Positions 1 to 35,439 of a DNA stretch of 35,439 nucleotides are shown here, in pieces (position 1 is the first letter of the stretch; each line of letters opens with the position of its first letter). Source of the stretch: an uncultured Alphaproteobacteria bacterium. GTDB lineage: Bacteria; Pseudomonadota; Alphaproteobacteria; Bin95. Under the pieces are notes generated by a model that saw nothing but the letters and a program-made list of their open reading frames with translations, was not told the origin of the DNA and searched no databases. The DNA is taken from contig CALKDI010000060.1 in NCBI GenBank assembly GCA_938084065.1, forward strand, positions 1 through 35,439, in the 5' to 3' direction. The translations under genes and the position numbers were made by a program.

Positions 1-1
1 C

Positions 2-700
2 CCGGCGGCCATGGCCGAAGCCGCAGCGCTGGTGGGCGCCGCTTTGGTGCAGGTCTCCACCGACTATGTGTTCAGCGGCAGTCTTGGGCCAGCCTGGACT
101 GAGGACGATGCCATTCGCCCGGTCAACACCTATGGCAAGACCAAGGTGGCCAGCGAGTTGGCAGTTAGCGCCGCCCTGCCCCGGCATCTGATCGTGCGCA
201 CCGCCTGGCTATTCGATCCCTTCGCCCGCAATTTCGTCACCACCATGCTGCGCCAAGGCCTTACCCATAGAGAGATAGCGGTGGTTAACGACCAATATGG
301 CCGTCCAACTGCTGCGATTGATCTTGCCCGCGCCATCCTGCGCGCCGCCAAAAGTGCGCTAGTCGCAGACGACTATTGGGGCATTTATCACCTAACGAAC
401 AGCGGCCCGCCGGTGATGCGCGCCGCCTTTGCCAAGGCGATTTTCCAAGCCGCCAATCTCTGGTTTGGGCGGACGCCTGCGATCAAACCGGTCTCCTCAC
501 AAAAGGTACCGAGTGCAGCACGCCGTCCGGCCAACTCTGTTCTGGATATCAGCAAATTTGAGCGCACCTTCAGCATCAAACTGCCGTCCTGGCAGGACGC
601 GCTCCAGGCCAGCTTGGCCCGCCCAGCGCCGTGTCTTAGCGCTAGCCATGCCACCATGCTTCAGACTAGCGCGCCACAGCGACCGGCTTACGCTGCGTGA
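2..700 (+). CDS. rmlD: dTDP-4-dehydrorhamnose reductase, truncated at the 5' end by the window edge
   Basis: Frame is open from nt 2 ([26 protein letters not shown]...). [17 protein letters not shown] and VRTAWLF are RmlD-type SDR motifs. Directly followed by rmlA. Confidence 0.9.
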
Positions 701-1584
701 GGGCTCCAAACCTCAAGGGCATTGTTCTGGCGGGTGGCAGCGGCAGCCGTCTGCACCCGGCAACCCGTGCGATCTCCAAGCAATTGTTGCCAGTGTACGA
801 CAAGCCGATGATTTACTATCCGCTCAGCGTACTGATGCTGGCGGGCATTCGCGATATCCTGATCATTTCCACTCCGCATGATCTGCCCCTGTTCCGGTAT
901 TTATTGGGAGACGGCGCGGATTGGGGGCTATCCCTCTCCTACGCCGAGCAGGCAGAGCCGAACGGTCTGGCAGATGCCTTTATCATCGGGCGGCACTTCG
1001 TTGGCCAGGACCGAGTGGCGATGATCCTGGGGGACAACATCTACTATGGCCATGGCCTGCCCGACCTGATCGCGCGCGGGGTGGATAGGGCAGAGGGCGC
1101 GACGGTGTTCGGCTATTGGGTACAAGACCCCAGCCGCTATGACGTACTGGCGCTCGACAGTGGCGGGCGCATCACAGACATTCAGGAAAAGCCGCCGGTT
1201 CCGCCCAGCAATTATGCCGTGACCGGCTTTTATATCTACGATAACCAGGTGTTGGACATCGCCCGCACTCTCTGCCCCTCACCACGTGGCGAACTGGAGA
1301 TTACTGATATCAACCGCGCCTATCTGGAGCGCGGCCAATTGCATGTGGAATTGATGGGCCGCGGCTTTGCCTGGCTAGATGCCGGAACCCACGAAAGCCT
1401 GCTGGATTCCGCCGTGTTCATCCGCACGCTGGAGCAACGCCAGGGCCTGCGCATCGCTTGCCCGGAGGAGATCGCGTGGCGGCGAGGTTGGATTGATGAC
1501 ACTGCCCTAGAAAGGCTCGCCCAGCCGCTGATGGCCAGTGGCTATGGCATCTACCTGTCTGGCCTTCTGCAGGATCGACCATAA
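697..1584 (+). CDS. rmlA: Glucose-1-phosphate thymidylyltransferase
   Basis: [44 protein letters not shown] is the RmlA signature. GTG start overlaps the rmlD stop (GTGA). Confidence 0.95.
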
Positions 1585-1631
1585 CCGGCCGACGAGCTTC
1601 ATCGCTTAAGGGCTGTTTTGCATCGCGTTAT

Positions 1632-2729
1632 TCATATTGATTTCAGGATTTGCTTAGACATCTTATTCTTTTCCGCGTCCAAAGGCACTTTCAGCGGAAT
1701 CGTCGGGCGATAATAACCGTCCTGCCGGCCATTGGCGTGGCCGCTATCATAGGCGTCGACCATCCAATGCGGCAGAACAGGCCCATCTTTGCAAGCGAGC
1801 CAGAGCCGCAAAAGATGCCGCCGTTCGTCGAAATCTTCAAAATCTTTAAAGGCGCGACGGCTGTGCAATATCGTATGATTGCAGAGAAACTGGATATCGC
1901 CGAGCTGAAATTGCATATCCAGAAAGAACGCTGGGTCGTCCGCAATACTGTCCACCAGAGCCAAAGCTTCTTTCTGCTCGTCGGTGAAAAGGCGGACCCC
2001 TGGCAAGGCTTGCGCTTTGTAGATATGCCCCCGCACATAGTGGCCAATCATGCGGCCGTCCTCGGGCATAAAGAGAGGTACATCGACCAAACGGTTCTTC
2101 TCGTCAGGGTTTTCGCTCAAGAAAGACCGCTGCAAAGGCTGCAGCAGCACCGCGGCCAGGTCCGGTCGGCGGCGAGCAACCTCGTTGTAGATGGAGGTGG
2201 AGGAAACAATCAGAGAATCGCCACCAGATTTTGCGGGTTTCCGGCAAAACAGTCCTACGATATCAGCCGTGTCCGTGTGAAACGGCAGACGATCTGTCCT
2301 TTCGTAACCGCGTGAGGTCGCTTTTTCCAAGTCGCGCTGGACATTTTTGACGTGGCCCAGCGCATGGCCTTTGCTGTTTTGCGAAACAGGCAGGCCTATA
2401 TGCACCCCAAGGCCCCAATAAACGCGTGCGGTTTTATCCATTGACCATTGGTCGACGGGTAAACCGCGCAGCATGGCAAAGCCGCGCCCATGCAGAATGT
2501 CCGATTTGATGCCGGCGAGCACCGCTTTGATCATAGGCAACGGGAAATCATCCGCGGTGATATCGAGGATGACTTGATGCGCTACACTGTCCGCCGCCAT
2601 TTCGATTTCGGCTATTTCGTCCGGCGTCCAATGATGCAGCCATTCGTCGGGGCGATTGACCATATCTGGGCCAAGCCAGGCTTGTGGCCCAGTGTAGGGC
2701 GTCGGAACTTGAGTGCTCTCGGGCATCAA
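1632..2729 (-). CDS. TauD/TfdA-family Fe(II)/2-oxoglutarate-dependent dioxygenase-like protein
   Basis: FHTDTADIVGLFC (HxD iron-binding motif) and CNHTILHSRRAF (distal His). Resembles the 28779-29843 protein in length and motif layout. Confidence 0.8.
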   Translation of the reverse strand: MMPESTQVPTPYTGPQAWLGPDMVNRPDEWLHHWTPDEIAEIEMAADSVAHQVILDITADDFPLPMIKAVLAGIKSDILHGRGFAMLRGLPVDQWSMDKTARVYWGLGVHIGLPVSQNSKGHALGHVKNVQRDLEKATSRGYERTDRLPFHTDTADIVGLFCRKPAKSGGDSLIVSSTSIYNEVARRRPDLAAVLLQPLQRSFLSENPDEKNRLVDVPLFMPEDGRMIGHYVRGHIYKAQALPGVRLFTDEQKEALALVDSIADDPAFFLDMQFQLGDIQFLCNHTILHSRRAFKDFEDFDERRHLLRLWLACKDGPVLPHWMVDAYDSGHANGRQDGYYRPTIPLKVPLDAEKNKMSKQILKSI

Positions 2730-2814
2730 AAGGATCCTTTCTCAAACGCCCGGTAAAGCGGCGCAAAGTCCGCCATCCCGTCCAGGACGCCGACCGGATA
2801 CGATCAACCCAGTG

Positions 2815-3480
2815 TTAGCGGCTGGTGCCAAACACAAAACGGTAGTGCAGCGCCTCAGCGCCATCCAGTTCCGCTGCCACGGCGTTCGCCACTGCACTGA
2901 CGGTTTCAGACATGCCGCCTTCGAGCGCGATTACCCATTCCACTGTCTGCCCGGCTGGCACAGGTTGGCCTTGCAACACTGCCGGCGCGTTTGCGACAGT
3001 CAGGTCATTCTCCAGCAAGCAACCGCCGACCATGCCGGACTTGTCGATCGCCCCCGGCAACAGGTCGCTTTCGATGTGGGTTCGCAAAGCCGCCTGGGCA
3101 TCCTCCCCCTCTGGCGCAGTGAAGCGCACAAGGGAATACGCGCCAGCAAACCCGAAACACTGGTCGACTGTCACTTTCAAGGTCAGGCGCTGGAATAGCG
3201 AGAATCGCCCCATGACACGCTTGGACCAGTCCGTCTGATCCGCCAACAGCGCCAGATACCCAGGCGCGGCGAGGTCAGCGACATCGCGCGTTTCATACCA
3301 GGCCACATATTTTGGCGACACGGTTCCTTCGCAAGCCAAATACCGGCGTGAGCGCAGGAAACCCGGCAGTTGGGTGCGCTCATCCGTGTGTTCGCGATTG
3401 TACCACTCGTTAAAATCTTGCTCGTGCTCATCCGGAACCTCGGTAAAGGTCATGAGCATTCCGCGTCCCAGCAGTGCCAT
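2815..3480 (-). CDS. Dimeric alpha/beta-barrel (EthD/DUF-like) protein
   Basis: N-terminal EHEQDFNEWYNREHTDERTQLPGFLRSRRYL matches the NxWYxxxH...PGxLxxRR pattern also seen in the 4373-5095 protein. Confidence 0.6.
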   Translation of the reverse strand: MALLGRGMLMTFTEVPDEHEQDFNEWYNREHTDERTQLPGFLRSRRYLACEGTVSPKYVAWYETRDVADLAAPGYLALLADQTDWSKRVMGRFSLFQRLTLKVTVDQCFGFAGAYSLVRFTAPEGEDAQAALRTHIESDLLPGAIDKSGMVGGCLLENDLTVANAPAVLQGQPVPAGQTVEWVIALEGGMSETVSAVANAVAAELDGAEALHYRFVFGTSR

Positions 3481-3617
3481 CGAGCATTCTCCAAAAAAGG
3501 TGGTTGGTTAGGATAGCACTCTGCCACAACAAGCACCGATTTAGTAGGGCTTCGAACCAGAGGCCACCTGAGGTAGAATAGTGCGGCAGAGCCAACATTC
3601 ACCGTCACGAGGGCGCC

Positions 3618-4340
3618 ATGTCTCTAGAGCACAGCCATTCCCACACAGCCATTCACGACCGCATTCATAGCAAGAACAAGAACAGCTATGTCAGCGACTG
3701 GATTCTGGGTGGCATCGATGGAGCCGTGACCACGTTCGCCATCGTTGCCGGCGTGGTTGGTGCGGCGTTGGAATGGCAGGTCATCATTATTCTCGGGCTC
3801 GCCAATCTGCTGGCGGATGGCTTTTCTATGGCGGCCAGCAATTACAGCGCGGTGAAGTCCGACGCAGACGACGTTAAGCGCCTCTGGAAGATGGAGGAGG
3901 AGCACATTCGCGACGTGCCCGAGGGCGAGCGCGAGGAAATCCGTCAAATTTTGATAGCAAAAGGCCTGACAGATACCACGCTGGAAGACGCAGTCGACGC
4001 CATCTGCGCCAACGAGAAAACCTGGATCGAGACCATGCTGATCGAAGAATTCGGTGTCATGCCGGAAAGTCGCGATCCGATAAAGGCCGGCCTCGCCACC
4101 TTCAGCGCGTTTCTGGTTTGTGGTGCGGTGCCGTTGGTGCCGTTTGTGTTCAGCCTCGGTCATTCGTTTGAACTGGCCATCGTCGCGACCGGCGTGGTGT
4201 TTTTCGTCATCGGCGCGGCCAAATCTCTGTGGGCGCTGACGCCGTGGTGGCGGTCGGGTCTGGAGACACTGGCGATCGGCATGGCGGCGGCGGGCGTTTC
4301 TTACGCCATCGGCTATTGGCTCAAGGGCCTTATCAGCTAA
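3618..4340 (+). CDS. VIT1/CCC1-family Fe/Mn transporter
   Basis: SDWILGGIDGAVTTFAIVAGVVGAAL...LANLLADGFSMAASNYSAVKS is typical of VIT1/CCC1. His-rich N-terminus (EHSHSHTAIHDRIHS). Confidence 0.9.
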   Translation: MSLEHSHSHTAIHDRIHSKNKNSYVSDWILGGIDGAVTTFAIVAGVVGAALEWQVIIILGLANLLADGFSMAASNYSAVKSDADDVKRLWKMEEEHIRDVPEGEREEIRQILIAKGLTDTTLEDAVDAICANEKTWIETMLIEEFGVMPESRDPIKAGLATFSAFLVCGAVPLVPFVFSLGHSFELAIVATGVVFFVIGAAKSLWALTPWWRSGLETLAIGMAAAGVSYAIGYWLKGLIS

Positions 4341-4372
4341 AGTGAGGGACCTGTTTTAACGAGGACACCGCC

Positions 4373-5095
4373 TTGATGGATTCCCACACTGGCCCGCTGC
4401 TGTTGCTGGTCCAAGCCAATATCGCGCCAGAGCACGAAGAGGCCTTTAATTCCTGGTACTATCACCATGTGCCGCGCTTGCTGGAGATCCCCGGCTGGCT
4501 GTGGGGACGGCGGTATCTGAACGTCAAAGGCTCAACCAAGTATCTGGCGCTGTATGGTGTGGAGAATATGGACGCCATGGCGCGCGTTATGGGCTCCGAT
4601 CCGGCGCTAAAAGACCCGCGGGCGGTTGAGGAGCGGGCGTTCTTCGATGCCATTCCCGGCAAAACCGATGTGGTCTCCAACGTCTATGAGCAGGTGAGCG
4701 GCACGCATTTGGGCCACCCCTTGCTGACGCAGGATCACTATCTCAGCCTCGTCATGGCCGATTGCAATGACCCGGCGCAAGAGGCGGAGTGGAATGCCTG
4801 GTATGACCACTCCCACGTGCCGAACCTGACGCGAGTGCCGGGCTATCTCTCCGGCGCGCGGTTCCGTGTGAAGAATGATCCACGCTTTGGCGGCAAGGGC
4901 ATGGGGCCAAAATATCTGGCTCTGTACGAATGGGAAGGCGCGCATTGCCTGCCGACCCTGACCGAGCCGGAGACCATGTGTGCCGAGGCCAAGGCCGAAC
5001 TGGCGGAGTGGAACGCCTATGGCGTGAAGCTGGCGGCCAACATGGCCTGGAATGTCTACCGCCCGATTGCCAGCCACAAGCGGTTCGCCTGGTAA
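4373..5095 (+). CDS. Tandem dimeric alpha/beta-barrel (EthD-like) protein
   Basis: Internal repeat: EEAFNSWYYHHVPRLLEIPGWLWGRRYL and EAEWNAWYDHSHVPNLTRVPGYLSGARF. Confidence 0.6.
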   Translation: MMDSHTGPLLLLVQANIAPEHEEAFNSWYYHHVPRLLEIPGWLWGRRYLNVKGSTKYLALYGVENMDAMARVMGSDPALKDPRAVEERAFFDAIPGKTDVVSNVYEQVSGTHLGHPLLTQDHYLSLVMADCNDPAQEAEWNAWYDHSHVPNLTRVPGYLSGARFRVKNDPRFGGKGMGPKYLALYEWEGAHCLPTLTEPETMCAEAKAELAEWNAYGVKLAANMAWNVYRPIASHKRFAW

Positions 5096-5118
5096 ACCCA
5101 CCCATCAGAGGAACGCCC

Positions 5119-5907
5119 ATGCTGCCACAAGCCCAAGACCTCCGCGCGGAGGGTGCCGATCTTTATGCCTTCCTCGACACGCTGGCACCAGCGGATTGGG
5201 ATAAGCCCACGCCGTTCAAGGGCTGGACGCCAAACGATGTGGTCCAGCACCTGCACATGGGCGATTGGATGGCGGTGCTCTCCATGACCGACGAGACGGC
5301 TTTTCTGGACCTGCTGGAACAGCGCAAGGCGGCGCGCGAAAGCGGTGCCTCTGCGGATAGTGTCGGCCCGGAGATGCAGACCGGCGCGGCTCTGCGGCAG
5401 CAATGGTACGGTTATTTCCAGCAACTCTGCGACCTGCTGAACGCCCGCGATCCCAAGGACAGAGTGTTATGGGTCGGGCCATCGATGAGTGTCCGCATGT
5501 GTGCCACCGCCCGGCAGATGGAGACATGGGCGCACGCGCAGGACATCTTCGACATGCTGCGCGCGCCGCGGGTGCATCACGACCGCATCCGGAATATCGC
5601 CGAGATCGGCGTGCGCACCTACGGCTGGACCTTCGCCAACCGCGGCGAGCAGCCGCCGGCACCTGAAACTCCCTATGTCCGCCTTATTGCCCCCAGCGGT
5701 TCCGTCTGGGATTGGGGCCAGCCTAGCGATACCTGCAAGGTAGAGGGCTCCGCGCTGGAATTCTGCCAGGTCGTCACCCAGGGGCGGAACATCGCCGACG
5801 TCAACCTGAGTGTGGTGGGAGACCCCGCACAAAGATGGATGGCCATCGCCCAATGCTTCGCCGGCCCGCCCAGAAACCCGCCGGAACCGGGCGCGCGGGC
5901 CTGGTAA
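5119..5907 (+). CDS. TIGR03084-like / DinB-superfamily (maleylpyruvate isomerase-like) putative metal-binding protein
   Basis: MLPQAQDLRAEGADLYAFLDTLAPADWDKPTPFKGWTPNDVVQHLHMGDWMA plus ...RQMETWAHAQDIFD. ATG at 5119 preceded by AGAGGA. The listed ORF start at 4930 would overlap the upstream gene. Confidence 0.75.
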   Translation: MLPQAQDLRAEGADLYAFLDTLAPADWDKPTPFKGWTPNDVVQHLHMGDWMAVLSMTDETAFLDLLEQRKAARESGASADSVGPEMQTGAALRQQWYGYFQQLCDLLNARDPKDRVLWVGPSMSVRMCATARQMETWAHAQDIFDMLRAPRVHHDRIRNIAEIGVRTYGWTFANRGEQPPAPETPYVRLIAPSGSVWDWGQPSDTCKVEGSALEFCQVVTQGRNIADVNLSVVGDPAQRWMAIAQCFAGPPRNPPEPGARAW

Positions 5908-5917
5908 CAGCAAACCG

Positions 5918-6823
5918 TCAGATCATCTGCAACAGATAATACCAGATCGGCAGAGTCACGAATGACAGGGCGATTCCGGTACCTACCATCAGGGAAACCA
6001 ATGGTGGGTTCAGACCGCTCTGGCTTGCAACGACCGCTGCACCGATCATCGGCCCCATAGCTGCCTCAAACAACGTAACACGAATAACCTGCCCGCTGGT
6101 CTGCAGGACGAACACGTAGATAAAAGCGATGACGGCCGGGCCCAGAATGAGCTTGAAAGAAAGGCCGGCGAACAGCGCACGCAAATTGCCATTCAACGCG
6201 TCGATGCGAAGTTGCAACCCGACGGACACTAGCGCCAGCGGCACCAATGTGACGCTCAACCGAGCCAATACATCATCAAGCCAGGCGGGGAATGCCACGT
6301 TCAGGAGCAACCCAGACAAAACCATCGCGATCATCGGTGGAAACGTCACAATTCGGACTGCCATCTCCCGGTTTGAGACGGTACTGCCGCCGTAATACGC
6401 AGCGACTGCGATACCAAGCGTGCTCAACACAAGGTAAGTGCCCAGCTGGTCGATCAAAATTCCAATCGGCAAATCCGCTGTTCCGTAGAAGGCCTCTATC
6501 ATTGGCAAACCAACAAACGAGGTATTTGCCAATCCGCCAACCAACATCAATGCTCCGGTAGTGGAACGTTGAAAATTCAACGCCTTACCGATACACCAGA
6601 AAAAAACACAAGCCGTTAAGAATAGGATCCATGGCATCAGGACCGCCAGCGCAATTTCTTTACTCAATTCTATTTCACGAAATAATGACAATATTGTAGC
6701 CGGCAATGAAATATAAATAACAAAATTATTTAAAGCAATGTGCATGTCATTTGGAATTTTATTCATTCTTCCCAATATAATTCCAATCACTAAACACAAT
6801 AATAGCAGGATTATATTACTCAT
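5918..6823 (-). CDS. AEC (auxin efflux carrier) family transporter
   Basis: Multi-TM protein with GRMNKIPNDMHIALNNFVIYISLPATILSLF and LVGGLANTSFVGLPMIEAFYG, typical of AEC permeases. Confidence 0.85.
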   Translation of the reverse strand: MSNIILLLLCLVIGIILGRMNKIPNDMHIALNNFVIYISLPATILSLFREIELSKEIALAVLMPWILFLTACVFFWCIGKALNFQRSTTGALMLVGGLANTSFVGLPMIEAFYGTADLPIGILIDQLGTYLVLSTLGIAVAAYYGGSTVSNREMAVRIVTFPPMIAMVLSGLLLNVAFPAWLDDVLARLSVTLVPLALVSVGLQLRIDALNGNLRALFAGLSFKLILGPAVIAFIYVFVLQTSGQVIRVTLFEAAMGPMIGAAVVASQSGLNPPLVSLMVGTGIALSFVTLPIWYYLLQMI

Positions 6824-7111
6824 TACAGCCCATTCTACTTATTCCTAGAATTATCATCTAGGGTATTGCTTGAATACTGCGACATCCGAGCCAAAATACC
6901 GATGGTTGCTCGCAGATTACCGCCGACAAAATATGGAACGTGGCAAAAACTCCACATCCCTCATCCAAGGTAGTCACCAAAGAAACAAATAAATTTGGCG
7001 AGATTCGGTACCAGAGTCAGGACAATAAAATCACGCCGACACTCGGGTTATCAAATCCCCTATCGCCCAATTAAGCTATGTCAGGCGTAATCACGTGACA
7101 AGGACTTTGCC

Positions 7112-8266
7112 CTACCCAGACAACCCCTCCAGTGTCCACCGCCCGATCAAATTGCGTTGAATCTGGTTCGTGCCCTCAATGATCTGCAGCACCTTGGCGT
7201 CGCGGAAATAGCGCTCAATTGGGTTGTCCTTGCTGATGCCGGCGGAGCCCCAGAGTTGCACCGCGTCGGTCGCCACTTTCATGGCCGTATCAGTGGCGAA
7301 GCACTTGGCCATCGCCGCGGCCATCGCCAACTCCTTGCCGGTAACGCCCTGATCCGCAAATGCAGCAGCGCGATAGACCAGTGAGCGGGACGCCTCGATT
7401 GCCATCGCCATGTCGGCGATCATCCATTGCACCCCTTGGAATTCCGCCACTTTCTGGCCAAACGCCTGCCGTTCCTCGACAAAGCGGGCCGCCGATTCCA
7501 TTGCCCCTTGAGCGAGGCCAACTCCTCGAGCGCCCATGATCGGGCGGCCGTGGTTGAATGCGTCCATGATCGCCCTAAACCCGGCCCCCTCCCCGCCCAG
7601 ACGGGCGCTTTCAGGCACAAAGGCCGCATCGAAGTACAGGGGACAGGACGGCACGCCGCGCGCGCCCAACTTGTTCTCAGGCTGGCCGATGGAGAAGCCG
7701 GGGGTGTCGCGCTCGACAATAAAAGCGCTGATGCCGGCATGGCGCTTGGTCGGGTCGGTCTTGGCTGCGACGACGAACACATCTGCGACAGTGGCATTGG
7801 TGCAATAAACTTTTGCTCCGTTCAGGCGATAGCCGCCGTCGGCCTTGTCGGCGCGGGTCAGAATGCCGGCAACATCACTGCCCGACTGCGACTCGGTCAC
7901 GCTGATTGAGGCGCGGATGGTGCCGTTGGCGAGGCCGGGCAACAGCCGCTCTTTCTGCTCGTCCGTACCCGCAGCGAGGATGCCGCCGAACGTGCTCCAT
8001 TGCAGCACCAACAGATAGGCCGTGTTGTAACAAGCCCGCCCCAATTCCTCGACTGCCAAACATGCGGAAGTGAGCGAGCCGGTGCCGCCATAGGCCTCAG
8101 GGAATGGCAGAGCGAACAGACCCAATTCTTTCAGCAGATCAAACATGTCTTGCGGATATTCCGCAGTCGCATCGATCTCCGCAGCGCGAGGCGCGATACG
8201 CTCATCGGCGACACGGCGCAGCATGGTCTGGAGTTGGCGTTGTTCGTCAGAGAGTTGGAGCAGCAT
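7112..8266 (-). CDS. Acyl-CoA dehydrogenase
   Basis: SVTESQSGSDVAGILTRA, KVYCTNATVADVFVV, FGQKVAEFQGVQWMIADMA and RDAKVLQIIEGTNQIQRNLIGR are ACAD motifs. Confidence 0.93.
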   Translation of the reverse strand: MLLQLSDEQRQLQTMLRRVADERIAPRAAEIDATAEYPQDMFDLLKELGLFALPFPEAYGGTGSLTSACLAVEELGRACYNTAYLLVLQWSTFGGILAAGTDEQKERLLPGLANGTIRASISVTESQSGSDVAGILTRADKADGGYRLNGAKVYCTNATVADVFVVAAKTDPTKRHAGISAFIVERDTPGFSIGQPENKLGARGVPSCPLYFDAAFVPESARLGGEGAGFRAIMDAFNHGRPIMGARGVGLAQGAMESAARFVEERQAFGQKVAEFQGVQWMIADMAMAIEASRSLVYRAAAFADQGVTGKELAMAAAMAKCFATDTAMKVATDAVQLWGSAGISKDNPIERYFRDAKVLQIIEGTNQIQRNLIGRWTLEGLSG

Positions 8267-8358
8267 TGGGCGTTCCTGGCTGGTTCATTTGTTGAGCGAC
8301 AGGCTTTCAGCAGTGCTATCGCTCCAGCCTAGGCTACCTTATTCTGCAAATCGACACG

Positions 8359-8604
8359 CTATCGCCGCCGCCGATGTGCCTGGACAGCCTCGGTCAGGAA
8401 GCGGCTAAGCCTGGTCAATATCGGGTCTTGGACCACAGCGTCAGCAGCAAGAGACCGGCGGCGGTCCGCGATCCGAGCCGCGACCAGCGGCCCGGAGAAC
8501 GACGCAACGGCCGTGCGGCTGGGAATGGGCGAGCGAGATACAGGGCCGTCAAACCGCAATTCCCACGCTTCCCGGTTTTGGAGGAGTGTTCCGTCGTTCA
8601 TCAT
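8359..8604 (-). CDS. Small orphan protein (81 aa), hypothetical
   Basis: ORF MMNDGTLLQNREAWELRFDGPVSRS...EAVQAHRRRR preceded by a consensus sigma70-like promoter. No family recognised. Confidence 0.45.
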   Translation of the reverse strand: MMNDGTLLQNREAWELRFDGPVSRSPIPSRTAVASFSGPLVAARIADRRRSLAADAVVQDPILTRLSRFLTEAVQAHRRRR

Positions 8605-8640
8605 AGTTATATTATAGGATAATATTCCCCAAAATGTCAA
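8602..8640 (-). promoter_or_regulatory. Consensus -35/-10 promoter reading into the 81-aa ORF, with a dyad over the -10
   Basis: Minus strand reads TTGACA-N18-TATAAT-ataactATG. TTGACA is complement 8635-8640 and TATAAT is complement 8611-8616. Dyad ATATTAT-N3-ATAATAT at 8609-8625. Confidence 0.7.
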
Positions 8641-8709
8641 GTGGGTTTGTCCCAATGCCGCAAGCCCCTAGGATGCCGCGATCTTTCCCGAAACCTTGGA
8701 CCTTACGCC

Positions 8710-9588
8710 ATGCCATTCCGCACGATGCTTTTCACCCCCGGCAACCACCCCCGCAAGGTCGCAAAGGTTTTTGATGCCGGCGCGGATGCCGTCATTCTCG
8801 ACCTGGAGGACGCGGTCGCCATTGCCGAAAAGCCAGCGACCCGCGCTGCCGTTGTGGAGGCGCTTAAGGCCCGACCGGTTCCACGTCGCCCGCTGGGCTA
8901 TGTGCGGGTCAACGCACTTTCCACGCCATTTGCTTACGGCGACTTTCAAGCCGTAGTCGGCCCCTGGCTCGACGGCATCATTCTGCCCAAGCTCGAAAGC
9001 GTCGAGGAACTCGCCACCGCAGACTGGCTGCTGTCCCAGTGCGAGCGCGAGGCCGGCCTGCCCGAAGGCAGCATCGACCTGCTACCGATCATCGAAACCG
9101 CCAAAGGTGAGCAAGCCGCCCTAGCTATCGCGTCAGCCGACAGCCGCATCAAGCGCCTGTCCTTCGGCGCGGGCGATTACACCCTGGATCTCGGGCGCGA
9201 CTGGTCATTGGGCGAGGGTGAATTGCTGCCGATACGCCACCACATGGTGAGCATCAGCCGGGCCACCGGACTCGAGCCGCCAATCGACAGCGTCTACATC
9301 CACCTGAACGAAACCGAGGCCTTTTCCGCCTCCTGCGACACGGTCAAGGCACTGGGTTTCCAAGGCAAACTCTGCATCCATCCTGGCCAAATCGCGGCAG
9401 CGAATGCCGCTTTCACGCCCAACGCCGAACAGATCGCCTACGCGCAAAAGATCGTCGCTGCATTCGAAACTGCAGAGGCCGAAGGCAGCGCCTCTATCCA
9501 AGTCGAGGGCTATTTCGTCGATTACCCCATCGTCGAAAAAGCGCGGCGCACCTTGACGTTGATCGCCGCTATTGAAGCGGCAGGTTAA
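8710..9588 (+). CDS. HpcH/HpaI aldolase / citrate lyase beta-subunit-like (CitE-like) protein
   Basis: MPFRTMLFTPGNHPRKVAKVFDAGADAVILDLEDAVAIAEKPATR and GKLCIHPGQI are CitE/malyl-CoA lyase motifs. Start chosen at ATG 8710. Confidence 0.88.
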   Translation: MPFRTMLFTPGNHPRKVAKVFDAGADAVILDLEDAVAIAEKPATRAAVVEALKARPVPRRPLGYVRVNALSTPFAYGDFQAVVGPWLDGIILPKLESVEELATADWLLSQCEREAGLPEGSIDLLPIIETAKGEQAALAIASADSRIKRLSFGAGDYTLDLGRDWSLGEGELLPIRHHMVSISRATGLEPPIDSVYIHLNETEAFSASCDTVKALGFQGKLCIHPGQIAAANAAFTPNAEQIAYAQKIVAAFETAEAEGSASIQVEGYFVDYPIVEKARRTLTLIAAIEAAG

Positions 9589-11444
9589 GCATCAGCATCC
9601 GGGTCTTCCTGCTGGCGAGCCCACATGGCGGCATAGACCCCACCCCTGGCCACCAATTCCCGATGCCGCCCGCGCTCGACAATGACGCCGGCTTCCAGCA
9701 CGAGGATCTCGTCGGCATCGACCACGGTCGAGAGGCGGTGGGCGATCACCAGCGCCGTCTTGCCTTGCGCCAACTCCCGCAGGTTCTGTTGAATGGCCTG
9801 CTCTGTCTCGGTATCGAGGGCGCTGGTGGCTTCGTCGAATAGCAGGATCGGCGGGTCTTTCAGGATGGTGCGGGCGATAGCAACGCGCTGTTTCTCGCCG
9901 CCTGAGAGTTTCAGGCCCCGTTCGCCCACCATCGTCTCATAACCATCTGGCGTTGCCGCGATAAAGTCGTGGATCCGCGCCAGCCGCGCCGCGTTCTCGA
10001 TTTCCGCCTGAGTGCTGCCTGGGTGGCCGTAGTCGATGTTGTAGGTGATCGTATCGTTGAACAGCACGGTATCCTGCGGAACGATTCCCAACGCAGCCCG
10101 CACGCTGGCCTGCTGCACGTCGCGGATATCCTGGCCATCGATCAGCACCCGACCGCCTTTGACGTCATAAAAGCGGAACAGCAGGCGGCTGATCGTAGAT
10201 TTGCCGGCGCCGGACGGCCCGACCACCGCCACGGTTTTACCCGGCGGCACTGTGAAACTCACGCCCCCAAGGATTGGCCTTCGCGGGTCATAGCCAAACT
10301 CGACATTCTCGAACTCAACCGCGCCGCCAGACACCACCAGCGCCGACGCGCCGGGCTTGTCCTCAACCTCCGGTGTGACGCGGCGCAGGTCGAACATGCG
10401 CTCCATATCAACCAGCGCTTGCTTGATCTCGCGATAGGCGAAGCCGAAGAAGCCCAGCGGTTGGTACAACTGGATCAGATAGGTGTTGACCATGACAAAA
10501 TCGCCAACGGACATGCTGCCGTCAGCAATGCCGGATGCAGCCATGATCATAATGATGGTCAATCCGCCGGAGACGACGAAGGACTGCCCAACGTTCAACA
10601 GACCTAACGACTGGCCATTGGCGACCGCGGCCTTCTCATAGCGGCGCAGCGAGACGTCGAAACGCTGGGCCTCATGCTCCTCATTGCCGAAATATTTGAC
10701 GGTTTCGTAGTTCAGCAGGCTGTCAACCGCGCGGCTGTTAGCGCGCTGGTCGGCCTCGTTCATGCGGCGGCGCAGCCTGATCCGCCAGCTGGTGACCAGT
10801 ATGGTGTACGTAATATACAATACCACCGTAGTGATAGTAACCAGCGCAAACCAGATATCCAGCAGGCTCCACAGCAACGCGAAGACCAGCACGATTTCGA
10901 TGATCGTCGGCAGGATCGCAAACAGGGTGAAGCGCAGCAGCGTGTCGATGGCTTTGGTGCCGCGCTCAATAAAGCGCGTCAGGCCGCCGGTCTGGCGCTC
11001 CAGGTGAAAGCGCAGCGATAGCTGGTGCAGGTGGCGGAAGGTCTCCAGCGCGATGGCGCGGATGGCGCTCTGGCCGACGCTTGCAAAGATGGCGTCTCGC
11101 AACTCTCCAAACGCCAGCGAGGCCACGCGCGCGCCGCCATAAGCCAGGATCAGACCCAGCGGCAGAGCGGCCATGGGCCCGGCCTCCGCCAAGCCCGGCA
11201 ATGAATCAATCGCCTCCCCGAACAGAATCGGTACGTAGATCACCGCGAACTTGGCGATCAGCATGCAAAGCATCGCCAGCACCACCCGGCTGCGCGACTT
11301 GAGATCGCCAGTCGGCCAGAGATAGGGCAAAAGCGTGCGGATTGTCTGCCAATCCGAGCGTGCTGAAGCGTCTGTGGAAGCGGTTGAGGGCGGCGACATG
11401 CTGATGCTCTCGCAGATAACGGAGTGCAGCCGGCCAATTGACAT
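9585..11444 (-). CDS. Atm1-type ABC exporter (fused permease and ATPase)
   Basis: Walker A GPSGAGKST, signature LSGGEKQR, Walker B ILLFDEATSALD. N-terminal TM domain with RFHLERQTGGLTRFIERGTKAIDTLLRF as in the Atm1/heavy-metal ABC subfamily. The likely start may be an internal Met (MSPPSTAS). Confidence 0.9.
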   Translation of the reverse strand: MSIGRLHSVICESISMSPPSTASTDASARSDWQTIRTLLPYLWPTGDLKSRSRVVLAMLCMLIAKFAVIYVPILFGEAIDSLPGLAEAGPMAALPLGLILAYGGARVASLAFGELRDAIFASVGQSAIRAIALETFRHLHQLSLRFHLERQTGGLTRFIERGTKAIDTLLRFTLFAILPTIIEIVLVFALLWSLLDIWFALVTITTVVLYITYTILVTSWRIRLRRRMNEADQRANSRAVDSLLNYETVKYFGNEEHEAQRFDVSLRRYEKAAVANGQSLGLLNVGQSFVVSGGLTIIMIMAASGIADGSMSVGDFVMVNTYLIQLYQPLGFFGFAYREIKQALVDMERMFDLRRVTPEVEDKPGASALVVSGGAVEFENVEFGYDPRRPILGGVSFTVPPGKTVAVVGPSGAGKSTISRLLFRFYDVKGGRVLIDGQDIRDVQQASVRAALGIVPQDTVLFNDTITYNIDYGHPGSTQAEIENAARLARIHDFIAATPDGYETMVGERGLKLSGGEKQRVAIARTILKDPPILLFDEATSALDTETEQAIQQNLRELAQGKTALVIAHRLSTVVDADEILVLEAGVIVERGRHRELVARGGVYAAMWARQQEDPDADA

Positions 11445-11586
11445 ATGATTGCAACAGGCGCTGACTATTGGCGTTGGTATAGCAGTTGCACTGGGTAACT
11501 GCTTGGCGGCAAAATCACCCTCGCTGGACGAGTGAACAGCGCTGGATGACGATAGTCGCCTGTTTTACCAAAGGAGCGTTGCTAAC

Positions 11587-12150
11587 ATGCACGTCGCTTT
11601 GGATCGTTGCTCGGCATTGGTTTTGAATGCCGATTTTCGACCACTCAGCTATTTTCCACTGTCTTTGTGGTCATGGCGTGAGTCGATCAAAGCCGTTTTC
11701 CTCGACCGGGTGAACGTGCTGGCGGAGTACGACGTTGCGATTCACTCGCCCTCGTTCGAGATGCCGGTACCTTCGGTGATTGCGCTGAAGGAGTATGTGC
11801 CCCCAGCCAAGCGCCCCGCCTTCACCCGTTTTAACGTTTTCCTGCGCGACAGGTTTGACTGCCAGTATTGCGGCAATCGTTTCCCACCACACGACCTGAC
11901 ATTCGACCATGTCATTCCCCGCTCAAAAGGCGGGCGGACGACATGGGAGAACGTCGTCACCTCTTGCTCTGCCTGCAATCTGGCGAAGGGGAACAAGATG
12001 CCCAAGGTCGGCGGCATCTACCCGTTACACGCGCCCACGGCGCCCTCCGTCTATCAGCTACAGGCGCACGGGCGGGGTTTCCCGCCCAATTTTTTGCATG
12101 AGAGCTGGCGCGACTACCTGTATTGGGACAGCGAGCTGGAGGCGGAATAG
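11587..12150 (+). CDS. HNH endonuclease family protein
   Basis: CQYCGNRFPPHDLTFDHVIPRSKGGRTTWENVVTSCSACNLAKGNK (CxxC...DHVIPRSxGG...N...CxxCNxxKG). Confidence 0.93.
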   Translation: MHVALDRCSALVLNADFRPLSYFPLSLWSWRESIKAVFLDRVNVLAEYDVAIHSPSFEMPVPSVIALKEYVPPAKRPAFTRFNVFLRDRFDCQYCGNRFPPHDLTFDHVIPRSKGGRTTWENVVTSCSACNLAKGNKMPKVGGIYPLHAPTAPSVYQLQAHGRGFPPNFLHESWRDYLYWDSELEAE

Positions 12151-12153
12151 CCG

Positions 12154-12678
12154 CTAGCCCGGCTTGCCGAATGTGGCGATGCGGTCCACCCGGCACTCGA
12201 ACAGCACCCGGCGCTCGTTGAAGGAGGGGTCGCGCAGGCCGTATTCCTCGCCCTCGCCGATGTATTTCTTCCAGATTTTGTTGAGTTGCGCTGTCACCCG
12301 CGGGCCGTCCTTCGGGTCGTCCTCGCTGATTTCGCGCTCGACCGTCACTTTCAGGCTCATCCAGTGGTACATGTTGGCGGGGTTGAGCAGCAGCAAAGTC
12401 ATTTGCGGCGTGTTGCGAATCCAGTCGGTTTTGCGGCGCTGTTCGGCGACGTTCACCAGGACTTTGTCGCCCTCATAATCGAACCACATCGGCGTCAGGT
12501 TCGGGCGGCCATCACCGCCAACCACGGCCATCACCACCGGAATCGGCTTGTCCATAAGCTGTTTGTAGGTCTCGTCCAATTCGGCGATGCTGTTGATCTG
12601 ATAGCGCTCACCAACGCTGAACTGGTTGGCCTGCAGGCCATCGGCAACATCGAGGAATTTCGCCACTGTTAGGGCCAT
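12154..12678 (-). CDS. PPOX-class (pyridoxamine 5'-phosphate oxidase-like / F420-type) FMN-binding protein
   Basis: VMAVVGGDGRPNLTPMWFDYEGDKVLVNVAEQRRKTDWIRNTPQMTLLLLNPANMYHWMSLKVTVE resembles TIGR03618-like folds. Confidence 0.8.
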   Translation of the reverse strand: MALTVAKFLDVADGLQANQFSVGERYQINSIAELDETYKQLMDKPIPVVMAVVGGDGRPNLTPMWFDYEGDKVLVNVAEQRRKTDWIRNTPQMTLLLLNPANMYHWMSLKVTVEREISEDDPKDGPRVTAQLNKIWKKYIGEGEEYGLRDPSFNERRVLFECRVDRIATFGKPG

Positions 12679-12725
12679 GGAGGCACGTCCTTAATTGTTG
12701 ATGCAGTTGGTAACTTGGTAAGAGT

Positions 12726-13115
12726 TTAGCCCAGGTAGGCAATCGCGTCGATCTCAACCGTAATTGCCGGATCAGCCAATTTGGAGACCTCAACCAGCGT
12801 GCTGGCTGGGAAATTGCCCGTGAAGAAGTCCTTACGGGCCCGCCAAACTTGCTCGCGTCGGCGGATGTCGGTGACATAGATCGTCATCTTCACCAGGTCT
12901 GACATTTGCCCGCCGGCGGCCTCGACCAAGGCTTTGATTTTAGCGAAGATCACGCGGGCCTGTTCCTCGTCATCGCCGCCAACCGCCTCACCGCCAGCAC
13001 CGCGAGCCGTAAGGCCAGCAATATAAACAGTGTTGCCGGCAACCAGGCAATTCGACCAAGTCTCCGGCGGCGGCTCTGCCACATCGGGTGACGTTACGCG
13101 GCGAATCTTATCCAT
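12726..13115 (-). CDS. RidA/YjgF-family protein (paralogue 1)
   Basis: NTVYIAGLTARG...LVKMTIYVTDIRRREQVWRARKDFFTGNFPASTLVEVSKLADPAITVEIDAIA. Confidence 0.88.
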   Translation of the reverse strand: MDKIRRVTSPDVAEPPPETWSNCLVAGNTVYIAGLTARGAGGEAVGGDDEEQARVIFAKIKALVEAAGGQMSDLVKMTIYVTDIRRREQVWRARKDFFTGNFPASTLVEVSKLADPAITVEIDAIAYLG

Positions 13116-13147
13116 AGCTTTCGTCCTTTCCCATCACGCACACAGCC

Positions 13148-13975
13148 CTAGACCGGCCGGTCGCCCTTTACCGTGATGCGATAGCCGCTGCGGACCTGCG
13201 GGAAGTAGTCCCACATGGCGATGTGCTGGACACAGCGGTTATCCCAGAACGCAACGGATTTCTCCTGCCAGCGGAACCGGCATTGGAAGTCCGGCTTAGC
13301 GCTGAAATCGTAGAGGAACCGCAACAGCCCATCGCTCTCATCGCGATCGACCTCGTTAATTTTCACCGTAAAAGTCGGGTTAACGTAGAGCGCCTTGCGC
13401 CCAGTCACCGGATGGGTGCGCACTAGCGGATGCACGTTGGTGGGATAGACCTTGCCGGCGTCGTTGACGCCTTTGTCCGCATAGCGACCACGATAGACCT
13501 GCTCACCCGAGTGGGTGGCCGTCAGACCATCCAAATAGGTCTTCATCTTGTCGCTCAGTGCCTCGTAAGCGGCGTACATGCTGGCGAACAGCGTGTCGCC
13601 GCCGCTGGGCGGAATTGTGTGCAAGTGCAGGATAGAGCCCATCGGCGGCTCTGGATCGCAGCTCACATCCGAATGCCAGCGCTCACCGGCAATGCGTTTC
13701 GAATCTTTGTCTGCATGGATTATCAACACCTCCGGATGGCCTTCAGGACCAGGGGAGGCCGGATGAATGTGCAACTCACCAAAATGCCGACCGAGGTCCT
13801 TATGCTGCTCCAGCGTCATGTCCTGGTCACGGAAGAAAATGACCTGGTGCGCCATCAGCGCGTCATGGATCTCCGAATATTGCTGGTTCGAGACCGGCTG
13901 GCTGAGATCCACCCCGGATACCATGGCGCCAATGCGCGGCGTCATCGGATCGACCTGGATTGTCTGATAGCTCAT
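13148..13975 (-). CDS. TauD/TfdA-family alpha-ketoglutarate-dependent dioxygenase
   Basis: HQVIFFRDQDMTLEQHKDLGRHFGELHIHP, ERWHSDVSCDPEPPMGSILHLHTIPPSGGDTLFASMYAAYEALS and WDNRCVQHIAMWDYFPQVRSGYRITVKGDRP are canonical TauD motifs. Confidence 0.95.
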   Translation of the reverse strand: MSYQTIQVDPMTPRIGAMVSGVDLSQPVSNQQYSEIHDALMAHQVIFFRDQDMTLEQHKDLGRHFGELHIHPASPGPEGHPEVLIIHADKDSKRIAGERWHSDVSCDPEPPMGSILHLHTIPPSGGDTLFASMYAAYEALSDKMKTYLDGLTATHSGEQVYRGRYADKGVNDAGKVYPTNVHPLVRTHPVTGRKALYVNPTFTVKINEVDRDESDGLLRFLYDFSAKPDFQCRFRWQEKSVAFWDNRCVQHIAMWDYFPQVRSGYRITVKGDRPV

Positions 13976-14186
13976 GGCGTGCTCCTCTTAGGTAATTTGG
14001 CGGGGATCATGACAGAGTGCCGCGCATCCTGTCTACCGCTTCTACGCTTGCGTTGCACAGCATGAGCGCGTATACACCGCCGCTTCGACACCGCCCGCAT
14101 GGCTAAGGGTTGAGCGCGCTTCGGCGTGTATTGACCGGGCATTGCCATAGTGGGTGATTTTATCACTCAGCGATGAGGACCCGAAA

Positions 14187-14387
14187 ATGCCCAAGATGAA
14201 AACGAAAAGCAGCGTCAAACGCCGCTTTAAGCGCACTGGCACAGGCAAGATCCTGATGAACACAGCCTATAAGCGCCATATGCTCTCCAACAAGAGCCAG
14301 AAGATGAAACGCAAGGCCCGCGGCACGCAGGTCATGAGCGTCGCGGATCAGACGATCGTCCGCAAGTTCATGCCTTACGACCGTTAA
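14187..14387 (+). CDS. rpmI: 50S ribosomal protein L35
   Basis: [66 protein letters not shown]. Followed by rplT. Confidence 0.97.
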
Positions 14388-14420
14388 GCCCCGCATTTAA
14401 ACTTCAGGAGGATTTGAGAT

Positions 14421-14783
14421 ATGGCTCGTGTCAAACGCGCAGTTACCGCGAAAGCTCGCCACAAAAAAATTATCAAGATGGCCAAGGGCTATCGTGGCCG
14501 CAATAACAACGTCTTTACCGTTGCAGTCGAAAAGGTCGAGAAGGCGCTTCTGTTCGCCTACCGCGACAGGCGCACCAAAAAGCGGACCTTCCGCGCCCTT
14601 TGGATCCAGCGCATCAATGCTGCCGCCCGAGAGCATGGCATGACCTACAGCCAGTTCATGGATGGCATTCACAAGGCGCAGATTGAGGTTGACCGCAAGG
14701 TTCTGGCCGATCTGGCCGTACGTGAGCCAGAAACCTTTAAAGCTCTGGTGGATCAGGCTCAGGCTGCGCGCAGCGCCGCTTAA
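14421..14783 (+). CDS. rplT: 50S ribosomal protein L20
   Basis: [82 protein letters not shown]. Confidence 0.98.
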
Positions 14784-14789
14784 GGCATT

Positions 14790-14813
14790 CGCCGCTCCCA
14801 GGGGCGGCGTTTC
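14790..14813 (+). terminator. First terminator-like hairpin downstream of rplT
   Basis: CGCCGCTCC (14790-14798) pairs with GGGGCGGCG (14801-14809) with one T:G wobble, followed by TTTCC. Confidence 0.5.
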
Positions 14814-14836
14814 CAGCCACTGCTTCTACAAATATT

Positions 14837-14873
14837 ATGCCCCGCACAAACTCGATTTGTGCGGGGCATTTTG
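14837..14873. terminator. Strong, probably bidirectional, intrinsic terminator between convergent rplT and pheA
   Basis: TGCCCCGCACAAA (14838-14850), loop ctcga, TTTGTGCGGGGCA (14856-14868), then TTTTG. A-rich on the other side. Confidence 0.88.
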
Positions 14874-14880
14874 CATAGCG

Positions 14881-15738
14881 CTAGAACCCGTGCTCAGCCC
14901 GAAAGGCGTGGGCCGGATAGACGCCCAGGATTCGCACCTCGCGGCTAAAAAACTCTAGCTCTTCCAGGGCGTTGCGAAGCGATGCCTGATCCGGATGGCC
15001 TTCGACATCGACGTAGAATTGCGTGGCGGTGAATTCGCCCTCAACCATATAGCTTTCCAGCTTGGTCATATTCACGCCATTGGTGGCAAAGCCGCCCATC
15101 GCCTTGAACAAGGCTGCCGGCACGTTGCGCACTCTGAAAATGAACGTCGTAATTTTTCGCGTATCACCATTCACCGCCGGCCTTACAGGTTCTCGGCTGA
15201 GAACAATAAAGCGCGTCGTATTATGGCTCGCGTCCTCAATATCGGCTTCCAAAATTTGCAGACCATACAGCTCACTTGCCAGGGTCGAAGCGACCGCAGC
15301 CTCCTCAATATCCCCAGACTTCGCCAAATCTGCCGCTGCACCGGCTGTATCAGCATGGACGATGGCCTCGAGCCCCAAGCGCTTGAACGCCATGCGGCAT
15401 TGGCCAAGCGCGTGTACATGGCTGCGCACGCGCTTGATCGTCTGCAGGGTCGCACCGGGCGGAGCCAGCAATTGGTGCTGCACCCGCTGAAAATGCTCGC
15501 CGATAATGTGTAGGCCGGTTCCAGGCAGCAGATGGTGAATATCGGCAACCCGGCCCGCGAGAGAGTTCTCAATCGGGATCATCGCCAGCGCGGCACGCCC
15601 TTCATCAACAGCGCGAAATGCGCCATCAAATGAGCCGCAGGGCAGCGAGGTCCATTCCGGATATGCCGTACGGCAAGCCAGGTCCGAATAGGCGCCGTGC
15701 GCGCCCTGAAAGGCAATGGTGCGGGATGGGTCGGTCAT
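14881..15738 (-). CDS. pheA: Prephenate dehydratase
   Basis: [33 protein letters not shown] and [11 protein letters not shown], with a C-terminal ACT-like region. Start overlaps the kdsB stop. Confidence 0.94.
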
Positions 15739-16469
15739 GGGGCTACTTTGGTTACAGTTTGGGCCGCATACCAGGCGCGTGCCCTTTCAAGATCTGCGGC
15801 AGTGTCAACACCAAGGGGTACCGTGTCAACGACCGCCACATTTATGGTCATACCAGCTTCCAACGCCCGCAATTGCTCCAACTTTTCCCGCTGCTCCAGC
15901 AAACCTGGGGGCAACTTGACAAAGCGTTCCAACGCGGCTCTGCGATAGGCATAGAGGCCAATGTGGTGATAGAGCGGCCCCTCGCCTGTCGGCGCCGTCG
16001 CGCGGGTAAAATACAGGGCCCGTCGGTTAGCCCCGAATACTGCTTTGACCACATTCGGGTTGGTCCGTTCGTCCTCGCGCACAATTTCGACCACGGGCGT
16101 TGCAATGTCAGCGTCGCCCAGTGCATCAACCGTGTCGCGAATGGTTTGTGGATCAAGTGTCGGCAGGTCGCCTTGGACGTTGACGACGGTATCATAAACC
16201 CTGGTTGGATCGCACTGCCGCAACGCCTGCATGATCCGGTCGGAGCCGCTTGGCAAATCCGGGTCGGTCAGCACAGCATCTCCGCCGGCTGCAAGCACAG
16301 CGTCCACAATGTCTTGCTCTGCTGCAGCGATGATGACCGGGCCAATATCGGCAGCCAAAGCGCGTTCCATCACCCGAACAATCATGGGCTTACCGGAAAT
16401 GTCAGCTAACGGCTTGTTCGGCAGGCGTGTCGACGCCAATCGCGCGGGGATCAATACAATTGACCGCAT
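15735..16469 (-). CDS. kdsB: 3-deoxy-manno-octulosonate cytidylyltransferase
   Basis: [33 protein letters not shown]...[12 protein letters not shown]...[17 protein letters not shown]. Start chosen at Met of MRSIV (16469). Confidence 0.94.
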
Positions 16470-16682
16470 GGTAGGCCAGCCCTCCCTGGTTCCGTCTGTT
16501 ACTGGATATGTCGCATGCCCAGTTTTGCAACTTTCAGCAAGCGCAACGGTGTCACCCAACCGCTTTCAAGGCCCGCAGTGGCGTTGAGCCGCATTTGCCT
16601 GCAACCCGATCAGCGGTAGCGCTGCTATAACAAGGTCAGCGCTTTTGCGCGACGTAAAGATTTGTTCGAGAAAGGCCGGTTC

Positions 16683-17300
16683 ATGAACACGATGGAGATC
16701 AACAAGGTCGCTGGCGCGATCCTCACCGCAGGTGTGGTGGCGATGTTGTTGGGCTTTGTTGCCAAACTGATCATCCCCGTTCCTGGCGCGCATGGCGGCC
16801 ACCACGGGCCGAACCTGTTTGCGAATCTAGCACCCGCTCCGCACGACGGCGGCGCTGCTCCTGCTGGCCCTGAGCCTATAGCAGCCTTTATGGCAACGGC
16901 GAGTGTCGAGGACGGCATGAAGGTGGCAAAGAAGTGCGCTTCCTGCCACACATTTGAGGCTGGCGGCGTCAACAAGGTCGGCCCGAACCTGGCCAATATG
17001 GTCGGCGCAGCGCAGGCTAAGAAAGAGTTTGCCTATTCAGGTACGTTCCAAGAGATGGCCGGCACCTGGACGTACGAGGATCTGAGCAAGTTCCTTTACA
17101 AGCCCAAGGATTACGCGCCGGGCACCAAAATGTCCTTCCCCGGCCTGAAAAAGCCTGAGGATCGCGCTGCGGTCATCGCGTACATGCGGTCTGTTACCGA
17201 CAACCCGCCCGCTCTGCCAGACCCGAGCGCGGTGCCAGCTATGGCACCAGCCGACGCGGCTAAGCCGGCCGATGACGGTCACGGCGCTAAGAAGCACTAA
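16683..17300 (+). CDS. Membrane-anchored class I cytochrome c (CycM-like)
   Basis: N-terminal TM segment (KVAGAILTAGVVAMLLGFVAKLI), CASCHTFEAGGVNKVGPNL heme motif, and distal GTKMSFPGLKKPEDRAAVIAYM. Confidence 0.92.
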   Translation: MNTMEINKVAGAILTAGVVAMLLGFVAKLIIPVPGAHGGHHGPNLFANLAPAPHDGGAAPAGPEPIAAFMATASVEDGMKVAKKCASCHTFEAGGVNKVGPNLANMVGAAQAKKEFAYSGTFQEMAGTWTYEDLSKFLYKPKDYAPGTKMSFPGLKKPEDRAAVIAYMRSVTDNPPALPDPSAVPAMAPADAAKPADDGHGAKKH

Positions 17301-17351
17301 GCGTAAGATCTGGCGCGAAATGTGAGAGAGACGATTTTTGTTAAAGAGAAC

Positions 17352-18131
17352 ATGCAGCCTGTCTCACCAAACCTGATCGATCTAGCGAAACGGGCGGCTA
17401 ATCTTAGCCGCCCGATTTTGCGTCGGCATTTCCGCACGCCCGTCGACGTCATCCGCAAGGGCGACGAATCGCCAGTCACCCGCGCCGACCGTGAGGCTGA
17501 GACGGCTATCCGACAGCTGCTGTCGCGGGAAGTTCCGGACCACGGCATCATCGGCGAAGAGCACGGCAACGAGCGCACAGATGCCGACTATGTCTGGGTG
17601 CTAGACCCATTGGACGGCACCCGCGCTTTCGTCGTCGGCAAGCCCACTTTCGGGACCCTCATCGCTCTCGCCTACAAAGGCCGCCCCATTCTTGGCGTGA
17701 TCGACATGCCGATTCTGGGGGAGCAATGGATCGGAGCCGCCGGCCACTCCACCACTTTTAACGGCCAGCCGACCAGCACCCGCGACTGCGCGCATCTGTC
17801 AGAGGCCTGGATCAACACCACTTCACCTGAGATGTTTAGCGCTGGCGCAGAGGCCGACGGCTTTGCCCGTGTTCGAGCCGCCTCAGCGGGCTGCAATTAT
17901 GGTGGTGATTGCTATGGCTATGCCCTCATCGCCAATGGCTGCCTCGACCTGACCATCGAAGCCAGCATGCAGACCTATGACTACATGGCCCTAGCGCCGG
18001 TGATTGAGGGCGCTGGCGGTTGCATCACAGACTGGTCCGGCGCACCGCTCACCCTGTCCGGCGATGGCACTGTGCTAGCTAGCGGCGACGCGCGCGTGCA
18101 CGCAGAGGCGGTCTCACTGCTCGCAAGCTGA
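17352..18131 (+). CDS. Inositol monophosphatase-family protein, HisN (histidinol-phosphatase)-like
   Basis: GDESPVTRADREAE, GIIGEEHGNE, WVLDPLDGTRAFVVGKPTFGTLIAL and NYGGDCYGYALIANGCLDLTIEA. In-frame GTG at 17322 is an alternative start. Confidence 0.85.
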   Translation: MQPVSPNLIDLAKRAANLSRPILRRHFRTPVDVIRKGDESPVTRADREAETAIRQLLSREVPDHGIIGEEHGNERTDADYVWVLDPLDGTRAFVVGKPTFGTLIALAYKGRPILGVIDMPILGEQWIGAAGHSTTFNGQPTSTRDCAHLSEAWINTTSPEMFSAGAEADGFARVRAASAGCNYGGDCYGYALIANGCLDLTIEASMQTYDYMALAPVIEGAGGCITDWSGAPLTLSGDGTVLASGDARVHAEAVSLLAS

Positions 18132-18209
18132 CTGCGTGCCCTTTCCAGGTTCCACCTCGCCCGCTAGTCTTTGTGGCTAATCTACAGATCGCTCAAGCGA
18201 GTTTGTCCC

Positions 18210-19007
18210 ATGACCAACCCCACCTATGAAATCTTCGCCATCAAGTATGGTGAGCGTGTCGGCACCCGCGGCTCGATCTTTATCCATGGCGACCCGCATG
18301 AGGCGCCGCTAGCGATGGATTACTACATCTGGGCGATCCGCAACCAAGACCGCACCATCGTCGTCGACACCGGCTTCTCCAAGGCGGAGGGCGAGCGTCG
18401 GGGCCGCACCTATACCCAAAGCCCGCGCGAGGGGCTGGAGCGTGTCGGTATCGACCCGGACAGCGTCAAAGACGTCATCATCAGCCATATGCACTATGAC
18501 CACGCCGGCAACCTGGACATGTTCCCGAACGCCCGCTTCCACCTGCAAACGGCAGAGATGGCCTTTGCCACCGGGCGCGGCATCACCTTTGGCGTGCTGG
18601 GCCATTCCTTTACCAAGGAGGACGCTCTGCAGACCCTGCAAGCGACCTTCGCCTACCGGGTGCAATACTATTCAGGCGATGCGGAGATCGCGCCGGGCAT
18701 CAACGTCCACTTCATCGGCGGCCATGCTGCCGGCCTGCAATGCGTCAGTGTCGAGACTGCCCGTGGCCGTGTGATCCTGGCCACCGACGCCGCGCACTAT
18801 TACGAGAGCTTCCTGGAGGAGCCTCAGTTCACCACCCACATTCACATGGCCGGCATGCTGGAAGGCTATCGCACACTGCGCCGCCTGGCACCCGCCGATA
18901 GCCATGTCGTACCCGGCCACGACCCTATGGTGCTGGACCGCTATCCCGCCGCTGCACCTGGGCTGGAAGGGATCGCTGTCCGGCTCGATCTGCCTGAGCA
19001 GGTCTAG
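18210..19007 (+). CDS. MBL-fold metallohydrolase, N-acyl-homoserine lactonase-like
   Basis: SHMHYDHAGNLDMFPNA (HxHxDH), TDAAHYYE and VPGHDPMV. Overall layout like AiiA/AttM-type lactonases. Confidence 0.8.
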   Translation: MTNPTYEIFAIKYGERVGTRGSIFIHGDPHEAPLAMDYYIWAIRNQDRTIVVDTGFSKAEGERRGRTYTQSPREGLERVGIDPDSVKDVIISHMHYDHAGNLDMFPNARFHLQTAEMAFATGRGITFGVLGHSFTKEDALQTLQATFAYRVQYYSGDAEIAPGINVHFIGGHAAGLQCVSVETARGRVILATDAAHYYESFLEEPQFTTHIHMAGMLEGYRTLRRLAPADSHVVPGHDPMVLDRYPAAAPGLEGIAVRLDLPEQV

Positions 19008-19049
19008 AACCGGCTGACATTTGCGTGAGCAACGGCTTGGTACTGGCAT

Positions 19050-20951
19050 ATGCCCGCGCCAACTCCCACTATAAAGGCCCCAGAACCGACAGGGTGTTAC
19101 CTCGTGATCCGCTTGACCATCGCTCTATTGATCCTCACGTTTGGCCTGAGTGCGGCTGCGCGCGCCGCTGACGAACCCCGCATCATTCATGCACACGGCA
19201 TCGCCATGCACGGCACGCCCAAATACGCTGAGGGTTTTCCGCATTTCGACTATGTGAACCCGAATGCGCCCAAGGGCGGATCAGTGCGGCTAGCAACGTC
19301 TGGCACATACGACTCGTTCAACCCCTTCATTCCCAAGGGCAATCCCGGCGTTGGCAGCGGCATGGCCATCGAGACCCTGATGGTCTCCAGCACCGATGAG
19401 GCCTTTACCCAATACGGCTTGATCGCCGAGAGCATCACCTACCCCGAAGATCGGTCCTGGATCACCTTCCGCCTGCGGCCAGAGGCACGCTGGCACGATG
19501 GCAAACCGATCACGCCGGATGACGTGGTGTTCTCGTTCAATATCCTGAAAGAGAAGGGCCAGCCCTTCTATCGCTTCTATTACGGCAGCGTCACCAGCGC
19601 GGAGATAACGGGCGAGCGCGATGTAACCTTCCGCTTTGCCGCTGGGGAAAACCTGGAACTGCCACTGATCGTCGGCCAGCTCTCGATCCTGCCCAAGCAT
19701 TATTGGGAAGGCCGCGACTTCTCCAAAACCACGCTGGAGCCGCCACTAGGCTCCGGTCCTTACCGCATCGCAAACTTCGAAGCCGGCCGCTATGTAGAGG
19801 TCGAGCGTGTCGCCGACTATTGGGGCAAAGACCTCCCCGTCAATCGCGGCCAGGACAATTTCGACCGCATGCGCTATGACTACTACCGCGATCCGACGGT
19901 CATTCGCGAGGCGATTAAGGCCGGCGATATCGACTATTACCAGGAAAGTCAGGCCAAGGCCTGGGCCCAGGATTTCGATATTGAGGCCGTCCAAAAAGGC
20001 TGGCTGGTCAAGGAAGAGGTTGCCCACGACCGCCCTGCTGGCATGCAGGCCTTCGTCATGAACCTGCGTCGCACGCAATTCCAGGACGTGCGCGTGCGTG
20101 AGGCTTTGGCCTATGCCTTTGATTTCGAGTGGACCAACAAAAACCTATTCTTCGGTCAATACACCCGCGCTAAGAGCTTTTTCTCAAATTCGGAGCTAGG
20201 TTCTAGCGGCCTGCCGACCGGCGATGAGTTGGCAATTTTGGAGCCCTATCGGGACCAACTGCCACCGGAGGTCTTCACAAAAGAATACCAGCCCCCAGTA
20301 ACTAATGGCTCCGGCCAACAACGCACGGGCATTCGCACGGCCCTGCGGTTGTTTAAGAAAGCCGGATACGAAGTCCGCGATCAGGTCATGATCAACGCCG
20401 CGACGGGCCAGCCGTTACAGTTTGAGATGCTGTTGCGCGCCGGTGGCTCCGGCTTCCGCCGCATCGTTCTGCCCATGCAACAAACGCTGAAACGCATGGG
20501 CATCGCAATGTCCATACGCGAGGTGGACGACGCTCAATACATCAATCGCCTCCGCAGCCACGACTACGACATGATCTCCAGCGGCTGGGGCCAGAGCGAC
20601 TCGCCAGGCAATGAACAGCGCGGCTTTTGGGGCAGTGCGGCGGCGGATCAGGCAGGCTCTCGCAATCTCGCCGGCTTAAAAGATCCGGTGGTCGATGCGT
20701 TGATCGAACAGCTGATCGCCGCCCCAGACCGGGAGCAATTGGTGCTGCGCACTCGTGCGCTGGATCGTGTGCTGCTGGCGCAGCATTTCATCATTCCAAA
20801 CTGGTATTTGTCGAAGGACCGCATCCTCTACTGGAACAAGTTCGCCCGCCCGCCGCTGATGCAGAACGAGGGCACCAGTTTCTCTTGGTGGTGGTATGAT
20901 GAGGCCAAGGCGAGTGCATTGAACGCGGCCACGGGCAAGTCCTCAAACTGA
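19050..20951 (+). CDS. yejA: Oligopeptide ABC transporter substrate-binding protein, YejA-like (a GTG at 19104 giving VIRLTIALLILTFGLSAAARA is a plausible true start)
   Basis: Signal peptide followed by SBP family 5 motifs (FDYVNPNAPKGGSVRLATSGTYDSFNPFI, RPEARWHDGKPITPDDVVFSF). Heads a yejABEF-order operon. Confidence 0.9.
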   Translation: MPAPTPTIKAPEPTGCYLVIRLTIALLILTFGLSAAARAADEPRIIHAHGIAMHGTPKYAEGFPHFDYVNPNAPKGGSVRLATSGTYDSFNPFIPKGNPGVGSGMAIETLMVSSTDEAFTQYGLIAESITYPEDRSWITFRLRPEARWHDGKPITPDDVVFSFNILKEKGQPFYRFYYGSVTSAEITGERDVTFRFAAGENLELPLIVGQLSILPKHYWEGRDFSKTTLEPPLGSGPYRIANFEAGRYVEVERVADYWGKDLPVNRGQDNFDRMRYDYYRDPTVIREAIKAGDIDYYQESQAKAWAQDFDIEAVQKGWLVKEEVAHDRPAGMQAFVMNLRRTQFQDVRVREALAYAFDFEWTNKNLFFGQYTRAKSFFSNSELGSSGLPTGDELAILEPYRDQLPPEVFTKEYQPPVTNGSGQQRTGIRTALRLFKKAGYEVRDQVMINAATGQPLQFEMLLRAGGSGFRRIVLPMQQTLKRMGIAMSIREVDDAQYINRLRSHDYDMISSGWGQSDSPGNEQRGFWGSAAADQAGSRNLAGLKDPVVDALIEQLIAAPDREQLVLRTRALDRVLLAQHFIIPNWYLSKDRILYWNKFARPPLMQNEGTSFSWWWYDEAKASALNAATGKSSN

Positions 20952-22075
20952 TGCTCGCCTACATTATCCGCCGCCTGCTGCTGATGATCCCGACCCTGTT
21001 CGGCATCATGGTACTGAACTTCGTCATCATCCAGATCGCGCCAGGCGGCCCGGTTGAGCAGGTCATTGCCGAGCTTACTGGCGAGGGCGGCGGCGCCATC
21101 CAGCGCGTGACCCAGGGCGGCGGCGACTTTGCATCTGGCGGTGGTGGCAACCAGCCCGCAGCGTCGGCCTCAGGAGGCGGACAGACAGGCTCCGCCTACC
21201 GCGGCGCGCAGGGGCTCGACCCGGCGTTTATCAAGGAGCTGGAGCAGCGCTTCGGCTTCGACAAGCCCATCGGTGAGCGCTTTGTGCAGATGATCGGCAA
21301 CTATCTCACGTTCGATTTCGGCGACAGTTTTTTCCGTGATCAATCGGTTGTCAGTCTGGTAGTCGACAAAATGCCGGTCTCCATCTCGCTAGGGCTGTGG
21401 ACCACGCTGCTGACCTACCTCATCTGCCTGCCGCTGGGCATTATGAAGGCGGTACGGGATGGTTCGCGCTTTGATGTCTGGACCAGCGGTGTGATCATCG
21501 TCGGCAATGCCATTCCCAGTTTTGGCTTTGCAATCCTGCTACTCGTGTTGTTTGCCGGCGGCAATTATTACGACTGGTTCCCGTTACGCGGCCTGACCTC
21601 GCCAGGCTTCGAAAACATGACAATGGTGGAGCAGGTGGTCGACTATTTTTGGCATCTGGCTTTGCCGCTCGCCGCCATGATGATCGGCGCGTTTGCGACG
21701 CTGACCCTGCTGACCAAGAACAGCTTCCTCGACCAAATTTCGCAGCAATACGTCACCACCGCACGCGCGAAAGGCCTCTCCGAAGGCCAGGTGCTGTGGG
21801 GCCATGTGTTCCGCAATGGCATGCTGATTATCATCGCCGGATTCCCCAGCGCCTTTGTGGGCATCCTGTTCGGTTCCGCCGTGTTTATCGAGACCATTTT
21901 CTCGCTTGATGGCTTGGGCTTGCTGGGGTTCGAGTCAGCGCTGAACCGTGATTATCCCGTGATGTTCGCAACCCTCTATGTGTTCACCCTCATGGGCCTG
22001 ATCTTGGGGCTGATCGGCGACCTGATGTACATGATCATCGATCCCCGCATCGACTTCGAAGCCCGGGGGGCTTGA
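20951..22075 (+). CDS. yejB: Oligopeptide ABC transporter permease, YejB-like
   Basis: MLAYIIRRLLLMIPTLFGIMVLNFVIIQIAPGGPVEQVIAE...YRGAQGLDPAFIKELEQRFGFDKPI matches YejB as recalled, including the low-complexity linker. ATG overlaps the yejA TGA. Confidence 0.95.
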   Translation: MLAYIIRRLLLMIPTLFGIMVLNFVIIQIAPGGPVEQVIAELTGEGGGAIQRVTQGGGDFASGGGGNQPAASASGGGQTGSAYRGAQGLDPAFIKELEQRFGFDKPIGERFVQMIGNYLTFDFGDSFFRDQSVVSLVVDKMPVSISLGLWTTLLTYLICLPLGIMKAVRDGSRFDVWTSGVIIVGNAIPSFGFAILLLVLFAGGNYYDWFPLRGLTSPGFENMTMVEQVVDYFWHLALPLAAMMIGAFATLTLLTKNSFLDQISQQYVTTARAKGLSEGQVLWGHVFRNGMLIIIAGFPSAFVGILFGSAVFIETIFSLDGLGLLGFESALNRDYPVMFATLYVFTLMGLILGLIGDLMYMIIDPRIDFEARGA

Positions 22076-22118
22076 GGATTATGAGGTTTGATCGCCGCCC
22101 CAATCCCCTTCCCCACTT

Positions 22119-22215
22119 CCCTGAACTTGTTTCAGGGTCCATGCCTGAGAACCGAAATACAGAGTTCGAATTCTGTCGGAAACTCTCAGGCATGGGTCCC
22201 GAAACGAGTTCGGGA
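22119..22215. repeat. Interspersed palindromic (BIME/REP-like) element between yejB and yejE
   Basis: Arms 22119-22150 and 22184-22215 are imperfect inverted repeats (tccctgaacttgtttcagggtccatgcctgaga / tctcaggcatgggtcccgaaacgagttcggga). Each arm contains its own 7-bp hairpin. Confidence 0.85.
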
Positions 22216-22283
22216 CATGAGGGCAAGTTTGATGCGGTGCTGTCGCTTGCCTACGCCGGCCATTCAGTGAGAGCAATCTAACC

Positions 22284-23309
22284 ATGGCCCTCACCCCCCT
22301 CACCCAGCGCCGGATTGCTAACTTCAAAGCCAACCGCCGCGGATATTGGTCGCTCTGGATTTTTCTGGCGCTGTTCGTGCTCAGCCTGTTTGCGGAGTTC
22401 ATCGCCAACGATAAACCCATCCTGATTTGGTACGATGGCGCACCGCACGTGCCCGTATTCCAATCCTACCCAGAGACCGCGTTCGGCGGCGAATTCCCGA
22501 CCGAGGCGGACTATCGCGATCCCTACCTACAGGAAAAAATCGCCGAGAAAGGCTGGGTGGTCTGGCCGCTGATCCCATATAGCTACAAGACTGTCGCCTG
22601 GGATTTGCCGGTGCCCGCGCCCTCCCCGCCAGATAGTGACCATTGGCTTGGCACCGATGATCAGGCGCGGGATGTGATGGCGGGCCTGATCTACGGCTTC
22701 CGCATCTCCGTCATTTTCGGCCTGACCCTTACCATTCTCAGCGCCGCTATAGGCGTCACAGCCGGTGCGCTGCAAGGCTTTTATGGCGGCTGGTTTGATC
22801 TGTTGTTCCAGCGCTTTATCGAGATTTGGGCCGGCCTACCGACGCTCTATATCCTCATCATTATGGCCAGCGTCATCGTCCCTGGCTTCTTCACCATCCT
22901 GATCCTGCTGCTGGCGTTCGGCTGGATCGGCTTTGTCGGAGTCGTCCGCGCAGAGTTCCTTCGCGCGCGCAATTTTGACTATGTCCGCGCCGCCAGAGCC
23001 CTTGGCGTTGGCGATCTGACCATTATCTTCCGTCACGTGCTGCCGAACGCCATGGTCGCCACCCTGACCTTCCTGCCATTCTCGCTGCTCGGCGGCATAA
23101 CCAGCCTGACGGGGCTCGACTATCTGGGCTTCGGCCTGCCGCCCGGCTCGCCCTCGCTCGGCTCGCTGCTGGCGCAGGGCAAGGCCAACCTGCAGGCGCC
23201 CTGGCTGGGCCTGACCGGCTTCTTCACCATCGCCGTGCTGTTGTCGCTGCTGGTCTTCGTCGGCGAGGCGGTGCGCGATGCCTTTAACCCCCGGAAACTC
23301 GGCCTATGA
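22284..23309 (+). CDS. yejE: Oligopeptide ABC transporter permease, YejE-like
   Basis: RIANFKANRRGYWSLWIFLALFVLSLFAEFIANDKPILI...HWLGTDDQARDVMAGLIYGFRISVIFGLTLT...DPFNPRK-type end ([11 protein letters not shown]). Confidence 0.95.
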   Translation: MALTPLTQRRIANFKANRRGYWSLWIFLALFVLSLFAEFIANDKPILIWYDGAPHVPVFQSYPETAFGGEFPTEADYRDPYLQEKIAEKGWVVWPLIPYSYKTVAWDLPVPAPSPPDSDHWLGTDDQARDVMAGLIYGFRISVIFGLTLTILSAAIGVTAGALQGFYGGWFDLLFQRFIEIWAGLPTLYILIIMASVIVPGFFTILILLLAFGWIGFVGVVRAEFLRARNFDYVRAARALGVGDLTIIFRHVLPNAMVATLTFLPFSLLGGITSLTGLDYLGFGLPPGSPSLGSLLAQGKANLQAPWLGLTGFFTIAVLLSLLVFVGEAVRDAFNPRKLGL

Positions 23310-24934
23310 GCGCGCCCCTCCTCCAGGTCGAAAATCTCGCCGTTGATTTTCAGATCGGCAAGCGGACGGCCCACGCCGTGCGCGGCATCTCGTTCGAACT
23401 GCACAAGGGAGAGACGCTGGCCATTGTCGGCGAGAGCGGCTCTGGCAAGTCGGTCAGCGCCCTCTCCATTCTGCAATTGCTGGCCTATCCACCAGCCAGC
23501 CACCCCTCCGGCTCCATCAAGTTCGAGGGGCAGGAGATGATTGGCGCGTCCAAAAACACGCTCCGCTCAATCCGCGGCAATCGTATCGCTATGATTTTTC
23601 AGGAGCCAATGACAGCGCTCAACCCGCTGCACACGGTCTACAAGCAGATAGGCGAGGTGCTGCGGGTGCACAAAGGTCTCTCGCCCGAACGCACTCGCGC
23701 CCGTGTGCTGGAACTGCTGCATCTGGTCGGCATTCCCGACCCGGAAACCCGCCTCGCCAGCTATCCGCACCAGATGTCCGGCGGCCAGCGCCAGCGGGTG
23801 ATGATCGCTATGGCTTTGGCAAACGACCCGGACCTGCTGATCGCCGACGAGCCAACCACCGCCGTCGACGTCACCATTCAGGCGCAAATCCTGGAGCTGC
23901 TTGAGGACCTACAGCAGCGCCTCGGCATGGCCATGCTGTTGATCACGCACGACCTGGGCATTGTCCGCAAAGTGGCCGACCGCGTCGCGGTGATGACGCA
24001 GGGTGAAATCGTCGAGCAAGGCCCGACCGAGGCCATCTTCGAGAGCCCGCAACACGCCTACACCCGCCACCTGCTAGCAGCCGAGCCCAAAGGCCGCCCG
24101 GAGCCGGCAGACCCAGATGCGCCAATCGTGATCGAAGGACAGGACGTCAAAGTCTGGTTCCCGATCAAGCGCGGTGTGCTGCGGCGCACCGTTGGCCATA
24201 TCAAGGCGGTGGATGGCATTTCGCTCACCGTGCGCGAGGGCCACACGGTCGGCGTCGTCGGCGAAAGCGGCTCTGGCAAGACCACGCTTGGCCTGGGATT
24301 GATCCGGTTAGAGCGGGCAGAAGGAACCCTCACCTTCCGCGGCACTGACCTGCGCCAGCCGCAAGGCCGTGCGCTGCGGGCGCTGCGCAAAGAACTCCAA
24401 ATCGTCTTTCAGGACCCATACGGCTCCCTCTCGCCCCGCCTCTCCATCCGCCAGATCATCGGCGAGGGCCTCCGCGTTCATCAACTGGCCGATAGCCCTG
24501 CCGAGGCTGACCGCATGATCGAGGCGGTCCTGGATGAGGTCGGCCTCGAATCCGCGATGGCAGAGCGCTATCCGCACGAATTCTCCGGCGGCCAACGCCA
24601 ACGCATCGCCATCGCCCGCGCTATGATCTTAAAGCCTCGCTTCGTCGTGCTGGATGAGCCGACTAGTGCGCTGGATATGTCGGTTCAGGCCCAGATCGTG
24701 GAATTGCTGCGAGACCTGCAACAGCGCCACAAACTCGCCTACCTGTTCATCAGCCATGACTTGAAAGTCGTCCGCGCTATGGCGCATGACTTGATCGTCA
24801 TGAAGGACGGCAAAGTGGTGGAGCAAGGCCCGGCAGACCGCGTGTTCGACTCCCCGCAACAGCCCTACACCCGCGCCCTCCTCACCGCCGCGTTCGAGAA
24901 CCGGGTGAGTGAGGCTGGGGCTGTGGGGACTTAG
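23306..24934 (+). CDS. yejF: Oligopeptide ABC transporter tandem ATPase, YejF-like
   Basis: Two ABC domains, each with [16 protein letters not shown] and DEPT motifs. ATGA overlap with yejE. Confidence 0.95.
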
Positions 24935-25039
24935 GCCCAAATTGCCTCACAAAACCTGTTCTAATTCAGCCGGAAACATGCGGTAATCGCCTCAGATCAG
25001 CAGGCACTTCGCCCTCCATGCAGGTATGAGAGACAGACC

Positions 25040-26089
25040 ATGAAAGTTAATTTCGGCGTTTTGGTATCCAGCGGCTCGACCTTTCCTTACCAGAAAGACT
25101 TGGGCGCGTTCGCAGAATTGATCCGGGTTATCGATGGCTGCGGAGTCGCCATGATCGGCACCGCTGACACCAGCTTTATCTATGGCGACGCCTTTGTTCG
25201 CGCGACCCTGATTGCCCAGCACGCCAAGAACGCACTGGTAGGCATCCACCCCTCCAACCCGATCACGCGAGAGCCGCAGATCATGGCGGCCTTCCTGGCC
25301 TCTATCGATGCGATGACGGATGGCCGGGCCTTCCTGGATATCGCGACTGGTGATAGCGCGGTCTACAATATTGGCCTCAAACCGGGCACCCGCGCCCGGG
25401 TAGAGGATTACGTCACTTGCGTGCGCGAACTGATGGCCACGGGCGAATCCACTTATCAGGGCCGGCCCCAGCGGGTGCGCTGGCACCAAGACACGGTTAA
25501 ACCGCAGGTTCCGATCACCTTCTGCGCGGAAGGCCCCCGCACGCTACACCTGGGTGGGCGCATCTTTGACGGCGTCATCGCCGGTACTGGTGTGCTGCCG
25601 GAGGTCATCAAGGACACCATCGCTCGCGTCCGCGCCGGCGCTGAGAGCGAAGGCCGTGATCCGGCGGATGTGCCGGTCTGGTTCACCACACGCTCGTCCT
25701 TGAATGAAGACCGGGAGAAGTCCATCAACGGCATTCACGCCTCAGTCTCCTCCATCCTGAACCACTCCATGCGCTTCGGGCTGGACAACAAGAGCGTGCC
25801 CGGCCAGTTCCGCGACAAGATCCAGGAATATGTGGATGGCTACGAGTTGTACGACCATGTGCTGCAAGGCGGGCGCAATCCCAAGCGTATGGAAGACCTG
25901 GGCCTGACCGACTACGCCATGGACCGCTATGCGCTCGCCGGCAACGCCAAGGACTGGATCGAGCGCATCAGCGCCATCGCCGACGCCGGCGGCACCAATA
26001 TCTGGTTCAGCGTCGAGCCAGGGCCGATTGAGCAGCAAATCCACTACATGAAAATGTTTGAGAAAGAGATCCTACCGGAGTTCGTTTAG
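25040..26089 (+). CDS. LLM-class (luciferase-like) flavin-dependent oxidoreductase
   Basis: TIM-barrel LLM features: AHxx-type QHAKNALVGIHPSNPITREPQIMAAFLASIDAMTDGRAFLDIATGDSAVYNIG and VRELMATGESTYQGR. Confidence 0.88.
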   Translation: MKVNFGVLVSSGSTFPYQKDLGAFAELIRVIDGCGVAMIGTADTSFIYGDAFVRATLIAQHAKNALVGIHPSNPITREPQIMAAFLASIDAMTDGRAFLDIATGDSAVYNIGLKPGTRARVEDYVTCVRELMATGESTYQGRPQRVRWHQDTVKPQVPITFCAEGPRTLHLGGRIFDGVIAGTGVLPEVIKDTIARVRAGAESEGRDPADVPVWFTTRSSLNEDREKSINGIHASVSSILNHSMRFGLDNKSVPGQFRDKIQEYVDGYELYDHVLQGGRNPKRMEDLGLTDYAMDRYALAGNAKDWIERISAIADAGGTNIWFSVEPGPIEQQIHYMKMFEKEILPEFV

Positions 26090-26147
26090 GAGCGCCCCAG
26101 GCCTCTGTCTCGGGAGGGATCCCTGTATTTCTGGTATTTCGATCTGG

Positions 26148-28486
<2,339 letters not shown>

Positions 28487-28490
28487 TGGC

Positions 28491-28531
28491 CTGATCGACA
28501 CGTTTGCATCCGCAAACGTGTCGTGAATCAG
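28491..28531 (+). terminator. Strong hairpin directly after katG (terminator or mRNA 3'-end structure)
   Basis: CGACACGTTTGC (28496-28507), ATCC, GCAAACGTGTCG (28512-28523): 12 perfect pairs, extended by CTGAT/ATCAG across a 3-nt bulge. No clear T-tract. Confidence 0.6.
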
Positions 28532-28626
28532 CCCACTCTTTCAATATGTTTGTGGTTCGATTCAGCAATCGGATGGGAATCATACGTTTCGATCGAATCA
28601 CTAGGGCCGTTCCCAGTTCTGACCTG

Positions 28627-28706
28627 CGCCTCAGCTGCCAGACCAGTAGCTGAGGCGTAATCAAAGCGATGCTATGGGGTGATCTGCGCAAGCGGGTCAC
28701 CCCATA
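28627..28706 (+). other. Two tandem strong hairpins upstream of the tauD-like gene (possible structured leader or small RNA)
   Basis: CGCCTCAGCT/AGCTGAGGCG (28627-28636/28648-28657). TATGGGGTGATCTGC-GCAA-GCGGGTCACCCCATA (28673-28706) gives 15 pairs with two G:U wobbles and a GNRA loop. Confidence 0.55.
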
Positions 28707-28778
28707 TTCGTGCTTGCAATTGCCGACGTCTGCGCCACCATACCTAGCTGCATCTGCTGCCTGGTAGAGGAAGATCGC

Positions 28779-29843
28779 ATGACCGTCACCCACAACCACC
28801 CCATCACAGAACCCGCCGCGTGGACCGCTACCGACCTGGAGCAGGACCGCCGCTGGGAGATCTCGCTCGCCGCCGAGGAGGTGTCCGACCTTCTGTCTGC
28901 CTGCGCGCAGGTCAACGACTTGCCGCTTACCCACATCACCACCACCAACTTCCCCCTGCCCCACTGCCGGCGCACCATCGCCCGCATCCGTGAGGAGTTG
29001 CGCTCTGGCCGCGGCATGGCGCTGCTGCACGGCTTCCCACTTGAGGGGCAGGAACTAGCTGATGTGGAGCGCATCTATTGGGGGTTCTGCTCACATCTGG
29101 GCATTGGCCTCACCCAGAACAGCGACAGCACGCTGATCCATTACGTGACCGAGGGCCACCTGCGCCCGAACCAGGGCACCAGAGGCGTTGGCAATCCCGG
29201 CAAGGTCTCACTGCATGTGGATCTGGCCGACGTGGTCTCGCTGCTGTGTGTGCGCCAGCCAGACGACTCACCACCCAGCCGCCTTGCAAGTTCCCTCACC
29301 ATTCATAATCTTGTCCGCGAGCGTGCTCCGCACCTGCTGCCCCGGCTCTATGAAGGCTTCGCCTGGGATCGCCAGAATGAGCATGACCCAAGCGAGACGC
29401 CGACTTCTGGTTATCGTGTCCCTGTCTTCAGCGTGGCGGATGGTGTCGTTTCCGGGCGCTACAACCGCAGTTGGATGGCCAAGGCAGCGGATCGCGCCGG
29501 CGGCTTCAGCCAGGAGGAGAAAGAACTGCTGGACCTGTTCGACGAACTGGCCGCCGAATGCATGTTCGAGTTTCCGTTCAACCCTGGCGACATCCAATTC
29601 GCCAACAACTACACCACCCTGCACGGCCGCGCGCCACACGCGCCAGCGGTCTCTGAAGACAAAACCCGCCTGCTGATGCGAATCTGGAACAATATCGATG
29701 ACTTCCGCCCCTATGCCGATGAAGCCATCATCCGCAATGGCATCATCCGCCACGGCCGCCTCGGCTGGACGGCTGACCAGTTGGCGGCAGGACTGGAAGG
29801 CAAGGTCCATGCCCGACGGGAACAGGACGGCGCGCCCGCGTGA
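28779..29843 (+). CDS. TauD/TfdA-family dioxygenase-like protein
   Basis: SLHVDLADVVSLLC (HxD) and ANNYTTLHGRAPH (distal His). Start at MTVTHNH. Length and motif layout like the 1632-2729 protein. Confidence 0.82.
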   Translation: MTVTHNHPITEPAAWTATDLEQDRRWEISLAAEEVSDLLSACAQVNDLPLTHITTTNFPLPHCRRTIARIREELRSGRGMALLHGFPLEGQELADVERIYWGFCSHLGIGLTQNSDSTLIHYVTEGHLRPNQGTRGVGNPGKVSLHVDLADVVSLLCVRQPDDSPPSRLASSLTIHNLVRERAPHLLPRLYEGFAWDRQNEHDPSETPTSGYRVPVFSVADGVVSGRYNRSWMAKAADRAGGFSQEEKELLDLFDELAAECMFEFPFNPGDIQFANNYTTLHGRAPHAPAVSEDKTRLLMRIWNNIDDFRPYADEAIIRNGIIRHGRLGWTADQLAAGLEGKVHARREQDGAPA

Positions 29844-29855
29844 TTTCCGTCTCCC

Positions 29856-29951
29856 CGTCATTGCGAGAAGCCGTAGGCGACGAAGCAACCTAGGGAACCG
29901 AGCCTCAGCCCACCTGGGTTGACACGCCCGCTACGCGCTCTCGCAATGACG
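29856..29951. repeat. Interspersed palindromic repeat (GTCATTGCGAG type)
   Basis: Terminal 13-bp perfect inverted repeat CGTCATTGCGAGA (29856-29868) / TCTCGCAATGACG (29939-29951). Imperfect similarity of the arms continues inward to about 29894/29913. Confidence 0.85.
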
Positions 29952-29980
29952 AGGATGGGGAAAGAGGATTGCCCACCCCC

Positions 29981-30736
29981 TCAATAATTCGCCTTGCGCT
30001 TCTCCAGGAAGGACGCAACGCCCTCTTTGAAGTCCGGGCTCTGGCGCACGCGGTCGCCTAGGGTCTGCTCCAGCGGTTCTTTGCCGATGTCGCGCAGATA
30101 GGCCGATGTGGAGTACTGCTCCTTAACCGCCTGCACCGCGGCGGGGGAGTTGCCGGCGATGGTCTCGGCTATGGCCAGGCATTCATCCAGCAGCTTTTCG
30201 CGCGGCACGACCCGGTTGATCAGGTTGATGCGGGTGGCCTCTTCCGCATCGATCAACTTGCCGGTCATCAGCAATTCCATCGCGTGCACATAGCCGATCT
30301 GCGCCTGCAGCTTGGTCGTAGCACCCCCGAACGGATAGACGCCGAACTTCACTTCCGTCAGGCCAAAGCGAGCGCTGGGCGCGGCCAGGCGGATGTCGCT
30401 TGCCAGCATCAACTCAATGCCGCCGGCGATGCAGTCGCCGTTGACCGCCGCGATCACCGGCTTGCGATAGACCGTGTATTTCTGAAGGCCCTTGTGCACC
30501 AGGCGGGACATGTCCTCGCCTGCCGTTAGGTCGCCGGAGAGGTCAGCGCCCGCGCAAAAAGCCTTCTCACCCGCGCCGGTGATGACTATGGCGCGGCAGG
30601 AGTCGTCCGCCGCCAGTTCATCCCAGATGCGGGCGAGCTCGGCGAAGTCGGCGCGGCTTGCGGCGTTGCGTTTCGGCTGATTGTCCAGCGTGATGAGCGC
30701 GATGTGGGCGCCCTTGCGTTCCAGATGGATGGTCAT
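29981..30736 (-). CDS. Enoyl-CoA hydratase/isomerase family protein
   Basis: AIVITGAGEKAFCAGADL, KPVIAAVNGDCIAGGIELMLASDIRLAAPSARFGLTEVKFGVYP. Confidence 0.93.
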   Translation of the reverse strand: MTIHLERKGAHIALITLDNQPKRNAASRADFAELARIWDELAADDSCRAIVITGAGEKAFCAGADLSGDLTAGEDMSRLVHKGLQKYTVYRKPVIAAVNGDCIAGGIELMLASDIRLAAPSARFGLTEVKFGVYPFGGATTKLQAQIGYVHAMELLMTGKLIDAEEATRINLINRVVPREKLLDECLAIAETIAGNSPAAVQAVKEQYSTSAYLRDIGKEPLEQTLGDRVRQSPDFKEGVASFLEKRKANY

Positions 30737-30768
30737 ATGACGGGTCTCCGAGTTCAGATTTTCCGTTA

Positions 30769-30817
30769 CCCTTCACCCTTCGAGGCCCGGCTTCGCCGCG
30801 CACCTCAGGCTGAAGGG
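30769..30817. repeat. Short palindromic intergenic repeat (CCCTTCACCCTTCGAG...CTCAGGCTGAAGGG type)
   Basis: CCCTTCA (30769-30775) / TGAAGGG (30811-30817), with an inner CGGC-TTC-GCCG hairpin. Confidence 0.7.
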
Positions 30818-30835
30818 AGAGTTTGTGTGGCTTGG

Positions 30836-31819
30836 CTAGCCTAGATCCTGCACAGTCACGACCACCTTGCCGGCGGCCTTGCGCTGAGTCAGCAACTGTA
30901 TCGCCTCGACGCCCTGCTCCAGCGGCAGGCTGTTGGTGACGATGGGCTTCAGGCGGCCATCCAGCCAATAAGCCTCCAGCGCCTTGACCGAGCGCGCCAG
31001 CAATTCCGGCTTGCGCCAGCGGAAATAGCGGAGTGAGGAGCCTGCCGCCGTGCGATGCTTGACCAGCAGCCGGTTCGCCGGGATTTTCGGGACGCCGCCG
31101 ACAAAGCCGAAATGCACGAACCGCCCGCCCCAATCGAGCGACGACAGCGCCTCGTCAAACAGGTCGCCGCCGACGGGATCAAAGCACACGTCCGCGCCAT
31201 TGCCGTTCGTCACCGCCATAACACCCTCTTTCAGAGAGCCCGTCGCATAGTTGATGACATGGTCCGCGCCGTGCGCTTTGCAGATCTCCAGCCGCTCGTC
31301 GCTGGAGGCACAGGCGATTACGCGCGCGCCCATGGCCTTGGCGATTTCGACCGCAGCCAAGCCGGAGCCACCGGCCGCGCCTAGCACGATCACCGTCTCG
31401 CCCGGCTCCACCCGGCCCTGCCAACGCAGCGCCACATCGGCGGAGATATAGGCCACGGGGAAGATCGCGCCTTGGCCAAAATCCATGCCCTTGAACAGCG
31501 GATAAACCTCACCCGGCTCGGCCAGCGCCTGCTCGGCAAAACCACCGTGCGCGAGGATCGCCATGACCTTATCGCCGGGCTTGAACGTCTTCACATTGGC
31601 ACCGACTGCCGAGACGACGCCCGCGCCCTCCAGTCCCGGTGAGAACGGGAATGGCGGTTTGGTCTGGTACTTACCGTTGACCATGATGCTGTCGGCAAAG
31701 TTGACGGAGGTCGCCGCGATATCCAGCAGCAACTGGTCTGGGCCGGGGATGGGTGCTGGGATATCAGCCAGTTCCAGGCTCTCAACCGGGCCGAACTCAC
31801 GGCAAATCAGGGCGCGCAT
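30836..31819 (-). CDS. NADPH:quinone oxidoreductase / zinc-independent MDR family
   Basis: MRALICREFGPVESLELADIPAP..., GDKVMAILAHGGFAE and VIVLGAAGGSGLAAVEIAKAMGARVIACASS. Confidence 0.92.
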   Translation of the reverse strand: MRALICREFGPVESLELADIPAPIPGPDQLLLDIAATSVNFADSIMVNGKYQTKPPFPFSPGLEGAGVVSAVGANVKTFKPGDKVMAILAHGGFAEQALAEPGEVYPLFKGMDFGQGAIFPVAYISADVALRWQGRVEPGETVIVLGAAGGSGLAAVEIAKAMGARVIACASSDERLEICKAHGADHVINYATGSLKEGVMAVTNGNGADVCFDPVGGDLFDEALSSLDWGGRFVHFGFVGGVPKIPANRLLVKHRTAAGSSLRYFRWRKPELLARSVKALEAYWLDGRLKPIVTNSLPLEQGVEAIQLLTQRKAAGKVVVTVQDLG

Positions 31820-31859
31820 GCGATAGGTCTCTCTTGTCTCTAGGAAGTCGTTGCCTAGG

Positions 31860-33041
31860 TTAATAACCCGTCACGCCCAAACTCGCCAGCATGGAGGCGC
31901 GCAGCAGAAAGGCGCGGGTTTTGGCCGGGTCGGCCATGGTCTCACGCAGCATCTGCCGGAATGCCGCCTGCTCCGACGGGTCGCGGGTTTCCAGGTTGCG
32001 CTTGTTGCGGATGGTGATGTCGTTGACGTATTGCAGCGCCACCGGTCGCCGCTCCGCCTCAAACTGGTCCAGCAAGGCCGGGTCCGCGCCATCGCGCAGC
32101 ACGCGCACCAGCTTTTCACCCAGGTTGAAGGCGTCGTGGATGCCGCCGTTCATGCCCATTCCGCCCAGCGGGTTGTTGATGTGCGCCGCATCACCGGCGA
32201 TGAAGGCCCGCCCCTCGCGATACCGCTCCGCCACCCGCTGGTGCACGCGGTAGAGCGTCGTGTGTTTGACCTCGTAGGGCTCATCCCGCGGCAGCACCCG
32301 GTTCAACCGCCGTTGGATTTTGGCGGGGTCGAAGATATCCGCCTCGCTCTCCTCTGGCCCGGTGGGGAACATCACCCGCCAGACATCCGGTGCGCGCAGC
32401 AGGAAGAACCACTCGTCTGGATCGGCGAAATAGTTGACCCAACAGAGGCCGTCGAAATGGTGCTCAAACGGAAAATCGGTAGAGACCACCAAAAACGCCT
32501 CCGGCCAGGTAAACCCCTCAAATGGAATGCCCAGCGCCTGCCGCACCGCACTGCGCGCGCCGTCCGCGCCTATGACGTAGGAGCCGGCCACCGTCTCGCC
32601 ACTGGCCAAAGTCACCGACACGCCGTCCGCGGCCTGCTGCACACCTGCCACCTCCGCCCCGAACCGGATCGCTGCCGTCGGACGGTCGGCCAGATACTCG
32701 GCCAGGGCGAAGTTGAGCTTGAACTGCTCGCATTGCAGCCGGTAGGGGTGGCGCACCACGTCCGCCAGCGCGCCGAAGTCGAACTCCCCCAACTTCTCGC
32801 CCGTGCGGTCGCGGTATTGGAAGGTCGGTGCGATCAGCCCCTGGGCGATCAGCTTCTCAGTCGCTCCAAACCGCTCCAGCATATCCAGCGTTGGCGGGTG
32901 AAAGGTGGAGGCGCGGAGGTTGGTCGGCAGCGCAGGCTCTGCCTCCAGCACGATCACCGGCAAATCCGCCTCCGCCAGAACGCACGCGAGGCTAAGGCCG
33001 ACAGGGCCGGCGCCAGATACTATTACAGGAGCTTGGGTCAT
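31860..33041 (-). CDS. FAD-dependent (PheA/TfdB/UbiH-like) aromatic monooxygenase
   Basis: VIVSGAGPVGLSLACVLAEADLPVIVLEAE (GxGxxG), YVIGADGARSAVRQ and RAFIAGDAAHINNPLGGMGMNGGIHDAFNLGEKL. Confidence 0.93.
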   Translation of the reverse strand: MTQAPVIVSGAGPVGLSLACVLAEADLPVIVLEAEPALPTNLRASTFHPPTLDMLERFGATEKLIAQGLIAPTFQYRDRTGEKLGEFDFGALADVVRHPYRLQCEQFKLNFALAEYLADRPTAAIRFGAEVAGVQQAADGVSVTLASGETVAGSYVIGADGARSAVRQALGIPFEGFTWPEAFLVVSTDFPFEHHFDGLCWVNYFADPDEWFFLLRAPDVWRVMFPTGPEESEADIFDPAKIQRRLNRVLPRDEPYEVKHTTLYRVHQRVAERYREGRAFIAGDAAHINNPLGGMGMNGGIHDAFNLGEKLVRVLRDGADPALLDQFEAERRPVALQYVNDITIRNKRNLETRDPSEQAAFRQMLRETMADPAKTRAFLLRASMLASLGVTGY

Positions 33042-33148
33042 GCGTCGGCTGCAATACTCTTAAAAACGGAAGGCCGCTTGCGTGCGGTGGTGCGCAGGCC
33101 CACTTTCCACCCGGATCATTCCATCCAAGATTAAGGAACCAAACGCTT

Positions 33149-33823
33149 ATGCTGAAATTCTACTACAACACCGGGCCGAACCCAATGAAGGTTGCCCTGT
33201 TCCTCGAAGAATCCGGCCTGCCGTACGAGGCTATCCCGGTCGATGGCCGCAAAGGCGACCAGCACAAGCCGGAATACAAAGCCATCAACCCGAACGCCAA
33301 GGCCCCCAGCATCGTTGATGACGGCACTGCCGTGTTCGACTCAAACGCTATCCTGCTGTACCTGGCTGAGAAGACTGGCCAGTTCACCGGCCCCGCCGCC
33401 AAGCGCGGCGAAATGCTGTCCTGGCTGATGTTTGTCGCGACCGGCGTCGGCCCGTACAGCGGCCAGAGCGTCCACTTCCGCCACCATGCGCCAGAGCGGC
33501 TGGAATATCCCACCACCCGCTATATGTTTGAGGCCCGCCGCCATTACGGCATCCTCGACGCGCACCTGGCCAACAACAAGTACATGCTGGGCGATGACTA
33601 CAGCATCGTCGATATGGCAGTCTGGGGTTGGGCGCGGCTGCTGCCGGTGGTGCTTGGCGACGACGCTCTGCCCTCCATGCCAAACTTGAAACGCCTGGTG
33701 GACGAGCTGAGCGCCCGCCCGGCCGGTCAGCGCGCGGTGGCCCTCAAAGACCGCCACGCCTTTAAGGCAGAGATGGACGCTGACGCCATGAAAAACATGT
33801 TCCCGAGCATCAAAACGGCTTAG
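33149..33823 (+). CDS. Glutathione S-transferase family protein
   Basis: MLKFYYNTGPNPMKVALFLEESGLPYEAIPVD...NPNAKAPSIVDDGTAVFDSNAILLYLAEKTG. Confidence 0.94.
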   Translation: MLKFYYNTGPNPMKVALFLEESGLPYEAIPVDGRKGDQHKPEYKAINPNAKAPSIVDDGTAVFDSNAILLYLAEKTGQFTGPAAKRGEMLSWLMFVATGVGPYSGQSVHFRHHAPERLEYPTTRYMFEARRHYGILDAHLANNKYMLGDDYSIVDMAVWGWARLLPVVLGDDALPSMPNLKRLVDELSARPAGQRAVALKDRHAFKAEMDADAMKNMFPSIKTA

Positions 33824-33829
33824 GAGACT

Positions 33830-33868
33830 AAAACGCCCCGGCAGCATCATCTGCTTCCGGGGCGTTTT
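33830..33868. terminator. Bidirectional intrinsic terminator between gst and ridA-like gene
   Basis: AAAACGCCCCGG (33830-33841) / CCGGGGCGTTTT (33857-33868), with inner CAG/CTG pairing. Confidence 0.9.
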
Positions 33869-33897
33869 CGTGCTTAGCAACGACGGGTAAAAGAACC

Positions 33898-34257
33898 CTA
33901 CTTCGCCGCCGTCACCATGATCTCCACCAGGATTTCCGGGCGGGCCAAGTCGGCACGAACACAGGCGCGGACCGGCGGGTTTTCCGGGTCGACCCAGGCG
34001 TTCCACACCTCGTTCATCTGGCTGAACTTGCTCATATCTGTGATCCAGAGCTGAGCGTGCAGCAGCTTGGACTTGCTAGTGCCAGCGCGCTTCAGATAGT
34101 CGTCGATCTTGTCACAGATGTTTTGGGTTTGGCCCTTGATATCCAAGCTGAAATCGCTGGAGGTCAGACCGCAGACATAGACCGTGTCGCCGTTCACGAC
34201 ACAACGGCTCATGCGTGGGCCGGGGCCGGTGGTGATGTCCATACGTTCGATTGCCAT
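33898..34257 (-). CDS. RidA/YjgF-family protein (paralogue 2)
   Basis: RMSRCVVNGDTVYVCGLTSSD...KLLHAQLWITDMSKFSQMNEVWNAWVDPENPPVRACVRADLARPEILVEIMVTAA. Confidence 0.88.
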   Translation of the reverse strand: MAIERMDITTGPGPRMSRCVVNGDTVYVCGLTSSDFSLDIKGQTQNICDKIDDYLKRAGTSKSKLLHAQLWITDMSKFSQMNEVWNAWVDPENPPVRACVRADLARPEILVEIMVTAAK

Positions 34258-34345
34258 GGGGGCAAGCTCCTTTTTTTAGAGGGTCGAGTTTATAGGGTAG
34301 GCAGGTCAAACCTAGGCCGCTCTACCGCCAGAAGGAAGAGCGCAA

Positions 34346-34945
34346 TTATTCCTCGACAACCATAATTGCCTGGCCGATCTCAGTCACAATCGCTGCATTG
34401 ATCGCATAATCGCCAGGCACGCAATACACCGCCTCCAACATATTCTTACCGGAGAATTGCTGGCGCAGAGTGCCGTGCACATCACCAACGGACGACACTG
34501 CATAAACGCACGTAACACCCCGTGCAGACCAGTTGATGAATCGCCCAGGGGCAGGCCCCACGGGCGCCCGACCTTCAGCGTGCACCTTGAACGGCGCGCC
34601 CTCTAGCCCCTTTGTTACGGCATGCTGCAAATCAAAGGATTCAATGGCGTAGTCCGGGTCAGTTCGGCTGTAGGTATAGTACAGCCGGTGCCCCTCCTCC
34701 GCGAGGGCGATCCGATACTTGCGCGCACCAGACGTCGAATGGACAGACCGGCGGTGAACTGCATCCCGAAACACGCGGGACATCTCACCGCCAGCCAATG
34801 CAGCATCGAATACCAGCGGAAATCCAGCCGAAGACGCAGCTGCCCAATCTGATTTGGGCGGCTCAGGCGTGGTGGTGCAGCCCGCAAGAAGGCTGAAAAT
34901 CACCAAGGCCGCTATGTTTGCAATCCTAGCGGGTAGCATCATCAT
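34346..34945 (-). CDS. Putative lipoprotein of unknown function
   Basis: MMMLPARIANIAALVIFSLLAGCTTTPEPP has a signal peptide with lipobox LLAGC. Remainder not recognised. Confidence 0.65.
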   Translation of the reverse strand: MMMLPARIANIAALVIFSLLAGCTTTPEPPKSDWAAASSAGFPLVFDAALAGGEMSRVFRDAVHRRSVHSTSGARKYRIALAEEGHRLYYTYSRTDPDYAIESFDLQHAVTKGLEGAPFKVHAEGRAPVGPAPGRFINWSARGVTCVYAVSSVGDVHGTLRQQFSGKNMLEAVYCVPGDYAINAAIVTEIGQAIMVVEE

Positions 34946-35134
34946 CACGCCCCATTTCTTGATTATCGACCGTTGGTCACACGCACCAGACACTGGTGCA
35001 TTTATCCCGCAAAAGGATGTACAAAGCGCTTTTCGCTGTAAACACACGAACCCAGCGCGCCTTTGCAGTCGCAGCGAATTCGGCGAGCATCGGGATGCAA
35101 AAGCATGCTAGTTTCACAAAGGATCCGGCCCACT

Positions 35135-35439
35135 ATGCCCATCGACCGCGACGTCATGATCCCCGCCCGCGACGGCATCGGCCTCGCGACTGATATCTAT
35201 ACGCCGGACGGTGACGGCCCATGGCCCGTCTTGATGGAGCGCACCCCCTACGGCAAGCACTTGGCCAGCCGCAGTGAGGTCACCCTGGCGGATCCAGACA
35301 GGGCCATGACCCGCGCGGAATTCGTCCAACCTTTTACCGATTCCGGCTATGCGGTGGTGTTGCAGGATAAGCGCGGCCGCTATGGCAGCGAGGGGCGCTA
35401 TCGCAAGTATCTGGGCGATGCAGAGGATGGCTATGACAC
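35135..35439 (+). CDS. CocE/NonD family hydrolase, N-terminal part (runs off the window)
   Basis: Open from ATG 35135: MPIDRDVMIPARDGIGLATDIYTPDGDGPWPVLMERTPYGKH...YAVVLQDKRGRYGSEGRYRKY. Missing from the ORF track because no stop is reached. Confidence 0.9.
   Translation, partial: MPIDRDVMIPARDGIGLATDIYTPDGDGPWPVLMERTPYGKHLASRSEVTLADPDRAMTRAEFVQPFTDSGYAVVLQDKRGRYGSEGRYRKYLGDAEDGYD

Follow-up and report, generated by a model that had tools for sequence, protein, structure and literature searches.

CTAG is the preferred target of IS630-family MITEs, which are short, non-coding and multi-copy, carry inverted ends, lie at TA or CTAG targets and are moved in trans. REPIN/BIME-1 elements (REP-IHF-REP) consist of two inverted imperfect hairpins around a short linker and are intergenic, and GTAG-tagged REPs are reported to supply TAG stop codons (PMC3733652). 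CGTC-tagged REPs, dispersed palindromes with a single-hairpin unit and a CGTC end tag, occur in alphaproteobacteria (PMC3733652), and the Bru-RS repeats of Brucella measure 103-105 bp (PMC2267715). By description alone, Bru-RS and the RIME repeats of Rhizobium resemble the element reported here in being alphaproteobacterial, ~100-120 bp long, intergenic and palindromic; CGTC-tagged REPs occur in the same bacterial class as our element but differ from its CTAG ends and two hairpins. As a small, non-autonomous mobile repeat with two hairpins, the element is of a known kind, and its family is new or absent from the literature searched. An exact-sequence literature search for it returned no relevant paper.

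The copy under study lies in a 35,439-nt stretch of an uncultured alphaproteobacterial genome (the window), in the gap between the catalase-peroxidase gene katG (26258-28486, plus strand; Pfam PF00141, 3.6e-74) and a TauD/TfdA-family dioxygenase gene, tauD (28779-29843, plus strand; PF02668, 2.5e-23), whose likely start is the ATG at 28779 behind AGAGGAAG. This adjacency was not seen in relatives, and no checked katG relative has tauD next door. A sequence-only reading had described positions 28487-28778 as highly structured and possibly a single katG-tauD RNA element. Inspection of the sequence found the hairpins and a palindrome where that reading had placed them, and folding of both strands against shuffles bore out the structure: the folding energy of the 292-nt region is -124 kcal/mol for the plus strand (z -6.7, 0/200 shuffles), and the minus strand folds more weakly (-112, z -3.9). 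The hairpins of the gap are, however, two different things, a copy of a mobile element and ordinary-looking local hairpins such as occur where genes end. The repeat search gave the very result that had been named beforehand as speaking against a single RNA element, in that the first 122 bp are a dispersed mobile repeat. The lead towards a novel RNA element thereby proves false and gives way to a testable mobile repeat.

The element spans 28483-28604 (122 bp, CTAG to CTAG), as delimited by its copies, a covariance model (R1) and an alignment (A1). TAG at 28484-28486, within the left CTAG (28483-28486), is the katG stop codon, an arrangement that recurs in other copies and at ssb. The left hairpin (28486-28536), seen in both the fold and the consensus structure, has a GTGG..CCAC foot, a 12-bp upper stem (28496-28507/28512-28523) and an unpaired TGA (28524-28526). 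The earlier placement of this hairpin after the katG stop was right as to location, but the structure actually starts inside the stop codon. A linker, TCTTTCAATATGTTT (28537-28551), leads to the right hairpin, GTGGTTCGATTCAGC...TTTCGATCGAATCACTAG (28552-28604), which is evident from fold, alignment and consensus structure and whose upper stem is decayed in the window copy. The perfect palindrome TTCGATCGAA noted previously at 28588-28597 is present, not as a free feature but within the 3' arm of this fourth hairpin. The right CTAG (28601-28604) is presumably the duplicated target, judging from CTAG at both ends of the collected copies and from the empty-site comparison below. Compared with the IHF consensus, the linker matches at 7/9 positions in the window copy (p 0.11) and at 8/9 in several other genomes, and no such match is present in the g168 genus; the resemblance to an IHF site is suggestive only and may serve as a lead.

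When the region was compared by BLAST with the genome it comes from (G000), the search returned an 84% identical copy at C69:755-876 and a partial copy cut at the start of contig C34, and the covariance model added a diverged copy at C34:9588-9676. A pattern scan of public genomes yielded at least 69 stretches with half-element matches in alphaproteobacterial MAGs, whose labels include Magnetospira, Defluviicoccus, Rhizobium and Rhodospirillales. At least 45 distinct CTAG-CTAG copies were collected with a search pattern that itself required CTAG at both ends, and 29 of them are exactly 121 bp long. Since only a few candidates in each genome are scored by the genome searches, all copy counts are minimum figures. 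The copies have in common CTAGTGG..CCACTAG ends, two hairpins and a linker of 14-17 nt, so that the general plan reads CTAG-[hairpin]-linker-[hairpin]-CTAG over 121-122 bp, non-coding and palindromic; CTGG and CTCG occur occasionally as end variants. Tandem copies have a single CTAG in common, and decayed half-copies occur. The distribution is patchy: the covariance model gives matches in 20 of the 385 genomes from the class and none in the four sampled genomes of the same family (G001-G004). As in MITEs generally, similar copies are dispersed at unrelated sites and, at 121-122 bp of palindromic sequence, have no coding capacity. In Magnetospira and Rhodospirillales MAGs (loci L097, L089, L070, L107 and L122), the CTAGTGG elements adjoin and chain with palindromes of several further CTAG-bounded families (CTAGTGTCCCGAATCC.., CTAGTGTGGTGGATTC..), one of which, in L107, is built on the two-hairpin plan of the elements.

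Pairing is conserved across the 26 aligned copies of A1. The two-hairpin structure comprises 41 pairs, of which 20 changed on both sides; 96.3% of cells are paired as compared to 81.4% after shuffling, and the covariation score is 0.395 against 0.143, although the shuffle counts are not probabilities since the sequences are related. Sliding the structure along the alignment lowered pairing to 24-43%. R1 scores the window element at 97.8 bits on the plus and 88.2 bits on the minus strand, and the element folds to a near-equal extent on the two strands (-47.8 and -46.4). Covariation together with symmetric model scores points to palindromic mobile DNA and gives no argument for an RNA product. 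Covariation is strong among the element copies but holds for both strands, and so does not indicate a katG or tauD RNA. A general warning follows, namely that mobile palindromes can pass covariation tests for intergenic hairpins without RNA function. Most elements in A1 pair a GGATG-tipped with a GCTTG-tipped hairpin, in either order and across different host families.

Insertion sites were compared at ssb, recognized in genome G369 (locus L189) by its conserved DDEIPF tail. The gene ends ..ATTCCGTTCTAG-element-CTAG, in the native TTCTAG stop. Among seven congeneric ssb loci, all without the element, six end in TTCTAG with a single CTAG and the seventh (L205) in TTCTAA. The comparison gives an empty site that coincides with the native stop of the gene, in another genus than that of the window katG. 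With CTAGTGG..CCACTAG inverted ends, an apparent duplication of the target (TA or CTAG) and the single-CTAG empty site at ssb, the element again agrees with MITEs in general. Use of the target as a stop codon is recurrent: of 25 frames of at least 300 codons that enter an element, 18 do so in the frame in which the TAG is read as stop, and the other two frames account for 5 and 2 (p 9e-5). The katG gene of the window, with its TAG stop within the left CTAG of the element, is a further case. Over and above its fixed length and its two hairpins with covarying stems, the family offers an empty site and has inserted repeatedly at CTAGs that also serve as stop codons. At L189, the essential ssb gene and the element meet right at the conserved C-terminal tail of the gene.

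Two points set the element apart from the IS630-family MITEs, which it otherwise resembles. The body is made of two complete hairpins, as opposed to one terminal inverted repeat, and a search for a parent IS bearing CTAGTGG ends found none: the half-element matches examined with their flanks gave truncated remnants only, with no transposase between matching ends. In the closed genome G041, a 1060-bp IS630-family element lies between CTAGs at three sites (L251, L257 and L262), and a ~140-bp two-hairpin MITE (L053, about 1625-1765) has CTAGAGC ends that match these IS630 copies, as compared to the CTAGTGG ends of our element. By analogy, an IS630-type enzyme is our best guess for the mobilisation of CTAGTGG elements. 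The G041 transposase is split over two frames. No DDE_3 (IS630-type) match was detected in five element-bearing genomes (G093, G194, G369, G395 and G048), and IS630 was rejected as an obligate partner on this result.

Taken together, we consider it very probable that 28483-28604 is a non-autonomous MITE-like element inserted at the katG stop, and that the hairpins downstream of it are local and no part of it. We infer that the element, a pair of inverted hairpins joined by a short linker, entered a CTAG that overlaps the stop codon of katG, moving as DNA, at present or in the past, probably by means of a transposase supplied in trans, for which the IS630 family would be the best guess. Insertion would have left CTAG on either side, so that katG would have kept its TAG stop, and would have displaced the gene's own 3' region by about 120 bp downstream. 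Before insertion, the katG locus would have read ..GGCCTAG followed directly by GGCCGTTCCC. None of the katG relatives checked carries the element, and katG of the closest family member ends in TGA. The hairpins at 28625-28659 and 28673-28706, outside the element, would then form the 3' end of the katG transcript, either as a terminator or as an RNase barrier.

Both of these hairpins are unique and candidates for a katG 3'-end structure, the second of them also for a terminator. Hairpin 3 (28673-28706, plus strand) is as previously described, with a 15-bp stem, a GCAA loop and two G.U pairs on the plus strand. For hairpin 2, the perfect 10-bp stem reported earlier is real but forms part of a 14-bp stem with a 7-nt loop and two G.U pairs on the plus strand (28625-28659). 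When the 35-kb window was scanned in 36-nt pieces, hairpin 3 was the most stable (-27.7) and hairpin 2 the third most stable (-25.6); ten dinucleotide-Markov windows contained, in total, one 36-nt hairpin at or below -25. Positions 28605-28712 fold at -58.1 on the plus as compared to -46.9 on the minus strand. The wobble pairs had been taken to imply a plus-strand RNA, and indeed all four G.U pairs of the two hairpins favour that strand, but with only four such changes the bias is weak and would arise by chance in 1 of 16 cases. A hairpin close behind the stop, often accompanied by a T-run, is found in many katG relatives; together with the plus-strand G.U pairs, this makes the suggestion of a katG 3' structure a possible one for hairpins 2 and 3. 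A role as terminator is weakened by the lack of a T-run after either hairpin, since an intrinsic terminator combines a G+C-rich stem, which both hairpins have, with a T-run. Neither a promoter-like site nor a U-tract terminator was found in the region. The likeliest and simplest reading of hairpins 2 and 3 is that they are the displaced 3' end or terminator of katG, and we give it about an even chance.

Alternatively, hairpins 2 and 3 could be remnants of other low-copy palindromic repeats, of which related genomes hold several CTAG-bounded families. We regard this as unlikely, because the hairpins have no second copy in their own genome, 28605-28778 has no relatives beyond chance in 385 genomes, and no CTAG or inverted ends surround them. 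Four genomes gave short matches to 28605-28778 (20-23 bp, E 0.002-0.009), about as many as chance predicts over 385 genomes.

As to the element itself, a bolder and likewise doubtful proposal is that a widespread alphaproteobacterial family of paired hairpins homes to CTAG stops and acts as portable gene-end modules; if true, the gene would gain from such a module a hairpin 3' end that works in both directions, possibly together with an IHF bend, and would come to no harm. A related idea, to which we assign a rather low probability, is that selection maintains the element because it serves katG and similar genes as a portable terminator in both directions or as a stabiliser of mRNA ends. Its enrichment at gene ends would fit, but the same bias is expected from insertion at rare, non-disruptive CTAG sites. 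Hairpins of near-equal stability on both strands and compensatory changes would fit as well, yet transposition alone can maintain a palindrome, and decayed half-copies and missing T-runs argue against a selected function.

A REPIN/BIME-type element mobilised by a REP-associated tyrosine transposase (RAYT) acting on single-stranded hairpins would account for the intergenic setting and for a short linker between imperfect inverted hairpins that have unpaired bases and a GTGG foot. The linker is IHF-like in several genomes, as in E. coli BIME-1 (PMC2817692), and TAG stops may be supplied, as reported for GTAG REPs (PMC3733652). Our element differs in its CTAG at both ends, its fixed length of 121 bp and several hosts without Y1/RAYT. 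CTAG at both ends and a single CTAG at the empty site suggest target duplication, which is not expected for the REPIN/BIME class. No Y1 transposase (PF01797) was found in G000, the closed genome G041, G048 or G093, which weakens this reading to the point of being improbable; RAYT/Y1 as mobiliser was rejected on its absence from these key hosts.

The analysis mostly fails to support the RNA-element reading, and a regulatory RNA (leader, riboswitch or small RNA) from 28600-28710 controlling the dioxygenase gene is highly unlikely: the plus-strand fold is very stable, all four wobbles favour that strand and tauD lies directly downstream, but the proposed Rfam search gave no family in the window above the gathering threshold and only implausible sub-threshold matches at a permissive one, 28605-28778 lacks relatives beyond chance in 385 genomes, no promoter-like site was found, katG-tauD linkage is not seen in relatives, and the nearest tauD homologues (54% identity) have no such hairpins upstream.

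Other top-ranking hairpins of the window also lie at gene ends, after a GST gene (33831) and after a minus-strand gene (14881). The one at 33829-33866, directly after the GST gene, is strong, has a TTTT tail and makes a good intrinsic terminator; the bases that follow it are TTCGTGCTTAGC, similar to the TTCGTGCTTGC that follows hairpin 3. Strong hairpins at 14835-14870 and 17385-17420 lie in gaps at gene ends and are probably terminators.
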